Source of the DNA: Psychroserpens burtonensis DSM 12212
Lineage (GTDB): Bacteria > Bacteroidota > Bacteroidia > Flavobacteriales > Flavobacteriaceae
NCBI RefSeq assembly: GCF_000425305.1
Contig: NZ_KE384347.1
Location: forward strand, 64,457-128,456
Direction of reading: 5' to 3'
DNA length: 64,000 nucleotides
Shown: one piece after another, positions 1 through 64,000 of the stretch
How positions within the stretch are numbered: the stretch's first letter is position 1
How the letters are laid out: each line of letters starts with the position of its first letter
The notes under the pieces: model-generated
The model's database searches: none
What the model saw: the letters and a program-made list of their open reading frames with translations, nothing else
What the model was told of the DNA's origin: nothing
Position numbers and translations under genes: made by a program

Positions 1-178
1 TACTCGTGAATTTTAATTTGTGTAACAGCAATACTTCATCTAAATCAATAGCTGTTTTTGGTATAGAATCACCATCCACCAAAATATATTCCACAGCAGT
101 AGAATCTTGGGTCACAGGCTCAATCTGGGCAGCAAGTAACATAGGAAAACACAATACGATGTATAACAATTGTTTCAT
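1..178 (-). CDS. DUF4294 family secreted protein, 3' part outside the window
   Basis: Partial gene: the start codon is at 178 and the reading frame runs open to base 1, giving 59 codons. The first 18 residues form a signal peptide ending in LLAAQ. They are followed by an ILVDGDSIP stretch and an IDLDEV stretch, which I associate from memory with the DUF4294 family of Bacteroidota. That family has no established function. The product is predicted to be exported to the periplasm. It is too short to the eye for domain-level certainty. The family call is recognition of a short motif only, so moderate confidence. Confidence 0.55.
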   Translation of the reverse strand, partial: MKQLLYIVLCFPMLLAAQIEPVTQDSTAVEYILVDGDSIPKTAIDLDEVLLLHKLKFTS

Positions 179-388
179 GAGTTAAGATTCATTATTTTTC
201 AAAAGCCACATGAGTTCGCTATTAATCATTGTCTTAAATAATGACGATTTTGACATGCTCGGTTCATGAGTAGGTAGTTATCTAAAACTATTCCAACTTG
301 GATGTAAAATTAATTATTTACAGATTGTAAACCCTTTAAATCCTGTTAATATTGTGGTAGTATGATTTTTTTCTTCGGAAATGAGCAT

Positions 389-426
389 AAAAAAGACCTA
401 TCAGGTTTTTAAAGTCTGAGAGGTCT
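389..426 (-). terminator. Rho-independent terminator
   Basis: An 11-bp stem with one mismatch (394-404 with 416-426) is followed on the minus strand by a run of T (complement of 389-394). It sits about 270 nt past the stop of the ABC/M1 gene and is the first good terminator for that operon. Confidence 0.7.
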
Positions 427-452
427 CTTAATCTATTCAAGTTTAACTGTTG

Positions 453-524
453 GTGAAAAACACCAACAGTGGCTTAGTGAAAAACACCAACAGCGGCCAA
501 TGGGAAAACACTAACAGTGGCTGG
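453..524. repeat. Three-copy 24-bp tandem repeat
   Basis: Units at 453-476, 477-500 and 501-524 share the pattern GTGAAAAACACCAACAGTGG with a few substitutions; the third unit is the most diverged. The first unit also forms a perfect 10-bp hairpin with upstream bases (446-455 with 461-470, AAAAA loop). There is no spacer diversity, so this is not a CRISPR. Confidence 0.75.
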
Positions 525-697
525 ACGAGAAAAGTTATAAACTTGTCAGTTCGAAGGTGGTCGAGAACTATATTGCATCTCAACTGGGTTCTTCCAAAGC
601 TTAAGGAATGACAGAAGATTATAATTTTATCTAATCTCTTTTTACTTATGAGAGTAAGCAAGACTGAACAATAAACAACTTTAGCTACTTCGCAACA

Positions 698-3600
698 TTA
701 CAGCTTCTGCCTATTATCATCACTTCTTGTATCTATCAAAATATTGAAAGGGTCTACGCCAACTTCAGTAGGTTTCTCATCTACTATAATTGAAATTTTG
801 TTATTTATTTCGGTTATTTTATGCTTCTTCAAATATAAGATACGCTCTTTCTTTTTTCCGTCAAGATCATCTTCGGTAAAAATGCCAATATCTATATAGT
901 CTTCTAGTTTAACAGAGACTAAAGGCGTCTCCTTTCCTTCAGCTAAATACGTAATAGAATCACGACCTTCTTCAGAATAAAAACGTTTTCCTTTTTCATC
1001 GTTTCTATATTTACTAACGTTGAATTCTATATCAACTTTGTACTTGCCATTATCCATTTCCGAAGAAGACACATCTAAAATACGATTGTCATATAGGGTA
1101 ATCGTTTCAAACATATCTTTAATGATATATTGCAAACTATCTGGTGTGACCGCTTTGATATGATTTACCATATCAATAGAAGTTGTATAAGGTGCATCTT
1201 GAAATCTCACTTTCTCTACATAGGTTTTAAGAGCATTATTTAAGACCTTTTCACCTATATAATCACTCACTGCATATAATACTAATGACCCTTTTTGATA
1301 ATGTACATATTGTTGGCCATCATTATACATTAAGGCACTTTCTCTCTTGCTTTCAAAAGTTCTTTGCGTTAAATAGTCATCGAGTGCCTTCTTTAAAAAT
1401 TTACGCATTTGAGCTTTTCCCAATTCTTTTTCTAAAACTTTAAGCGATACATACTCAGACATACTCTCAGACATCATTGTTGCTCCCAATACATCGGCTC
1501 CAATAACTTGGTGCGCAAACCATTGATGAGCCACTTCATGCACTGTGATGGCGTAGGTGTAATCAATACCTCCGTCTTCGCTATCATCAATATCGGCTAT
1601 AAAACCGGTGTCTCCACCAAAAGGAATTGTATTTGGAAACGACTGCGCAAATCCACCACTAGGAAATTCTACTATACGCAATTGTTTATGTTGATACGGA
1701 CTAAAATTCTCTGTATTATATTCCAGTGAGGCTTTCATTCCTCTCATCATACGCTCTAAGTTATACTCATGACCTTTATGGTAATAAATTTCCAAACTGA
1801 CATCTTTCCATTTATCGCGTTTTACTTCGTATTCTGCTGAGTTAAACGCATAAAAATTTAAGATCTTACTATCCATTTTATAATGGAAATAACGTCGACC
1901 GTCTTCCGTCCATTCCTTTTGCAAATAACCAGGAGCAATTGCTATTTGGTCTTCACTTGTACTAACGGTTGTTTCAAAATCTATCCAATCACTATCATTT
2001 GAGATATAGGTGTTTCCTAATGCTGTAGAATCACTTGGATGTGGTTTTAAATCATTTGGTGGTAAGTCATATGTTTTACGCGTTTTATTGTCTGTAAGCT
2101 CTCTACCACCAGAATATCCTAAACTTGGAAATAATGCTTTATTGTTAATAAATGTACCATTTCTAACTACAGGAGAATTATTATTAATCAATGTATTAGG
2201 TTCATTCTCAACTGTAAAATGAAGTTTCAAGGTGTCTCCCGGTAATAAAGCTTGTTTCAATTGATAAATATCAAAATCATAAATAGTATCTTCTAATACT
2301 ATTACATTAGCTTTATTAAACTCAAATTTACTTGGATAGCCATTATGGCTTAAGAAAATACTATCAATAATTTCATTGGTTTTATTAACCATAACATATT
2401 CTCCAGAGGCCTCAAAGTTTCTTTCCTTCGGAAAAATATTCATATCCGTCTTTACAGATATGATTCTCGGCTGCGCGTAATTCTCAAACGTCTTATATGT
2501 TTTCTCCCAATCTACTCTTAATTTCTCTAATTCTTTAGAGGAATAGCGCACATTGTCAATATTAGTCTCCTTAAAAATACTATATCCTAAAGTAAAAAAA
2601 CCAACGAGCAATACCAGTAATGTAATTGCTACAGACGCTTTAAATCGAGATTTTGCAATAAATAAACGTTCTTTAAATGAATGTGGTAATCCACGAACCC
2701 AAAACAAAGCGGTAACGATCAATAACATTAATCCTGCTAACAACCAATAGCCCTTGTATAGTAGATAACGATCAAGTGAATCTCCATAGCCATTCATATC
2801 ATTATAACCAAAACCAGGACCTTCATTATACTTAAATATAGACTGCTCAACACCTGCAAGTGATAATAACGGAATTCCAATAGATAGAACAATCAACACA
2901 AATAATCCCAAATATGGGCTTCTAATTAATGTTTGTACTGCTAAGGCTAAAAATGCCCAAATCACATAATTTATTAATTTGAGTCCGAATAATTCTTTAA
3001 TATATAACCCAACTTCAAAATCAAAGTAACCTTTATAAATTTGGAATAGGATACCTGCAACCATAATCACAGCAAGTAAGAGTATCTGCATTTTTATAAT
3101 GGCAATAAATTTTGACAAGAATAAGGACCAATTAGGGATTGGAGTCACATCAATTAATCCATTTATTCTATTGGTTTTACTTCTATTCACCAACATTCCT
3201 GCATATAAAAATGTACAAATATTAATAGCAACTACAAAAGCGCCACCGCCTCTAAGCATGCGCCATGTTTTTGGATATGATTGAGTTGAATAAGGGTTGC
3301 CGACGTCTGCAAGTGCAATTAAAACGATGATTAGACCTACCAATACAATACAGATAAATGGCCAACTTTTAGCTATGTATTTGAAATCTACATTAGAAAG
3401 TTTCCAAGTTGTTTTTAAATTCTGAAGGATTGAATAATCAAAATTCACCTTTGGAAGGTTAATTCGTATAATCCCACCAAAATTTCGCTTGGTAGCACGT
3501 TCTCCTTTAGCTTTTTTAAATAACGAGAATGACAAAGCGTTCTGGCTAAATTGAAAGAATTTATAGACCAAACCAAAAACCAAACTCGCTACACCCAACC

Positions 3601-4348
3601 ACAATAAACGGTTGTAAAGAATCAATTCTTTGATAGGTATATGTAATTCATTTTGCTCTGATACTGTCCAGTACCTCGTGTAATAATCTGATGCTGCAGC
3701 TCCAAAAGGATCTAACAATCCTGCGAGATATCTGCTATCTGGATCTGATAATAAACTTTCTGTCACACCTTGAACAAATAATATAAGAATAACTGTAATA
3801 AATCCAGCTGCAATATTTCTTGTAAATGTGACTACGGCAAATACAATAGCTCCAAAAAGTAAAATATTAGGTAGTATAAAAACCCAATAGGCATCAAAAT
3901 AGGATTTAAAATCGAAAGCGGTGACAATCTCAGCATTTGTTCCCGGCAATCTAAAACCAATAAACATAGCAATACCGATGACTAGCACGATACAGGTCAC
4001 AATTAAAATTGAACTAAAAAATTTAGCAAATAGGTAATTCCCTTTTGAAAAGGGATAGGAATATAAAATGGTATGCATCTCGCTTTTATAATCACGATAT
4101 ACAGATACACCAACAATTGATGGAAACAAGAAAAATATAAATATGGTCAATCCATTAAATAAATTGGTAACTCCACTTGGTGAGTTTACTATTCTTGAAG
4201 ACCCTGTAGTCGCAGTAATACTATCAAAAAAACCTGCTGTTGTCGCAGAAATAAACAATGCTAAGGCAAAGAAAATTGCCATATAAATATAAAATGCTGG
4301 CTTTTTTAGCCAATATTTTAATTCATGAAAAAATATAGTAGAAAACAT
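698..4348 (-). CDS. ABC-2 type permease fused to M1 family aminopeptidase
   Basis: A 1216-residue inner-membrane protein. Residues 1 to about 600 hold two blocks of hydrophobic helices of the ABC-2 permease type, separated by a cytoplasmic stretch near 285-330. The C-terminal half is a soluble gluzincin (M1) peptidase domain with HEVAH at 937-941, followed by WF and a downstream Glu at 961, then a YQKG segment typical of M1 enzymes. The spacing of the third zinc ligand (19 residues between) matches what I recall of this fusion family, whose members are common in Bacteroidota. The gene lies 30 nt after the ATPase gene and is presumably co-transcribed with it. The fusion suggests export coupled to peptide processing, but the substrate is unknown. 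Confidence 0.88.
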   Translation of the reverse strand: MFSTIFFHELKYWLKKPAFYIYMAIFFALALFISATTAGFFDSITATTGSSRIVNSPSGVTNLFNGLTIFIFFLFPSIVGVSVYRDYKSEMHTILYSYPFSKGNYLFAKFFSSILIVTCIVLVIGIAMFIGFRLPGTNAEIVTAFDFKSYFDAYWVFILPNILLFGAIVFAVVTFTRNIAAGFITVILILFVQGVTESLLSDPDSRYLAGLLDPFGAAASDYYTRYWTVSEQNELHIPIKELILYNRLLWLGVASLVFGLVYKFFQFSQNALSFSLFKKAKGERATKRNFGGIIRINLPKVNFDYSILQNLKTTWKLSNVDFKYIAKSWPFICIVLVGLIIVLIALADVGNPYSTQSYPKTWRMLRGGGAFVVAINICTFLYAGMLVNRSKTNRINGLIDVTPIPNWSLFLSKFIAIIKMQILLLAVIMVAGILFQIYKGYFDFEVGLYIKELFGLKLINYVIWAFLALAVQTLIRSPYLGLFVLIVLSIGIPLLSLAGVEQSIFKYNEGPGFGYNDMNGYGDSLDRYLLYKGYWLLAGLMLLIVTALFWVRGLPHSFKERLFIAKSRFKASVAITLLVLLVGFFTLGYSIFKETNIDNVRYSSKELEKLRVDWEKTYKTFENYAQPRIISVKTDMNIFPKERNFEASGEYVMVNKTNEIIDSIFLSHNGYPSKFEFNKANVIVLEDTIYDFDIYQLKQALLPGDTLKLHFTVENEPNTLINNNSPVVRNGTFINNKALFPSLGYSGGRELTDNKTRKTYDLPPNDLKPHPSDSTALGNTYISNDSDWIDFETTVSTSEDQIAIAPGYLQKEWTEDGRRYFHYKMDSKILNFYAFNSAEYEVKRDKWKDVSLEIYYHKGHEYNLERMMRGMKASLEYNTENFSPYQHKQLRIVEFPSGGFAQSFPNTIPFGGDTGFIADIDDSEDGGIDYTYAITVHEVAHQWFAHQVIGADVLGATMMSESMSEYVSLKVLEKELGKAQMRKFLKKALDDYLTQRTFESKRESALMYNDGQQYVHYQKGSLVLYAVSDYIGEKVLNNALKTYVEKVRFQDAPYTTSIDMVNHIKAVTPDSLQYIIKDMFETITLYDNRILDVSSSEMDNGKYKVDIEFNVSKYRNDEKGKRFYSEEGRDSITYLAEGKETPLVSVKLEDYIDIGIFTEDDLDGKKKERILYLKKHKITEINNKISIIVDEKPTEVGVDPFNILIDTRSDDNRQKL

Positions 4349-4378
4349 AATGTACTTTTTTTATAGTTATCAATGAAA

Positions 4379-5266
4379 TTAGCTTAAAACAGGCTCGTCT
4401 TGCTTTAAGGCAATAAAGTACACATCGTCTAATTGTGGTTCTGATGTTATAAAATCAGCATCTGGTTGCTCATCTGCAAACACTCTTATATTAAGCGTAT
4501 TATCTTCATTGTAGTTTGAAGATAATACATTGTAGACAGTTTCATTTTGTTCTAAATCGTCACGCTCAACAATCTTAGTCCAAATTTTGCCAATCAATTC
4601 TTTTCTAGCATGAGATGGTGTGGTTTGCTTTAAAATACGACCGCCATTTAAAATGGCCATATCATTACATAGTTCTTTGACATCTTCAACAATATGTGTT
4701 GAGAAAATCACCGTACAATTGGTTCCAACCTCTCTAAGAACATTTAAAAAACGGTGTCTCTCAGCTGGATCTAATCCTGCAGTTGGTTCATCTACTATGA
4801 TGAGTTTTGGATTGTTTAATAATAATTGGGCAATCCCAAAACGTTGTTTCATTCCGCCACTATAACCTGCAACATGTTTTTTACGTACGTCGTATAGATT
4901 TGTTATTTCAAGGACTTCTTTAACTAAAACTTGTCGATCTGCTTTAGAACTTACACCTTTTAATGCCGCAAAGTAGTCGAGTAAATCTTCCGCAGACATT
5001 TTTGGATACACACCAAATGATTGTGGTAAATACCCTAAGATTTTACGCAAGGCCATTTTATCTTCCAAAACATCAATATCTCCAAACATAATTGAACCAG
5101 AATCCGGACTTTGTAAAGTCGCAATCGTTCTCATAAGTGAGGACTTACCTGCTCCATTTGGACCAAGCAGCCCAAACATTCCTGTTCCGATTTCTAGATT
5201 TAGATTATCAATGGCCTTTACGCCATTCTTGTATGTTTTTGTAAGATTTGTAATGACTAATTTCAT
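4379..5266 (-). CDS. ABC transporter ATP-binding protein
   Basis: A 295-residue cytoplasmic ATPase. Walker A (GPNGAGKSS) is at 35-43, the signature YSGGMKQR is in the middle, Walker B is LIIVDEPTAGLD and the H-loop is in STHIVED. The last 80 or so residues form the extra C-terminal domain common in ABC-2 exporter ATPases. It is the first gene of a two-gene operon with the permease/M1-peptidase fusion and should energise that transporter. The start ATG at 5266 gives the conserved MKLVITNLTKTY opening. Confidence 0.92.
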   Translation of the reverse strand: MKLVITNLTKTYKNGVKAIDNLNLEIGTGMFGLLGPNGAGKSSLMRTIATLQSPDSGSIMFGDIDVLEDKMALRKILGYLPQSFGVYPKMSAEDLLDYFAALKGVSSKADRQVLVKEVLEITNLYDVRKKHVAGYSGGMKQRFGIAQLLLNNPKLIIVDEPTAGLDPAERHRFLNVLREVGTNCTVIFSTHIVEDVKELCNDMAILNGGRILKQTTPSHARKELIGKIWTKIVERDDLEQNETVYNVLSSNYNEDNTLNIRVFADEQPDADFITSEPQLDDVYFIALKQDEPVLS

Positions 5267-5400
5267 CAGAAGCGTGTTTAGTTTAATTTATAAAGTTATA
5301 AGTGTAAAAATAGATGAATTTGTTACAAAAATCTTTTCCTAAGTCATATAAACTCAATTAATCCTTTTATTTTTACAGAAATTGAAATACTATAATTCTT

Positions 5401-6489
5401 ATGGCTACAAAAAGTATATTAAATAAAAAATCACTTGATTTCCTAGAAAATTATCTAAACAATGCTGCTCCTACTGGTTATGAGTGGGAAGGACAAAAAG
5501 TTTGGATGGACTATATAAAACCTTATGTTGATGAATTTATTACCGATACCTACGGAACTGCTGTTGGTGTGATCAATCCAAAAGCTAAGTATAAAGTGGT
5601 CATTGAAGGTCATGCAGATGAAATTTCTTGGTATGTGAACTATATTTCAGACAACGGATTAATTTATGTCATTAGAAATGGTGGTAGTGACCATCAAATA
5701 GCACCTAGTAAAATTGTAAATATCCATACTAAAAATGGTATTGTAAAAGGCGTGTTTGGTTGGCCCGCAATTCATACACGTAATAAATCTAAAGAAGAAG
5801 CTCCAAAACCAGACAATATATTTATTGACTGTGGTTGCTCAACAAAAGAGGAGGTTGAAAAATTAGACATTCATGTGGGCTGTGTCATCACCTATCCTGA
5901 TACATTTCATATTCTCAACAAGGATAAATTTGTATGTCGTGCTCTAGATAATAGAATGGGCGGATTTATGATTGCTGAAGTTGCTCGATTACTTAAAGAA
6001 AACAAAAAGACACTACCATTTGGTTTATACATCACTAATTCTGTACAAGAAGAAATTGGTCTTCGCGGTGCAGAGATGATTACCCACACTATTAAGCCAA
6101 ATGTAGCGATTGTAACCGATGTCACTCATGATACAACCACACCAATGATTGATCAAAAAACACAAGGTGCTCTCGAGATTGGTAAAGGTCCTGTGATTGC
6201 TTACGCTCCTGCTGTACAACAAAAGTTGCGCGATTTAATTACAGATACTGCTACAGAAAAGAAAATACCTTTTCAACGTTCTGCTTTATCAAGAGCAACA
6301 GGAACAGATACAGATGCCTTTGCTTATAGTAATGGTGGCGTGGCTTCTGCATTGATCTCATTACCATTACGCTACATGCATACCACTGTTGAAATGGTCC
6401 ATCGTGATGACGTTGAAAACGTGATTAAAATGATCTACGAAACCTTACTTAAAATAAAGGGTGATGAAACATTTTCTTATTTTGAATAA
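5401..6489 (+). CDS. M42 family metallopeptidase (aminopeptidase)
   Basis: A 362-residue cytoplasmic peptidase of the M42 (glutamyl aminopeptidase/endoglucanase M) family, close to the usual length of about 350. Metal-binding and catalytic motifs are in order: EGHADE (His71, Asp73), DNRMGG (Asp183), QEEIG (Glu217, Glu218), DVTHD (Asp240) and a C-terminal MHTTVE segment containing the last His ligand. Such enzymes trim N-terminal residues from peptides as large oligomers. It is a single gene transcribed divergently from the ABC operon, and is closed by a strong terminator. Confidence 0.93.
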   Translation: MATKSILNKKSLDFLENYLNNAAPTGYEWEGQKVWMDYIKPYVDEFITDTYGTAVGVINPKAKYKVVIEGHADEISWYVNYISDNGLIYVIRNGGSDHQIAPSKIVNIHTKNGIVKGVFGWPAIHTRNKSKEEAPKPDNIFIDCGCSTKEEVEKLDIHVGCVITYPDTFHILNKDKFVCRALDNRMGGFMIAEVARLLKENKKTLPFGLYITNSVQEEIGLRGAEMITHTIKPNVAIVTDVTHDTTTPMIDQKTQGALEIGKGPVIAYAPAVQQKLRDLITDTATEKKIPFQRSALSRATGTDTDAFAYSNGGVASALISLPLRYMHTTVEMVHRDDVENVIKMIYETLLKIKGDETFSYFE

Positions 6490-6495
6490 CTAATC

Positions 6496-6522
6496 AATCC
6501 TGCTTTTGCAGGATTTTTTTTC
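6496..6522 (+). terminator. Rho-independent terminator after the M42 gene
   Basis: An 8-bp perfect stem (6496-6503 with 6508-6515) with a TTTT loop is followed by a run of eight T. It ends just 8 nt before the start codon of the next gene at 6530, so that gene must rely on read-through or on a promoter hidden in this short gap. Confidence 0.85.
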
Positions 6523-6529
6523 TTTAATT

Positions 6530-7690
6530 ATGACATTATCAAACCAAAATCATCTATTCAGTATTCCAGACGAAGTAACCTATTTAAATATAGCTAGCCT
6601 TTCGCCTTCCTTTAAAGCAGTTGAGCAAGCTGGTTTGGATGCGGTCCTTCAAAAGAGTAAACCGTATACCATTCCTGTTTCTGATTTTTTTGATCCTGTA
6701 ACCGAACTCAAAGGTTTGTTTTCCAAACTGATTGATAATGACGAACCAGAACGTATTGCAAGTATTCCATCTGTTTCATACGGAATAGCAACCGTAACAA
6801 ATAATATCAAGTTGAATCCTAATGATGAGATTCTAGTTATTGAAGAACAGTTTCCAAGTAATATTTATGCTTGGAAAAAACTTGCTAATAAATATGATGC
6901 AAAACTTGTAACGATTGCCAGTCCTAATTTAAAAGTCAATAACGCTAAACAGTGGAATCTAGATATTCTAGATGCCATTACTAGTAAAACGGCAGTAGTC
7001 GCTTTAGGAAATATACATTGGTCTAACGGAACTGTTTTCAACCTTAAAGCAATTAGAGAGAAGACCAATACACATAACGCGCTATTAATTATTGATGGGA
7101 GTCAAACCATTGGTGCTGTTCACTTTTCAATAAAAGAGATTGAACCAGACGCCTTGATTTGCGCTGGCTACAAATGGCTATTTGGACCTTACGGTTGTGG
7201 TTATGCCTACTACGGAAGCTATTTTGACCATGGAGAGTCTATTGAAGACAACTGGGCCAACCGAATGCATAGTGAAAAGCTCTCAGATTTAACCAATTAT
7301 GAAGAGCAGTATAAACCATTCGCAAATCGTTATGCCGTTGGAGAAAGTGGTGATTTCATCTATGTGAAAATGCAAATTGAAGCACTAAAGCAAATCATAA
7401 AATGGACTCCAGAATCCATACAAGCGTATTGTCGTTCAATTTCATTTGAAGCGACACAACAACTCATTACTTTAGGATGCCAAATTGAACACCCAGATTA
7501 TAGAACCCATCATTTATTTGGTGTAAAGCTACCAGAAAATATAGATGTTAAGACACTAAAAACGGCGTTACAACAGCAACAGATATTTGTCTCCTTTAGA
7601 GGCAAATTTATTCGTATTTCTTGTCATTTATTTAATACAGAAAAGGATTTTATTAAACTCGTTGACTGTATTAAATCTGTTATCAAATAG
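6530..7690 (+). CDS. Aminotransferase class V-fold PLP-dependent enzyme
   Basis: A 386-residue enzyme of the class V aminotransferase/cysteine desulfurase fold. The PLP-binding lysine is Lys215 in the GYKWLFGPYG motif, preceded by the LLIIDGSQTIGA strand that holds the cofactor-binding Asp. An in-frame TTG at 6506 lies inside the upstream terminator hairpin, so the ATG at 6530 is the better start. The substrate cannot be told from sequence; proteins of this type are annotated as cysteine desulfurase-like or kynureninase-like. The next gene starts 3 nt after its stop, which suggests co-transcription with the NUDIX gene. Confidence 0.85.
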   Translation: MTLSNQNHLFSIPDEVTYLNIASLSPSFKAVEQAGLDAVLQKSKPYTIPVSDFFDPVTELKGLFSKLIDNDEPERIASIPSVSYGIATVTNNIKLNPNDEILVIEEQFPSNIYAWKKLANKYDAKLVTIASPNLKVNNAKQWNLDILDAITSKTAVVALGNIHWSNGTVFNLKAIREKTNTHNALLIIDGSQTIGAVHFSIKEIEPDALICAGYKWLFGPYGCGYAYYGSYFDHGESIEDNWANRMHSEKLSDLTNYEEQYKPFANRYAVGESGDFIYVKMQIEALKQIIKWTPESIQAYCRSISFEATQQLITLGCQIEHPDYRTHHLFGVKLPENIDVKTLKTALQQQQIFVSFRGKFIRISCHLFNTEKDFIKLVDCIKSVIK

Positions 7691-7693
7691 CCC

Positions 7694-8245
7694 ATGGAAG
7701 AACACATAGACATCGTAGACAAAAACGGAACACCAACAGGGGTTTCTGTACCAAAATCTGAAATCCATTCAAAAGGGCACTTACACAACACTACTCATGT
7801 TTGGTTTTTTACTTCGGAAGGTGATGTCCTACTCCAACAACGTGCAGCATCAAAATTAATTTACCCGTTACTTTGGGATGTTTCGGTTGCTGGACATATT
7901 GATGCAGGAGAAACTCCCGAACAGGCTGCTGTTAGAGAAGCTAAAGAGGAAATAGGAGTTGATATTTCCGAAGAAAAGTTAATTAAAGTGGGCGTTTATG
8001 AGTGTTTTAACTCTCATCCCAACGGCATAACAGACAATGAATTTCATCATACATTTATAGTTAAGACCGATTTATGGTTAGAAGATTTTGATGCGCAAAT
8101 AGAAGAAGTAGAAGATTTAAAATATGTCTCTATGTTTGAGTTTCATGAAATTCTTGATAACATTGGTGTAAATAATCATTTTGTGCCTTCCAACAAAGCT
8201 TATTATGAACATGTGATCGAAGCTGTTTTAAAGGAAATAACTTAA
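7694..8245 (+). CDS. NUDIX hydrolase, isopentenyl-diphosphate isomerase-like
   Basis: A 183-residue cytoplasmic NUDIX protein. The NUDIX box begins GHIDAGE and ends REAKEEIGV, with all consensus Gly, Glu and Arg positions present. The N-terminal DIVDKNG and the long block before the box are like the YfcD/IDI-related branch, which hydrolyses nucleotide-linked compounds. True isopentenyl-diphosphate isomerase activity is not supported. It lies 3 nt downstream of the aminotransferase. Confidence 0.88.
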   Translation: MEEHIDIVDKNGTPTGVSVPKSEIHSKGHLHNTTHVWFFTSEGDVLLQQRAASKLIYPLLWDVSVAGHIDAGETPEQAAVREAKEEIGVDISEEKLIKVGVYECFNSHPNGITDNEFHHTFIVKTDLWLEDFDAQIEEVEDLKYVSMFEFHEILDNIGVNNHFVPSNKAYYEHVIEAVLKEIT

Positions 8246-8400
8246 CTTTTTTTACTAATTTTTGGAATAAAATCGGCACGTAAAGTGATAAAAAACACCT
8301 ATACGATTTGCGCTTTAATTCTCAAAATAACTTATAATATCTATAAATATTTTTAGTTCTTTTATTAAAAATTCACGTTTACGAAAACGTTATATTTCGT

Positions 8401-8408
8401 TATCTTTA
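8401..8408 (+). promoter_or_regulatory. Candidate -7 promoter box for the carboxylase genes
   Basis: TATCTTTA is close to the Bacteroidota -7 consensus TAnnTTTG and lies 23 nt before the ATG at 8431; a TTTA at 8378 sits about 20 nt upstream at the -33 position. The match is incomplete, so low confidence. Confidence 0.35.
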
Positions 8409-8430
8409 CATCAAATTAAAACCTATTTTA

Positions 8431-8919
8431 ATGAGTCAATCCTTTAAAGTAAATGTCAATTCGTCATTAAATTTTGATATTTCAGAAACAGAAAGTTCCC
8501 AACTCAACAGCATAAAAGTTTCAGATAACGTGTATCATGTTTTATATGATAATACCTCTTTTAAAGCTGAAATATCCACTTCAAATTTCAATAAAAAATT
8601 AATTCAAGTAAAAATCAACAATACTACTTATAATATACACGTTTTTAATGAGTTAGACTCATTAATAAAAGAAATGGGATTTGAGGTAGGAAGCTCTAAA
8701 GTCATTAATGATATAAAAGCTCCAATGCCTGGATTAATCCTCGAAATTAGTGTACAAGCTGGACAGCACATTAAAGAAAATGATACACTATTGATCTTAG
8801 AAGCCATGAAAATGGAAAACGTATTAACCTCTCCTAGAGAAGGAATTATTAAATCTATCTCTGTTGAAAAAGGAGATGCTGTAGATAAAAATCAATTGCT
8901 AATTGAGTTTGAGACATAA
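8431..8919 (+). CDS. Acyl-CoA carboxylase biotin carboxyl carrier protein
   Basis: A 162-residue protein. Its C-terminal 75 residues form a biotinyl domain with the biotinylation motif EAMKMEN; the biotin-accepting lysine is Lys127. A PMPG motif opens the domain, as in propionyl- and pyruvate-carboxylase carriers. The N-terminal half is a short beta-rich region, as in the carrier subunits of Bacteroidota propionyl-CoA carboxylase. It is first in the order carrier, biotin carboxylase, carboxyltransferase and should carry CO2 between the other two subunits. Confidence 0.9.
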   Translation: MSQSFKVNVNSSLNFDISETESSQLNSIKVSDNVYHVLYDNTSFKAEISTSNFNKKLIQVKINNTTYNIHVFNELDSLIKEMGFEVGSSKVINDIKAPMPGLILEISVQAGQHIKENDTLLILEAMKMENVLTSPREGIIKSISVEKGDAVDKNQLLIEFET

Positions 8920-9012
8920 TCACTTGTTAGTGTCCAGCCAGGCTTCAAAAACCTCCTTAAAATAAAACAATAAGATTTCCGTTTTCACGGAAATGAAAAA
9001 CACATTTTTTCA

Positions 9013-10458
9013 ATGAAAAAAATACTGGTAGCAAATCGTGGAGAAATCGCAATACGTGTGATGAAAACTGCGAGAAAAATGGGAATCAAAACCGTTGCAG
9101 TGTACTCCACAATAGACAGACAATCACCCCACGTAAAATACGCAGATGAAGCAGTTCATATTGGAGAAGCGCCTTCTAGCAGATCTTATTTATTAGGGAG
9201 TAAAATAATCGAAGTTGCAAAAAGCCTCAATGTCGATGCGATTCATCCTGGTTATGGGTTTTTGAGTGAAAATGCAGATTTCGCTGAAGCCTGCGAAAAA
9301 AATAACATCATCTTTATCGGTCCTAAATCTCATGCCATTCGTGTCATGGGAAGTAAACTTGCTGCAAAAGATGCCGTGAAAGCGTATGACATACCAATGG
9401 TTCCTGGAACTGATAAAGCCATTACAGATATTCCTGAAGCCAAAAAAATAGCTGCAAAAATCGGATTTCCTATTCTTATAAAAGCGTCTGCTGGAGGTGG
9501 TGGAAAAGGAATGCGTATTGTAGAAAACGAAGCTGAATTTGAACCTCAAATGGATCGCGCTATTAGTGAAGCGATTAATTCTTTTGGTGATGGCTCTGTA
9601 TTTATAGAAAAGTATGTGGCATCACCAAGACATATTGAAATCCAAGTGATGGCAGATACGCACGGTAATGTGATTCATTTATTTGAACGCGAGTGCAGTA
9701 TTCAACGTCGCCACCAAAAAGTAGTTGAAGAGGCACCTTCTAGTGTGCTAACTCCAAAGCTACGTCAAGAAATGGGCGAAGCCGCTGTAAGAGTTGCTAA
9801 AGCCTGTGATTATGTTGGCGCAGGTACTGTGGAATTCTTACTAGACGAGAATCTTAATTTCTATTTTCTAGAGATGAATACGCGCTTACAAGTAGAACAT
9901 CCAGTTTCTGAAATCATTACAAATACAGATTTGGTAGAACTTCAAATTCAAGTGGCTCGTGGTGAGGTTTTACCCATGAAGCAAGAGGACATAAAGATTC
10001 ATGGCCACGCTCTAGAATTGCGTGTATATGCTGAAGACCCGCTTAATGACTTCCTACCTAGTGTTGGAACTTTAGAAACATACAAAATGCCTGAAGGCAA
10101 AGGGATTCGAGTTGATAACGGATTTGAAGAAGGCATGGAAATTCCTATTTATTATGACCCTATGATCTCTAAGTTGATTACCTACGGAAATACGCGTGAC
10201 GAGGCCATTTCGTTAATGATAAGCGCCATTAGCGATTATCACATAGAAGGCATTCAAACCACCTTACCATTTGGAACCTTTGTTTGTCAGCATGACGCTT
10301 TCCGAAGTGGTAATTTTGACACCCATTTTGTAAAAAAATATTATGCGCCAGAACAATTACTAGAGCAACAAAAAACTGAAGCTAGAATCGCTGCTTTAAT
10401 TGCAGTTAAGCACTATATCGAAGAACAGAAACAATTGAAAATTCCAGAAAGAAGTTGA
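9013..10458 (+). CDS. accC: Acyl-CoA carboxylase biotin carboxylase subunit
   Basis: A 481-residue ATP-grasp enzyme that carboxylates biotin on the carrier protein using ATP and bicarbonate. It has the N-terminal VANRGEIAIR motif, the glycine-rich ATP loop GGGGKGM at 161-167, the QRRHQK loop near 231-236 and the catalytic EMNTRLQVEH segment at 287-296. The length fits a stand-alone AccC-type subunit. It lies 93 nt after the carrier gene in the same orientation. The gene symbol is used by family; given the neighbours it probably serves a propionyl-CoA carboxylase rather than fatty-acid synthesis, which is an inference. Confidence 0.9.
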   Translation: MKKILVANRGEIAIRVMKTARKMGIKTVAVYSTIDRQSPHVKYADEAVHIGEAPSSRSYLLGSKIIEVAKSLNVDAIHPGYGFLSENADFAEACEKNNIIFIGPKSHAIRVMGSKLAAKDAVKAYDIPMVPGTDKAITDIPEAKKIAAKIGFPILIKASAGGGGKGMRIVENEAEFEPQMDRAISEAINSFGDGSVFIEKYVASPRHIEIQVMADTHGNVIHLFERECSIQRRHQKVVEEAPSSVLTPKLRQEMGEAAVRVAKACDYVGAGTVEFLLDENLNFYFLEMNTRLQVEHPVSEIITNTDLVELQIQVARGEVLPMKQEDIKIHGHALELRVYAEDPLNDFLPSVGTLETYKMPEGKGIRVDNGFEEGMEIPIYYDPMISKLITYGNTRDEAISLMISAISDYHIEGIQTTLPFGTFVCQHDAFRSGNFDTHFVKKYYAPEQLLEQQKTEARIAALIAVKHYIEEQKQLKIPERS

Positions 10459-10692
10459 ACCTGAAGTTGAAAAACTATCACGCAAAGATTCACGAAGAAA
10501 GCACAGAGTTTAAGAGTATTTGAAAAAAGTTAAAATTTATCAATAGTAAAGCTCTTCCCTTTTCGCAATTGGAAGACAGATTTCACAAAGTGACATAATA
10601 AGGGTTTTAATAACCAGCAGTAAGTATAAAATGAGTATCATGTTTGAGTAAAAACAACTCAACAAAAAGCAACAAAACAACACACCATACCA

Positions 10693-12234
10693 ATGGACGA
10701 TAAAATAAAAGACCTCACCGGAAAATTAAGATTAGCCCATTTAGGAGGTGGCCAAATTAGAATTGATAAGCAGCATGAAAAAAAGAAATTGACCGCTAGA
10801 CAGCGCGTCATGTATCTTTTAGATGACCAATCCTTTGAAGAAATTGGTGCCTTAGTAATGCACAGGACAAAAGATTTTGGCATGGAAAAGCAAAAATTCT
10901 ATGGGGATGGTGTGGTTACGGGTTATGGAACTATTAACGGAAGACTAATCTATATTTTTGCTCAAGATTTCACTGTTTTTGGTGGTTCATTGTCTGAAAC
11001 GCACGCCGAAAAAATTTGCAAGGTTATGGATTTAGCAGTTAAAGTGGGTGCTCCAATAATAGGGCTTAATGATTCTGGAGGTGCTCGCATACAGGAAGGT
11101 GTGCGTTCTCTTGGAGGTTACGCTGATATTTTTTATCGCAATGTACAGGCCTCTGGTGTGATACCTCAATTATCTGCAATCATGGGACCTTGTGCTGGTG
11201 GTGCCGTGTACTCTCCTGCAATGACAGATTTCACATTAATGGTGGAAGACACTAGCTATATGTTTGTCACTGGACCAAATGTTGTAAAAACAGTAACCAA
11301 TGAAACGGTGACTTCAGAAGAACTTGGAGGCGCAAGCACACATTCTACAAAATCTGGGGTGGCTCATAAAACATCTCCAAATGACGTAGAATGTTTGGAA
11401 GATCTAAAATCGCTATTGAGCTATCTGCCACAAAATAATACTGAAACTCCTGCGCTACTCCCATTTGAACTGCAAGATGAAGTCAGAGAAAATTTATCTA
11501 CAATTATACCAGATAACGCCAACAAACCTTATGATATGCATGAGGTAATCACTGGTATTATTGATGAAGATTCATTTTATGAAATTCATAAAAATCATGC
11601 TGAGAATATACTTGTAGGTTTTGCACGATTAGGAGGACGAAGTATTGGAATTATTGCCAATCAACCCCTGTTTTTAGCTGGTGTTTTAGATGTGAATAGC
11701 TCTAAAAAGGCAGCACGTTTTGTTCGTTTTTGTGACTGTTTTAATATTCCGTTGTTGACCTTAGAAGATGTGCCAGGATTTTTACCTGGAACCGACCAAG
11801 AGTGGAATGGAATTATTGTTCATGGTGCAAAATTACTGTATGCCTTTAGTGAAGCTACAGTGCCAAGAATCACAGTTATTACTCGAAAAGCCTATGGAGG
11901 CGCTTACGATGTCATGAACTCAAAACATATTGGTAGTGATATAAATTTTGCTTGGCCAAGTGCAGAAATTGCTGTTATGGGCGCAAAAGGTGCTGCAGAG
12001 ATCATTTTTAAAAAGGAAATCAATGCTTCTGAAGATAAAGAAGCGAAGTGGAAAGAAAAAGAAGCAGAATATGCTGAACTTTTCGCCAACCCTTATAGCG
12101 CTGCTGAACGTGGTTTTATTGACGAAGTCATACTCCCTAAGGACACACGGCGAAAGTTGATTAAGGCATTTGCTATGCTACAAAATAAAGACGTGGACAG
12201 ACCTAAACGAAAGCATGGAAATATTCCTTTATAA
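10693..12234 (+). CDS. Acyl-CoA (probably propionyl-CoA) carboxylase beta subunit
   Basis: A 513-residue carboxyltransferase that moves the carboxyl group from biotin to an acyl-CoA. It contains both crotonase-fold halves, with oxyanion motifs GGARIQEGV (129-137) and GPCAGGAVY (165-173) in the first and AYGGAYDVM in the second. Length and motifs match PccB-type single-chain carboxyltransferases. It follows the biotin carboxylase after a 234-nt gap without a gene. The last 31 codons and the stop are found again, degenerate, at 13155-13250. The acyl-CoA specificity is inferred from family resemblance. Confidence 0.9.
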
Positions 12235-12272
12235 AACAAAAAACCACTCAAAGTTAAGTAATTTTTTATGTT

Positions 12273-12905
12273 TTAAAATTTAATGTGAGAGACTATATCC
12301 ACCACAGAAGCAATAATATATTCAACGCCAATAGCAATAACAATAAACCCGATAATTCTAGACAATGCGTTGATACCAGACGCTCCCAAAAACTTCACAA
12401 TAAAATGTGCTCCTTTTAACACTAAATAAATGGATAGTGCTGCTAACACCAAGGCACCAACAATTATTAAAACATCTATAGTACGTTGATATTCTTGATT
12501 ATAGGTAATGAGCAAAGAAATGGTTCCAGGACCAGCTAACATAGGTATGGCTAAAGGTGTTAGTGAAATAGCCTCTCGAGAATGAATATCTTCCTGTACT
12601 TTCTGCCGCTTCATCCCTTTGTGCTCCTTAAATTTACCAGTTAACAAAGCAAAACCTGAAGAAGCGATTATTAAACCTCCTGCAATTTTTAAGGCATTTA
12701 AGCTAATCCCAAAAAAGGATAGGATATAATGTCCTGCAAAAAAAGATAAGAGTAAGATTATAAGCACGTCAATGGCAGTCCAAAAAGCAGTGATTGCACG
12801 TTCCTTTTTACTATGCTCTTCTGTTAATCCAACAAAAACAGGGACTGTTCCCAAAGGATTCATAATTGAAAATAAGGCTCCAAAAGCGACTAAAAATAAC
12901 TCCAT
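12273..12905 (-). CDS. MarC family integral membrane protein
   Basis: A 210-residue inner-membrane protein with about six hydrophobic helices. The MNPLGTVPVFVGLT opening and the IAIPMLAGPGTI segment are hallmarks of the MarC/YchE family. The family's function is unsettled; early links to antibiotic resistance were not upheld. It is a single gene converging on the carboxylase gene, with only 38 nt between the stops and no clear hairpin. Confidence 0.9.
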   Translation of the reverse strand: MELFLVAFGALFSIMNPLGTVPVFVGLTEEHSKKERAITAFWTAIDVLIILLLSFFAGHYILSFFGISLNALKIAGGLIIASSGFALLTGKFKEHKGMKRQKVQEDIHSREAISLTPLAIPMLAGPGTISLLITYNQEYQRTIDVLIIVGALVLAALSIYLVLKGAHFIVKFLGASGINALSRIIGFIVIAIGVEYIIASVVDIVSHIKF

Positions 12906-13154
12906 TTTTTTTTTAAGTAAAGAGACCTTTATTTTTAGTTATAAGCTTTAATATAATCTTATGGAACAGTTAATAAATTGTAAAATTTTTATTCTAAATT
13001 AAACGTTCGTTTATGATCCTTAATTTGCCTTAGGCGACATGCTAAGTGAGTCCTTAAATGGATTAAGAACTATTTATAATTCTATCAAAGAAAACAAAAT
13101 TGCTAAACCTTATGATTTTAAAAAGAAAGGTCTTAAACTGATGCTATTCTTTTG

Positions 13155-13250
13155 AAGAACACAAGAGGAAAGTTGATTGAGGCATTTGCTATGTTGCAAG
13201 ATAAAGAAGTGGACAGACATAAGTGTGAGTATGGGAATATCCCTTTATAA
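13155..13250 (+). pseudogene. Degenerate duplicate of the carboxyltransferase 3' end
   Basis: These 96 bases align without gaps to 12139-12234, the last 31 codons and stop of the acyl-CoA carboxylase beta gene; by hand count 79 of 96 bases agree. The reading frame and TAA stop are kept and the encoded ends both read GNIPL. There is no start codon or upstream homology, and the frame is entered just after an unrelated TGA at 13153-13155. It is a fragment left by duplication or by recombination with a homologous gene. Confidence 0.8.
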
Positions 13251-13382
13251 GCAGATTTGTTTACGATTAAAATATAAATTTTAACAGTTTCAACCGCTAT
13301 ATTCAAAAAATTGGCGTTTTTACTATAAAATAAATTTTTAGTCAGCTGTGAAATTTAACATCAAAGCAATTCATTTATTAGA

Positions 13383-13390
13383 TAATTTTG
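13383..13390 (+). promoter_or_regulatory. -7 promoter box upstream of the hydrolase genes
   Basis: TAATTTTG matches the Bacteroidota -7 consensus TAnnTTTG exactly and lies 24 nt before the ATG at 13415. No clear TTTG is seen at the -33 position. It would drive the hydrolase-hydrolase-transporter genes. Confidence 0.5.
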
Positions 13391-13414
13391 GCTACTTTCT
13401 AATAACATAAATTG

Positions 13415-14335
13415 ATGACAAACAAATTTGTATTTACGCTATTGTTTTTAATTTTTTATAGTGTCCTTTTTAGTCAAAATGGACTTCCTATTAAAATGAA
13501 TGATTCTAAAATTAAACCACTTAGAACCCTAGTTGATTCGCAGTTACAAGCTAGTTTAGAAAGAGAGATAAACAAGAATCCGCATTGGAAATCATTAATC
13601 GCCCAAAAAAAGATGTCTATTGGCGTCGTAGATTTAAGCAACCCTAATCAAGTAAAATTTGCCAACATCAACGGTAATCACATGATGTATGCAGCTAGTT
13701 TACCTAAGATTGCAATTCTTTTAGCTGCCATGGATGCCATTGAAAAAGGAGAACTTAAAGAGACAAATGATGTAAAAAATGACATGCGTCTCATGATTAG
13801 TAAATCCAATAATGCTGCCTCAACCAGAATGATAGATAGAGTTGGTTATGATAAAATTGAAGCGGTAATGACAGATCCTAAGTATATGTTTTATGATGAA
13901 GATCATGGAGGCGGACTTTGGGTTGGAAAACGTTATGGAAGTGGTGGAGACACAAATAGAGAACCACTTAAAAACCTGAGTCATGCAGCAACGGTAAATC
14001 AAGTATGCCGCTATTATTATTTGTTAGCTAATGGCAAATTAGTAAACAGAAAACGATCAACACAAATGCTTAAAATAATGGGTGATCCTGAATTACATCA
14101 CAAATTTGTAAATACGATTGAACAAATTGCACCTGAGGCAGAATTGTATAGAAAATCTGGATCATGGAAAAGTTACCATTCAGATTCCATACTCGTTTGG
14201 GGAAAAGAGCCTAATAGACGCTATATTTTAGTTGCGCTTATTGAAGATTCTCAAGGCGAAAATATCATTCGCAGCCTTGTTAAACCTATAGAACGCATAC
14301 TTCAAACAGATATAATATCAAATAGCATACTTTAA
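13415..14335 (+). CDS. Secreted class A beta-lactamase-like serine hydrolase (copy 1)
   Basis: A 306-residue protein with a signal peptide (about residues 1-21, ending LFSQ). All three active-site motifs of the penicillin-recognising serine hydrolase fold are present: SLPK with Ser95 and Lys98, SNN at 131-133 and KSG at 247-249. Length and motif spacing fit class A beta-lactamase-like proteins (Beta-lactamase2). Whether it cleaves beta-lactams is unknown; the Omega-loop glutamate of true class A enzymes could not be placed with confidence. An in-frame TTG at 13412 is less likely than the ATG at 13415. It is closely related to the next gene, so a tandem duplication is likely. It should act in the periplasm. 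Confidence 0.88.
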   Translation: MTNKFVFTLLFLIFYSVLFSQNGLPIKMNDSKIKPLRTLVDSQLQASLEREINKNPHWKSLIAQKKMSIGVVDLSNPNQVKFANINGNHMMYAASLPKIAILLAAMDAIEKGELKETNDVKNDMRLMISKSNNAASTRMIDRVGYDKIEAVMTDPKYMFYDEDHGGGLWVGKRYGSGGDTNREPLKNLSHAATVNQVCRYYYLLANGKLVNRKRSTQMLKIMGDPELHHKFVNTIEQIAPEAELYRKSGSWKSYHSDSILVWGKEPNRRYILVALIEDSQGENIIRSLVKPIERILQTDIISNSIL

Positions 14336-14440
14336 TAAATAGAATTAAACAACCAGACAAAACAGATCAAAATATTTTTTTCAACATCCACTTTGTGGAA
14401 TATATTTTGTTGATTTTGTCTCTTATAGAGCAACGCTTAG

Positions 14441-15367
14441 ATGATACCAATAAAAAATTATATTTTATTATTTGCATTCGTATATACGACATGGACAAGT
14501 TTTGCTCAAGACGAGCTTCCTCTTGAACAAGTGAACGAAATTGATAAGATTGCTGAAATAGAAAATATCGAACTTCGCAATCTACTATACACTGAAATAA
14601 ATTCAAACCCTACATGGAAAGGCCTAATAGCTAAAAACCTAATGTCTATTGGCATTGTAGATTTAAGCGTTGAAGGCGATTATAAGTACGCTGGTATTAA
14701 TGATGACCATATGATGTATGCTGCTAGTTTACCAAAAATAGCAATCTTGCTCGCTGCCATGGATGCGATTGACAAAGGTGAATTAGAATACACTAAAGAA
14801 ATCAAAAAAGATTTACGTTTAATGATTAGTAAATCAAATAACCAAGCATCTACTAGAATGATTGATCGTTTGGGTTATGAGAAAATTGAAGCTGTTCTAA
14901 GATCACCTCAAAATATGTTTTATGATGAGGAAGAAGGTGGCGGACTCTGGGTAGGCAAAAGATATGCAGCTGGGGGGAAACGAAACCCGGAACCAATGAA
15001 GGGCTTAAGTCACGCAGCAACAGCGAAACAAGTTTGTAGGTTTTACTACCAATTAGCTATGGGCAATTTAGTAAGTACCGAGAGTTCAGAAGAAATGTTA
15101 GCTATTCTAAAAGATCCTGCTCTACATCATAAATTCGTAAACACTTTGGATAAGATTGCACCTAATGCCACTGTTTATAGAAAATCAGGGTCTTGGAAGA
15201 ACTGGCATGCAGATTCTGCTTTAGTTTGGGGACCTAAACGCAAATATATTATCGTCGCTTTGATAGACAACGCTTTTGGAGAACAAATTATACGAGATTT
15301 AGTAATGCCAGTAGAAAAAATATTAAAAAAATCACGTTCTTTATCGAAAGGAAAAACGAAAAAATAA
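14441..15367 (+). CDS. Secreted class A beta-lactamase-like serine hydrolase (copy 2)
   Basis: A 308-residue paralogue of the preceding gene. It has a signal peptide ending TSFAQ near residue 23, SLPK with Ser96 and Lys99, SNN at 132-134 and KSG at 248-250. Long stretches around the active site, such as MMYAASLPKIAILLAAMDAI, are almost unchanged between the copies, while the N-terminal 60 residues differ more. It ends 3 nt before the TTG start of the transporter gene, so translation of the two is probably coupled. Its role is unknown; peptidoglycan or an antibiotic is a plausible target for this fold. Confidence 0.88.
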   Translation: MIPIKNYILLFAFVYTTWTSFAQDELPLEQVNEIDKIAEIENIELRNLLYTEINSNPTWKGLIAKNLMSIGIVDLSVEGDYKYAGINDDHMMYAASLPKIAILLAAMDAIDKGELEYTKEIKKDLRLMISKSNNQASTRMIDRLGYEKIEAVLRSPQNMFYDEEEGGGLWVGKRYAAGGKRNPEPMKGLSHAATAKQVCRFYYQLAMGNLVSTESSEEMLAILKDPALHHKFVNTLDKIAPNATVYRKSGSWKNWHADSALVWGPKRKYIIVALIDNAFGEQIIRDLVMPVEKILKKSRSLSKGKTKK

Positions 15368-15370
15368 GGC

Positions 15371-18208
15371 TTGCTTAGAACTTTAATTAATAAAACATTT
15401 GGCATAAGAGATGGTGAAATATACATCTCTTTTTTAATGCAGTTATACATCTTCATTGTTATAACTGTTTTACTAATTGTTAAGCCAACAGTAAATGCAT
15501 TATTTTTATCTCGACTTGGTGCCGATAATTTACCCTATGGTTATCTTTTAGTAGCTGTAGTAGCAGTTATTACCTCCTATTTTTATAATCGAGCTATTCA
15601 AAAATTTTCGTTACTAAAAGTGACTTCAATATCTTTGATAACCTTTAGTTTGATCTTTTTAGGGCTCGCCATAATTTTAGAATATTCGCTTTTGGAAGAT
15701 TGGCTGCTTTATGTTTACTATTTAGCAGTGTCATTGTTTGCTGTAATGGCTACATCTCAATTTTGGGTGTTGGCAAATATGGTATTTAATGCTAGGGAAG
15801 CAAAACGATTATTTGGTTTTATTGGTGCTGGAGCAATCGCAGGAGGTGTTTTTGGTGGCTATTTAACAAGTCTTGTAGTTACTAATTTTGGAAATAAGGA
15901 AGTTATTGTTTTGGCAGCTATTCTAATTCTCAGCTGTATCCCAATCATTCACAAGATTTGGAAATTAAGAGTTCATAAGCTCAATACGTATATTAGAGCA
16001 CAACGAAAACATACCGAAGATGGCTTAGAGCAAAGTTCTTTCAAAGTGATTTTACAATCAAAGCACCTTACTTATCTTGCGTTAATTACAGGCATAAGTG
16101 TTATTGTTGCAAAACTAGTAGATTTTCAGTTTAGTGATTTTGCAAATAAAGCCTTTTCAGATACTGAAGAATTAGCCTCTTTTTTCGGATTTTGGTTCTC
16201 TACTTTTAATGTGATCGCACTGACGATGCAATTGTTTCTAACTAACCGCATATTAAGCAAACTAGGCGTTGCTTCCACCCTATTGATCCTACCGTTTGTT
16301 ATAGCACTCGGTAGTTTGTTGTTTTTAACATTTCCGGAGTTATGGGTATTAATCATCATAAAAGGAGTGGATGGTAGCTTTAAACAATCTATTCATAAGG
16401 CTGCTATTGAATTGTCAATTATGCCAATACCGTTACAAATAAAAAATCAAGCAAAATCTTATATTGATGTCGCCGTAGACAGCATATCTACTGGTATCGC
16501 TGGTTTTATACTTATATTTTTAATTAGAAAATTAGACTTAAACACCTCTTATATTACAGTAATCATAATTCTATTTGTATTTATCTGGATTATTCTCATT
16601 TATAAACTGCGTGAGGCTTATTTTGATTCATTTAGAGTAAATATTCAGCGCACACTTAATAGTAATACTTCGGAAACATCTTCTAAAGCAAAATTTCAAA
16701 CGACTTTAAAAGCTGCTCGCAAGATCCTAAACGAAGGGCAAGAAGAGCAAATATTAAACTTATTAAACTACTTAAAGTCCAATAAACTTAATGCCCTTAA
16801 AACTAGTATTATTGGCTTACTTAATCATCCCTCTAATAAAGTAAAAGCTGCTGCTATCAAACAATTTTATATTTATGATAAAGGAACTGGATTAAATCGT
16901 GTCGAACCTTTGGTATATGCAGAAGATGATGAATTAGTGTTTACTGCTCTAGAGTATATTTTAAATCATTCTTCTATAAAAGAACATCCGTTTTTTAATA
17001 CCTATTTAAATCATGACAGCGATTACATCTCCAATGCGGCACTATTATGCTTAGCAAAAGAAGCATCTGCCAATCAAAAACTCGCATTACAATTTAATTT
17101 ATACAATAGAATTGAAACTAGAGTTACATCTTTATCCTTACCAGAAAATCAAGAGAGAGAACCCTCAATTGCATCACTACTAATCACTATTGCCGAGTCT
17201 GGTATGGCTAAGTACTTTCCATTTATTGCGACTCATCTAGAAAATGATAATACGTATATAAAAAAGCATGCTATTAAAGCTGCAGGAATAGCTTCTAGCG
17301 ATCAATTTATTGATAAACTATTTGAGTTTGTTTCAGAAAAAATATATCGAAAAACTGCTATAAAAGCTCTCAAAAATTACGGTATTAAGATCATTGATTA
17401 TATTGTTGAATTAGAAAAAACGGAAACAATCAACAACAACATAGCTTCCCAGATGCCAAAGATCATTAGTGCATTTAAAACTCAAAAAGCAGTCAATGTT
17501 CTTATGAAATTACTTAATAGTAAGGACATCATCATACGTTTGGCTGCCATTAAAGCTTTAAACAAATTAAAAAATAATGATAATGGCTTGTATTTTAATA
17601 AGCGTTTACTTAGAAATAGAATCATAAAAGAGAGTGCTTATTACAAGCGTACTCTAGATGCTATTGCTTCTTTACAACAGGTTATCCATTTAGAATTACC
17701 TGACGAAAATTCACCTCATCAATCACCTGAATTATTAATAGCGAGACAGCGAATCATTGAAGTTCTTGAGGGGCAAACTGAAGATAGCTTAAAATGTCTA
17801 TTCAATTTATTAAGTTTAGTCTATGAAGAATCAGATATAGAAATCACGTACTCAGCTCTACTAAGTAATGTAAAAGAGGCTCGAATTAATGCACTAGAAT
17901 TTTTAGACAACCTGCTTCGAAGTCAGTTAAAACAATCTGTCTTACCTCTTATTGAGCATTATGTATTATCAAATAACGACAGTGATACTTCTACCTTACA
18001 ATTGAGAATAATGAGTGAAAAGGAGTGTTTACAAATGCTCATAAAAAACAGAGGAAAGAAAATAAAACTAGAGGCTTTACAGCTTATTAAATTACTTGGA
18101 GATGACAGCTATAAACCAATTCTAAACAAACTCAAAAAGCATCAAAACAAAAATGTAAAATTCTTTGCACTTGATGCTTTAGCCATATTGAAAAAGAATA
18201 AACAATAA
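15371..18208 (+). CDS. NTT-like nucleotide transporter fused to HEAT repeats
   Basis: A 945-residue protein. Residues 1 to about 430 form some 11-12 hydrophobic helices with the layout of the Npt1/Npt2 ATP/ADP translocase superfamily, itself related to MFS; a conserved-looking NAREAKRLFGFIGAGAIAGG segment lies after helix 4. From about 440 to the end it is a string of HEAT-type helical pairs, predicted cytoplasmic. Fusion of NTT-like domains to HEAT repeats is a recognised bacterial class whose substrates are not settled. The start is TTG, 3 nt after the preceding stop; the first ATG would delete the conserved-looking IRDGEIY opening. The stop lies 3 nt from the stop of the convergent gene at 18212. 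Confidence 0.8.
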   Translation: MLRTLINKTFGIRDGEIYISFLMQLYIFIVITVLLIVKPTVNALFLSRLGADNLPYGYLLVAVVAVITSYFYNRAIQKFSLLKVTSISLITFSLIFLGLAIILEYSLLEDWLLYVYYLAVSLFAVMATSQFWVLANMVFNAREAKRLFGFIGAGAIAGGVFGGYLTSLVVTNFGNKEVIVLAAILILSCIPIIHKIWKLRVHKLNTYIRAQRKHTEDGLEQSSFKVILQSKHLTYLALITGISVIVAKLVDFQFSDFANKAFSDTEELASFFGFWFSTFNVIALTMQLFLTNRILSKLGVASTLLILPFVIALGSLLFLTFPELWVLIIIKGVDGSFKQSIHKAAIELSIMPIPLQIKNQAKSYIDVAVDSISTGIAGFILIFLIRKLDLNTSYITVIIILFVFIWIILIYKLREAYFDSFRVNIQRTLNSNTSETSSKAKFQTTLKAARKILNEGQEEQILNLLNYLKSNKLNALKTSIIGLLNHPSNKVKAAAIKQFYIYDKGTGLNRVEPLVYAEDDELVFTALEYILNHSSIKEHPFFNTYLNHDSDYISNAALLCLAKEASANQKLALQFNLYNRIETRVTSLSLPENQEREPSIASLLITIAESGMAKYFPFIATHLENDNTYIKKHAIKAAGIASSDQFIDKLFEFVSEKIYRKTAIKALKNYGIKIIDYIVELEKTETINNNIASQMPKIISAFKTQKAVNVLMKLLNSKDIIIRLAAIKALNKLKNNDNGLYFNKRLLRNRIIKESAYYKRTLDAIASLQQVIHLELPDENSPHQSPELLIARQRIIEVLEGQTEDSLKCLFNLLSLVYEESDIEITYSALLSNVKEARINALEFLDNLLRSQLKQSVLPLIEHYVLSNNDSDTSTLQLRIMSEKECLQMLIKNRGKKIKLEALQLIKLLGDDSYKPILNKLKKHQNKNVKFFALDALAILKKNKQ

Positions 18209-18211
18209 TTA

Positions 18212-19528
18212 TTAATTATCTGTTTCGTCTTTATCACTTTTATACTCTACTTCTTTTATTGCTTCCTTCATTGCATTATTATCTTTATTTATAATATCAT
18301 CAATCATACTGGCCAAGTACATATGGTTTCCTGCAGAATTCTTATTGAGAACATTAGTCATTAAACACGTAATATATTTCACTCCATTAGGGTGCTCTAC
18401 AATAATTACAGAATTCATAAAGTTAAACACATTTCCAGCATAATCTTTACAGTCGGGGTTTTTTACGCGATCACATTTGTAATAACTACCAGATTTATAA
18501 TATACTGCTGCACTATCTAATCGACTAGATTTTGCATATCTAATCCTACGATCTGTAGAATACATAATACGCTTTATTTCTAAACTAGATTTCTCATCAA
18601 TAACCTTCCCTTGCTCTAATTGAACTAAAAATTTCATCAATCCTTTTGGCGTACTAGTACTGCCTCCTTTTCTACCAACATACTTATCAGCAGTCCTTGT
18701 AAACATACCTCCTAAGCGCCAATCATCCTCCGTAATCCCTAGTTCTCGTAAAGGTTCATTGACTACAGCATGTGCTAAATTAGTTAATGAATCTCTGGGT
18801 GTGTCTTTAAAGTATTGTTCTGCTTTCTCTGCATTTAAATTGACATAATCAGGACCAAAAGCTGCCATTAATATAGCTTCACGATACATAATACTCGCTG
18901 CACCATTATTACTAACTGAGACCATGTGATCTAACCATTCATATAATGAAAACTCATCTGTTGCAATCACTTGACGTTTTATAAGCTTATTTTTTTCAAT
19001 ATCATAAATTGGAATAGTGTGATGATCGCCTAATCCCCAATACCTCGAGGTTACTTTGATATCTCTCATGTACATAGCACGTTGTTCCCAAGAGTCTGGA
19101 CACACTTTATCCATTTGATCCATAACTGCTAAGAGTACTGCCAGTTTACCAACACTTCCTGGTTGATAACCTACATTTTCTCTAAATGCTGCATAACGTA
19201 ATTTATCAGGATTTGACATATCCATGATACTTCCAGAATATCCCGCACCTGGAAACAGTTTCCCTATATCCTTAGCAAAATCTTTATCCTCCACTAAAAG
19301 AGCATCAATGCTATCTTTTCTAGATACTAAGTTCAATTTGATGTCTTCTAACTTTTTATAAGCTCCAAAAGGAATCTTCTTATAAGGCACAGAATCTTCT
19401 TGAAACTTTTGTAATTGATATAAACGCTTTATACCAGTAGTTTTATAGCCATCAATTGGATAAAACGACGTAAATCCAAAAGACAATAATGCGCCTATGA
19501 GGATTACGAAATAAAATATTTTTTTCAT
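18212..19528 (-). CDS. Secreted penicillin-recognising serine hydrolase (third copy)
   Basis: A 438-residue exported protein with an N-terminal signal or anchor helix (residues 1-22). The active-site motifs are SVGK with Ser125 and Lys128, SNN starting at Ser206 and KSG at 345-347. It is about 130 residues longer than the two plus-strand hydrolases and only distantly similar, with a larger insert between the first and second motifs. It begins 3 nt after the stop of the dikinase-like gene and must be in the same operon. The pairing of a serine hydrolase with each of the unusual neighbours suggests a common pathway. Confidence 0.82.
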   Translation of the reverse strand: MKKIFYFVILIGALLSFGFTSFYPIDGYKTTGIKRLYQLQKFQEDSVPYKKIPFGAYKKLEDIKLNLVSRKDSIDALLVEDKDFAKDIGKLFPGAGYSGSIMDMSNPDKLRYAAFRENVGYQPGSVGKLAVLLAVMDQMDKVCPDSWEQRAMYMRDIKVTSRYWGLGDHHTIPIYDIEKNKLIKRQVIATDEFSLYEWLDHMVSVSNNGAASIMYREAILMAAFGPDYVNLNAEKAEQYFKDTPRDSLTNLAHAVVNEPLRELGITEDDWRLGGMFTRTADKYVGRKGGSTSTPKGLMKFLVQLEQGKVIDEKSSLEIKRIMYSTDRRIRYAKSSRLDSAAVYYKSGSYYKCDRVKNPDCKDYAGNVFNFMNSVIIVEHPNGVKYITCLMTNVLNKNSAGNHMYLASMIDDIINKDNNAMKEAIKEVEYKSDKDETDN

Positions 19529-19531
19529 GCC

Positions 19532-22444
19532 TTATAATTTTGTTTTAAGCATCACTAGCTCTCCCTCATCATTCTGAAAAGAAATAGAAGCCAAGTAGTC
19601 TGAACTTTTTGCTTGTTTATTTTCTACGAATGGTCTAATCTGAAACAACCATAATTTATTATTTTGAAAACCAAACTCTACATCATAGGCTTGTTTCTCA
19701 GAATCAGAATGTGAGGTCATAGATTTTCTAATAGCGCTGGCTAATTCCCTAATATCTGATAGGTTACTCTCATTTAAAATGGGTGTCTCAAACGGTGTTG
19801 TATATCTTTTTGTTCCACCAGATAGGGGTAATCTTATATAATCTGGTTGTCTCGCTGGAGATAATAACACATTTCCTTTAGTGGTAATTAATCTTGTTTC
19901 TGCAGATTGACCATCAACTGCTCCTCCTGCTCCACGACTAAATGCTACTGTTAAATCATCATCATTTCCAGAGTTAATACCTTTGGTAATCATAACTCCA
20001 GAGTAATCTACATCAACGCTAGGAATAATCAATATTGAAGGAAATACATTCTCTGGATTAGATAAAAATTTCTGTCTCCATTTAAAGCTACGTTCTGAAT
20101 ATGCAGAAGCCCAAACACGTTTTATACCTTCAATAATTTTATCTTCTTCTTTGATGTTAAAAAGTGTTAGGTTTAATCCTGCCCCAGTGAATTCTTTCAA
20201 ATCCTCCATATTAGTATCACTCCTTAAAAACACAGGAACCTCGCCCATTGAAGCACCAAAAACGGATTTAAAATTAGACTTCATATCTGCGACAAATACA
20301 ACATCTAGATTGATATCTAACATTGCTGTATATAATTTTGACAAAGCTTCCAATTGAAATGCTTCTATTTTGTCTTCGGAAACGTTATCACTTTTCATTT
20401 TGTCTGCGTCATCAAAAGTGGTATTTAAATACTCCCAGTAGGAGGTGTTTACACCAGGCATTTGTTGATTCATATGTGATCTAAATATTCCGAAGGGAAT
20501 AATCAAACCTTCAACAACTTGCTCGGGAAACATCTTTTTTAATCCCCCTAAGTTAGCAGCTTTTGGTCCACATAGTTTCCCCGAATCACTGGCATCAACA
20601 TCTCGCATGTTAACAATCGTGTTTATATCTAACTTAATTTCTGCAGTTGGTACTTCTACAACATTCTTGCTTCGCTCTTTTTTACTGAATAACTCTTTTT
20701 CCGAAGAAGACATATCATCCTCTAATTTTAAAATTACGTTCCCTTTATTAGAAACCGCATAAAATACTTTTTTCCCACTAAATTGTTTTAATTCTTTCAA
20801 ATTATCATAAGACAATGCAGCATTTGGGATTCCTAAATTTCTCGCCAATAATTGTACATGAGACACTAAATTACCTTCAGAAACGGTCATAATACCAGCT
20901 ATAGGTTTTAAGTCTGCAGGTGGTTTTTCAAATATATAAATATTTTTAGTATCGACTTCAACAGTATTAGGGTTTCCATCAACTACAATAAAAGTTCCAT
21001 AAGCATATCCAGGATTAAGCCCTCTAATAGACGTTTGATTATCGATTGCCATCACCTTATTTTCTATATTGGATAATTTAGCTACAAAAGCACCAAAATC
21101 ACTCACGGTATTTCCAAGACTAAGTGCAATACTACTGCGAACACGATCATCTATAAACCCATAAGCCAATGGCTCAAAAGCAGTGTATTTCTCAACTATC
21201 TCTTGATAATTAGCTTTGACCATAGACGCGCTCCATTCTACAACTCCTCTAGAGGTTACCAACAATTCATTTAAACCAGAAATACTAATTTTAGTATTTA
21301 CCAATTGATTAGGAATCACATTCTCAATAGCATTGTATTCCCAATTCTCAATTAATCCGGTTCCCATAGAGGCACAAATCAACGTATTTATTTTATGCAA
21401 ATTTTCAGCTAAAGTTGGTGTTTCCCAATTTTGGGATTCTATCAATAATTTTTGCTCTAAGCGATTTGATAAATCGAGAATTAATAGTCGTGTTTTAGAG
21501 CTCTTTATTTTATTAATGTCTAGCCTAATTTGATATAATACATTAGTAATATCCACAACAATTTGCTCGGCGGATGGTTCCTTTTTAGATGATTCTATAA
21601 GTATACTAAAACTTTTATTAAGATCGGTTGTCAATGACATTCTCTTGATGTCACTTTCTAAAGTCATAAGATTTAGAGGCGCATAAAACGTTTCCATTGT
21701 TAAAACTAACGCTTCAAATTCTTTATGTTTCACTTCTGAAATCTTAGAGCTTTGGTTAGCCATAAACGTTTTAACCAATTCTATATCAGAATTTTGTGGC
21801 TGTCCGTGAATTTTAATTCTAGCATCCATAAACGACGGAATCGCTTCAGATAATATTTTAGACTGACTTCTCATCAATTGTGCTAAATTATCATCACCAT
21901 TATGGGGAATGTCTCTTAACACCTGACGAATCAAATAGTAATGAGAATCCAAAAAGGCATCATCCTTTAAAAAGATTTCGAAAAACTCCTTTCCCCAAGC
22001 CTCCTCATCTTCGCTTTGAATAGCTCCTCTATAATATTGCGCTTTACGCAGTATCCAACCATCATCAATACTTCCTAAATACGCATTGATTTGATATTGT
22101 TTTAGTCGGCTATAATCATCATTTATGTCTAAAAAGTCCAGTGGTTTGTTATCTACTAATATTTCTCCCAAAAAAAGATGATTCGTTATACGAAGTTTCA
22201 AAGTAGATTCTTTAAAATTAGCATGCTGGAGACCTCCTATATTATCTGGACAAGGATCTTTTGGCTCACGCTGCGTGCCATCATCACAAAACCATTTGAT
22301 ACGCAGGTATGGTCCACGAGGATCAGTTTTATAAGTATCAACAAGTGCTTTAATTTGAACAGACGATTGTTGTTGTTGTTGTGCTCCAATTTCCGAAATA
22401 AAGAAAATCAAAGCACTACTTACCAATAGGCAAAATTTATTCAT
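19532..22444 (-). CDS. Secreted PEP-synthase/glucan-dikinase-like protein
   Basis: A 970-residue protein with a signal peptide (about 1-22, cleavage before a run of five Gln). The frame extends further upstream, but the ATG at 22444 places the signal peptide at the N-terminus. The first 500 residues are helical and of no family known to me, opening with a Cys-containing WFCDDG/DPCPDN region. A phosphohistidine swivel-type domain follows (LVSHVQLLARNLGIP, His529), then at the C-terminus an ATP-grasp domain of PPDK_N type: CGPKAANLGG near 625, RSDTNMEDL near 744, RVWASAYSER, and QIRPF near 937. The swivel domain precedes the ATP-grasp domain, as in plant glucan water dikinase and unlike PEP synthase or PPDK. 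No PEP-binding barrel is seen. Substrate unknown. Confidence 0.78.
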   Translation of the reverse strand: MNKFCLLVSSALIFFISEIGAQQQQQSSVQIKALVDTYKTDPRGPYLRIKWFCDDGTQREPKDPCPDNIGGLQHANFKESTLKLRITNHLFLGEILVDNKPLDFLDINDDYSRLKQYQINAYLGSIDDGWILRKAQYYRGAIQSEDEEAWGKEFFEIFLKDDAFLDSHYYLIRQVLRDIPHNGDDNLAQLMRSQSKILSEAIPSFMDARIKIHGQPQNSDIELVKTFMANQSSKISEVKHKEFEALVLTMETFYAPLNLMTLESDIKRMSLTTDLNKSFSILIESSKKEPSAEQIVVDITNVLYQIRLDINKIKSSKTRLLILDLSNRLEQKLLIESQNWETPTLAENLHKINTLICASMGTGLIENWEYNAIENVIPNQLVNTKISISGLNELLVTSRGVVEWSASMVKANYQEIVEKYTAFEPLAYGFIDDRVRSSIALSLGNTVSDFGAFVAKLSNIENKVMAIDNQTSIRGLNPGYAYGTFIVVDGNPNTVEVDTKNIYIFEKPPADLKPIAGIMTVSEGNLVSHVQLLARNLGIPNAALSYDNLKELKQFSGKKVFYAVSNKGNVILKLEDDMSSSEKELFSKKERSKNVVEVPTAEIKLDINTIVNMRDVDASDSGKLCGPKAANLGGLKKMFPEQVVEGLIIPFGIFRSHMNQQMPGVNTSYWEYLNTTFDDADKMKSDNVSEDKIEAFQLEALSKLYTAMLDINLDVVFVADMKSNFKSVFGASMGEVPVFLRSDTNMEDLKEFTGAGLNLTLFNIKEEDKIIEGIKRVWASAYSERSFKWRQKFLSNPENVFPSILIIPSVDVDYSGVMITKGINSGNDDDLTVAFSRGAGGAVDGQSAETRLITTKGNVLLSPARQPDYIRLPLSGGTKRYTTPFETPILNESNLSDIRELASAIRKSMTSHSDSEKQAYDVEFGFQNNKLWLFQIRPFVENKQAKSSDYLASISFQNDEGELVMLKTKL

Positions 22445-22469
22445 GAGTATTTTTATCAAAATTAACAAG

Positions 22470-22477
22470 TAAAGATA
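22470..22477 (-). promoter_or_regulatory. Candidate -7 box for the dikinase-like operon
   Basis: On the minus strand this reads TATCTTTA, near the consensus TAnnTTTG, 25 nt before the ATG at 22444. A TTTG lies 15 nt further upstream (complement of 22493-22496), a little closer than usual. It supports 22444 rather than the upstream alternative as the start, because the box would fall inside the longer frame. Confidence 0.4.
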
Positions 22478-22557
22478 ATTGAAATTGAATTTCAAAAGTG
22501 CTTTAATAATTAATTTATTAACGCAATTATAAACCAAAGATGATCACACAATAATTG

Positions 22558-24327
22558 TTAAATCTTAGCTTGATACGTATATAAATCAAAGTAACGACCT
22601 TGTGAGGCAATGAGCTCGTCATGATTACCACGCTCGGCAATTTTACCGTTTTCTATCACTAAAATTTGATCTGCTTTTCTAATCGTACTCAGGCGGTGAG
22701 CAATCACAATCGTTGTTCTGTCTTTAGTTAATTGTGCTAATGATTTTTGGATTAAAGCCTCACTCTCAGTATCTAAATTAGACGTTGCCTCATCTAAAAT
22801 AATAATCTTAGGATCTGCTAAAACAGCTCTTGCAATGGCGATTCGCTGTCGTTGACCTCCCGATAACTTAACACCTCTTTCACCTATTAAGGTCTCTAAA
22901 CCTTCATCAAAACGATCTGTAAATTCGTTAACGTATGCTGCTTTTACTGCGGCTTGTAATTGTGCTTCTGTGGCATTTGGTCTAGGGAACATAATATTCT
23001 CCCTAATGGTACCTTCAAATAAAAACTCATCTTGAAGAACGACGCCTAAATGTCTCCTAAAACTTTTTAATTTAACTTGTGAAATATCCTCACCATCAAT
23101 CGTTATTTTTCCGGATTTCGGATTCAAAAACGTGGCGGATAATCCTGCGATAGTTGATTTCCCAGAACCGGAACTTCCAACCAACGCGATCACAGAGCCT
23201 GTTTCTGCTTTAAAATTGATATTGTGCAATACAGGCTTCCCTACTTCATAAGCAAAAGACACATCATTGAATTCTATCTCACCTTTGAAGTTTTCTAGTT
23301 CTATGGTTCTATTGGTATCGTCGTCTTCCGCAGCTAAATTCATAAGTTCCTCTGTACGATCTAAACCAGCTAGAGCTTCAGTCAACTGACTACCTATATT
23401 ACTCATTTGCACAATGGGTGCAATCATGAAACCTAATATTAGGGTGAAAAATAAAAACTCACCAGTTGTCATCTCTCCTAGCATCATATAATATCCTCCA
23501 ATTCCCATAATTCCGGTTGTAGCTACTCCAATTAAAAAAGCGGAAGAACTGGTCATTAGTGCTGTTGCAGTCAAGCTCTTTTTTACATTTTGAAATAGTC
23601 TATCCACACCTTTTTCAAATATTTTATTTTCCTGATCTTCTGCATTAAAAGCTTTTATAACACGAACACCTGCTAAAGTTTCGGTTAATCTACCAGTAAC
23701 CTCAGCATTAATTTTTCCTCTAGTTCTAAAAATTGGACGAATGTATTTAAAGGCTTTTAAGGCTATTATTCCGAAGATAGATATAGGAACAAACACAAAT
23801 AAGGTCATCCAAGCGTTTAGTTTTATTAAAATAACTAAGGACACGATTGCTGTAAAACTTCCACCAACCAATTGCACTAATCCAGTACCAATTAGATTTC
23901 GAACACCCTCCACGTCGTTCATAATTCGTGAAACGAGAGCTCCCGATTTTGTATTATCAAAAAAGCTAATTGGTAGCGATAATACTTTCTTTTGAACCTG
24001 TGCGCGCAACTCACTAATTAAATACTGTGCTTGCACACTCAAAATTTTTGTGAGTAGAAAAGACGTCACTGCTTGTATTGTAATGGCAATCATAACAATA
24101 GTGATAAGCATCCAAATATCACTTGTATTGCCATTTGGTACGACATCATCAAGCAATACTTTACTTTGCCAAGGCAATACTAATCCTGATAAACTTCTAA
24201 TGACGATAAGTATTAATCCTAGGAAAACTAAATTTCTTCGTGGCCAAATAATAGTTTTAAAAGCCTGTTTTAAGGTGACTTTGGGTTTGCTTTTATCTTT
24301 AGATTCTGGTGTTTGTAGATGTCTCAT
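22558..24327 (-). CDS. ABC transporter, fused permease and ATPase (MsbA-like)
   Basis: A 589-residue half-transporter with six membrane helices (about 35-310) and a C-terminal ATPase. Walker A GSSGSGKST is at 384-392, the signature LSGGQRQR and Walker B IIILDEATSNLD follow, and the H-loop is in IAHRLST. The family includes lipid and multidrug exporters; MsbA-type function is plausible but not proven. The frame is open for 13 more codons upstream, but a TATCTTTG promoter box lies inside that extension, so the ATG at 24327 is preferred. It is divergent from the MFS drug exporter gene. Confidence 0.9.
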   Translation of the reverse strand: MRHLQTPESKDKSKPKVTLKQAFKTIIWPRRNLVFLGLILIVIRSLSGLVLPWQSKVLLDDVVPNGNTSDIWMLITIVMIAITIQAVTSFLLTKILSVQAQYLISELRAQVQKKVLSLPISFFDNTKSGALVSRIMNDVEGVRNLIGTGLVQLVGGSFTAIVSLVILIKLNAWMTLFVFVPISIFGIIALKAFKYIRPIFRTRGKINAEVTGRLTETLAGVRVIKAFNAEDQENKIFEKGVDRLFQNVKKSLTATALMTSSSAFLIGVATTGIMGIGGYYMMLGEMTTGEFLFFTLILGFMIAPIVQMSNIGSQLTEALAGLDRTEELMNLAAEDDDTNRTIELENFKGEIEFNDVSFAYEVGKPVLHNINFKAETGSVIALVGSSGSGKSTIAGLSATFLNPKSGKITIDGEDISQVKLKSFRRHLGVVLQDEFLFEGTIRENIMFPRPNATEAQLQAAVKAAYVNEFTDRFDEGLETLIGERGVKLSGGQRQRIAIARAVLADPKIIILDEATSNLDTESEALIQKSLAQLTKDRTTIVIAHRLSTIRKADQILVIENGKIAERGNHDELIASQGRYFDLYTYQAKI

Positions 24328-24344
24328 AATTGAATTTCGTGATG

Positions 24345-24352
24345 CAAAGATA
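24345..24352 (-). promoter_or_regulatory. -7 promoter box for the MsbA-like gene
   Basis: The minus strand reads TATCTTTG, a perfect TAnnTTTG box, 17 nt before the ATG at 24327. A TTTG lies 16 nt upstream (complement of 24369-24372). It decides between the two possible starts of the gene. Confidence 0.6.
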
Positions 24353-24435
24353 CGGTTGTAATTCATATCAAATCTTTTGATACCCCAATGTTTTGCTAAT
24401 TCAAATTATCTCCACAAATACTCTTTCTTTAATCG

Positions 24436-24443
24436 TACTTTTG
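24436..24443 (+). promoter_or_regulatory. -7 promoter box for the MFS gene, next to its ATG
   Basis: TACTTTTG matches the -7 consensus and ends only 4 nt before the ATG at 24448. If transcription starts the usual few bases downstream, the mRNA would begin at or near the start codon. No -33 TTTG is seen at the right distance. Confidence 0.5.
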
Positions 24444-24447
24444 CACG

Positions 24448-25653
24448 ATGCAACAAAAACCCACCTATAAGATTGAATTTATAGCACTTATGGCATCTTT
24501 GATGTCTATTGTAGCTTTATCAATTGATGCCTTATTACCTGCCTTACCAGAAATTGGCAGTGCGCTTGGTGTGATTGATGTCAAGGACAATCAATTGATG
24601 ATTACCATGATTTTTTTAGGCTTAGGTTTTGGGCAACTCATATTTGGGCCACTATCTGATAGTTTTGGAAGAAAACCAATGGTTTATTTTGGGTTTGCTG
24701 TATTTGTTGTCGCGAGTATCATTTGTGTGAATACAGATAGCTTAGAAGTCATGATCTTTGGTCGTATCCTTCAAGGTATTGGTCTTTCCTCCCCAAGAAC
24801 CATTGCTATAGCGATGACTCGTGATACTTATAGCGGTGATTTTATGGCGAAGATTCTCTCCATTATTGTCATGTTCTTTATTTTAGTGCCCATCGTTGCA
24901 CCAACCTTTGGACAATTACTACTTGATTTTTTTGATTGGAAAGCTATTTTTAATGCCAACCTCATCATAGGATTACTCATCGTATTATGGTTCTGGAAAC
25001 GACAACCCGAAACCTTAGCACCCAAAAACCGAATTAAATTTTCACCAGCTATATTCATTACGGGAACCAAAGAGTTTTTAAAACATAAAGACGCGATGGC
25101 ATTTACTCTAGTCTCTGGTTTTATTACGGGTTCTTTTATGGTGTATTTGAGTACGTCACAACAAATTTATCAGGACCAATATCAATTAGGAGAGCTTTTT
25201 CCTTACCTTTTTGGAAGCACAGCGTTTTCCGTAGGTTTTGCGACGTTTACCAATAGTAGGTTAGTCATACGGTTTGGTTCTTTTAATATTGCTTTTTATG
25301 CCACTGTCGCCTATGCTGTAGTGTCGTTATTGTATGTGGCTTTATTCCATACAGGTGTAAACCCAAGTGTCTATGTATTGGTAGCTTTCTTTTTAATGCA
25401 ATTTTTTGCTGTTGGTTTTCTCTTCGGAAATTTGAGGTCTTTAGCAATGGAGCCTCTTGGACATATTGCAGGCATTGGTGCAGCAATCAACGGATTCGTA
25501 TCCACAGTCATGGCAGTTCCAATTGCTAACTATGTAGGTGGTTTCGTGAAGACCTCTGTGCTCCCTTTATTTATTGGGTTTTCTATTTTTGGAGTGCTGT
25601 CGCTGTTGGTTTTTGCTTGGTTAAAACGCAGGCGTAGAACTATTACTATATAG
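24448..25653 (+). CDS. Bcr/CflA-type MFS multidrug efflux transporter
   Basis: A 401-residue inner-membrane exporter with 12 predicted helices. Motif A between helices 2 and 3 reads GQLIFGPLSDSFGRKP, and the opening LSIDALLPALPEIG is typical of the DHA1 Bcr/CflA subfamily, which exports drugs such as bicyclomycin. The C-terminus ends in a short basic tail. It is transcribed divergently from the MsbA-like exporter, with their promoters about 85 nt apart. Confidence 0.92.
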   Translation: MQQKPTYKIEFIALMASLMSIVALSIDALLPALPEIGSALGVIDVKDNQLMITMIFLGLGFGQLIFGPLSDSFGRKPMVYFGFAVFVVASIICVNTDSLEVMIFGRILQGIGLSSPRTIAIAMTRDTYSGDFMAKILSIIVMFFILVPIVAPTFGQLLLDFFDWKAIFNANLIIGLLIVLWFWKRQPETLAPKNRIKFSPAIFITGTKEFLKHKDAMAFTLVSGFITGSFMVYLSTSQQIYQDQYQLGELFPYLFGSTAFSVGFATFTNSRLVIRFGSFNIAFYATVAYAVVSLLYVALFHTGVNPSVYVLVAFFLMQFFAVGFLFGNLRSLAMEPLGHIAGIGAAINGFVSTVMAVPIANYVGGFVKTSVLPLFIGFSIFGVLSLLVFAWLKRRRRTITI

Positions 25654-25797
25654 TTTTCAAAACTCTATTAAACAAATCTATTCAAGGGTTAAAATATGCT
25701 GAAAGAAGCACACCCTTTGTCTTTTATTAAAAACCAATAATTTAAAGATTTTCAACATATTTTTTATAACTTGATAACCAATCAAAATTTAAAAATT

Positions 25798-26613
25798 ATG
25801 AAAAAAATTACTTTTGTACTCGTGCTAGTACTATTTGCTTTTAGCGCAAATGCACAACCTTTTCCCGCTCCGTATTGTGATATTACAGATGCCAATGATG
25901 TGACTGTTGAAGAAATCACTTCGATCGATTTTGCTGGAACTAGTATTATTAATACAGATACTAATTCTGTTTTAGTAGATAAAACAACCACAACTATTTT
26001 TGTTGTTCCAGAAAGTATATATACCCTACAAATTAAAGGGAATACTTACGGTGATTTCAATACAGATATTGTTGCTTTTATAGACTGGAACCAAAACGAT
26101 CTCCTAGATGATGTTGGTGAAATTTATAGTGTTGGAACTCTTACCAATACAGATGGTAATGATGGAATGTTTGTGTCTTTGGATATTACTGTCCCTAGTG
26201 ATGCGCTTATAGGAATAACTCGTGTGAGAATGACAAAGACCTATCAGGATGCCGACTCTCCTGCTGAAATAAGCCCATGCGGAATACAGTTTAATCCATT
26301 TGGTCAAGGACTCTTTGCTGGTTACGGACAAGCCTTAGATTTAAGTATAGATGTAGGAACCTTAAGTGTGTTATCTTTTGATGACACTTCGTTGTCTGTT
26401 TACCCAACACCAGTTAAAGATATTCTAAACATAACATATAAATCCACTTTAGATCGTGTAGAAGTCTATAATCTTTTGGGTCAAAATATCTACAAACAAC
26501 AAATAGCAACGCCCAATCTAGAACTCAATATGTCGTCCTTTACTTCAGGATTATATATCGTTAATATTTACGCGGGTGATACACAACACAGCTTTCGCGT
26601 AGTTAAAGATTAG
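25798..26613 (+). CDS. GEVED domain protein with T9SS sorting domain
   Basis: A 271-residue secreted protein. A signal peptide (residues 1-20, ending SANAQ) is followed by a beta-sandwich of the GEVED type (IAFIDWNQNDLLDD-like block: Asp-rich, near residues 85-105) and a type A C-terminal sorting domain of about 75 residues (VYPTPVKD start, YNLLGQ middle, SGLYIVNI end). The protein should cross the outer membrane through the T9SS and end up on the surface or released. The ATG at 25798 is chosen over an upstream TTG-type start because it puts the signal peptide first. Function unknown; GEVED domains often accompany secreted peptidases. Confidence 0.85.
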   Translation: MKKITFVLVLVLFAFSANAQPFPAPYCDITDANDVTVEEITSIDFAGTSIINTDTNSVLVDKTTTTIFVVPESIYTLQIKGNTYGDFNTDIVAFIDWNQNDLLDDVGEIYSVGTLTNTDGNDGMFVSLDITVPSDALIGITRVRMTKTYQDADSPAEISPCGIQFNPFGQGLFAGYGQALDLSIDVGTLSVLSFDDTSLSVYPTPVKDILNITYKSTLDRVEVYNLLGQNIYKQQIATPNLELNMSSFTSGLYIVNIYAGDTQHSFRVVKD

Positions 26614-26634
26614 ACATCAAATTATAATTTGTGT

Positions 26635-26670
26635 ATACCATCACCTCACCTAATTGCTTAGAGATGGTAT
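26635..26670 (+). terminator. Possible terminator hairpin
   Basis: An 8-bp perfect inverted repeat (26635-26642 with 26663-26670) with a 20-nt loop lies about 20 nt after the stop of the GEVED gene. It is followed by only a weak A/T stretch, so low confidence. Confidence 0.35.
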
Positions 26671-26880
26671 TAAAATAGATAAGTTTAATTATTTCACCTC
26701 ATTAGAAACGATTAATTATTTGTGTTGTTCAATATCGATATGGCGTTTATCGAAAATTGCAAAATTAAATTGAAGACCTATTAATTTAAAGATTCCGTGA
26801 ACTTAATATTTCCAGATTAAGATCCCGCTATACAGCAGGATTAATTCAACGAGCAATTTTAAGTGTGACTTTCAGGCCTC

Positions 26881-27711
26881 TTAAAATTGAGTTTTATTAA
26901 TAAATTCCAAAATCTCATCATAACGTTTTGTCCAAGGAAAGAGATAATGACTCATCATTGGCATGTGTTTTTTATCTAAAAAAATAAGGTTTACTTCAGA
27001 CTGAAATTCATTAAGTTTTTCCACAAAAACTGAATTCTGTCTTATGATTGATGAATACGTCCTTTCACCTACATAAATAAGAAACCGAGGTGATTTTTCA
27101 TCGACAAAATAAAGTGGAGATGCATTTTTCCATTCTTTGGGATCTGTTGTCCAAGTTGTTGTATAATTGTATGCCATCGTTGGCGGATTATTTTGTAGAT
27201 AGGTATACATATCTAATCCTGCTGCATCATTTAAAATAACACCTTTAATCACTTTGGTGTTTTCCAAGTATTTCGGATTTGTACTAATTAATGCAATAAG
27301 ATGACCTCCTGCGGAATGACCCATTAAATAAATTTTTTCTGGGTCACCATTGTAGTCTTCAATATTGTTTGCGGTCCACTCTAATGCTTGAGCAATTTCG
27401 GAGGCCATAGTGTCGTAATTAGCCTTTGGACTTAATGTATAAGATGGGATCACCGTAACCACACCATTCTTTGAAAAATTACGTCCTAAAAAACCATAAA
27501 TATTTTTGTCTCCTTCTGTCCAATAGCCACCATGCACAAATAGCACCACTGGCAATTTTCCCGCAGTTTTATCTCTAGGTTGAAAAATATTAAGTTTAAG
27601 AGTTTCTTCTATGTTCTCTTTTTCTAAGTATGTAATATCCTTAAACTTCTTGGAAGCACAACTTGAAAAAATAATGAATAATATAAATAAAAGTATGTTT
27701 TTCTTTATCAT
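26881..27711 (-). CDS. Alpha/beta hydrolase lipoprotein (carboxylesterase-like)
   Basis: A 276-residue esterase/lipase-fold protein. The N-terminus has a lipoprotein signal with a FSSCAS lipobox (Cys about residue 18), so it is anchored to a membrane in the envelope. The oxyanion motif HGGYW and nucleophile elbow GHSAGGH (Ser133) match the HSL/BD-FAE-like group of alpha/beta hydrolases; the final catalytic His is probably in the KKHMPMM segment. The substrate is unknown. It is a single gene. Confidence 0.87.
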   Translation of the reverse strand: MIKKNILLFILFIIFSSCASKKFKDITYLEKENIEETLKLNIFQPRDKTAGKLPVVLFVHGGYWTEGDKNIYGFLGRNFSKNGVVTVIPSYTLSPKANYDTMASEIAQALEWTANNIEDYNGDPEKIYLMGHSAGGHLIALISTNPKYLENTKVIKGVILNDAAGLDMYTYLQNNPPTMAYNYTTTWTTDPKEWKNASPLYFVDEKSPRFLIYVGERTYSSIIRQNSVFVEKLNEFQSEVNLIFLDKKHMPMMSHYLFPWTKRYDEILEFINKTQF

Positions 27712-27801
27712 GTTTTTCTTTAAACCGTTGGTACTGCATTAAATTATTACAATGCTAATTTAACCCGTAACACAGTCAAAATTCATCTTATCTCAATTAA
27801 T

Positions 27802-29709
27802 TTATAAGGCATTATCCATAATATCCTGCACACATTCTGGATTTAACAACGTACTTATATCACCTAAATTACTGGTGTCTTTTTCGGCAATTTTTCTAAG
27901 AATACGTCGCATGATTTTCCCACTACGTGTTTTTGGTAAACCTTCGGTAAATTGAATTTTATTTAGTTTTGCAATTGGCCCAATACGATCGGAAATCAAT
28001 TGATTAATTTCTAAACGAAGATTGTCGTGGTTTCTACCTTCTCCTGAATCTTTTAAAGTGACATAACCATACAATGCGCTTCCTTTGATATCATGCGGAA
28101 AACCAACAATAGCACTCTCAGCAACTGCAGGATGTTCGTTAATCGCATCTTCAATTGGTGCTGTTCCTAGATTATGACCAGAAACAATAATAACATCATC
28201 TACTCTACCTGTAATTCTATAATAACCAACCTCGTCTCTTAGTGCTCCATCACCTGTGAAATATTTGTGTTCATAGGTCGAAAAATACGTGTCTTTATAA
28301 CGCTGGTGATTTCCCCAAATAGTGCGGGCAATACTTGGCCAAGGAAATTTTATACATAAACGCCCTTCTACTTGATTGCCTTTTAATTCTTGACCATCCT
28401 CATCCATTATACAAGGTTGAATGCCAATAAAGGGCAAGGTTGCATAGGTCGGTTTAGTTGGTGTCACATACGGAATTGGTGTTATCATAATTCCACCAGT
28501 TTCTGTTTGCCACCAAGAATCTATAATTGGACTTTTACCTTTTCCTATATTGTCGTTATACCAATGCCAAGCTTCTTCATTAATTGGCTCACCTACACTA
28601 CCTAAAACTTTAAGAGAAGATAAATCGTGTTTCTCTACAAATTCTACTCCTTGTTTTGCTAAGGCTCTAATAGCGGTAGGAGCTGTGTAAAACTGACTAA
28701 CTTTGTGTTTTTCTACAATGTCCCAAAAACGACTATAATCTGGATAGCTTGGTACACCTTCAAACATCACTGTTGTTGCTCCATTGCACAATGGCCCATA
28801 AACAATGTAACTATGTCCCGTAATCCAACCAATATCTGCGGTACACCAATACACATCATTTTCCCTGTACTGAAATGCATTTTTAAACGTATACGCTGTG
28901 TACACCATATAACCAGCTGTGGTATGAACCATTCCTTTTGGCTTTCCTGTAGAACCAGACGTATATAGAATAAATAAAGGGTCTTCAGCATTCATAACTT
29001 CTGCTTTGCATTGATTAGAAGCTTCATCTAGTAATGGTTGTAACCATTTATCGCGACCTTCTTTCATGGTAATATCTGAGTTAATTCGCTTGGCGACTAA
29101 AACAGATTCTACGCCATCACAACTTTCTAAAGCTTCATCTACAATACCTTTTAAATCGATAGTTTTGGCTCCACGATACGAACCATCACTTGTAATTACT
29201 ATTTTACAATCACTATCATTAATTCTAGTTGCTAATGCGGTTGCAGAAAAACCTGCAAAAACCACAGAATGTATAGCTCCAATTCTAGCACATGCTAACG
29301 TTGCAATCGCTAATTCGGGAATCATAGGGACATAAATACATACACGATCTCCTTTTTTTACACCTTGCTCTTTTAAGACATTTGCAAATTGATTTACACG
29401 ACGATATAATTGATTGTATGTAATATGTTCTGCATCGTCGTCTGGATTATTAGGTTCAAAAAGAATAGCTGTTTTATCTCCTCTTGTAGCTAAATGTCTA
29501 TCGATACAATTTTCTGTAATGTTAAGTTGTGCTCCTTGAAACCATTTTACTTCTGGTGTTGCGAAATCCCATTCTAAAACAGTATCCCATTTTTTACGCC
29601 ACAGAAAATGTTCTTCGGCTATTTCTTCCCAAAAAATTTCTGGGTTTCTAACAGATTTTCTATAGACTTGATAATACTCTTCTAAATGTTTTATGTGATA
29701 ATTACTCAT
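27802..29709 (-). CDS. acs: Acetyl-CoA synthetase
   Basis: A 635-residue AMP-forming ligase that makes acetyl-CoA from acetate, ATP and CoA in the cytoplasm. It has the adenylate motif YTSGSTGKPKGMVHT, the WWQTETGG core motif, and the C-terminal TRSGKIMRR in which Lys598 is the residue regulated by acetylation in this family. Length and motifs are those of classical Acs. A truncated sodium/solute symporter remnant ends 2 nt before its start, so it probably once formed a permease-acs operon. Confidence 0.95.
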   Translation of the reverse strand: MSNYHIKHLEEYYQVYRKSVRNPEIFWEEIAEEHFLWRKKWDTVLEWDFATPEVKWFQGAQLNITENCIDRHLATRGDKTAILFEPNNPDDDAEHITYNQLYRRVNQFANVLKEQGVKKGDRVCIYVPMIPELAIATLACARIGAIHSVVFAGFSATALATRINDSDCKIVITSDGSYRGAKTIDLKGIVDEALESCDGVESVLVAKRINSDITMKEGRDKWLQPLLDEASNQCKAEVMNAEDPLFILYTSGSTGKPKGMVHTTAGYMVYTAYTFKNAFQYRENDVYWCTADIGWITGHSYIVYGPLCNGATTVMFEGVPSYPDYSRFWDIVEKHKVSQFYTAPTAIRALAKQGVEFVEKHDLSSLKVLGSVGEPINEEAWHWYNDNIGKGKSPIIDSWWQTETGGIMITPIPYVTPTKPTYATLPFIGIQPCIMDEDGQELKGNQVEGRLCIKFPWPSIARTIWGNHQRYKDTYFSTYEHKYFTGDGALRDEVGYYRITGRVDDVIIVSGHNLGTAPIEDAINEHPAVAESAIVGFPHDIKGSALYGYVTLKDSGEGRNHDNLRLEINQLISDRIGPIAKLNKIQFTEGLPKTRSGKIMRRILRKIAEKDTSNLGDISTLLNPECVQDIMDNAL

Positions 29710-29711
29710 AA

Positions 29712-30014
29712 TTAATGATTTGTAGCATCTCCTGCTCCTGATGGAATTCTTATATTCTCTAAAATGTCTTGAACCTCTATTGGAGGTGGTTTTGTAAATT
29801 TCATTACAACTATTGACACCATAAAATTAATTAACATTGCGATACTACCAAAGCCTTCTGGCAAAATCCCGAACCACCATTCACTTTCACTAGGTAGAAC
29901 AGCATCAAACCAACCTAATTTATATTTCATCATATATAAAAGCATCGCAAAAATACCTACAACCATTCCTGATATAGCGCTTTCTTTATTCACCTGGTTG
30001 GTTCGCCATTTGTT
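29712..30014 (-). pseudogene. C-terminal remnant of a sodium/solute symporter
   Basis: About 100 codons are open, from a TAA at 30015-30017 (minus strand) to a stop 2 nt before acs. The best start is a GTG at 29993, giving 93 residues. The sequence (SGMVVG, WWFGILPEG, MLINFMVS, FTKPPP, then an IRIPSGAGDA tail) matches what I know of the last two helices and the tail of acetate-type SSS symporters found beside acs in Bacteroidota. Some 480 N-terminal residues are absent and no homology is seen upstream. It is probably a 5'-deleted pseudogene, though a short product could still be made. Confidence 0.72.
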
Positions 30015-30399
30015 TTATTTAGCTTTAAAGGTTAAATATAACGTTTAATTATTTTAAAATTTCCGGTTCAAATTTGAATATTCTAGAGTCACATTTTAGA
30101 TATTATTACTAAACTATAAGAATCTACAGCAACATTTAAAGTCCTCATATTTAACATGTATTTTTAATTATGTAGACTTCGGAATAAAAAAAACTGATCG
30201 ATAACAGCGTCCTGTTTTGGCTAGTAATCTATTATGATGATGATTAGGCATCCTTTGAACTACATTTATAAATTCCAGCCATCTTGAAAATGCTATTTAA
30301 CTGTTTTTTCTAATTGTGAGATATTTCCGAAGAAAAAGGCGTCCTATTTGTTTCAAGTTTTATATTGAAATGATATCTTAGCATTCTTAACTACTATTT
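30015..30399. other. Gene-poor interval between the symporter remnant and a DUF3857 gene
   Basis: No gene, RNA or clear hairpin is visible. Two copies of the octamer discussed in the findings are present (30177-30184 and 30325-30332). Two short similar stretches, GCGTCCTGTTTTG and GCGTCCTATTTG, lie near 30205 and 30340. No remains of the missing part of the symporter are recognisable. Confidence 0.5.
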
Positions 30400-32322
30400 A
30401 TGATTAAAAAAATTCTAAGTATCACTGCGATGATACTAGTAACAACTGTTGTTTTTTCACAAAAACGCATTGAACCTACAGTTGAAGACAAAGCAAAGGC
30501 TAACGTATTAAAAGAAGAGTTTCCTGATGACGACATCGCACTGATTTCTAGCGTAGACTATGTGACTTTTGATCTCAATAAGCGTGATGGAAAAGTAACT
30601 GTTGTACATTCTGCAAAAGACAACATGATTAATATTGATTCGCGAGCAGACATTCAAAAATATTGCTTTTATGACGGTGAATCTTCTATTGAGGAGTTTG
30701 AAATCATGTATAGAAATGAAAAAGAAGCTAATTTTTATGTAAAAGATGAGGCTTATAAAAGTAATGACTTGTTTCACAATGACAGTCGTGTACAGTATGC
30801 TGTTATGGATTTTCCACTGAGAGGATACCGCTACTTAACGCATATAGAAAAACATTATAAAGATGTTAAATATTTTACTAAACTATACTTTAATAATGAA
30901 TATCCCACAGTAAAAAAAACGATAAAAGTTGAAATCCCTAACTGGTTAAATCTCGAACTCAAAGAATTTAATTTTGAAGGTTATGATATTGAGAAGAAAG
31001 TGACTAGTAACTCAAAAGGTAATGCCAAAATACATACCTATACACTCAAAAATGTATCGGCGATGTATGAGGATAGTAATGCTCCAGGACCATCCTATAT
31101 CTATCCTCACGTTCTTATTTTAGCGAAAACATTTAAAAGTGGTGATGAGACTGTTAATTTATTTGACTCGACTCAGGATTTATATAATTGGTACAAATCT
31201 TTAGTTAATAGTCTTGATAATGACAACACAGATATTACATCTAAAGTTGTTGAATTAACAGAAAACACAAGTTCTGATAACGAAAAAATCAAAAATATTT
31301 ATTACTGGGTACAGGATAATATTAGATATATTGCCTTTGAAGATGGCATCGCAGGTTTCAAACCTGATGAAGCTGACAATGTTTTTAACAAACGTTATGG
31401 GGATTGCAAAGGCATGGCAAACCTAACTAAGCAGATGCTTCTTGAAGCAGGATTTGATGCCCGTTTAACTTGGATAGGCACAAAGCATATTGCTTATGAT
31501 TACTCTACGCCTAGCCTATCTGTAGACAATCATATGATATGTACTTTATTTAAGGATGATAAAATCATCTTTTTAGATGGTACAGAAAAGTTTAATTCAT
31601 TTGGTGAATATGCAGATCGCATCCAAGGAAAGCAAGTACTTATTGAAAATGGAAAAGAATTTATTTTAGAATATGTACCAACAACCACCGCAGATTTTAA
31701 CAAAGAAAAGTTTGCTTATAACTTTGAATTAACTGATGATGACATCATTGGTAGCGTAAATAAGGCTTTTAGTGGTGAAAGCAGAGCACAATTACTTTAC
31801 TATTTTAATAGTCTCAAAAATGACAGGAAAGAGGAGTTCTTAGAGTATTATCTCAATAAAGGAAATAGTAATATTAAAGTATCTAATATTGAAACATCAG
31901 ATCTATTAAATCGCGACAATAACATCAACATTTCTTACAGTGTAGCTATTAAAAATGCAATCTCTTCATTTGATGGTCAAATTTATATAGACCTCGATTT
32001 TGATAAAGAATTATCTGGTTATACTATGGAAAAACGACATACAGACTTCATTTTTGATACTAAAAAAGACTTAGAATCTATAACGCGATTGACAATTCCG
32101 ACAGGATATACAATTACCCATTTACCAGAAAACATCAATGTATCTAGTACTAATTTCGATATGCAAGTCAATTTTACGAAAGAAAACAATACGCTTATTT
32201 ACAAGAAATTTTTTAAAATCAAATACGCCAAAGTAGAAATTAATGATTTTGAAGAGTGGAATGAATTTATCACTAAACTTAACGCTGTTTATAACGAACA
32301 AATTATCTTAACTAAAGACTAA
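30400..32322 (+). CDS. DUF3857/transglutaminase-like exported protein
   Basis: A 640-residue protein with a signal peptide (1-20, ending VVFSQ). A DUF3857 beta-rich domain fills about residues 40-250. A transglutaminase-like domain follows with an apparent full triad: Cys336 in YGDCKGMA, His378 in VDNHM and Asp393 in FLDGTEKF. A beta-rich C-terminal domain (about 430-640) completes the usual architecture. Such proteins are common in Bacteroidota and their reaction is unknown; the fold can act as a peptidase or cross-linking enzyme. The next gene starts 4 nt downstream, so the two are an operon. Confidence 0.87.
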   Translation: MIKKILSITAMILVTTVVFSQKRIEPTVEDKAKANVLKEEFPDDDIALISSVDYVTFDLNKRDGKVTVVHSAKDNMINIDSRADIQKYCFYDGESSIEEFEIMYRNEKEANFYVKDEAYKSNDLFHNDSRVQYAVMDFPLRGYRYLTHIEKHYKDVKYFTKLYFNNEYPTVKKTIKVEIPNWLNLELKEFNFEGYDIEKKVTSNSKGNAKIHTYTLKNVSAMYEDSNAPGPSYIYPHVLILAKTFKSGDETVNLFDSTQDLYNWYKSLVNSLDNDNTDITSKVVELTENTSSDNEKIKNIYYWVQDNIRYIAFEDGIAGFKPDEADNVFNKRYGDCKGMANLTKQMLLEAGFDARLTWIGTKHIAYDYSTPSLSVDNHMICTLFKDDKIIFLDGTEKFNSFGEYADRIQGKQVLIENGKEFILEYVPTTTADFNKEKFAYNFELTDDDIIGSVNKAFSGESRAQLLYYFNSLKNDRKEEFLEYYLNKGNSNIKVSNIETSDLLNRDNNINISYSVAIKNAISSFDGQIYIDLDFDKELSGYTMEKRHTDFIFDTKKDLESITRLTIPTGYTITHLPENINVSSTNFDMQVNFTKENNTLIYKKFFKIKYAKVEINDFEEWNEFITKLNAVYNEQIILTKD

Positions 32323-32326
32323 TACC

Positions 32327-34495
32327 ATGCCTAAACTCTTTCTACTCCTATTTCTCGCATTTTCTATTTCTAGTTTTTCACAATCTAAAGAAGAATTAGC
32401 CGCAAAAGACTTTTTTTGGGGAGCAAAAGACACTTATAAAAATGCCAATTATATCCCAGAAAAATGGACTAATGAATCTGCTGTCATTATTTATAAAAAT
32501 CTGAATTATGATTTTCATAGTTTTGGAAAAAGTGTCACCTACACGAACTCTATTAGAAAACGAATAAAGCTATTAGATAATGCTGCTGTTGAAGAATTTT
32601 CAGAATTCACATTTACCAAACGCTTTAAATCCTCTAAAGGCCAATTTTCTTGGAAAAGAAAAGGAAATACATTTGTAGGTATTAAAGTTGTTAAACCAGA
32701 TGGTACTGAAGCAGAAATTGATGTAGAAAAAGACGCTATAGAGGTTGATGGCGAAACTAAATTAGCCATCTCTAATTTAGAAGTTGGAGATATTATTGAT
32801 TATTACTATTATAAAGTAGAACCTTTTAAATCTACCTACGCTTTTGGGTTTGATCCTGTAGAAACAAGTTTGGGAGAAGAATATCCAATCATGGATTTGA
32901 AACTTTATTTTGAAACCGAAAATGATTTCTTTATCAACTTTGATTCTTACAATGGTGCTCCAGATTTAAAACAAATCACTTCGGAAAAGAGAAACATTAG
33001 ACGCTATGAACTCACTGAGAACAATATAGCAAAAAGTGAATTTACGCGATGGTTTTATCCTTTAGTAGAATCACCATCTTACAAGTTTCAAGTATATTTT
33101 GCTCGTTCTGGCAAATTTGAAGATCGCGCATTAGCCTTTTTACCAGAAGATGAAGACATGATAAAAACGAATGTGACTAAAGAGGAGGTTCTTGATCTTT
33201 ATGATCATCGTTTCAAACCAGATGGCGACATAGGCGACGTTAAAGATTTCTTTAGAAAGAAAACGTTTGATAATGATGCCCACAAAGTAACTGCTGCCTT
33301 TTACTATATGAGGCATTACTATTTAACTCGTTTCGTAGAGGGGTTTTTCATTAAAGAAGCAAAAATCACATCCTATCCATTTATGGTTTATGGCAGTAAT
33401 ATTGTATTTATTCAAAATGAAAGACAGTTTATAAGACACTTTACAGAATTTTTAAAACGTCAAAAAATTGATTACGAAATAGTTGTTGGACAGAAGCGTT
33501 ATGATGGCCCTTTAGAGGATTTACTTATTGAGAAAAATATTAATGTTCTTGTTAAAGTAAATACTGAGACTCCTTTATATGCCTCTTATTTTGGACCTCA
33601 CACGACTATAAATGAATTTCCGCCGTTGTTAGAAAATACAGACGTCTATTTGTTATCTGCAAGCAGAAATAGGATTGATCAAGTAAAAAAAGGAAAATTA
33701 CCAACGTCCATATACACACAAAACGAAACTAAAAAAGACATGACCGTTTCTTTGAATGACGATTTTTCTGAAATCACCTTAACCTCTATTAATAGTTTTA
33801 AAGGTCATGAAAAATCAGATCAACAATACGATCGTTTACTGTATAGTGATTATGTGAATGAAGATTATAAAAAATATGACACTGAGTCTTGGATTGAACT
33901 TGTACGCCGAAAAAAAGATAAAATCAAATATGAAAAAGAATTAAAAGCGCTTAATGAAAAATTGAAAACAAAGCAAAAGGAACGTTTTGAAGACAGTGCA
34001 AAAGAAGAATATTCTTGTGATGACATAGAAGATTATAGCTACTCTATTGATGCCAATGGTCGCTTTAGTTTAGATTCTTATTTTACGTTTACTGAAAGTT
34101 TTAAAGCTAAAAATGCTTTGATCAAAAAAGCAGGACCTAATTATATAATTGAAATTGGAAAGCTCATTGGTGGTCAAATTGATTTAACCGAAAATGAGCG
34201 CAATAGAACTGCAAACATTTATATGGCTTACCCTAGAAGTTTTAATTACCAAATTACTTTAAACATTCCAAATGGTTATACGGTTGCTGGATTAGATAAA
34301 CTTAATAAATCTGTTGATAACGAAACAGGTGCCTTTATTAGTACTGCTAAGCTAGAAGGAAATCAGCTTATTATTAAAACATCTAAGCAATACAAAAACT
34401 ATTATGAGCCAAATAGTAACTGGAACAAAATGATTCTATTTTTAGATGAAGCCAACCAATTTACAAACGAAAAGATTTTATTAAAAAAAGGTTAG
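32327..34495 (+). CDS. DUF3857 protein with degenerate transglutaminase region
   Basis: A 722-residue exported protein (signal peptide 1-18, ending SSFSQ). The N-terminal DUF3857 domain contains the typical LEVGDIIDYYYYKVE segment. In the middle, where the partner protein has the Cys-His-Asp triad, I see no DCKG motif; the only nearby features are YYMRHYY and VYGSN stretches. It is therefore probably a non-catalytic or binding paralogue. The C-terminal part is again beta-rich. It lies 4 nt downstream of the catalytic partner, and the two may form a complex, which is inference. Confidence 0.8.
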   Translation: MPKLFLLLFLAFSISSFSQSKEELAAKDFFWGAKDTYKNANYIPEKWTNESAVIIYKNLNYDFHSFGKSVTYTNSIRKRIKLLDNAAVEEFSEFTFTKRFKSSKGQFSWKRKGNTFVGIKVVKPDGTEAEIDVEKDAIEVDGETKLAISNLEVGDIIDYYYYKVEPFKSTYAFGFDPVETSLGEEYPIMDLKLYFETENDFFINFDSYNGAPDLKQITSEKRNIRRYELTENNIAKSEFTRWFYPLVESPSYKFQVYFARSGKFEDRALAFLPEDEDMIKTNVTKEEVLDLYDHRFKPDGDIGDVKDFFRKKTFDNDAHKVTAAFYYMRHYYLTRFVEGFFIKEAKITSYPFMVYGSNIVFIQNERQFIRHFTEFLKRQKIDYEIVVGQKRYDGPLEDLLIEKNINVLVKVNTETPLYASYFGPHTTINEFPPLLENTDVYLLSASRNRIDQVKKGKLPTSIYTQNETKKDMTVSLNDDFSEITLTSINSFKGHEKSDQQYDRLLYSDYVNEDYKKYDTESWIELVRRKKDKIKYEKELKALNEKLKTKQKERFEDSAKEEYSCDDIEDYSYSIDANGRFSLDSYFTFTESFKAKNALIKKAGPNYIIEIGKLIGGQIDLTENERNRTANIYMAYPRSFNYQITLNIPNGYTVAGLDKLNKSVDNETGAFISTAKLEGNQLIIKTSKQYKNYYEPNSNWNKMILFLDEANQFTNEKILLKKG

Positions 34496-34520
34496 AATAG
34501 ACCTATATCCAAAATAAGCA

Positions 34521-34553
34521 AACGCGTTTTCACTATTGAAAAGGCGTTTTTTT
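34521..34553 (+). terminator. Terminator after the DUF3857 operon
   Basis: An 11-bp stem with one mismatch (34521-34531 with 34538-34548) is followed by a seven-T run ending at 34553. The convergent symporter gene ends inside the T run. Confidence 0.75.
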
Positions 34554-35940
34554 ATTCGTTCAAAGACTTTAGTCGTGCTCTATATCCCTTAATTTCTTTA
34601 ACTACTCTTGGCGCCATAATAATGGTTGCTAACATCGTTGGGATTGCCATCAATGCAAAAATACCGTCAATAAAATTTATCATTGCTTCAAACGGTGTTG
34701 TTGCTGCTAATATGATACTCGAGATATACAGGTATTTATAGTAGTGTTTTTTATCTGCTCCAAAGAGAAATGATGTGCATTTTGTGCCGTAGTAAGCATA
34801 TGAAAATAGTGATGACATACTAAAAATAAATATACAAATCATTAAAAGATATTGTCCATAACCAGGCATCGCATCTTGAAACGCAGAGGCTGTCAACGTG
34901 ACTCCGTTATTTGAAGTCGTTTCCCAAACACCTGTCACCAAAATTGCTAAAGCAGTCAGTGTGCAAACAATCAACGTATCAATTACAGGACCTAACATAG
35001 CGACAAGACCTTCGCGCACAGGTTCATTGGTTTTTGCAGCTCCGTGAGCCATTGGAGCAGTGCCAATTCCAGCTTCGTTTGAAAACGCACCACGTTTTAT
35101 TCCTAATAATACAAGAGCACCAAGAACACCTCCTATTACATCTTTATAATCGTCCTCTTTTAAACTACCTGCTTCAAAAGCATCTGTAAAAATCATGAGG
35201 AAATATTTGGGAACTTCAGTAGCGTTAATTACAAGTATGATTAAGACTAAAATGAAATATAATATAACCATTGAAGGCACCATTTTAGAAGCAATATTAC
35301 TTATCCGTTTTAAACCACCAAGAATCACAATACTGGTAAAAAAAACTAAAACAGCGGCAATGACTAGGTTTGTATATAGGTTAACTTCTACTCCATTTGG
35401 AATTAATATAATATCATTTATAGCTTGTTTTAATTGATTGACGTTAACCACTGGCATTGCTCCTAACATTCCGAAGAAAGAAAACATAACCGCTAGAAAT
35501 TTCCAGTTTTTCCCTAAACCTTCTGTAATAAAATACATGGGTCCGCCTTGTAAGTCGCCATTACTATCCTCACCTCTATACATAATTGCCAATGTAGATG
35601 TGAAAAACTTGGTACTCATTCCTACAATAGCAGAAATCCACATCCAGAACATTGCTCCAGGTCCTCCAATCGAAATCGCCAAAGCAACACCCGCAATATT
35701 CCCCATACCAATAGTTGAGGATAGCGCAGTTGTTAAGGCTTTAAAATGACTAATTTCTCCAAAATCACTAGGATCGTCATATTTACCTCGAAGTACTTTT
35801 ATGGCATGACCAAAAAACCGAAATGGCAAAAACCTTGAGACGATAAGTAAGTATAGCCCACCACCAATAAGTAAGACTATTAGCGGAATTCCCCAAGCTA
35901 GTGACGAAAATTGATTAGTAAATTCGTTTAAATAGTCCAT
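34552..35940 (-). CDS. Alanine or glycine:cation symporter family protein
   Basis: A 462-residue inner-membrane transporter with about 10-11 helices. The family signature is clear: TTALSSTIGMGNIAGVALAI near residue 65-85, GGPGAMFWMW, a GGPMYF motif, and GAFSNEAGIGTAPMAHGAA further on. AGCS proteins import alanine or glycine with sodium. The length is typical. It is a single gene, converging on the DUF3857 operon. Confidence 0.94.
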   Translation of the reverse strand: MDYLNEFTNQFSSLAWGIPLIVLLIGGGLYLLIVSRFLPFRFFGHAIKVLRGKYDDPSDFGEISHFKALTTALSSTIGMGNIAGVALAISIGGPGAMFWMWISAIVGMSTKFFTSTLAIMYRGEDSNGDLQGGPMYFITEGLGKNWKFLAVMFSFFGMLGAMPVVNVNQLKQAINDIILIPNGVEVNLYTNLVIAAVLVFFTSIVILGGLKRISNIASKMVPSMVILYFILVLIILVINATEVPKYFLMIFTDAFEAGSLKEDDYKDVIGGVLGALVLLGIKRGAFSNEAGIGTAPMAHGAAKTNEPVREGLVAMLGPVIDTLIVCTLTALAILVTGVWETTSNNGVTLTASAFQDAMPGYGQYLLMICIFIFSMSSLFSYAYYGTKCTSFLFGADKKHYYKYLYISSIILAATTPFEAMINFIDGIFALMAIPTMLATIIMAPRVVKEIKGYRARLKSLNE

Positions 35941-36027
35941 AAATACCTCGTGAATTATCCTTCTAAGGTATTAAACTTAGTGAACATAAAAATTAAAAGT
36001 ATCTTTAACTTCTCAATGTAAGCATTT

Positions 36028-37116
36028 TTGAAAACCAACCGACTCTTTTTTATTGACGCAGTGCGCGCTTTTGCAATCTTAATGATGCTTCAAGGTCATT
36101 TTATAGATACACTTCTCGACCCTATTTATAGAGATGAATCTAATATTGCATATCAAATTTGGTCCTATTTTAGAGGTATTACTGCGCCTACATTTTTCAC
36201 GATTTCGGGCTTGGTATTTTTGTACCTTCTTTTAAAAGCCAAAGATAAAGGTGACGACAAACCAAGAATCAAAAAGGGGATTTATCGAGGGTTACTTTTA
36301 ATTGGTATCGGCTACGCCCTTCGCCTAGATATATTTGGTTGGCTCACTGGTGATTTTAGTAACTACATACTCGTTATTGACGTCTTACAATGTATTGGGT
36401 TATCACTTATAATTCTTATTGGATGCTATGTCTTATTTCGAAAACAGGTAAAACTCTTATCCTTTTTATTATTCATATTAGGTTGCTTTTCTTTTTTAAC
36501 AGAACCTTTATATCGCCGTTTAGATTTGAGTCATATCCCTATAGTTTTTGCCAATTATATGACGACATCAAACGGTTCTATTTTTACAATTTTACCTTGG
36601 TTTGGATTTACTGCTTTTGGTGGATTTCTAGCCACAATCTTTTTCTCTCATGTACATAGAAACAGGTTTCGTTTGGTAACGGTTTTAAGTTTTTTTATCT
36701 TCGGAAGCTTACTCATTGAGTATTCGTCTCTCCTTTTAATGAAGCTCTATTATTGGACAGATATTGCATTATTTAAATCCTCTGCTTATTATAACTATTT
36801 GTTTACACGCTTCGGAGATGTGCTGCTATTACTTGGAGTGTTTTATGCAGCAGAACCTTTTTTAAAAGGATCACTTATTGGAAAAATTGGGCAGAAAACA
36901 CTATCCATCTATGTGATTCATTTTATAATTATCTTTGGAACTTTTACAGGACTTGGACTCAACCATTTTTATTTTAAAGCTTTAAACCCAACAGAAGCTA
37001 TCATTGGAGCTCTAGTGTTTATGGTAGTTGTTTGTTTTATTTCATTCTACTATGTGAAGACCAATGCTTTTATTTATAAAGGTGTTAGAAAAATGATAGG
37101 GAGACATAAAGATTAG
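36028..37116 (+). CDS. HGSNAT/DUF1624-like membrane protein
   Basis: A 362-residue integral membrane protein with about ten helices. The RLFFIDAVRAFAILMMLQGH opening is typical of the heparan-alpha-glucosaminide N-acetyltransferase/DUF1624 family, which transfers acetyl groups across membranes in animals; the bacterial substrate is unknown. The start is TTG at 36028: an in-frame TAA lies 9 nt upstream and the first ATG would delete part of the conserved opening. It may share a transcript with the HipA-like gene 23 nt downstream. Confidence 0.8.
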   Translation: MKTNRLFFIDAVRAFAILMMLQGHFIDTLLDPIYRDESNIAYQIWSYFRGITAPTFFTISGLVFLYLLLKAKDKGDDKPRIKKGIYRGLLLIGIGYALRLDIFGWLTGDFSNYILVIDVLQCIGLSLIILIGCYVLFRKQVKLLSFLLFILGCFSFLTEPLYRRLDLSHIPIVFANYMTTSNGSIFTILPWFGFTAFGGFLATIFFSHVHRNRFRLVTVLSFFIFGSLLIEYSSLLLMKLYYWTDIALFKSSAYYNYLFTRFGDVLLLLGVFYAAEPFLKGSLIGKIGQKTLSIYVIHFIIIFGTFTGLGLNHFYFKALNPTEAIIGALVFMVVVCFISFYYVKTNAFIYKGVRKMIGRHKD

Positions 37117-37139
37117 AACTTTTTACTATTTTAGTGATT

Positions 37140-37919
37140 ATGAAGACAATTGAAATTAGAACTGTAAATGTTGTACAGTATATAAACCCATTGCGAGAAG
37201 GAGGTTCTCTTCCTGCTATCGTTAAAGCTGATGACGGATTTCTTTATGTTTTAAAATTTAGAGGTGCTGGTCAAGGAAAAAAAGCACTCATTGCAGAACT
37301 TCTTGGAGGAGAATTAGCACGAGCTTTAGGGTTAAAAATTCCTGAATTAGTATTTATGAATTTAGATGATTCTTTAAGTAAAACTGAACCTGATGAGGAA
37401 ATTCAGGATTTACTTAAGTTTAGTGTTGGTCTCAACTTAGGATTACATTTTTTATCAGGTGCCATTACCTATGACCCACTAGTTTTTGAGGTGGATGCGA
37501 TGACCGCTTCAAAAGTAGTTTTATTAGACAGTCTTATTAGCAATATTGATAGAACCGCAAAAAACACTAATCTATTGCATTGGAATAAAGAATTATGGAT
37601 TATTGATAATGGTGCTAGTTTCTATTTTCATCATAATTGGGCTACTTGGGAAAATCATCTCACGAGAACATTTCCATTAATAAAAGATCACGTGCTCTTA
37701 AAGAATGCATCGCATTTAGAAGAGGCTTCAAAAGACATTACAGATGTACTTAGTCAGCATGTAATTAGAGACATCATTTCAAAAATACCAGAAGAATGGT
37801 TGTTAGAAGAATCTAATACGCTTTCGCCAAATGAGATAAGAGCTGCGTACGCCACCTATCTAAATGTAAAACTAAATAGGATTCATACCTTAGTTAAAGA
37901 AGCTGAAGATGCAAGATAA
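37140..37919 (+). CDS. HipA-like kinase
   Basis: A 259-residue protein of the small HipA-like kinase group. An N-terminal lobe contains VLKFRG and the KALIAELLGGELARALGL block; the catalytic loop is SNIDRTAKNTNLL (Asp137) and the metal-binding Asp156 is in IIDNGASFYF. It is much shorter than E. coli HipA (about 440) and lacks the HipA N-terminal subdomain. The start is ATG at 37140 rather than GTG at 37134. The next gene, DUF3037, overlaps by 11 nt, a pairing I recall as recurrent in bacteria. The target is unknown; there is no HipB-like DNA-binding partner here. Confidence 0.8.
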   Translation: MKTIEIRTVNVVQYINPLREGGSLPAIVKADDGFLYVLKFRGAGQGKKALIAELLGGELARALGLKIPELVFMNLDDSLSKTEPDEEIQDLLKFSVGLNLGLHFLSGAITYDPLVFEVDAMTASKVVLLDSLISNIDRTAKNTNLLHWNKELWIIDNGASFYFHHNWATWENHLTRTFPLIKDHVLLKNASHLEEASKDITDVLSQHVIRDIISKIPEEWLLEESNTLSPNEIRAAYATYLNVKLNRIHTLVKEAEDAR

Positions 37920-38292
37920 AGTCACTTTTGAATATGCCATTATTAGAATCGTTCCCAAGGTAGAACGTGAGGAATTCTTTAATGTTGGTGTCCTTCTGTT
38001 TTCTAAACGGAAAAAATTTCTTGGCATCAAATATGAGATTGATCCCGCAAAACTAAATGCTTTTTCAGAGGACTTAGACATAGAGGTTCTTAATGCGTAT
38101 CTAAAAGCTTGGGAGTTAATTTGTGACGGTCATCCAAATGGAGGAACTATAGGAGAATTTGAACTATCTGATAGATTTAGATGGCTTGCAGCTACTAGAA
38201 GCACAATTATTCAAAGTTCTAAGACACATCCTGGTTTATGCGATGATCCAGAAAAAGTATTGGAAAACATATTCAATACCTATGTATTATAA
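37909..38292 (+). CDS. DUF3037 protein
   Basis: A 127-residue cytoplasmic protein. The opening FEYAIIRIVPKVEREEFFNVGVLL and the later RFRWLAATRSTIIQ block are the DUF3037 signature. It overlaps the kinase gene by 11 nt, indicating translational coupling. No function is established. By position it could be a substrate, inhibitor or adaptor of the kinase, which is inference. Confidence 0.85.
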   Translation: MQDKVTFEYAIIRIVPKVEREEFFNVGVLLFSKRKKFLGIKYEIDPAKLNAFSEDLDIEVLNAYLKAWELICDGHPNGGTIGEFELSDRFRWLAATRSTIIQSSKTHPGLCDDPEKVLENIFNTYVL

Positions 38293-38339
38293 CTCTCATT
38301 TAATAGTCACTTAAATAGGACATAATATAGATTTATGCC

Positions 38340-39278
38340 GCTATACCAAATACAAATAGAACACGTGATCTCACGTCCTCAAAAGCAGAACCTAAACCTC
38401 CGATGGTTCTAGAAAGACTAGCGAATGCCTCTGGAGATGGTAAAAATTTCTTGTCTTTTATTAAAAAAAAATATTACCTTATATAGACAAAACCTATCCT
38501 ACAGAACCCTATAAAATGTCAATTGGACATTCCTTTGGTGGTTTATTTGTTATGGATGCGCTTCTTGAAAAGCCTGAATTATTCAATAGTTATATTTCCA
38601 TACATCCTTCAATGTGCTGGGATAATAAAACATTATTTACGACATATAAAAATACTGACCTAGCAGACAATAAGTATAAAAACAAATTCCTGTATTTAGG
38701 AATTGCCAATACCTTAAAAAAAGAATAGATACGATTTCTGTGAGACAAGAAAAAGGGCCAATGGTGCATCATATCACTACAATTTCAAAACAAGGGATCT
38801 TCTAAAAAGCGGAATGAATAATCAACTTTTATTTACGTCCAAATAGTATGAAAATGATATCCATAATTCAGCGCCACTAATTTCAACTTATGACCGTATG
38901 CGATTCATTTTTGATTTTTATCAATTCAATATTGACTATAGTGATCTATTGGATGACAATACCGCCATTGTAAAAGAAATGAAAACACATTATACTAAAG
39001 CCTGGGAAACCCTAGGTTATGAAAATAAACCAGATGAAAGTATGCTTAATCAAATGGGATATCTCCTTTTGGAGACGGAAAAAGTAGATTTTGTTGGTAA
39101 GTTTTTTAAACTCAATGTCGCCTATTATTCCAAAAGCTTTAATGTTTATTATGCTTTAGGGGATTTCTACCTAGCATCTAAACATAAAGATAAGGCGATA
39201 GAAAGTTTCGAAAAAGCCTAAGCAATTAAAGAATATCCAGATTCCATAAAAAACCTAAACCAATTAAAAGCTAATTAA
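38340..39278 (+). pseudogene. Broken esterase-TPR gene
   Basis: Remnant of a putative esterase (Esterase D/Fes-type) with a C-terminal TPR region, a gene type common in Bacteroidota. Pieces in order: AIPNTNRTRDL at 38340, a frameshift in a run of nine A (38463-38471), ILPYIDKTYPTEPYK and the nucleophile elbow GHSFGG, a frameshift near 38715-38728, VRQEKG, a third frameshift near 38795, LLKSG up to a TAG at 38844, a segment with NSAPLISTYD, and a TPR-like part stopped by TAA at 39219 though homology-like codons continue to 39278. The N-terminal hundred or so residues are missing. Three frameshifts plus two stops mean it is not an assembly slip. Confidence 0.85.
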
Positions 39279-40225
39279 TGGCCTAGATACGACAAAACAT
39301 TCCCCTCAATACGGTTTTGGATATCAGAGACATCAGCCTTAACAAAGGCTTCTCCCATAATATTCTCGTAGAGTTCAATATAACGATCGCTCACCATTTT
39401 GATATATGCATCACTCATTTCTGGAACCGTTTGACCGTCGAGACCTTGAAAGTTATTGGCGATTAACCATTGCCTTACAAACTCTTTAGATAGTTGTTTT
39501 TGGGCTTCGTTGTTATCTTGACGTTCTTGGTAACCTTCTGTATAAAAATAACGCGAAGAATCTGGCGTGTGGATTTCATCAATTAAGACGATTTTCCCAT
39601 CCCTTGTTTTTCCGAATTCATACTTTGTATCCACCAAAATCAATCCTCTAGAAGCGGCGATTTCTGTTCCGCGTTGAAAAAGTTTACGTGTATAATCCTC
39701 TAAAACGATATAATCTTCTTCGGAAACGATATGCTTTTTAATAATGTCCTCTCTAGAAATATCTTCATCATGATCTCCCATTTCTGCTTTAGTAGCAGGC
39801 GTAATTATGGGTTCAGGAAATTTATCATTCTCTTTTAATCCTTCTGGCATTGGGACACCACAAAGTATACGTCTACCCGCTTTATATTCACGAGCTGCAT
39901 GACCAGACATATAGCCACGAATCACCATTTCCACTTTAAAAGGTTCACATATATGACCTACAGCCACATTAGGATCTGGAATTGCTGTTAACCAATTAGG
40001 AACTAAATCTTGAGTGGCTTTCATCATGCTCGTTGCAATCTGATTTAGGATTTGACCTTTATAAGGAATTCCTTTTGGCATCACGACATCAAAAGCCGAT
40101 AAACGATCTGTTGCAATCATGACCAACTCTTTATCATTAATATTATAAACAGCCCTTACTTTCCCTTTATAAACACTTTTTTGGTTTGGGAAACTGAAAT
40201 TTGATTCTATTATTGTATTGCTCAT
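39275..40225 (-). CDS. purC: SAICAR synthase (purine synthesis)
   Basis: A 316-residue phosphoribosylaminoimidazole-succinocarboxamide synthase, which joins aspartate to CAIR using ATP in purine biosynthesis. It has the ATP-binding [10 protein letters not shown] start, [10 protein letters not shown], GSAxx-like region [18 protein letters not shown] (read as [10 protein letters not shown] here) and the late [12 protein letters not shown] motif. The length fits the longer Bacteroidota/yeast-type enzyme rather than the 240-residue E. coli form. Its stop overlaps the 3' end of the esterase pseudogene. PhoH lies upstream in the same orientation. Confidence 0.93.
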
Positions 40226-40354
40226 TTTTATCTTTAAACTATCATTACAAGGAGTGAAACGATGAGATCATCTTTTAATAGTTAAAAGATTACTACATTA
40301 CTCATTCATTTTTATTGCATTGAATTCGTGAATCTTTGATTTCGCAAGAATTGG

Positions 40355-41308
40355 TTATTCCCTATTCTCAATACTCCTATACGCCTCTAACACTTTTTTC
40401 ACTAATCTATGACGAATCACATCCTTATCATCAAGGTAAACCATACCAATACCTTCCACATTTTTTAATACGAGAAGGGCTTCCTTTAATCCAGAAATTG
40501 ATCGACGCGGTAAATCGACCTGTCCAGGATCTCCTGTTAATAAGAACTTGGCACTTTTCCCCATACGCGTTAAAAACATTTTCATTTGGGCATGCGTTGT
40601 ATTTTGACCTTCATCTAAAATCACAAAAGCATTATCTAAAGTTCGCCCACGCATAAAAGCTAAAGGAGCAATCTGGATGGTTCCGTTTTCTATGTAACTT
40701 GCTAAACGTTCCGCGGGAATCATATCGCGAAGGGCATCATATAACGGTTGCATGTATGGATCTAGTTTTTCTTTTAAATCGCCTGGAAGAAATCCTAAAT
40801 TCTCGCCAGCCTCAACCGCAGGACGTGTTAAAATGATACGCTTCACTTCTTTTGCTTTCAATGCTTTTACCGCTAAAGCAACTCCTGTATAGGTTTTTCC
40901 TGTTCCTGCAGGACCAATAGCAAATACCATATCATTAGTACGCATACTCTCCACCAATTTACGTTGGTTCACGGTAATCGCTTTAATAATTTTACCGTTA
41001 ACACCATGAATAATCGCTTCTCCACTTTTTTCTGATGTCTTATAGTCATCACTACTATGGCTAGTCAAAACACGTTCTATAACATTTTCATCGATTTTAT
41101 TATAGGTCCCAAAGTGTTTCATCAACATAGTCATGCGACGATCAAACTCTTCGAGTACATCCTCGTCACCATAAGCCTTAATTGTGCTACCTCTGGCAAC
41201 AATTTTAAGTTTAGGAAAGTGTTTTTTAAGTAGTTTGATATGAGCATTTTGAGCTCCAAAAAATTCTTTAGGAGTGATTTCTTCTAGTTCTAAAATAAGT
41301 TCGTTCAA
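40355..41308 (-). CDS. phoH: PhoH family ATPase
   Basis: A 317-residue cytoplasmic P-loop ATPase of the PhoH family. Walker A GPAGTGKT is at 132-139 and the Walker B-like LDEGQN at 231-236; the first 100 residues are the KH-like N-terminal part common in PhoH/YbeZ proteins. YbeZ relatives act with the ribosome-maturation endonuclease YbeY. The start is TTG at 41308: the next upstream in-frame codons reach a TAA without any ATG, and the NELILELEEITPKEFF opening is what I expect of the family in Bacteroidota. Confidence 0.9.
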   Translation of the reverse strand: MNELILELEEITPKEFFGAQNAHIKLLKKHFPKLKIVARGSTIKAYGDEDVLEEFDRRMTMLMKHFGTYNKIDENVIERVLTSHSSDDYKTSEKSGEAIIHGVNGKIIKAITVNQRKLVESMRTNDMVFAIGPAGTGKTYTGVALAVKALKAKEVKRIILTRPAVEAGENLGFLPGDLKEKLDPYMQPLYDALRDMIPAERLASYIENGTIQIAPLAFMRGRTLDNAFVILDEGQNTTHAQMKMFLTRMGKSAKFLLTGDPGQVDLPRRSISGLKEALLVLKNVEGIGMVYLDDKDVIRHRLVKKVLEAYRSIENRE

Positions 41309-41518
41309 AAGCGAGTGGAATTATAAATTAATCTGTTTTGTTTTATTAGTTTTGTAACGAGACTAGATAAGACTCATTTCAACATCTATACTACCAAAAA
41401 TAATTAAACTATTTAATTCTTTAGGTTTCCTTAAGGTTAAAATATGATTAGTTTTTAACAGTTTTATATGAGATTAAAAAATGAGCTATAATAAACTATA
41501 AATTCTTTTGCTTAGCAA

Positions 41519-42355
41519 ATGGCAATCATTACATTAACAACCGATTTTGGAGAAAAAGACCACTTTGCTGGCGCTATAAAAGGTGCTATTTACAGCGAAT
41601 TGCCTGATGTAAGAATTGTTGATATCTCCCATTCTGTAGCCCCATTCAATGTGCCAGAAGCTGCTTACATCATACAAAATGCATACAGTAGTTTCCCAAA
41701 GGGGACTATTCATATGATTGGAATTGATTCTGAGCTCAATCCAGAAAACAAGCACATCGCTGTAAAATTAGACGACCATTATTTCATTTGTGCTAACAAT
41801 GGGATTATGAGTATGATTTGCTCAGAAATTGCGCCACAAAAAATTGTAGAAATTAATATTCATGATCGTGTAGCAAGCAGTTTTCCTGTATTGGATGTAT
41901 TTGTAAATGTAGCTTGCCATATTGCTCGAGGTGGCACTTTAGAAGTTATTGGTAAAATTATTGAAACTATAAAACCAATAAAGAATTTGATTCCGTTTGT
42001 TAGTGAAGAAAGAAGTCAGATTATTGGTAGTGTCATATATATTGATAACTACGGAAATGTGATTACTAACATTAAGCGTAAATTTTTTGAAGATGTACAG
42101 AAAACGCGTACTTACGAAATTTCTGCGCGAAGCTATAAGTTTAAAAAAATATTCGAAAAATATAGTGATGCTATAAATTTTGAAATCCAAGAAGAAAAAC
42201 GCTATGATGAAGGCAAACGATTAGTCGTTTTTAATTCGGCTGGTTATTTGGAAATAGCAGTTTATAAAAGTGATAACGCTACTGTAGGAAGCGCGTCTTC
42301 CCTAATGGGATTGAAGGTCATGGATACTGTGACCGTTAATTTTTCTAAAACTTAG
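41519..42355 (+). CDS. SAM hydroxide adenosyltransferase family protein
   Basis: A 278-residue protein of the DUF62 (SAM hydrolase, chlorinase/fluorinase) family. The start TLTTDFGEKDHFAGAIKG, the VDISHSV segment and the YIDNYGNVITNI motif of the C-terminal domain are diagnostic. Non-halogenating members hydrolyse S-adenosylmethionine to adenosine and methionine. It stands between phoH (divergent) and the gld genes, an order I recall from other Flavobacteriaceae. Confidence 0.92.
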   Translation: MAIITLTTDFGEKDHFAGAIKGAIYSELPDVRIVDISHSVAPFNVPEAAYIIQNAYSSFPKGTIHMIGIDSELNPENKHIAVKLDDHYFICANNGIMSMICSEIAPQKIVEINIHDRVASSFPVLDVFVNVACHIARGGTLEVIGKIIETIKPIKNLIPFVSEERSQIIGSVIYIDNYGNVITNIKRKFFEDVQKTRTYEISARSYKFKKIFEKYSDAINFEIQEEKRYDEGKRLVVFNSAGYLEIAVYKSDNATVGSASSLMGLKVMDTVTVNFSKT

Positions 42356-42431
42356 TACAGAAAAAGAACCGAAGACGCCATACAGAAGACCGAGCCACTA
42401 AAGCCAACAAATAAATACTGAATACTAAAAA

Positions 42432-42728
42432 ATGTTTGTACGAATCGTAAAAATGAGTTTTGCCCCTTCAAGAATTGAAGCGTTTCTTAATAACTTTGAA
42501 TCTCAAAAAAGTAATATTAGAGCCTTTGACGGTTGTGAGTTTTTAGAACTCTATCGCGACAAACACAATACTAATATCTTTTTCACGTATAGTTATTGGC
42601 GAGCCGAAGCTGATTTAGAGAAGTATAGACACTCCGTTTTATTTAAAGGTATCTGGGCTAAAACTAAACCCATGTTTAATGCAAAACCTGAAGCTTGGAG
42701 TGTGGACAAGTTGGCTTCATTAAAGTAA
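42432..42728 (+). CDS. Putative quinol monooxygenase (ABM domain)
   Basis: A 98-residue single-domain protein with the ferredoxin-like ABM fold (antibiotic biosynthesis monooxygenase). It has the MFVRIVKMSF first strand, the FLNNF helix, the CEFLELYRDKHNTNIFFTYS strands and the W-rich C-terminal helix seen in YgiN-like and heme-degrading relatives. The substrate is unknown. Confidence 0.82.
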   Translation: MFVRIVKMSFAPSRIEAFLNNFESQKSNIRAFDGCEFLELYRDKHNTNIFFTYSYWRAEADLEKYRHSVLFKGIWAKTKPMFNAKPEAWSVDKLASLK

Positions 42729-42729
42729 G

Positions 42730-42757
42730 CAGTGCTCAGTCTTCAGTAAGCAGTAAA
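42730..42757. repeat. Four-unit CAGT heptad repeat
   Basis: CAGT occurs at 42730, 42737, 42744 and 42751, exactly 7 bp apart, with variable triplets between (GCT, CTT, AAG, AAA). It lies just after the stop of the monooxygenase gene and before gldF. Confidence 0.6.
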
Positions 42758-42807
42758 AAAATTATATATTCGTGTATTCGTGACAATAAAATAAACATAC
42801 AAACTCA

Positions 42808-43536
42808 ATGCTAGCAATCCTAAAAAAAGAAATAAACACCTTCTTTGCATCACCAATTGGTTATTTGGTGATTGCTGTATTTTTATTACTCAACGGTCTA
42901 TTTCTTTGGTTATTTAAAGGTGATTTCAATGTTCTTGATAACGGCTTCGCCGATTTATCAACCTTCTTTTTATTAGCGCCTTGGATTCTTATTTTTTTAG
43001 TACCAGCAGTCACCATGCGAAGTTTTGCAGATGAAAAAAAACAAGGGACTTTAGAATTATTACTCACAAAACCAATTAGTCATTTAAATATCATTCTAGG
43101 CAAATACTTAGGGGCTTTTGTTTTAATTGTTATGGCTCTAATTCCAACCTTATTATATGTGTTTACCATTTCAAAATTAGGGAATCCAGAAGGCAACCTC
43201 GATATGGGAAATATTATGGGTTCTTATTTTGGACTTTTATTTCTCATAGCAGCGTATACGGCAATTGGTATTTTCACCTCTAGCCTAACCGATAATCAAA
43301 TTGTCGCATTTATTGTCGCTATTTTTCTGTGTTTCTTTTTCTATTTTGGTTTTGAAGGTTTATCAAATTACAATCTATTTGGTGATGCGCTTTACATAGA
43401 AAAATTAGGAATGGAATCACATTTTAAAAGTATGAGTCGTGGTGTTTTAGATACCAGAGACATTATTTACTTTTTGAGTGTTACGGCACTGTTTCTTATA
43501 TTGACCAAATTAAATATTAAACGCGCTAATCAATGA
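42808..43536 (+). CDS. gldF: Gliding-motility ABC transporter permease GldF
   Basis: A 242-residue ABC-2 permease with six helices. The LKKEINTFFASPIGYLVIA opening and EKKQGTLELLLTKP segment are those of GldF, which in Flavobacterium johnsoniae works with GldA (ATPase) and GldG and is needed for gliding. The ATPase gene gldA is not in the window. Its TGA overlaps the ATG of the next gene by 4 nt. In genomes I remember, gldG follows directly; here a 165-codon gene intervenes. Confidence 0.93.
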   Translation: MLAILKKEINTFFASPIGYLVIAVFLLLNGLFLWLFKGDFNVLDNGFADLSTFFLLAPWILIFLVPAVTMRSFADEKKQGTLELLLTKPISHLNIILGKYLGAFVLIVMALIPTLLYVFTISKLGNPEGNLDMGNIMGSYFGLLFLIAAYTAIGIFTSSLTDNQIVAFIVAIFLCFFFYFGFEGLSNYNLFGDALYIEKLGMESHFKSMSRGVLDTRDIIYFLSVTALFLILTKLNIKRANQ

Positions 43537-44030
43537 TGATTATTACCATTCCATTAGTCATTACAATGCTCATCACATTTGTTTTAGTTTTTCTATTTGT
43601 AAAAACGATAGACAAGCGTCTATGGTTAACGTTTTTAGTAAGTGCAGTACTAACGCCTTTGGTCTATTTTTATGCCGTTTACCCTATGATTAATATTTTT
43701 AGCAACTATCATCATGAAAAATATTTTTCTTCAGAATTATGGCAAGATAAACCATCACTACGCTATGAATTATCTGATGACATGATCACTTCGGAAATTT
43801 TAGTTGGCCAATCAAAAACAGCCATTGAATCCCTTTTAGGTAAACACGAATGGTTGTCTTGGGACGACTCTAATAAAGATTATAACAACAATAAATGGAA
43901 TTACGGGTTAGGTTTAGAACCAGGTGCTTTTAATACCGAAAAAGGATGTGTAGAACTATCATTTAAGAATAATAAAGTTGTCGATTTAAGAATATATAAA
44001 GAAGAACAAAAATTGGATGCTAAAGAGTAA
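43533..44030 (+). CDS. Small membrane protein with BamE-like domain, between gldF and gldG
   Basis: A 165-residue protein of no family I can name firmly. Two hydrophobic helices (about 3-24 and 30-52) are followed by a soluble domain with the pattern of BamE/SmpA folds: a GQSKTAIESLLGKHEW turn near 100-117, then a W-N-Y-G-L-G strand and a CVELSFKNNKVVDLRIY hairpin. It overlaps gldF by 4 nt and gldG by 14 nt, so all three should be translated together. It may be an accessory subunit of the Gld ABC complex, or an unrelated gene carried by the operon. Confidence 0.75.
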   Translation: MMIITIPLVITMLITFVLVFLFVKTIDKRLWLTFLVSAVLTPLVYFYAVYPMINIFSNYHHEKYFSSELWQDKPSLRYELSDDMITSEILVGQSKTAIESLLGKHEWLSWDDSNKDYNNNKWNYGLGLEPGAFNTEKGCVELSFKNNKVVDLRIYKEEQKLDAKE

Positions 44031-45690
44031 AAAAAATATCATTGTTATTGTCATTACTTTAGCTGCGCTTGTCGTTGTTAATATCATCTCAAGCTATTTA
44101 TATAAACGTTTTGACTTAACACAAGATCAACGTTATACCCTATCTAATGAAGCGTTAAAAACGGTTGAGGATGTGGATTCTCCATTAATAATTGATGTAT
44201 TTTTAGAAGGTGACTTTCCTTCAGAGTTCAGACGTTTACATGATGAAACACAACAACTACTCGAAGAATTCGCTGTATATAATAGTAATGTCAAGTTTGA
44301 GTTTATCAATCCCTTGGCAGATGAGAAAACAAGGAATCAAAATATACAGCAGTTAGCCCAAAGAGGTTTACAACCCTTTCAAATAAATATTAAGGAGAGT
44401 GGCAAAACATCTCAAGAGGTCATTATCCCATGGGCTTTGGCCAGTTATAATGAACAAACGGTTATTGTTCCTTTGATAAAAAATAAAATAGGCGCTACAG
44501 ATCAAGAACTCGTCAATGGTTCTATTCAAAATTTAGAATATGTTTTTGCCGAAGCATTTAAAAAGCTAGTTACTCCAAAACAAAAAAAGATTGCAGTTTT
44601 AAGAGGAAACGGACAATTACAGGACATCTATGTTGCCGATTTTCTTAAAAAAATGAGCGAACATTATTTTCTCGCACCTTTTACTTTAGACAGTGTAGCC
44701 GGTAATCCACAAAAAACATTAAGTGATATTTCTAATTATGATTTAATCATTTCTGCAAAACCTAGTGAGTCATTTTCCGAAGAAGAAAAATATGTGCTTG
44801 ATCAATATACAATGAACGGTGGAAAAAGTCTTTGGCTAACCGAAAGTATTGTAATGGATCGAGATAGTTTGCTCAACGAGTCTGGACGCGGTATAGCCAT
44901 TATGAAAGAGCTCAATCTCAATGATTTTTTCTTTAAATATGGAGTTCGTATCAATCCTGTAATAGTCAATGATTTGTACTCTGCTCCTATCACGTTAGCG
45001 ATTGGAGAAGGTAGTGATTCTCAATTTCAACCGCTGCAATGGCCTTACTCACCTTTGGCAGCAAGTAACCCAAATCATCCAATTACAACAAATTTAGATC
45101 CTGTGAAATTTGATTTTGCTAGTCAAATAGACACCTTGAAAAATGGTGTTAATAAAACGATCTTATTACGCAGTTCAAAACTATCAAAACTTCAAGGTGT
45201 TCCTAGAGAAATAAATTTAGATGTAGTCACACAAAAACCTAATCCCGAAGATTATAAAGATTCCAATCAAGCATTAGCGGTTTTACTCGAGGGTAAATTT
45301 ACTTCGGTATATGATAAACGTGTGAAGCCTTTTAAAATTTCCGAAGATAAAACGATAAGTAAAGTCACAAAAATGATCATTATCGCAGATGGTGATGTGA
45401 TCAAAAATGAAGTGGTTAGGAACCAACCGCAAGAATTAGGCTTTGAGTTTTTAACGAAACGCAAATTTGGAAATAAAGAGTTTCTTGAAAACGCAGTGAA
45501 CTACCTTTTAAATGATGACGGACTTATAAACATTCGCACTAAAGAAGTAAAATTAGCCTTTTTAGATCCTGAAAAAATTGAAGAACAAAAGACAAAATGG
45601 CAATTTATAAATATTGCTTTACCGTTAATATTGTTAGGTATTTTTGGTTTTATATTTAACTATTTTCGAAGAAAAAAGTACACGAAATAA
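44017..45690 (+). CDS. gldG: Gliding-motility ABC transporter substrate-binding protein GldG
   Basis: A 557-residue protein with one N-terminal helix (about 6-26), a large periplasmic part and a C-terminal helix near 527-549. Sequences such as YKRFDLTQDQRYTLS at the start of the periplasmic region are typical of GldG (ABC-type uncharacterised transport, DUF4350-like). Its ATG lies inside the preceding gene (14-nt overlap). A strong bidirectional terminator closes the operon. Confidence 0.93.
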   Translation: MLKSKKNIIVIVITLAALVVVNIISSYLYKRFDLTQDQRYTLSNEALKTVEDVDSPLIIDVFLEGDFPSEFRRLHDETQQLLEEFAVYNSNVKFEFINPLADEKTRNQNIQQLAQRGLQPFQINIKESGKTSQEVIIPWALASYNEQTVIVPLIKNKIGATDQELVNGSIQNLEYVFAEAFKKLVTPKQKKIAVLRGNGQLQDIYVADFLKKMSEHYFLAPFTLDSVAGNPQKTLSDISNYDLIISAKPSESFSEEEKYVLDQYTMNGGKSLWLTESIVMDRDSLLNESGRGIAIMKELNLNDFFFKYGVRINPVIVNDLYSAPITLAIGEGSDSQFQPLQWPYSPLAASNPNHPITTNLDPVKFDFASQIDTLKNGVNKTILLRSSKLSKLQGVPREINLDVVTQKPNPEDYKDSNQALAVLLEGKFTSVYDKRVKPFKISEDKTISKVTKMIIIADGDVIKNEVVRNQPQELGFEFLTKRKFGNKEFLENAVNYLLNDDGLINIRTKEVKLAFLDPEKIEEQKTKWQFINIALPLILLGIFGFIFNYFRRKKYTK

Positions 45691-45716
45691 AAAGACCACA
45701 TCTACTGTGGTCTTTT
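45690..45716. terminator. Bidirectional terminator between gldG and the subtilase gene
   Basis: A perfect 11-bp stem (45690-45700 with 45706-45716) with a TCTAC loop. A runs on one side and T runs on the other let it serve both converging genes. Confidence 0.85.
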
Positions 45717-45743
45717 TAAATTGTACATGAAATACTTTAAACT

Positions 45744-48668
45744 CTATTTTATTATAAGTTTTTTAATACCTCTTTGATTTCCGTTATTGATTTCTACAAA
45801 ATAAATCCCAGTAGTTAAATTTTCAATATTAACTATTTTTCTTTGCTCACTATTGAATGATTCAGTTAATAAAACTCTTCCGTTGAGGTCATAAATAGTA
45901 AGATTTAATGAATCGTTTTGATTTAATAATGAAAACTCAAAATAGGCATTTGCTGGATTAGGGAATAGTTCAAAACTATCTAATTCATTTTGGGCAACAC
46001 TTAATGTGCCAGCAGTAGCACAAAACTCTATAGAGAAGTTATTTAGTACTCCTCCATCCTGATTAAATCCATCGACAATTTTTAAAATCCAATCGCCAGC
46101 TGAATTTTCAGCAATAAAAGGCGATAACAAATTTAGAGCTCTCTTCGTTCCACTTACAGCAGGACTTGTCGTCGCACAGGCAAAGGTTGACCCACTATCA
46201 TCAAAAATCACATTGACATCATTAGACTCCCCACAAGCACCATCCATTAAAACAACCTCAGTACCTGATGGGCTTATTAAACTAATTTTTAAATCAGCTA
46301 ACCAAGTGTGGGATAAATCTAGACTTACATTTATATCGCCTATGACGACATTCTCATTTGTAGATATCGTAATGATAGATTCTATTTCATTAGGAACTAC
46401 ATCAATAGAAATAGGCGTATCAATTGCAGTTGCTAAAGCTGAGCATGTTGTGGCTTCTGTTGTAAAAGAAGCATTTACAAAATCACCCTCTACACAATCA
46501 GTAAACGCTTTTACCCTCCAGTAATACAATGAATTACTATCTAAACCAGGAATACTGATACTATTATCGACTGTTGAAACTTCAAATATATTTGTAAAAA
46601 AGCTCACGTTTGAAGACACTTCAACTGTATATAGAGAGGCATTTGGGTCAGCATTCCAAGTTAATGTTGGGAAAATAAACACATCAATTTCTCCATCATT
46701 TGGGTAATTAATTGTTGTAGGATTCAAAGGAAGTGCACTTTCTACCTCGAGTTCCATATCAATGTTTTTTGTAAGTGTAGTACTTGAGCCTGTTACAGTG
46801 AATGGATATAATCCTGTGTTTAAAGCGTCTAAACCTGAGATTTGCAAAATAAAATCTTCGTCAGTAGTAATTACTGCTGGTGTAAACGTAGCTATTGCAC
46901 CAGGTGGTAAACCGGTTACAGATAAGGTTGTTGGTCCATTAAAATTAGGACTAGATTCATAATTAAATTCATATTCAGCAACTTCATTAGAACAAAATGT
47001 CTTTAATATATTATCTGCTGTATATGTGAAATCAGATTCTGAAATCCCAGTAGCTATGAGTGAAAAGTCTTGCAAACCGGTTACTAGTATTCCTTTATGA
47101 GTCACTTTTATAGTATAATTACCTGAAGGTGCATCTATTTCTACTTTTTCAACATTATCAACATTATTAACACCTTTTGAAGGGGGATTTGAAGCCAATC
47201 CTGCAGTAAACCTCCAAGGATAAAATAGGTTTCCATTATCATCTTCTAAAACTAAATCTAAATCATTAACGAGACGAGGTGTTGAATCATCTGGTATCGC
47301 AGATTGAATATTTCCCGGTAAATCTGTCCATGAAATTGTCACAAATAAAGGATCAATCCCATTTGATGTTACTGTTTGAGTGAATACTTCTGAATTTGCT
47401 AATGAATTTTCGTCAACGAGCGACTTAAAGCCCTCATCCAATAATACTTTAGCAGAGGCTTCTGTATCTAGCAAACCCCAACCAAATCTAAAATCTGGTC
47501 CTGGGCTAGAACCTGCTTCTAATGCCGTATGAATTATTAAACCTTTTAAAGTTGCTGATTTCATAAAATCACCAAGCATATCACTATGTAACTCTTGCAA
47601 CAATGCCAAAGAACCTGTTACACTTGGAGCCGCCATTGACGTCCCACTAAAGTTAGCATAAGCTGTATTACTACTGGCTAAAGATGAAAATGTATTTACA
47701 CCTTTAGCAGATATATCTGGTTTTATTCTACCGTCATCTGTTGGTCCCCAAGAACTAAAACCGGACATCACAACACTATTTGGTCCTGAATAATTAGGAA
47801 CTCCGTTTACTGCCGCAACGACAATATTATTTTTTGAAACGCCTGCATCCGTCAAAAGATCATAACCACCATCAAGTACATTTACACCATTGTTTCTGCT
47901 GTTACCAGCGGCATAAACCGGTGTGTAATAAGGTGTGTTGTACAATAAATTATCAAGAGCAGCAGCACCATTGTTGTAATTTCCTATGAACCAAATTGAA
48001 GAATTGTCAGGTGGGAATCCATATGAATGATTAGATAATAATAGACCTGATGCCGCTTGAGGTGCCATTTCACCTAAGTCATTATTAAAATCGCTTGCAG
48101 CCAATGTTGCTCTCGGAGCCATACCTTTAGCACTTCCGTTTTGAGGAGTTCCTGATCCAATCATAGTTCCTGATACGTGAGTAGCATGATTGCTAGTTTG
48201 CGTTGCACCATCAATCTGTACTGATCTATTTTCAAATAATTCATGAGTCGGTAAAACCAATCCACCATCCCATATCCCCATGATTATCCCTTCTCCTTCC
48301 AATTCAAGGTCTAGAGTTCCTGTTGGGCCAGGATATAGCCTGTTTGTTCTTACTGTAACTCCAGCGCCTTCATTTGATGTCGTCTTGTAAAGCAATGTTC
48401 CATCATCTAAAACCTTGTGTAAAACGGCGATACCTCCATTTTCTTTTTCAATAATTAGAGGAATATTGTTAGCAGTAGCATAAACCTTTGCAGCCTCAAA
48501 ATCTTCTTTAAAAGTATTTGAGTAGTCTAGAGTCATTTCTCTTAATAACTCTTGGTTATATGTCCTAGCAATCTCAGCTCTTTGTTTTTGAGTTTGAGCA
48601 TGCAAACAGCCCGTAATGACAAGGCACAAGGGGAGTACAAAACGTACATAACATGAACTTTTTTTCAT
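45744..48668 (-). CDS. T9SS-secreted S8 family serine peptidase
   Basis: A 974-residue secreted protease. After a signal peptide (about 1-24) comes a subtilisin-like domain with catalytic Asp134 (GIWDGG), His164 (ATHVSGT) and Ser344 (GTSMAAP). A fibronectin III-like domain (about 645-745, YYWRVKAF), a P/Homo B domain (about 750-880, HTWLADLKISLISPSG) and a type A sorting domain (about 895-974, LFPNPAN start, GRVLL, TGIYFVEI) follow. It should be exported by the T9SS. It sits in opposite orientation between gldG and dnaN. Confidence 0.92.
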   Translation of the reverse strand: MKKSSCYVRFVLPLCLVITGCLHAQTQKQRAEIARTYNQELLREMTLDYSNTFKEDFEAAKVYATANNIPLIIEKENGGIAVLHKVLDDGTLLYKTTSNEGAGVTVRTNRLYPGPTGTLDLELEGEGIIMGIWDGGLVLPTHELFENRSVQIDGATQTSNHATHVSGTMIGSGTPQNGSAKGMAPRATLAASDFNNDLGEMAPQAASGLLLSNHSYGFPPDNSSIWFIGNYNNGAAALDNLLYNTPYYTPVYAAGNSRNNGVNVLDGGYDLLTDAGVSKNNIVVAAVNGVPNYSGPNSVVMSGFSSWGPTDDGRIKPDISAKGVNTFSSLASSNTAYANFSGTSMAAPSVTGSLALLQELHSDMLGDFMKSATLKGLIIHTALEAGSSPGPDFRFGWGLLDTEASAKVLLDEGFKSLVDENSLANSEVFTQTVTSNGIDPLFVTISWTDLPGNIQSAIPDDSTPRLVNDLDLVLEDDNGNLFYPWRFTAGLASNPPSKGVNNVDNVEKVEIDAPSGNYTIKVTHKGILVTGLQDFSLIATGISESDFTYTADNILKTFCSNEVAEYEFNYESSPNFNGPTTLSVTGLPPGAIATFTPAVITTDEDFILQISGLDALNTGLYPFTVTGSSTTLTKNIDMELEVESALPLNPTTINYPNDGEIDVFIFPTLTWNADPNASLYTVEVSSNVSFFTNIFEVSTVDNSISIPGLDSNSLYYWRVKAFTDCVEGDFVNASFTTEATTCSALATAIDTPISIDVVPNEIESIITISTNENVVIGDINVSLDLSHTWLADLKISLISPSGTEVVLMDGACGESNDVNVIFDDSGSTFACATTSPAVSGTKRALNLLSPFIAENSAGDWILKIVDGFNQDGGVLNNFSIEFCATAGTLSVAQNELDSFELFPNPANAYFEFSLLNQNDSLNLTIYDLNGRVLLTESFNSEQRKIVNIENLTTGIYFVEINNGNQRGIKKLIIK

Positions 48669-48874
48669 AAATTTTTCTTTTTTTTATAAAAATAATTCAT
48701 TTTGATTGATTTTTCTTATAAAATTATATTAAAAATAATCAAGCTTAGAAAACCAAAAATGAATCCTGATTATTTTTATAATTATAAAACTGTTAATAAA
48801 ATTGTATAAATTAGGACCTAGATTATCAGTTTAATAAAATATATTTGTTGTTCAATCTTATATATAAATCATTT

Positions 48875-49993
48875 ATGAAATTTATAGTATCAAGTACCTA
48901 TTTACTCAAACAACTACAAGTATTAGGAGGTGTTATTAATAGTTCTAACACATTACCTATTTTAGATAATTTTCTATTCGAGTTAAAAGATTCAAAATTG
49001 ATTGTTTCTTCGAGTGATTTAGAGACAACCATGTCATCAACTCTAGATGTAGAAAGTGATGAAGATGGCAATATTGCGTTGCCAGCACGTTTGCTTTTAG
49101 ATACATTAAAGACATTTCCTGAGCAGCCATTGACATTTGTTGTTGAAGATAACAACACTGTTGAGATAAGCTCAAACCACGGTAAATATGCACTTGCTTA
49201 TGCAGATGGAAATGAGTTTCCAAAGTCTGTTGAATTAGATAACCCAAGTACAACAACTATTTCTGGAGAAATATTAGCCACTGCAATTAGTAAAACAATT
49301 TTTGCTGCAGGTAATGATGATTTACGCCCTGTAATGAGTGGTGTGTTTTTTCAATTTTCTACGGAAGGATTAACCTTTGTTGCAACCGACGCTCACAAAC
49401 TAGTAAAGTACACTCGTGAAGATGTTAAAGCTGACCAAGTTGCAGAATTTATAATGCCTAAGAAACCATTAAACCTATTAAAAGGAATTCTAGCTGCTAC
49501 TGATGATGCCGTAACGATTGAATACAACGATTCTAATGCTAAATTCACTTTTGAAAACACTATTTTAGTTTGTCGTTTGATTGATGGAAAATATCCAAAT
49601 TATGAAGCGGTTATTCCTAAAGAGAATCCAAATAAATTAACTATAGACAGAACTCAGTTTTTAAATTCTGTTCGTCGTGTAAGTATCTTTTCTAATAAAA
49701 CGACGCACCAAATACGTTTAAAGATTGCTGGTGCTGAATTAAATATATCTGCAGAAGACATCGATTACTCTAATAAAGCAGAAGAACGTTTAACTTGTGA
49801 TTATCAAGGGGACGACATGCAAATTGGTTTTAACTCTCGTTTCTTAACCGAAATGTTGAACAACCTCAATGCAGATAACGTACAATTAGAAATGAGTTTA
49901 CCAAATAGGGCTGGAATCTTAACGCCTATTGATGGTTTAGATGAAGGAGAGCATGTAACAATGTTGGTAATGCCTGTAATGTTAAACAATTAA
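48875..49993 (+). CDS. dnaN: DNA polymerase III beta subunit (sliding clamp)
   Basis: A 372-residue clamp protein that tethers DNA polymerase to DNA. The MKFIVSSTYLLKQLQVLGGVI opening, the TDAHKL segment near 175 and the MLVMPVML C-terminus that lines the peptide-binding groove are all typical. The frame is open upstream to a TTG at 48845, but the ATG at 48875 gives the standard length. It is not next to dnaA, which is usual in Bacteroidota. Two hairpins follow the gene. Confidence 0.96.
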   Translation: MKFIVSSTYLLKQLQVLGGVINSSNTLPILDNFLFELKDSKLIVSSSDLETTMSSTLDVESDEDGNIALPARLLLDTLKTFPEQPLTFVVEDNNTVEISSNHGKYALAYADGNEFPKSVELDNPSTTTISGEILATAISKTIFAAGNDDLRPVMSGVFFQFSTEGLTFVATDAHKLVKYTREDVKADQVAEFIMPKKPLNLLKGILAATDDAVTIEYNDSNAKFTFENTILVCRLIDGKYPNYEAVIPKENPNKLTIDRTQFLNSVRRVSIFSNKTTHQIRLKIAGAELNISAEDIDYSNKAEERLTCDYQGDDMQIGFNSRFLTEMLNNLNADNVQLEMSLPNRAGILTPIDGLDEGEHVTMLVMPVMLNN

Positions 49994-50050
49994 GTCCTGT
50001 GAAGACAGACCTCTCGTAGTCGAAAAAATAAATAAGTTTCGATTTAAAAT

Positions 50051-50083
50051 ATAGAAATGCAACTCAATAAGTTGCGTTTCTAT
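50051..50083 (+). terminator. Hairpin after dnaN
   Basis: A 14-bp stem (50051-50064 with 50070-50083) with one G-T wobble and a CAATA loop, followed by a weak T stretch. First of two successive hairpins. Confidence 0.65.
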
Positions 50084-50122
50084 TTGTACTAAAATTAAAA
50101 ACACCTTCTAAGGAATATATAT

Positions 50123-50155
50123 AAAACGCGCACTCTTTAAGTGCGCGTTTTCATT
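50123..50155. terminator. Bidirectional terminator between dnaN and the DUF4870 gene
   Basis: A perfect 12-bp stem (50123-50134 with 50140-50151) with a CTTTA loop, A-rich before and T-rich after, so it can act in both directions. Confidence 0.85.
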
Positions 50156-50175
50156 TTACCTCCATTTAAAAATAA

Positions 50176-50511
50176 CTAACTAATAAAATTAAGAGATAAA
50201 GGATATTTTGGTGACTCTCCATGACTTGCTTTAATTGCATTCATTATTGGGAATATAAAAGATAATAAGCATAAAGCTATTAATCCAAAAATACCAACAA
50301 TCACAAATACAAAAGGAATACAAATGATACTATAGACTAACATACTTAATTGAAAATTCACAATTTTTCTCCCCTGTTGATCCATGTTATAGACAGTTTC
50401 CTTTTGAGTTGCCCATATCACTAATGGAACTATGAGTCCGCCGAATCCTGTAATAAAAGTCAGTAATTGACTCAAATGGGTTAATACTAAAAGTTGATTG
50501 TCGTGTCTCAT
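50176..50511 (-). CDS. DUF4870 membrane protein
   Basis: A 111-residue protein with three or four hydrophobic helices. The LTHLSQLLTFITGFGGLIVPLV opening and the DQQGRKIVNFQLS segment are the DUF4870 (Tic20-like) signature. Its function is unknown. The ATG at 50511 is preferred over one 14 codons upstream because the preceding stretch is polar and unlike the family. Confidence 0.85.
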   Translation of the reverse strand: MRHDNQLLVLTHLSQLLTFITGFGGLIVPLVIWATQKETVYNMDQQGRKIVNFQLSMLVYSIICIPFVFVIVGIFGLIALCLLSFIFPIMNAIKASHGESPKYPLSLNFIS

Positions 50512-50650
50512 AATGTTTTGATTTTGATTTGATTGAACACCTATAGGACGCAAATAGTATTGAAATGTTACATACTTTTAGTATTATTTTTTAAAATAGT
50601 ACGTCATAAGAATTTGATAACGCGTCTACTCCATAAATCATATAGGACAC

Positions 50651-50809
50651 TTATTCCTCATTAATATCTGTATGGCTATCACTGTTAGTTGTATCACCAC
50701 CAGACATCGACTTAACTAAGAAGCCTACTAAAACTAGACAAACTAAAATAAAAACGACAACCATGATTATGGTCACATTAGAATTGTATAACGCTATATT
50801 TTGAATCAT
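50651..50809 (-). CDS. Small single-helix membrane protein, 52 residues
   Basis: A 52-residue open frame from ATG at 50809 to TAA at 50651. It has a short polar N-terminus (MIQNIALYNSN), one strongly hydrophobic helix (about residues 12-32, with VTIIMVVVFILV) and an acidic, Ser/Thr/Asp-rich tail ending INEE. I do not recognise a family. The clear membrane-protein pattern and the stop well past the helix support a real gene, in an interval otherwise empty between two minus-strand genes. Confidence 0.6.
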   Translation of the reverse strand: MIQNIALYNSNVTIIMVVVFILVCLVLVGFLVKSMSGGDTTNSDSHTDINEE

Positions 50810-50893
50810 AATAATTTAATTTTACACAATAAAATTACAATTCTATATTTATAGAAAACATGATATAAATCATGAAAATAAAGATTTTCTAAT

Positions 50894-51478
50894 TTACTTT
50901 TTTAAAAATTTAAAAAAAAGCTCATCACCCATTCTAGACGCTATAGAGTTATAGCAATCTTCTATGATTTGAATGTTAAAAAGTGAATCAAAAAAATGAA
51001 CATACAACGCTTTATGTCCTCCAAAAGGGGGGTTGTCTTTATTCAGCGGTTGGTTAAATAATAGTCCAACAAGGATCCCATTATTACCTAATAACTCATG
51101 CATTTTCTGAACATAGTCTGTTCTCAAGCTAGGATTCAAAGCACAAAAAAATGTTTGTTCGATAATAATATCAAACGTCATCTCAAGATCAAAAAAATTA
51201 GCATGTAATAATTGGGGATCTGAAAAGTTAGGTACTCTAGCTTTTATGTTTTGTAATGCAGTTTGAGACAGGTCTACAACATAAACATTTTGAAATCCAT
51301 TATTAAACAGATACTCTGCTTCATATGAGTTTCCGCCACCAGGAATTAATATTCGAAGTGACTTATCCTCAATTTGATCAAAATAAGCCTTGATTGGAGG
51401 AGATACCTTTCCCAAACCCCAAGCATCAGTATGTTGCTTATATCTATTATCCCAATAGCTCTCATCAAATGAATCCAT
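50894..51478 (-). CDS. TPMT-like SAM-dependent methyltransferase
   Basis: A 194-residue class I methyltransferase of the thiopurine methyltransferase-like group. The YWDNRYKQHTDAWGLGKVSPP opening, the SAM loop ILIPGGGNSYEAEYL and the VYVVDLS strand are characteristic. Bacterial relatives methylate thiols, tellurite or selenium compounds. Its ATG directly abuts the stop of the TauE/SafE gene, so the two form an operon, perhaps in sulfur compound handling. Confidence 0.87.
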   Translation of the reverse strand: MDSFDESYWDNRYKQHTDAWGLGKVSPPIKAYFDQIEDKSLRILIPGGGNSYEAEYLFNNGFQNVYVVDLSQTALQNIKARVPNFSDPQLLHANFFDLEMTFDIIIEQTFFCALNPSLRTDYVQKMHELLGNNGILVGLLFNQPLNKDNPPFGGHKALYVHFFDSLFNIQIIEDCYNSIASRMGDELFFKFLKK

Positions 51479-52276
51479 TTAAAACAACTCTTTAAACAAG
51501 ATGTAGACACCCATAATTAACACAAAATAGCCAAATCCTTTTTTTAATTTCTTTCCGTCAATAAAATTAGAAAGATAGCTACCAATAAAAATTCCAATAA
51601 CAGAAATAACTGTAAAAGTCAAAAGAAACGTCCAATCAATTTCTAAGTTCTCTACATCACCGATAAAACCAATCAATGACTTTACGGCAATAATTAAAAG
51701 TGAAGTTGCAACTGCTTTTTTCATTGGTAACTTAGCGAGTAAAACCAAGGCTGGAATAATTAAAAAGCCTCCTCCTGCTCCAACTAGCCCTGTAAGAAGT
51801 CCAACTACAAAACCTTCAACTATAATGAGGGGATAATTAAATTTCATGGCTTCAGAGGTTTGATTAGTTTCTTTTCTACCTCTAATCATAGGGATAGCAG
51901 CCAACAGCATAACAATAGCGAATAACACCATTATTGCTATATTTTTTGTAAGCGTAAAATTTCCGAAGGATATTATTTCTGTAGGAATCGCAGTCAGCAC
52001 ATATTTTCTAGTAATATAAACCGAAATAAACGCAGGAATGGCAAAAACGAATGCTATTTTAAAATCTACTAAGCCTTTTTTTATATTCTGAATGGCACCA
52101 AATGCAGAGGATACACCAACGACAAAAAGTGAATATGCAGTCGCTGTGACCGGATTTAAAATCAACAAATACACCAAAATAGGGACTGTCAAAATTGAGC
52201 CACCTCCTCCAATTAGTCCTAAAACAATGCCAACCAATAACGCACCAAAATATCCTAAAACTTGTGTAATGTCCAT
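51479..52276 (-). CDS. TauE/SafE family anion permease
   Basis: A 265-residue inner-membrane protein with about eight helices. The GLIGGGGSILTVPILVYLL and LVGAGGGFLIIPALVLL repeats are the two TauE/SafE halves; such proteins export sulfite or organosulfonates. An ATG six codons upstream (52294) is possible, but the -7 box TAGTTTTG lies over that stretch, favouring 52276. The stop is immediately followed by the methyltransferase gene. Confidence 0.88.
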   Translation of the reverse strand: MDITQVLGYFGALLVGIVLGLIGGGGSILTVPILVYLLILNPVTATAYSLFVVGVSSAFGAIQNIKKGLVDFKIAFVFAIPAFISVYITRKYVLTAIPTEIISFGNFTLTKNIAIMVLFAIVMLLAAIPMIRGRKETNQTSEAMKFNYPLIIVEGFVVGLLTGLVGAGGGFLIIPALVLLAKLPMKKAVATSLLIIAVKSLIGFIGDVENLEIDWTFLLTFTVISVIGIFIGSYLSNFIDGKKLKKGFGYFVLIMGVYILFKELF

Positions 52277-52281
52277 GACTA

Positions 52282-52289
52282 CAAAACTA
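52282..52289 (-). promoter_or_regulatory. -7 promoter box for the TauE/SafE gene
   Basis: The minus strand reads TAGTTTTG, matching TAnnTTTG, and ends 5 nt before the ATG at 52276, so the transcript would start at or near the start codon. Confidence 0.45.
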
Positions 52290-52347
52290 AGCATTTATTA
52301 AACAAAACGATGTTGTAAATTAAAAACGAATAGCAATAGAGCGTTAT

Positions 52348-52995
52348 CTAAAATTCAAAAAATGCAGTTTCTGTAAACGCATGATAGGTATTAAACTTTT
52401 GATTATTTGAAGTTGCCAATCCCGTAAATTCACTAAAAGCTGGCAGAATAAGGTTAGAATCTGAAACTTGAAAACAGGGCAACTTAATGCGCTGCTTACC
52501 TTTTGTCTTTATTAAAACACCTGGATGGATATGTCCAGAAATCGTAAACTCATTATCGACTAATTCAGGCTCATGAATGAATTTAAATGGCTGTAAGTTC
52601 AATTCTTGCTGACAACAATTGATATCAAAACTATCGTAAACGACATGCTTTAATCGATCGTGATTTCCTTTAATGAGTATGATTTCTAAATCTGGATGTT
52701 CAGCTCTCCACGTTTTAAAAAGGTTCATATCTGTATTGACTTCCGCGTGAAACAAATCACCGACCACAATCAACTTTTTAGCTTGATAATGAGACACTAA
52801 AAAAGACAGACGATCCAAATCATTGTGTTGTACATTCACCGAAATAGGAATTCCATGTTTTCTAAAATGTGCCGACTTCCCTACATGTAAATCTGAAGCA
52901 ATAAGCGCTCTTTCACATTGCCAAAACAGAGCTCTCAAATTATTTAAAATTAAATGTTCACCCCTAATCGTGATTTGCTTTTCAGCGTAGATCAT
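52348..52995 (-). CDS. pdeM: Ligase-associated DNA repair endonuclease (metallophosphoesterase)
   Basis: A 215-residue calcineurin-type metallophosphoesterase. Metal ligands are visible in order: DLH (Asp35, His37), GD (79-80), GNHD (110-113) and GHIH (His155, His157). Members of this family are manganese-dependent DNA endonucleases encoded with an Lhr-type helicase, a ligase and an exonuclease. It is the last gene of that set here and overlaps the helicase gene by 4 nt. Confidence 0.92.
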   Translation of the reverse strand: MIYAEKQITIRGEHLILNNLRALFWQCERALIASDLHVGKSAHFRKHGIPISVNVQHNDLDRLSFLVSHYQAKKLIVVGDLFHAEVNTDMNLFKTWRAEHPDLEIILIKGNHDRLKHVVYDSFDINCCQQELNLQPFKFIHEPELVDNEFTISGHIHPGVLIKTKGKQRIKLPCFQVSDSNLILPAFSEFTGLATSNNQKFNTYHAFTETAFFEF

Positions 52996-55454
52996 TTTTT
53001 ATTCTTTTTAAAGACTTCTTTTTGAATGCGCTCAATACGCTTGTCTAACTTTTCACTTGATATTGATTGACGTAAACTGTCAACCTTTATTGGAAAACTC
53101 AAAGGTGTAAACGTATTGGATTCTTTGATTATTAGTTTACTGTTAGTAATACGTTTAAATGCTGCCTTTAAACGAACCTCTTCTAGCTGTTGATCAAAAA
53201 CTTCTGTATAGGCTTGTCGCAGTAGCAAATTATGAGGTTCATTATCTTCTAAAACTCTAAAAATTAATCCAGATGACGATTGTAAACTTTTATTATTTTG
53301 GTTTCTACCAGGCATGGATTGTACAACTAGTCCAGAAATAACTGCAATATCTCTAAATTTACGCGAGGCCATTTCCGCAGCGTTAATACTGGCTATCACA
53401 TCATCCATTAAATTCTCTGAACTTAAAATTTTACAAATATTATCCTCATGTATAGGGATTTCTAGGTCGCTTAATAATTCAAACCCATAATCATTCATAG
53501 CAATGGTAAAAGTTAACGGAGTAATTCTACTAATACGATACGCAATCAACGCCGAAATGACTTCATGCACCAAACGACCTTCAAAAGGATACATAAATAC
53601 ATGAAACCCATCTTTAGTATGTATCTTTTCAACTAAAAATTCATCTTCTTTTGGAATATGAGAACACTCACTTTGACGTGCAATTAAAGGATGTAAAAAT
53701 TTAAGTTCGCGCTCTCTAATACCAGGATTTAAAGAATCACTCAATTTCTTCCTAAGAAAATGACTCATATACGACGTTAGTGGTAACCGACCGCCCAGCC
53801 AACTTGGTGTAATTGCTTTCTTAGCTTTACTGATTCTCACATAAGCAGTCATATCTTTAATATGCGTCAATTCTAAAACACGACCTGCGAGCACAAAACT
53901 ATCATTGGGTTTTAGTTTAGTGATAAAATATTCTTCAATCATACCAACATATCCACCAGACAAAAATTTCACACGCAGCATGGCCTCGCTAACAATTGCG
54001 CCCATATTCATACGATGCAACATGCTAATTCGTCTACTTTTTGCTCTGTAGATCTCGTCCTCATCTTTGGCTACCTTATGAAACTCTTCGTAAAATTTTA
54101 ATGTGTTTCCTCCTTGGGTTATAAATTGAATCGCCCAAGCAAATTCATCTTCAGTTAGCATTGAAAAGGCATGTGTACTCAATAATAACGCATACACCTC
54201 ATGGGCTTTAAAACCTTCACCAACTGCTAAAGTGACCATAAACTGAACCATCACATCATAGGTCAAAACCATAGGTTCACGAGCTTCAACGCGACGTTCG
54301 GCGACTGCTTCTCTGAGTGCTGCGGCTTCAATAATCTCTAAAGAATGTGTCGGGATAATATAGATTTTAGATACCTCATATGGCGAATGACCACTGCGAC
54401 CAGCACGTTGCATAAAACGTGCAATCCCTTTGGCAGATCCAATTTGAATCACACAATCTACGGGTTTAAAATCAACGCCCAAATCTAAAGAAGATGTACA
54501 CACTACTGCTTTAAGATTCCCTTCAGAAATATTATCTTCAATCCAATTTCGCAATTTTTTATCAATCGATCCATGATGAATAGCGAGTAAACCAGCTAAA
54601 TCTGGATCTGCTTCCAATAAAATTTGATACCAAAGTTCTGATTGTCCGCGAGTATTGGTAAAAATTAAAGTCGTATTATTTTCGTGAATAATTGGAATAA
54701 TCTTAAATGCCATACTTTTACCAAGATGTCCTGCCCAAGGCAAAACCTCCACTTCATCTGGCAACACCGTAACCACTTTAATCTTCTTTTTCTCCTTCGC
54801 GGTAATCATCACCGTTTTTAATTCTGGATATGGGATTAAGACCTTTCCAGCTTCTTCGAGATTACCAATAGTTGCGGTGATTCCCCATATTTTTGTTCCT
54901 GCGGAAAGTTTAAGCAATCGTGCTATTGCCAGCTCTACTAAAATCCCTCTTTTGTTACCTAAAAGCTCATGCCACTCATCTACAGCAACACAATTCACAT
55001 TTTTGAACCAACGTGAGTTTTTCTTTTGAGAAAACAAAAGATGTATGGTTTCTGGTGTGACGATTAAGACATCAGGCATTAATCGCTCTTGTTTGCGACG
55101 CACATTAGCTGGCGTATCTCCATTACGAACAGCGACTTCCCAATCTAAGCCAATCTCTTCAACTGCTATGGTCATGGCTTTTGCCAAATCTTTTGCTAGA
55201 GAACGCAACGGACTCACCCACAATAATTTTAATCCTTTTTTATACTTCTCAGGATAATTTAAATAATCGATAACAACTGCCAGAAACACTGAAAATGTTT
55301 TACCAAACCCCGTTGGAGCAACCACCATACCGCTGTAACCATTATGATATTTAGCCCAGGTTTGTTCTTGAAATTTGAATGGCACATTTCCTTTGGAAGC
55401 CATCCAATCCTCAATAATTTTATACCCTTGTGATTGTTGAAGTGTTTTACTCAA
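52992..55454 (-). CDS. Ligase-associated DEXH-box helicase (Lhr-Core type)
   Basis: An 820-residue superfamily 2 helicase. Walker A APTGFGKT is at 46-53, the DEWH box at 159-162, the TAT motif follows and the QRAGRSGHSP motif VI is near 345-355; the winged-helix and Lhr-core domains fill the rest. Lhr-Core proteins unwind 3'-tailed DNA and RNA:DNA hybrids. It overlaps pdeM and the ligase gene by 4 nt on each side, so all four genes are translated as one unit. Confidence 0.93.
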   Translation of the reverse strand: MSKTLQQSQGYKIIEDWMASKGNVPFKFQEQTWAKYHNGYSGMVVAPTGFGKTFSVFLAVVIDYLNYPEKYKKGLKLLWVSPLRSLAKDLAKAMTIAVEEIGLDWEVAVRNGDTPANVRRKQERLMPDVLIVTPETIHLLFSQKKNSRWFKNVNCVAVDEWHELLGNKRGILVELAIARLLKLSAGTKIWGITATIGNLEEAGKVLIPYPELKTVMITAKEKKKIKVVTVLPDEVEVLPWAGHLGKSMAFKIIPIIHENNTTLIFTNTRGQSELWYQILLEADPDLAGLLAIHHGSIDKKLRNWIEDNISEGNLKAVVCTSSLDLGVDFKPVDCVIQIGSAKGIARFMQRAGRSGHSPYEVSKIYIIPTHSLEIIEAAALREAVAERRVEAREPMVLTYDVMVQFMVTLAVGEGFKAHEVYALLLSTHAFSMLTEDEFAWAIQFITQGGNTLKFYEEFHKVAKDEDEIYRAKSRRISMLHRMNMGAIVSEAMLRVKFLSGGYVGMIEEYFITKLKPNDSFVLAGRVLELTHIKDMTAYVRISKAKKAITPSWLGGRLPLTSYMSHFLRKKLSDSLNPGIRERELKFLHPLIARQSECSHIPKEDEFLVEKIHTKDGFHVFMYPFEGRLVHEVISALIAYRISRITPLTFTIAMNDYGFELLSDLEIPIHEDNICKILSSENLMDDVIASINAAEMASRKFRDIAVISGLVVQSMPGRNQNNKSLQSSSGLIFRVLEDNEPHNLLLRQAYTEVFDQQLEEVRLKAAFKRITNSKLIIKESNTFTPLSFPIKVDSLRQSISSEKLDKRIERIQKEVFKKNKK

Positions 55455-57046
55455 TTTGGAGAGTGAATCAATTGTTTAACAGTTTCTATAGTGTCAATTT
55501 CATCTACAGGTTTATCCTTTCGCCATCTAGAAATTCTAGGAAAGCGTAATGCTACTCCAGATTTATGACGGTTACTTAAAGCGATACCTTCAAAGGCAAT
55601 TTCAAAAACAAGTTCTGGTTTTACGGTACGTACGGGACCGAATTTCTCTATAGAATTCTTCTTTACAAATTGGCTTACCGCTTTGATTTCTTCATTGGTT
55701 AATCCAGAATAGGCTTTTGCGACCGTCACTAAACCATCATCTTTTTTGACTGCAAAGGTATAATCCGTATAATGAGAACTTCGTCGTCCGCTTCCTTTTT
55801 GAGCATAGATCATAACTGCATCTATGGTTAAGGGGTCGACTTTCCATTTCCACCAATCCCCTTTTTTACGACCTGTATGATATGGTGATGCTTTCTGTTT
55901 TAGCATTAATCCTTCACTGTCTTTTGCTCTTGCTCCTACTCTAATTGGGATTAGGTCTTGCCAGTTTTCCGAAGAAATTACTTCTGAAATAAACAATGTT
56001 TTATTATCGGTAGCTTCGGTATTAAACAACTTTTCTAATTGCTCTCTTCTAAAACTAAGTGGTTGCGCTCTAATATCTTCTTTATCCCACTCCATCATGT
56101 CATAGGCATAGAAACCGATAGGAACCTCTTGTAATAATTTTTTGGTGACATTTTTTCTATTCAGACGCTTTTGTAAATCGTTAAATAATAGAATCCCATT
56201 ATCTTTTAAGGCTAGAATTTCGCCATCAACGACAAAGTCACCTTCTAATTTGTGGACCGCGTCCACCAATTCTGGAAACTGTTCTGTGACAAGCTCCTCG
56301 CCTCTTGACCATAAAAACACTTCATTGTTTCGTTTTACTATTTGTCCGCGAATACCATCCCACTTATACTCCACTTGCCAATCCTTGACATCACCTAACT
56401 CATCCAACTCTTTTTCTAAAGCATAAGCCAAACAAAACGGATAGGGTTTAGAATTATCATAATTGATATGTTCGCCCTGTAGCAATTCATCAAACGTAAT
56501 CTCGTTGAGATCCCAATTACCAATAATACTGTGCATCAATTGATTCGCTTCAATACCAGAGTATTTAGCCAAAGCATTTACCAAGGTCTTTTTAGACACG
56601 CCTACTCTAAAACTACCACCAATAAGCTTATTGAAAATAAAACGTTCTTGTGCTTTTAGTCCCGACCAAGCATCACGAACATAGGCTTCTTTCTCCTCAT
56701 CAGTTTTTGCTTTGAGTTCTACAATGTCTTGCATCCACTCGCTAAACGACTTTTCAATTTGATGGGTGGGTTCTGGTAGTAATAATGCCATAGTTTCTCC
56801 CAAATCACCAACGGTACTGTAACTCTCTAGAAATAACCACTCAGGAATATTGGTGATGTCAATGCACCATTTCCTCATGACACCAGATGGTATGGGACGC
56901 TTTGGACGCTTCCCCGTAAAAATGGCGATGAGCCATAACTTATCTTTATCTGGGGCATGCGTAAAATAGGCTACGAGTGCAGCAATTTTATCATTAGTTT
57001 TATTAGTGATTTCAACAGCACTTATGAGTTCAGAGAAATTAATCAT
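55451..57046 (-). CDS. ATP-dependent DNA ligase
   Basis: A 531-residue ATP-dependent ligase. The adenylated lysine is Lys228 in the EYKWDGIRGQ motif, with VDGEILAL, the LMLKQ and WWKWK motifs following, and an N-terminal helical domain (about 1-200). It seals nicks in the ligase-associated repair set; NAD-dependent LigA elsewhere would serve replication. It overlaps the helicase and the exonuclease genes by 4 nt each. Confidence 0.94.
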   Translation of the reverse strand: MINFSELISAVEITNKTNDKIAALVAYFTHAPDKDKLWLIAIFTGKRPKRPIPSGVMRKWCIDITNIPEWLFLESYSTVGDLGETMALLLPEPTHQIEKSFSEWMQDIVELKAKTDEEKEAYVRDAWSGLKAQERFIFNKLIGGSFRVGVSKKTLVNALAKYSGIEANQLMHSIIGNWDLNEITFDELLQGEHINYDNSKPYPFCLAYALEKELDELGDVKDWQVEYKWDGIRGQIVKRNNEVFLWSRGEELVTEQFPELVDAVHKLEGDFVVDGEILALKDNGILLFNDLQKRLNRKNVTKKLLQEVPIGFYAYDMMEWDKEDIRAQPLSFRREQLEKLFNTEATDNKTLFISEVISSENWQDLIPIRVGARAKDSEGLMLKQKASPYHTGRKKGDWWKWKVDPLTIDAVMIYAQKGSGRRSSHYTDYTFAVKKDDGLVTVAKAYSGLTNEEIKAVSQFVKKNSIEKFGPVRTVKPELVFEIAFEGIALSNRHKSGVALRFPRISRWRKDKPVDEIDTIETVKQLIHSPN

Positions 57047-58089
57047 GAGGCCTGTACGGTTTTAGAATCTTCGGTAGTGTCTTTACTGCTTTCTTCGCTG
57101 CTTTCATCTTCGTTGCTACCATATTCCGTTAACACTTCTTCAGATGGGATTCCAATATCGTTTAGATATTTTGAAAATGTTGCTTGAGAACCGTGCGTCA
57201 CATATACTTTTTCTGCTTCAGTAGCTTTTACGGCAGTTAATAATCCGTCCCAATCTGCATGATCACTCACAGGAAACCCTGCATCTACAGATTGCCATCT
57301 GCGCTTACCGCGAATTTGCATCCAGCCTGAGCAAATTGCTGTTGCTGCATTTGGAATTCGTTTGATCATATTAGATCCCAATAATGCTGGTGGAACGATG
57401 ACAATTTTATTCTGAATGTCTTTTTTATCTGAATCTGTTGTCCATAATTTGGTATCAGGTAACAGTACACCAGACGTTTTAATCGCTTCATTACAATTAT
57501 GTATTGCTGAATGCACATACAGATCATCGAGACCTTCCATGAGTTTCATAATGCGTTGCGCCTTGCCTAAAGAATAGCCAATAAACACACTGGTACGGTT
57601 TTTAGATTGATTATTAAGTACCCAATTATGCATTTGACGTTGGAGTTCGTCTTCTTTTAACCATTTATAAACGGGGAGCCCAAACGTGCTTTCTGTTATA
57701 AATTCATTACATATAACAGGTTCAAAAGGTGTTGTTAAATGGTCATTCTTTACTTTATAATCTCCAGAAAAAACCACAACAAAACCCTTATATTCTAATC
57801 GTATTTGAGCAGAGCCGATAATATGACCTGCAGGAAAGAAGCTCACTTTAACTCCGTTTACGATAACTTCTTTGTTATAAGGTAAACTTTCAATAGAAAT
57901 GTCTGGACCTATGCGATGTTGTAGAATTGCTTTAGATTCATCGTGACACAAATAGTGTTTCATTCCCCATTTTGCGTGGTCTGCATGACCATGAGAAATA
58001 ATAGCGTAGTCTACAGGAAACCAAGGATCCAGATAGAACTTACCTAGGATACAATAAATGCCTTTATTGGTAAATTTAATTAATTTCAA
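57043..58089 (-). CDS. Ligase-associated DNA exonuclease (MBL fold)
   Basis: A 348-residue metallo-beta-lactamase/beta-CASP-fold nuclease. The HxHxDH motif is ISHGHADH (His33, His35, Asp37, His38), and FSGDYK carries the next ligand. Relatives of this protein are 5'-3' DNA exonucleases encoded with the ligase. The last 25 or so residues form a Glu/Ser-rich tail (DESSEESSKDTTEDS) that looks disordered. It is the first gene of the four-gene operon. Confidence 0.92.
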   Translation of the reverse strand: MKLIKFTNKGIYCILGKFYLDPWFPVDYAIISHGHADHAKWGMKHYLCHDESKAILQHRIGPDISIESLPYNKEVIVNGVKVSFFPAGHIIGSAQIRLEYKGFVVVFSGDYKVKNDHLTTPFEPVICNEFITESTFGLPVYKWLKEDELQRQMHNWVLNNQSKNRTSVFIGYSLGKAQRIMKLMEGLDDLYVHSAIHNCNEAIKTSGVLLPDTKLWTTDSDKKDIQNKIVIVPPALLGSNMIKRIPNAATAICSGWMQIRGKRRWQSVDAGFPVSDHADWDGLLTAVKATEAEKVYVTHGSQATFSKYLNDIGIPSEEVLTEYGSNEDESSEESSKDTTEDSKTVQAS

Positions 58090-58107
58090 AAGTGATTGCG
58101 TTTTTTA

Positions 58108-58115
58108 TAAAGATA
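58108..58115 (-). promoter_or_regulatory. Candidate -7 box for the DNA repair operon
   Basis: The minus strand reads TATCTTTA, near the TAnnTTTG consensus, 18 nt before the ATG at 58089. No good -33 TTTG is visible. Confidence 0.3.
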
Positions 58116-58214
58116 ACTCATTTTGAAACCTTTTAAAACGGAAATTTGTTTTGAATTAAAAGTTTTACATAACGTGTATAAATTTATGTGAGTATTAAAA
58201 TTTCCGAAGAAAAA

Positions 58215-59222
58215 TTATAGAGTTGTACCTCGTAACACAAGTTTTGTTTTTATAGTTTTAGTTGTTCTATTTACAGATGTCTTATCGTTTAGATTATTGA
58301 TTAACATTTTCACAGAAGCTTTCCCTATATCAAGCGTATGCTGAGAAACAGTTGATAGTTTTGGATTCGTAAACTGTAGTACATTTTCATCTGAGAATCC
58401 AATTATTGATAACTCCTTAGGAATACTAAAGTTAAGATTTAAAGCTTTTTGAAGCGCTATGACACCAGTTGTATTGTCAATGGATATGATCGCATCAATA
58501 TGACTATTATCAATAAACAATTGTTCAATAACCTCCTCAATACTCTTGCCTTTTTTAGTAGTCACAATAACCGGCTCACTCGTGTAATTAGAAGCTTCGC
58601 TTAATGCCTCTAAATACCCACTGGTTCTTAATTTACCAACACTTAATTCGTCAATATCACTCACAAGAACGATGTGTTTTCTACCTTCCGAAAGGAGATG
58701 TTTCGTCGCTTCGTAAGCGGCACCAAAATCATCGATTATAACTTTATCACAATCTATATCTTCTGAAACTCTGTCAAACAAAACAATTGGGATATTTTGA
58801 CTTAAAATAGCGTTGATATGGTCTACTTTATTTGCAACCTGAGTTTCTTGCGCCATAGACATTATAAATCCATCAACACTACCATTAGACAATAGCTGAA
58901 GACTATTTATCTCCTTAGACTGCAACTCATTAGAAAGACAAGTAATAATATTATACCCCTGTTTTGTAGCTTCTTGCTCTATCGCAAAAAGTGCTTTAGC
59001 AAAGAAATGATTTAAAATATTGGGTACAATAACACCTATAGTATTGGTCTTACTGTTTTTTAAACTCACCGCTAATCGATTTGGCTTATAGTTTAAAAAC
59101 TTAGCTAATGCTTTGACGCGTTCAATGGTGTCTGGACTAATCTCATCACTATCATGTAGTGCTTTAGAAACCGTAGATATCGAAACGTTTAGTTGTTCTG
59201 CAAGATGTTTTAGTGTGACCAT
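58215..59222 (-). CDS. LacI family transcriptional regulator
   Basis: A 335-residue repressor-type regulator. The first 25 residues form a helix-turn-helix (TLKHLAEQLNVSISTVSKAL), followed by the hinge (NYKPNRLAVSLK) and a periplasmic-binding-protein-like domain (IGVIVPN start, FDR, IIGFSDE). LacI proteins usually respond to a sugar and control nearby carbohydrate genes; the likely targets lie beyond the window or among the secreted proteins downstream. Confidence 0.93.
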   Translation of the reverse strand: MVTLKHLAEQLNVSISTVSKALHDSDEISPDTIERVKALAKFLNYKPNRLAVSLKNSKTNTIGVIVPNILNHFFAKALFAIEQEATKQGYNIITCLSNELQSKEINSLQLLSNGSVDGFIMSMAQETQVANKVDHINAILSQNIPIVLFDRVSEDIDCDKVIIDDFGAAYEATKHLLSEGRKHIVLVSDIDELSVGKLRTSGYLEALSEASNYTSEPVIVTTKKGKSIEEVIEQLFIDNSHIDAIISIDNTTGVIALQKALNLNFSIPKELSIIGFSDENVLQFTNPKLSTVSQHTLDIGKASVKMLINNLNDKTSVNRTTKTIKTKLVLRGTTL

Positions 59223-59300
59223 GTTTTAAAATTAAACTTGTTCTTAATACTATTTTATTTTAACTGGTTTGCAATTCTATTTAAAGAAATAAATAGATTA

Positions 59301-61424
59301 TTACTTTAATAATTGCTCTACAGCCTCTTTTGTGTTTTCAACGGGTAATCTACAAGCACCATTAACACAGACATATATGTAGGTGTCGTCTTCAATAAAT
59401 CGACTTTCCATAATAGGCAAATCACTATCACTGGTTGATCCAGCAATTAGAATATTTGGTAAGTAATATTGATTAATTTCATCTAATTTCTTTAATGCAT
59501 TAGTTCCAGAGATAGCAACCTCATAGTACGGATTAGAATAGTTTAAATACAGTGAGAGCCAATTTGAATATCCTGATGGTGATTTTTCAAATTGATTATT
59601 CATATTGCTTAACATTTGTTTAGCCATATCTCTGTATTCATTATCTGAGTAATAATGGCTTAGTTTAAACAAATTATCTGCTAAAACAGAATTTGAAGAT
59701 GGAATGACATTATCTATAACTTCAATCTTTCTTGTTATTAAATTTGTCTCAGTATCTGATGTGAAATAAAACATGCCACTTTTATTATCTACAAAATGAG
59801 CTATGTTATATTTCATAAGAGCATTGGCAGTACGCAACCACTCTTCATTAAGTGTTACTTGATATAATTCTATATATGCTGAAATAGTATGCGCATAATC
59901 TTCAGAAAAACCCTCGATAGTACTTTTTCCATTTTTATAATTATGAAACAAAGAACCGTCTTTATTAATTTGATTTTCTTTTATAAATTTGGCATTTTTT
60001 ATGGCCTTATCTAAATACGTTTTATCACCTAAAACGCGATACGCATCTACATATGATTTTAGCATTAGAGCGTTCCATGAGGTTAATACCTTATCATCAG
60101 TTCTAGGTCTATTTCTATGGCTTCTCACTTTAAAAAGTTTTGTTTTCCAATCTAGTATCTTTTTATTTAAATCTTCTTCGGAAATATTATAGGCTGTCAA
60201 GAACTCACTGTTTGTTTTCGTTTTATATAAAATGTAATGGTTTTTCTCCCATTTGCCAGTAGAATTAACATTGTAATACTCTTTAAATGTTTCGAAATCA
60301 GATTTAAGCACTGTTTGCAATTCTTCTTTGGTCCAAACATAAAATACTCCTTCTTCTAATTCGCCACTGTTTGTTTTACTATCGGCATCTAAAGAAGAAT
60401 AAAACGCACCATCTTCTTGAGTTAATTCTCTATCAATAAAGTCTAACGTTTCAATTACCACTGTTTTATAGGATTCTTTTTGAGTTAGTTGGTACGCATT
60501 AGCATAAAGACTTACTAGTTGTGCATTATCGTAAAGCATTTTCTCAAAATGGGGAACATGCCATCTGTCATCAACAGAGTATCTTGAAAAACCTCCTCCT
60601 ATTTGATCATAGATACCTCCATTAGCCATTTTATCTAAGGTTGTCAATACATATTCTTGGAGGTTTTTATTTTCATATTGAAAACTGTAACGCAATAAGA
60701 AATTTAAATTATTAGGCATTGGAAACTTAGGCGCCCTTTTTTGTCCACCTCGTTGAAAATCTAATGATGATTCCCAAAGGTTCACCATTGTTTCTAGAGC
60801 CTCTGAATTGAACTGGAGATCTTCTTTATTAATTGTAATTAAACCAGAATTTTGTACACCTTCTGTTAGTCTTTCGGCATATCCAATAACCTTATCAGGA
60901 TCATTTTTGTATAAAGTGGATATGTCTTCTAATATTTTAGTCCATTGTGCTTTTGTAAAATAGGTACCTCCAAAAACAGGTCTTCCGTCTGGCAGTGTTA
61001 TACAGTTTAATGGCCAACCACCACTTCCTGTCATAAGTTGAACAGCATTCATATAAATTTGATCCACATCAGGTCGTTCTTCTCGATCAACTTTAATACT
61101 GATAAAATTATCATTCATAAGTTTAGCCACAGCGTCATTTTCAAAACTCTCTTCCTCCATAACATGGCACCAATGGCAGGCAGAATAACCTACGGAAATA
61201 ACAATGAGTTTATTTTGATCTTCTGCTAATTTTAATGATCCTTTATTCCATGCCTTCCAATCCACTGGATTATAGGCATGTTGCAGTAAGTATGGACTCG
61301 TTTCATTTATTAAGTCATTGGCCTCCTCAATCTTTTCTTTAGTCACCACAACCTTGTTATTCTTTTGAGAACAACAAAGTATCAAACCAGTTAAGAACAC
61401 CATAAAGATTAATTTTTTCAACAT
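59301..61424 (-). CDS. DUF255/thioredoxin-fold lipoprotein (YyaL-like)
   Basis: A 707-residue protein of the spermatogenesis-associated 20/YyaL family. The N-terminal signal ends in a lipobox (LILCCSQ, Cys near residue 18), so it is anchored in the envelope. The thioredoxin-like domain has SACHWCH with Cys83 and Cys86, and the following 500 residues form an (alpha/alpha)6 barrel like that of N-acylglucosamine epimerases (FPMPNNLNFLLRY, GGFSRYSVDDRWHVPHFEKML). The role is unknown; the CxxC suggests a redox step. Confidence 0.9.
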   Translation of the reverse strand: MLKKLIFMVFLTGLILCCSQKNNKVVVTKEKIEEANDLINETSPYLLQHAYNPVDWKAWNKGSLKLAEDQNKLIVISVGYSACHWCHVMEEESFENDAVAKLMNDNFISIKVDREERPDVDQIYMNAVQLMTGSGGWPLNCITLPDGRPVFGGTYFTKAQWTKILEDISTLYKNDPDKVIGYAERLTEGVQNSGLITINKEDLQFNSEALETMVNLWESSLDFQRGGQKRAPKFPMPNNLNFLLRYSFQYENKNLQEYVLTTLDKMANGGIYDQIGGGFSRYSVDDRWHVPHFEKMLYDNAQLVSLYANAYQLTQKESYKTVVIETLDFIDRELTQEDGAFYSSLDADSKTNSGELEEGVFYVWTKEELQTVLKSDFETFKEYYNVNSTGKWEKNHYILYKTKTNSEFLTAYNISEEDLNKKILDWKTKLFKVRSHRNRPRTDDKVLTSWNALMLKSYVDAYRVLGDKTYLDKAIKNAKFIKENQINKDGSLFHNYKNGKSTIEGFSEDYAHTISAYIELYQVTLNEEWLRTANALMKYNIAHFVDNKSGMFYFTSDTETNLITRKIEVIDNVIPSSNSVLADNLFKLSHYYSDNEYRDMAKQMLSNMNNQFEKSPSGYSNWLSLYLNYSNPYYEVAISGTNALKKLDEINQYYLPNILIAGSTSDSDLPIMESRFIEDDTYIYVCVNGACRLPVENTKEAVEQLLK

Positions 61425-61483
61425 ATCAATTTTACGTTATAATTTGTATTGTAAAGTTAGCTATCTAAATTAGATATATAAGG

Positions 61484-61514
61484 AAAGCGTGTCTATAAAA
61501 AATAAACACGCTTT
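61484..61514 (-). terminator. Hairpin after the 426-residue T9SS protein gene
   Basis: A 9-bp perfect stem (61484-61492 with 61506-61514) lies 27 nt past the stop at 61541 on the minus strand. The T run after it is weak. Confidence 0.6.
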
Positions 61515-61540
61515 AATATTTTATAGATATTAAAATCTAT

Positions 61541-62821
61541 TTATTCTTTGATGAGTTTAACAGTCTTAATTCCATTAATATTTTCAACTCTTGCAAAATA
61601 CATTCCAGATTTTAACGACGATGCATCAATTACGATTTCATTTACATTAGGAGTTAAAGACATCACTCTCTTACCTAATACATCATAAACAGCCACGGTA
61701 TTAATAATTAAACTACTAGAAATATGCCAGTTACCATTTGTAGGGTTAGGGAAAATTTTGAACGCATTTGTTTCAAAATCATCAATACTTAATAAGCAAT
61801 CACTCCCAACTTCATATAAGAAATATTTTGTTATTGAAAGGCCTCCTTGATAAGCAAACTTGCATGCGTAACTCACAGTTGCACCCATAGTTTGATTAGT
61901 TACTATTTTAGTAAAAATCGTAGTACCTGGCACATTATCCATTTGAGTTTCCAAAAAATCAGGTGGAGCTCTCCATAAATAAGCAACCACACCTACTTTA
62001 TCAGTATCCAGTAATTCAAATGTAAATTCAACATCATTTCCTTGAGTAACAAAGGAATAGTTATAGCCAATAGAAAAAGAAGTTCCCTGCTGTGTATCAG
62101 CTGACGTCCCTTCACAGTCTGTACTTGTATCTTCTAGTGTTGATGCCGACAAAGGAATAGGATTATTAGCTGCTTGATTACCTGCCAAATCACTGGCTGT
62201 AACATTAAAGTTATAATCCGTTAAAGGATCTAATCCCGCAATTAAAAATGATTTTTGTGTTCCGGCTGGCGCAGAAATTGCTTTTTCAATGGCATTGTAC
62301 GTGACTCTATACAAGATAGTACCAGAAGCATCGTTAGCATTTAAAAGCAATTCTACAGAAAAGGCTGTACTAGCACCTACAGAAGCAATAAAGGCGTCTG
62401 GAGCGATTACATCGTTTGTTGCTGAACAATCTGTATTCACTTCATAATCAATATAATTAGACACTATTTGGCCTCCACCATTTATTACCATTTTACAAGC
62501 TTTGGTGATTATTCCCATTTGACTATTTAACGTAATCGAAAATGTATTTACACCAACATTAGTCATTTGAGTTTCTGAAAAATTTGGATCTGGATTCCAC
62601 AAATAAGCTATATCGACAGTTTTATCAACATCCAATAGCTCAAATGTAATGGTCACATCAGTTCCATTAGCCAAGGTTTCATAAGTTGTTTTAATCCCTA
62701 CAGATAAAGACCCTTGAGCTGCAGCATTAGAAGTTGTTATACACGTTCCTTGAGCATTTACACTGAGACCGATTAATAAGAATATTACAGTACTTAAATA
62801 TAAAATTAAATTGTTTTTCAT
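61541..62821 (-). CDS. Secreted modular protein with T9SS sorting domain
   Basis: A 426-residue secreted protein. A signal peptide (1-23, ending SVNAQ) is followed by a beta module, a fibronectin III-like stretch (LDPLTDYNFNVTASDLAGN), a second copy of the beta module and a type A sorting domain. The module copies share a pattern (FELLDxDK, AYLW, then ACK and YEVxxDC). The sorting domain (YDVLGKRVMSL, SGMYFARVEN, KTVKLIKE) closely resembles that of the next gene. No enzyme motif is seen; binding is a guess. Confidence 0.78.
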   Translation of the reverse strand: MKNNLILYLSTVIFLLIGLSVNAQGTCITTSNAAAQGSLSVGIKTTYETLANGTDVTITFELLDVDKTVDIAYLWNPDPNFSETQMTNVGVNTFSITLNSQMGIITKACKMVINGGGQIVSNYIDYEVNTDCSATNDVIAPDAFIASVGASTAFSVELLLNANDASGTILYRVTYNAIEKAISAPAGTQKSFLIAGLDPLTDYNFNVTASDLAGNQAANNPIPLSASTLEDTSTDCEGTSADTQQGTSFSIGYNYSFVTQGNDVEFTFELLDTDKVGVVAYLWRAPPDFLETQMDNVPGTTIFTKIVTNQTMGATVSYACKFAYQGGLSITKYFLYEVGSDCLLSIDDFETNAFKIFPNPTNGNWHISSSLIINTVAVYDVLGKRVMSLTPNVNEIVIDASSLKSGMYFARVENINGIKTVKLIKE

Positions 62822-62839
62822 ATTATCATTTTTATAACA

Positions 62840-62871
62840 AAAGCCACATTGACAAAATACAATGTGGCTTT
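62840..62871 (-). terminator. Hairpin between the two T9SS protein genes
   Basis: A perfect 12-bp stem (62840-62851 with 62860-62871) with an 8-nt loop, 43 nt past the stop of the gene ending at 62914, and directly before the start region of the next gene. Confidence 0.75.
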
Positions 62872-62913
62872 ATCAAATTATTATCGCTAATTATAACGTG
62901 TTATCTTGTAGAG

Positions 62914-64000
62914 TTAATTTTTTAATAACTTTACAGTTTTAGTACCTTCAGCAGAATTAAATCTAGCAAAATATATCCCGTTTCTTAATCCAGAAGCATC
63001 AATTAATGCCGTATCCGAATTTGGACTTAATGAAAGTACTTGTTTTCCTAAAACATCAAATACCTGTAAAGTATTAATGTTTTTAGTGCTTTTCACATTC
63101 CAGATCGTATTACTTGGGTTAGGAAATACAATAAATTCTGATACTACAAAGTCATCTACTCCTAAAACAGTTGCACCAAGTGTAATGTCATCAATTAAAT
63201 ACGTTCCAGTATCTGTATTCGTTCCACCCACTCCAAAAATTGGATTATCTACAAAGATCACCATTGTAGGATAAGCAGAAAGGCCCGCAGGAAAATCTAA
63301 TTCTACATCGATCCAATCTTGTCCGGTTGTAGTAAAGTTTAACTCAGAAGCTCCAGCAACAGGCTGAAAACTCACACCATGGTTATGCACCTCACCAGCA
63401 ACAGCGGTAGTTGATCTCATTCTAAATCTTAAAGAATTGTTATCATTATCTGAAAGATCCGTAGGGTTACAAAATGAAATTTGAGCATTGTCCCAATTTG
63501 CTCCTACCCCTTGAATTTGCATTTCTTCTGCAGCAGTAAAAGTAACAACAGCACCATCACCTCCAATAAATTGGCTATCTTCAGGATCACTAAAATCAAT
63601 TTCCGTAGGTGATAATATTGGAGATAAACAAGGAGCTCCTGTTATTTCAATATCATCTATTAAATAAGTGCCAACACCAGTGTTTCCATCACCAAAATCA
63701 GTGAAAATCACCATTTTGTTATATGTGCCTAAGCCGCCTGGAAAGTCTAACTCAATAGTAGTCCATGCATTATCTGTAGTGTTAAAAGTAATTTGAGGGT
63801 CTCCTGGAGGTCCTCCTTCAAATTTCAAAGCGTGTGTTCCAACGCCAGTTCCAGATGTTGCCTTAAACTTAAACTTAATAACATTATTATCATTATCAGA
63901 TAAATCAATAGGTGCTGTAAAGGTAACTTGGGCATTATCCCAGTTTTCTCCACTACCCGTTGTCGTTAGAACAGAATTGGTCGCATCATCTGGATCTACA
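62914..64000 (-). CDS. Secreted modular protein with T9SS sorting domain, 5' end outside window
   Basis: The frame is open from 64000 without a stop to 62914, at least 362 codons; the start lies outside the window. Two copies of a beta-sandwich-like module are visible, each with ENWDNAQ/ANWDNAQ, DLSDNDNN and a GTYLIDDI end, resembling carbohydrate-binding or lectin-like modules seen in polysaccharide-degrading proteins. A type A sorting domain ends the protein (FVVSEFIVFPNPSN, VFDVLGKQVLSL, NGIYFARF). No catalytic domain is seen in this part; one could lie upstream. Confidence 0.8.
   Translation of the reverse strand, partial: VDPDDATNSVLTTTGSGENWDNAQVTFTAPIDLSDNDNNVIKFKFKATSGTGVGTHALKFEGGPPGDPQITFNTTDNAWTTIELDFPGGLGTYNKMVIFTDFGDGNTGVGTYLIDDIEITGAPCLSPILSPTEIDFSDPEDSQFIGGDGAVVTFTAAEEMQIQGVGANWDNAQISFCNPTDLSDNDNNSLRFRMRSTTAVAGEVHNHGVSFQPVAGASELNFTTTGQDWIDVELDFPAGLSAYPTMVIFVDNPIFGVGGTNTDTGTYLIDDITLGATVLGVDDFVVSEFIVFPNPSNTIWNVKSTKNINTLQVFDVLGKQVLSLSPNSDTALIDASGLRNGIYFARFNSAEGTKTVKLLKN

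Follow-up and report, generated by a model that had tools for sequence, protein, structure and literature searches.

How could a dikinase-like protein work outside the cytoplasm, in a periplasm that is usually regarded as ATP-free? This question is raised by a locus of Psychroserpens burtonensis DSM 12212, which lies in a stretch of 64,000 nucleotides (contig NZ_KE384347.1, positions 64,457 to 128,456; hereafter the window) and encodes an exported dikinase-like protein together with an NTT-HEAT membrane protein and exported SxxK serine enzymes. In the family sample, the exported dikinase is always inherited with this nucleotide-carrier-like protein, which makes the delivery of nucleotides to the bacterial periplasm testable. 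The all-or-none occurrence of a four-gene set in some flavobacteria suggests that an ATP-driven reaction takes place outside the cytoplasm.

Genes and proteins of the locus

All five genes of the locus are present and intact in the window sequence. The forward strand carries bla1 (13415..14335), bla2 (14441..15367) and the transporter gene (15371..18208, with a TTG start), and the reverse strand carries bla3 (18212..19528) and the dikinase gene (19532..22444). The first-pass annotation had proposed three penicillin-fold hydrolases, an NTT-HEAT transporter and a PPDK_N/swivel protein, all of which are supported by Pfam, the swivel domain by a sub-threshold match. It had also described convergent operons 3 nt apart, and indeed 3 nt separate the stop codons of the transporter gene and bla3; the same distance is found between bla3 and the dikinase gene. 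The suggested coupling of bla2 to the transporter agrees with their spacing of 3 nt in the window, but it does not hold as a general trait, since the median gap between the blaA and transporter matches is 37 nt across the 55 of 58 genomes that have both within 1 kb.

The dikinase-like protein of 970 aa was divided into three parts using Pfam, alignments and Foldseek. Its N-terminal, mostly helical domain (residues 25-470; 21035..22372, reverse strand) contains Cys53 and Cys65, which are invariant in 55 of 55 sequences. The swivel (phospho-histidine) domain follows at residues 475-575 (20720..21022, reverse strand; His529 codon 20858-20860) and was assigned from the invariant H529, a weak alignment with PEP synthase and a PEP-utilizers match below threshold (13.1 bits against a cut-off of 23.1, residues 512-540) that precedes PPDK_N. 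The ATP-grasp (PPDK_N) domain covers residues 624-948 (19601..20575, reverse strand; 92 bits, cut-off 27). In Foldseek searches, its fold matched the rifampin phosphotransferase ATP domain (5hv6_B) at a target-normalised TM of 0.81. Among the top eight matches, ranks 1 and 4-8 were rifampin phosphotransferase or its ATP domain, rank 2 was PEP synthase and rank 3 HpeI.

Retention of the ATP-grasp residues and a location outside the cytoplasm had both been matters on which the first-pass annotation depended. H529, K628, R741, D921, E923, Q935 and R937, in the swivel and ATP-grasp domains, are invariant across 55 dikinase sequences, and all except K628 fall within the PEP synthase alignment, where the part with the His is aligned weakly. 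A signal-peptide-like start was found in 21 of 21 aligned members by a hydrophobicity heuristic, which argues against a cytoplasmic protein. The alignments comprise the window and named loci (A2, dikinase, 54 of 80 loci; A3, 43; A4, bla3, 38; A5, blaA, 28) with members picked by eye for diversity; L109 was left out of A2 because of a stop codon within its match.

The N-terminal domain had no relative among the PDB sequences (best E 0.36). When 29 members were searched against Pfam, no family was matched by more than two members, and among the 25 listed of 41 weak matches no carbohydrate-binding family appeared. The Pfam search did not find the PEP/pyruvate barrel (PEP-utilizers_C) in the dikinase, and NCBIfam matches of the rifampin phosphotransferase type were confined to the ATP domain and far below cut-off. 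An identity as PEP synthase or PPDK was ruled out by the domain order, in which the swivel precedes the ATP-grasp domain, and an identity as rifampin phosphotransferase by this order and by the confinement of the NCBIfam match to the ATP domain.

The transporter matches the TLC ATP/ADP transporter family (PF03219) with 53 bits (cut-off 21) at residues 106-321 and, in the same protein, HEAT_2 with 63 bits (cut-off 27.7) at residues 698-737, so that a TLC/NTT domain at about residues 1-420 is followed by HEAT repeats. It scored 45.2 bits with NCBIfam TIGR00769, below the cut-off of 387.2, and its profile A6 matched the solved chloroplast ADP/ATP carrier 9j3j with an E of 1.7e-16. At the ATP/ADP-carrier sites K155, E245, E385 and K527 (plastid numbering), the transporter has Y/F (in a weak alignment), A/S/G, an invariant D and T/G, respectively. 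One of the four charges is kept as Asp and three are replaced. According to the available text of PMC4256464, the microsporidian carriers ThNTT1 and ThNTT3 have changes at three of these sites and retain transport of ATP and GTP. Across 30 carrier domains, K38, R142, R146, K248, D251, K338, E347, K358, K362, D366 and D370 are invariant.

Bla1, bla2 and bla3 all match Beta-lactamase2 in Pfam (71, 82 and 43 bits; cut-off 22) and carry the SxxK, SxN and K(T/S)G motifs of the class A beta-lactamase/DD-peptidase fold. Of the two blaA-type enzymes, bla2 is the one that is conserved as partner of the transporter; bla3, of 438 aa, is the partner of the dikinase. SLPK, SxN and KSG are invariant in 30 aligned blaA sequences, as are SVGK, SNN, KSG and a Cys pair in 39 bla3 sequences; the AlphaFold model of bla3 has a pLDDT of 81.6. 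In contrast to class A beta-lactamases, the three enzymes fall far below the 200-bit cut-off of the curated bla_class_A profile (15.7, 23.5 and 20.2 bits), and across the 30 blaA sequences no Glu in the stretch from SxN to KSG is fully invariant, which leaves them without an invariant equivalent of Glu166. E150, directly after SxN, is nearly invariant in these sequences but lies too near SxN to be Glu166.

Distribution and co-inheritance of the four genes

Next to the structure of the proteins, we considered their occurrence in other genomes. Of 299 family genomes, 58 carry all four genes, for the dikinase, NTT-HEAT, bla3 and blaA, and 240 of the remaining 241 contain none of the four at the cut-offs used. 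The sole apparent exception in the family sample is G146, where a contig end falls inside the NTT gene. The set is kept even where it is dispersed: by contig coordinates, the NTT gene lies 2.0 Mb from bla3 in G108, and blaA lies 3.3 Mb from the NTT gene in G143. In all 58 carriers, the dikinase is present as a single full-length copy. For the dikinase, 82 family genomes matched; the 58 that were counted reached 900 bits or more, and the remaining 24 scored at most 65 bits, to other PPDK_N proteins. For NTT-HEAT, 63 genomes matched, 58 were counted at at least 500 bits and the other five reached at most 84 bits. These bit cut-offs were placed after the score gaps had been seen. Fisher's test on the 58/0/0/241 table gives 2e-63, on which we do not rely because it treats genomes as independent and ignores their kinship.

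In the class sample, the dikinase occurs in three of 142 genomes, and NTT-HEAT in those same three. Furthermore, nine of the 11 dikinase genomes of the phylum sample have an NTT-HEAT of the cassette type. With the NTT-HEAT profile, 25 of the 257 phylum genomes matched, nine of them at at least 700 bits, five at 460-523 bits (G487, G484, G376, G441 and G537) and 11 at no more than 99 bits, among them G472. The most distant dikinase loci of this sample, G472 and G487, contain the dikinase, bla3 and blaA with no adjoining NTT-HEAT gene, and the transporter may therefore be a later recruit to the cassette.

Among 80 named loci, the four cassette families were present in 80, 77, 68 and 66, and the next-commonest neighbour in 20. 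An NTT match is missing from 11 of the 80, five of which are short of downstream sequence. L070, L073, L076, L078, L105 and L114 have neither NTT nor blaA in the 10 kb beyond the dikinase, and at L065 the locus has an NTT match without blaA. The conservation of the neighbourhood in relatives, which the first-pass annotation had left to be checked, thus extends far beyond the genus. A chance neighbourhood is ruled out by the co-inheritance in the family and class samples together with the recurrence in the named loci, and the conclusion that the dikinase, NTT-HEAT, bla3 and blaA form one unit is well supported. Within the family, a further nine PPDK_N loci gave no NTT or bla protein match in the 9-13 kb examined. 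By eye, the products of several of these nine loci look exported.

A proposed envelope phosphotransfer system and its alternatives

The reading that we prefer, at a probability of roughly 0.4, is that the four genes constitute one envelope phosphotransfer system, in which a periplasmic dikinase would be fed by NTT-HEAT and would share one substrate with two acyl-enzymes. We infer the delivery of ATP by NTT-HEAT and the shared envelope substrate, as well as the nucleotide, the direction of transport, the acceptor and the order of steps, as follows. NTT-HEAT would move a nucleotide over the inner membrane, most likely ATP outwards against AMP/ADP or phosphate inwards. The exported dikinase would place the beta-phosphate on the swivel residue His529, a step shared with PEP synthase, rifampin phosphotransferase and glucan water dikinase, and the phosphorylated protein would hand it to a substrate bound by the N-terminal helical domain. 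Bla3 and blaA, as SxxK acyl-enzymes, would act on this envelope substrate too, cleaving acyl or peptide bonds in it or re-esterifying them; it may be a glycan or derived from peptidoglycan. In favour of this reading are the observed gene set and its all-or-none inheritance, the export-type starts, the conserved catalytic motifs and invariant carrier residues, and the fold of the ATP domain. Against it stand the replacement of three of the four charged carrier residues, the distant loci G472 and G487, the six named loci with neither NTT nor blaA nearby, L065 with NTT but without blaA, and the nine PPDK_N loci without a nearby NTT or bla match.

We put forward only tentatively the wider claim that Bacteroidota possess a dedicated, ATP-supplied periplasmic phosphotransfer, with nucleotide export by NTT-HEAT, a secreted dikinase acting on an envelope polymer or conjugate and two transpeptidase-like acyl-enzymes. 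If true, covalent ATP-driven chemistry would take place in a compartment usually thought free of ATP, and the uncharacterised NTT-HEAT fusions would gain a function. These fusions form one widespread clade without an assigned function in the available text of Major, Embley and Williams (2017; PMC5381601), and the cassette would offer them a concrete setting. The cassette transporter has the same fusion of an NTT domain to C-terminal HEAT repeats, whereas the four cassette families include no cyclic-nucleotide-binding gene, and an obligate linkage to exported enzymes is a cassette feature not found in the sections of PMC5381601 at hand.

Every protein of the cassette belongs to a known superfamily, and the mechanism of the system is a proposal. 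The open-licence PMC papers yielded no relevant description of such a locus or its chemistry, which is weak evidence of absence. With PEP synthase and PPDK, the dikinase shares PPDK_N with the same aligned residues, but these enzymes have the order ATP-grasp, swivel, barrel, while the cassette protein is exported, has the swivel first and yielded no barrel match. The plant glucan dikinases GWD and PWD resemble it in having a phospho-histidine domain before a C-terminal nucleotide domain; the ATP domain of GWD is C-terminal, and its Ser-His and RSD-N-EDL motifs are similar to those of the cassette dikinase. Unlike GWD and PWD, the cassette dikinase is bacterial and exported, its genes are linked to a transporter and acyl-enzymes, Pfam found no starch-binding family in it and its N-terminal domain is unmatched in Pfam and PDB. 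In potato GWD, His992 is essential according to the available text of PMC12892837. Rifampin phosphotransferase and HpeHI share with it the ATP-grasp fold (target-normalised TM 0.81 for 5hv6_B and 0.70 for 9goj) and a catalytic His in the swivel domain, which the accessible part of PMC12167813 describes for the two-component dikinase HpeHI, but the cassette protein is exported, its domain order is reversed and a rifampin-binding domain was not recognised.

It is rather unlikely, if credible, that the cassette serves salvage, with the hydrolases releasing a periplasmic compound, the dikinase phosphorylating it and NTT-HEAT importing the phosphorylated anion against phosphate or nucleotide, so that the transporter carries the product and not the fuel. 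The carrier domain would fit such a role, as it has invariant basic residues but lacks the canonical ATP/ADP set. HpeHI, in the accessible part of PMC12167813, likewise opens a catabolic route by phosphorylating a small molecule. The periplasmic dikinase would then be left without a named ATP source, unless the same carrier exchanges ATP.

Slightly less likely still, the transporter could be a signalling or scaffold protein or carry something other than nucleotides, in which case no ATP would be exported, the hydrolases and the dikinase would act on lipid or peptidoglycan, and the dikinase would use another donor or trace nucleotide. This would suit G472 and G487, where the enzymes occur without an adjoining NTT-HEAT gene, and a PPDK_N protein of 1455 aa that bears a type IX secretion tail and is predicted to be released from the cell, yet has the same catalytic motifs intact. 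It is at odds with the retention of NTT-HEAT in 58 of 58 family and three of three class genomes with the dikinase.

We consider it highly improbable that the dikinase works in reverse, using AMP, phosphate and a phosphorylated donor to form external ATP that NTT-HEAT would import. Pyruvate phosphate dikinase is reversible, and parasite NTT carriers are importers in the available text of PMC4256464, but the dikinase gave no match to the PEP/pyruvate barrel family in Pfam and the window genome, at 3.98 Mb, is not a reduced parasite genome. The slimmest chance is that of a defence or antibiotic-inactivation island with a periplasmic rifampin-phosphotransferase-like enzyme and beta-lactamase-like enzymes, for which the dominance of rifampin phosphotransferases in Foldseek, the Beta-lactamase2 matches and the patchy presence of the cassette with exchanged modules would speak, and which is opposed by the reversed domain order, the N-terminal domain without a Pfam family, the missing Glu166-like invariant residue of blaA, the one full-length dikinase per genome in 58 of 58 carriers and a plasmid search in which none of seven matching records, all partial PPDK_N matches, covers most of the dikinase. 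A PHROGs search with the dikinase gave no match.

Cassette presence is patchy and modules have been exchanged between loci, as seen in a comparison of 66 loci and the window in which the identity cut-offs for module types were the analyst's choice. In the window, bla1 and bla2 are paralogous blaA-type exported SxxK enzymes; a blaA match is present at 66 named loci, of which only L080 and L101 show two. Bla1, the type-B paralogue, shares 87% identity with the Arcticiflavibacter blaA (L036), which accompanies a type-B transporter.

A four-gene cassette and its co-inheritance

The first-pass annotation had placed five genes at 13415–22444, and all five were found to be intact and arranged as claimed. 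The blaA-type genes bla1 (13415–14335, plus strand) and bla2 (14441–15367, plus strand), both with Beta-lactamase2 matches, precede the gene of the NTT-HEAT membrane protein (15371–18208, plus strand; TLC and HEAT matches). On the minus strand follow bla3 (18212–19528), also with a Beta-lactamase2 match, and the dikinase gene (19532–22444), whose PPDK_N match is preceded by a sub-threshold swivel match. The genome itself comprises 3.98 Mb in 68 contigs. Among the matches listed, the nearest named relatives of the dikinase are those of Arcticiflavibacter luteus (86% identity), an uncultured Psychroserpens (83%) and Psychroserpens algicola (76%).

Co-occurrence of these genes in other Bacteroidota had been named as a check, and the neighbourhood proved to be conserved. 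When 299 family genomes were searched (cut-offs of at least 900 bits for the dikinase and at least 500 bits for NTT-HEAT), the identical 58 genomes held the dikinase, NTT-HEAT and bla3. A blaA relative was found in those 58 genomes and in G146, where blaA is followed by an NTT gene; since the contig ends within this NTT gene, the apparent exception reflects a limit of the assembly. The dikinase gene and bla3 lie on the same strand less than 1 kb apart in 56 of the 58 genomes, as do NTT and blaA in 55; in 50, bla3 and NTT point towards each other with less than 1 kb between them. Two genomes still hold all four genes with parts far apart in contig coordinates (2.0 Mb between bla3 and NTT in G108; 3.3 Mb between NTT and blaA in G143). 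In four genera (g1, g18, g19 and g33), the set is present in one sampled species and absent from another, and in G267, which belongs to the genus of the window, the syntenic stretch from accC-pccB to mfs does not contain the cassette. That the four genes form a unit, and their export, is well supported.

Wider distribution and exchange of parts

A scan of named genomes gave 352 dikinase relatives, and the analysis was restricted to the best 80 of these loci. Nearly all of the 80 were labelled as Flavobacteriaceae, for example the marine genera Polaribacter, Winogradskyella, Maribacter, Leeuwenhoekiella and Kordia. Clustering of all their open frames recovered the cassette families in 80, 77, 68 and 66 loci, with the next family in 20. 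Searched directly, the same 80 loci contained bla3 in every case and NTT in 69; of the 11 in which NTT was not found, five have shortened sequence and six have a 10 kb downstream flank with neither NTT nor blaA.

Across the phylum, the dikinase was present in 11 of 257 sampled genomes, nine of which have a cassette-type NTT-HEAT (at least 700 bits). In G357, the NTT-HEAT gene is split over two contigs. Four further genomes of the 257 have an NTT-HEAT at 460–523 bits and no dikinase, and ten more gave weak matches only. In the last two of the 11 dikinase genomes, G472 and G487, the dikinase, bla3 and blaA adjoin, and NTT-HEAT was not found beside them; elsewhere in the genome, G472 encodes only an NTT of about 420–440 amino acids and G487 an NTT-HEAT of another type. 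The three enzymes thus make up the wider core, which the transporter accompanies almost constantly. In the class sample (142 genomes), the dikinase and NTT-HEAT occur in the same three genomes; the two besides that of the window belong to other families, and their two genes are convergent and less than 3 kb apart. In one of these two, G544, the NTT match contains one in-frame TAG.

Two sequence types, A and B, account for 63 of 67 compared sets, and three sets of these types are mixed. At L036, the dikinase and bla3 are of type A and NTT and blaA of type B, while at L091 and L108 blaA is of type A and the dikinase, bla3 and NTT are of type B. Parts of one type are thus functional, or at a minimum retained, alongside those of the other, and these mixtures point to exchange of modules between relatives. 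In the window, a type-B blaA (bla1) adjoins a type-A set. Just upstream of it, between marC and bla1, the 3′ end of pccB recurs as a 96-nt fragment (13155–13250; 82% identical to 12139–12234), which was probably left behind by recombination when sequence was exchanged here.

The exported dikinase and the acyl-enzymes

Both the signal-peptide-like start noted for the dikinase and its ATP-grasp and swivel residues are conserved: all 21 members tested have such a start, and H529, K628, R741, D921, E923, Q935 and R937 are invariant in 55 aligned sequences. All of these except K628 line up with a structurally solved PEP synthase, although the alignment is weak around the histidine. The AlphaFold model (mean pLDDT 80, pTM 0.78), in which the swivel stretch 509–530 is poorly defined, gave 19 Foldseek matches at E ≤0.001, every one in the dikinase superfamily, with target-normalised TM scores of 0.81 to the ATP domain of rifampin phosphotransferase (5hv6_B) and 0.70 to HpeI.

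The N-domain is mostly helical, and PDB and Pfam sequence searches found no relative of it. Among the residues that it conserves across 29 sequences, with identity as low as 32%, are R43 G44 P45, W51, C53, C65, E145 D146 E147, R192, H213, E366 and D432 D433 R436. As judged from the alignment, this pattern would suit a substrate-binding domain, and the two invariant cysteines would fit an oxidising compartment.

Related proteins occur in other settings. L116 (6001–7917) and L118 (5784–7670) encode stand-alone swivel and ATP-grasp proteins of about 630 amino acids, exported by eye, with the domain order and motifs of the cassette dikinase; no NTT or bla match was found in 13 kb of sequence. L121 (2907–7274) encodes a 1455-aa exported PPDK_N protein with lamin-tail and CARDB domains and a type IX secretion tail, in which the Ser-His motif of the swivel is conserved, as are RSSTNNED and DIE..QARP; its dikinase-like domain is apparently sent out of the cell.

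In blaA, S96-K99, S132-x-N134, K248-S-G and the GGLWVGKRY loop are kept in all 30 aligned sequences, and bla3, for which a good model was predicted (pLDDT 81.6), keeps S125-K128, S206-N-N, K345-S-G and Cys352/Cys360 in 39. The blaA alignment has no fully invariant glutamate at the position of Glu166 in class A enzymes, and a beta-lactamase reading is therefore unsupported. More probably, blaA would transfer an acyl or peptide group or hydrolyse it slowly.

The NTT-HEAT carrier

An envelope dikinase needs a phosphate donor, and the only membrane protein that always accompanies it in the family sample is related to nucleotide carriers, which argues for nucleotide export. The carrier domain can be aligned to the ADP/ATP carrier of chloroplasts, whose structure is solved (9j3j, E 1.7e-16), and to a second ADP/ATP carrier, 9j3n (E 4.7e-15). 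PMC4256464 describes K155, E245, E385 and K527 as important for the Arabidopsis carrier and as highly conserved in bacteria. These sites were placed by counting in the alignment, on the assumption that 9j3j is the Arabidopsis carrier and that its numbering is shifted so that E, E and K fall at 245, 385 and 527. The corresponding columns hold A/S/G for E245, an invariant D for E385 and T/G for K527; that of K155 is Y/F, within a weakly aligned stretch. The same study reports that carriers with changes at three of these sites still transport ATP and GTP (PMC4256464), so the replaced residues speak neither for nor against nucleotide transport. Alternatively, the carrier may import the phosphorylated product, which would account for the replaced residues equally well. 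We infer that NTT-HEAT may export nucleotide for the dikinase; in open-licence papers, we found no account of such a system or its chemistry.

The role of NTT-HEAT proteins may extend to further envelope systems. At L171 (8940–15830; L170 and L173 are similar), a protein of another NTT-HEAT clade, about 910 amino acids long, is encoded upstream of three other proteins. By Pfam assignments made for the L171 genes, these are an Omp85-type outer-membrane protein, a lipoprotein-like protein that matches no Pfam family and a calcineurin-like phosphoesterase, whose start is also lipoprotein-like.
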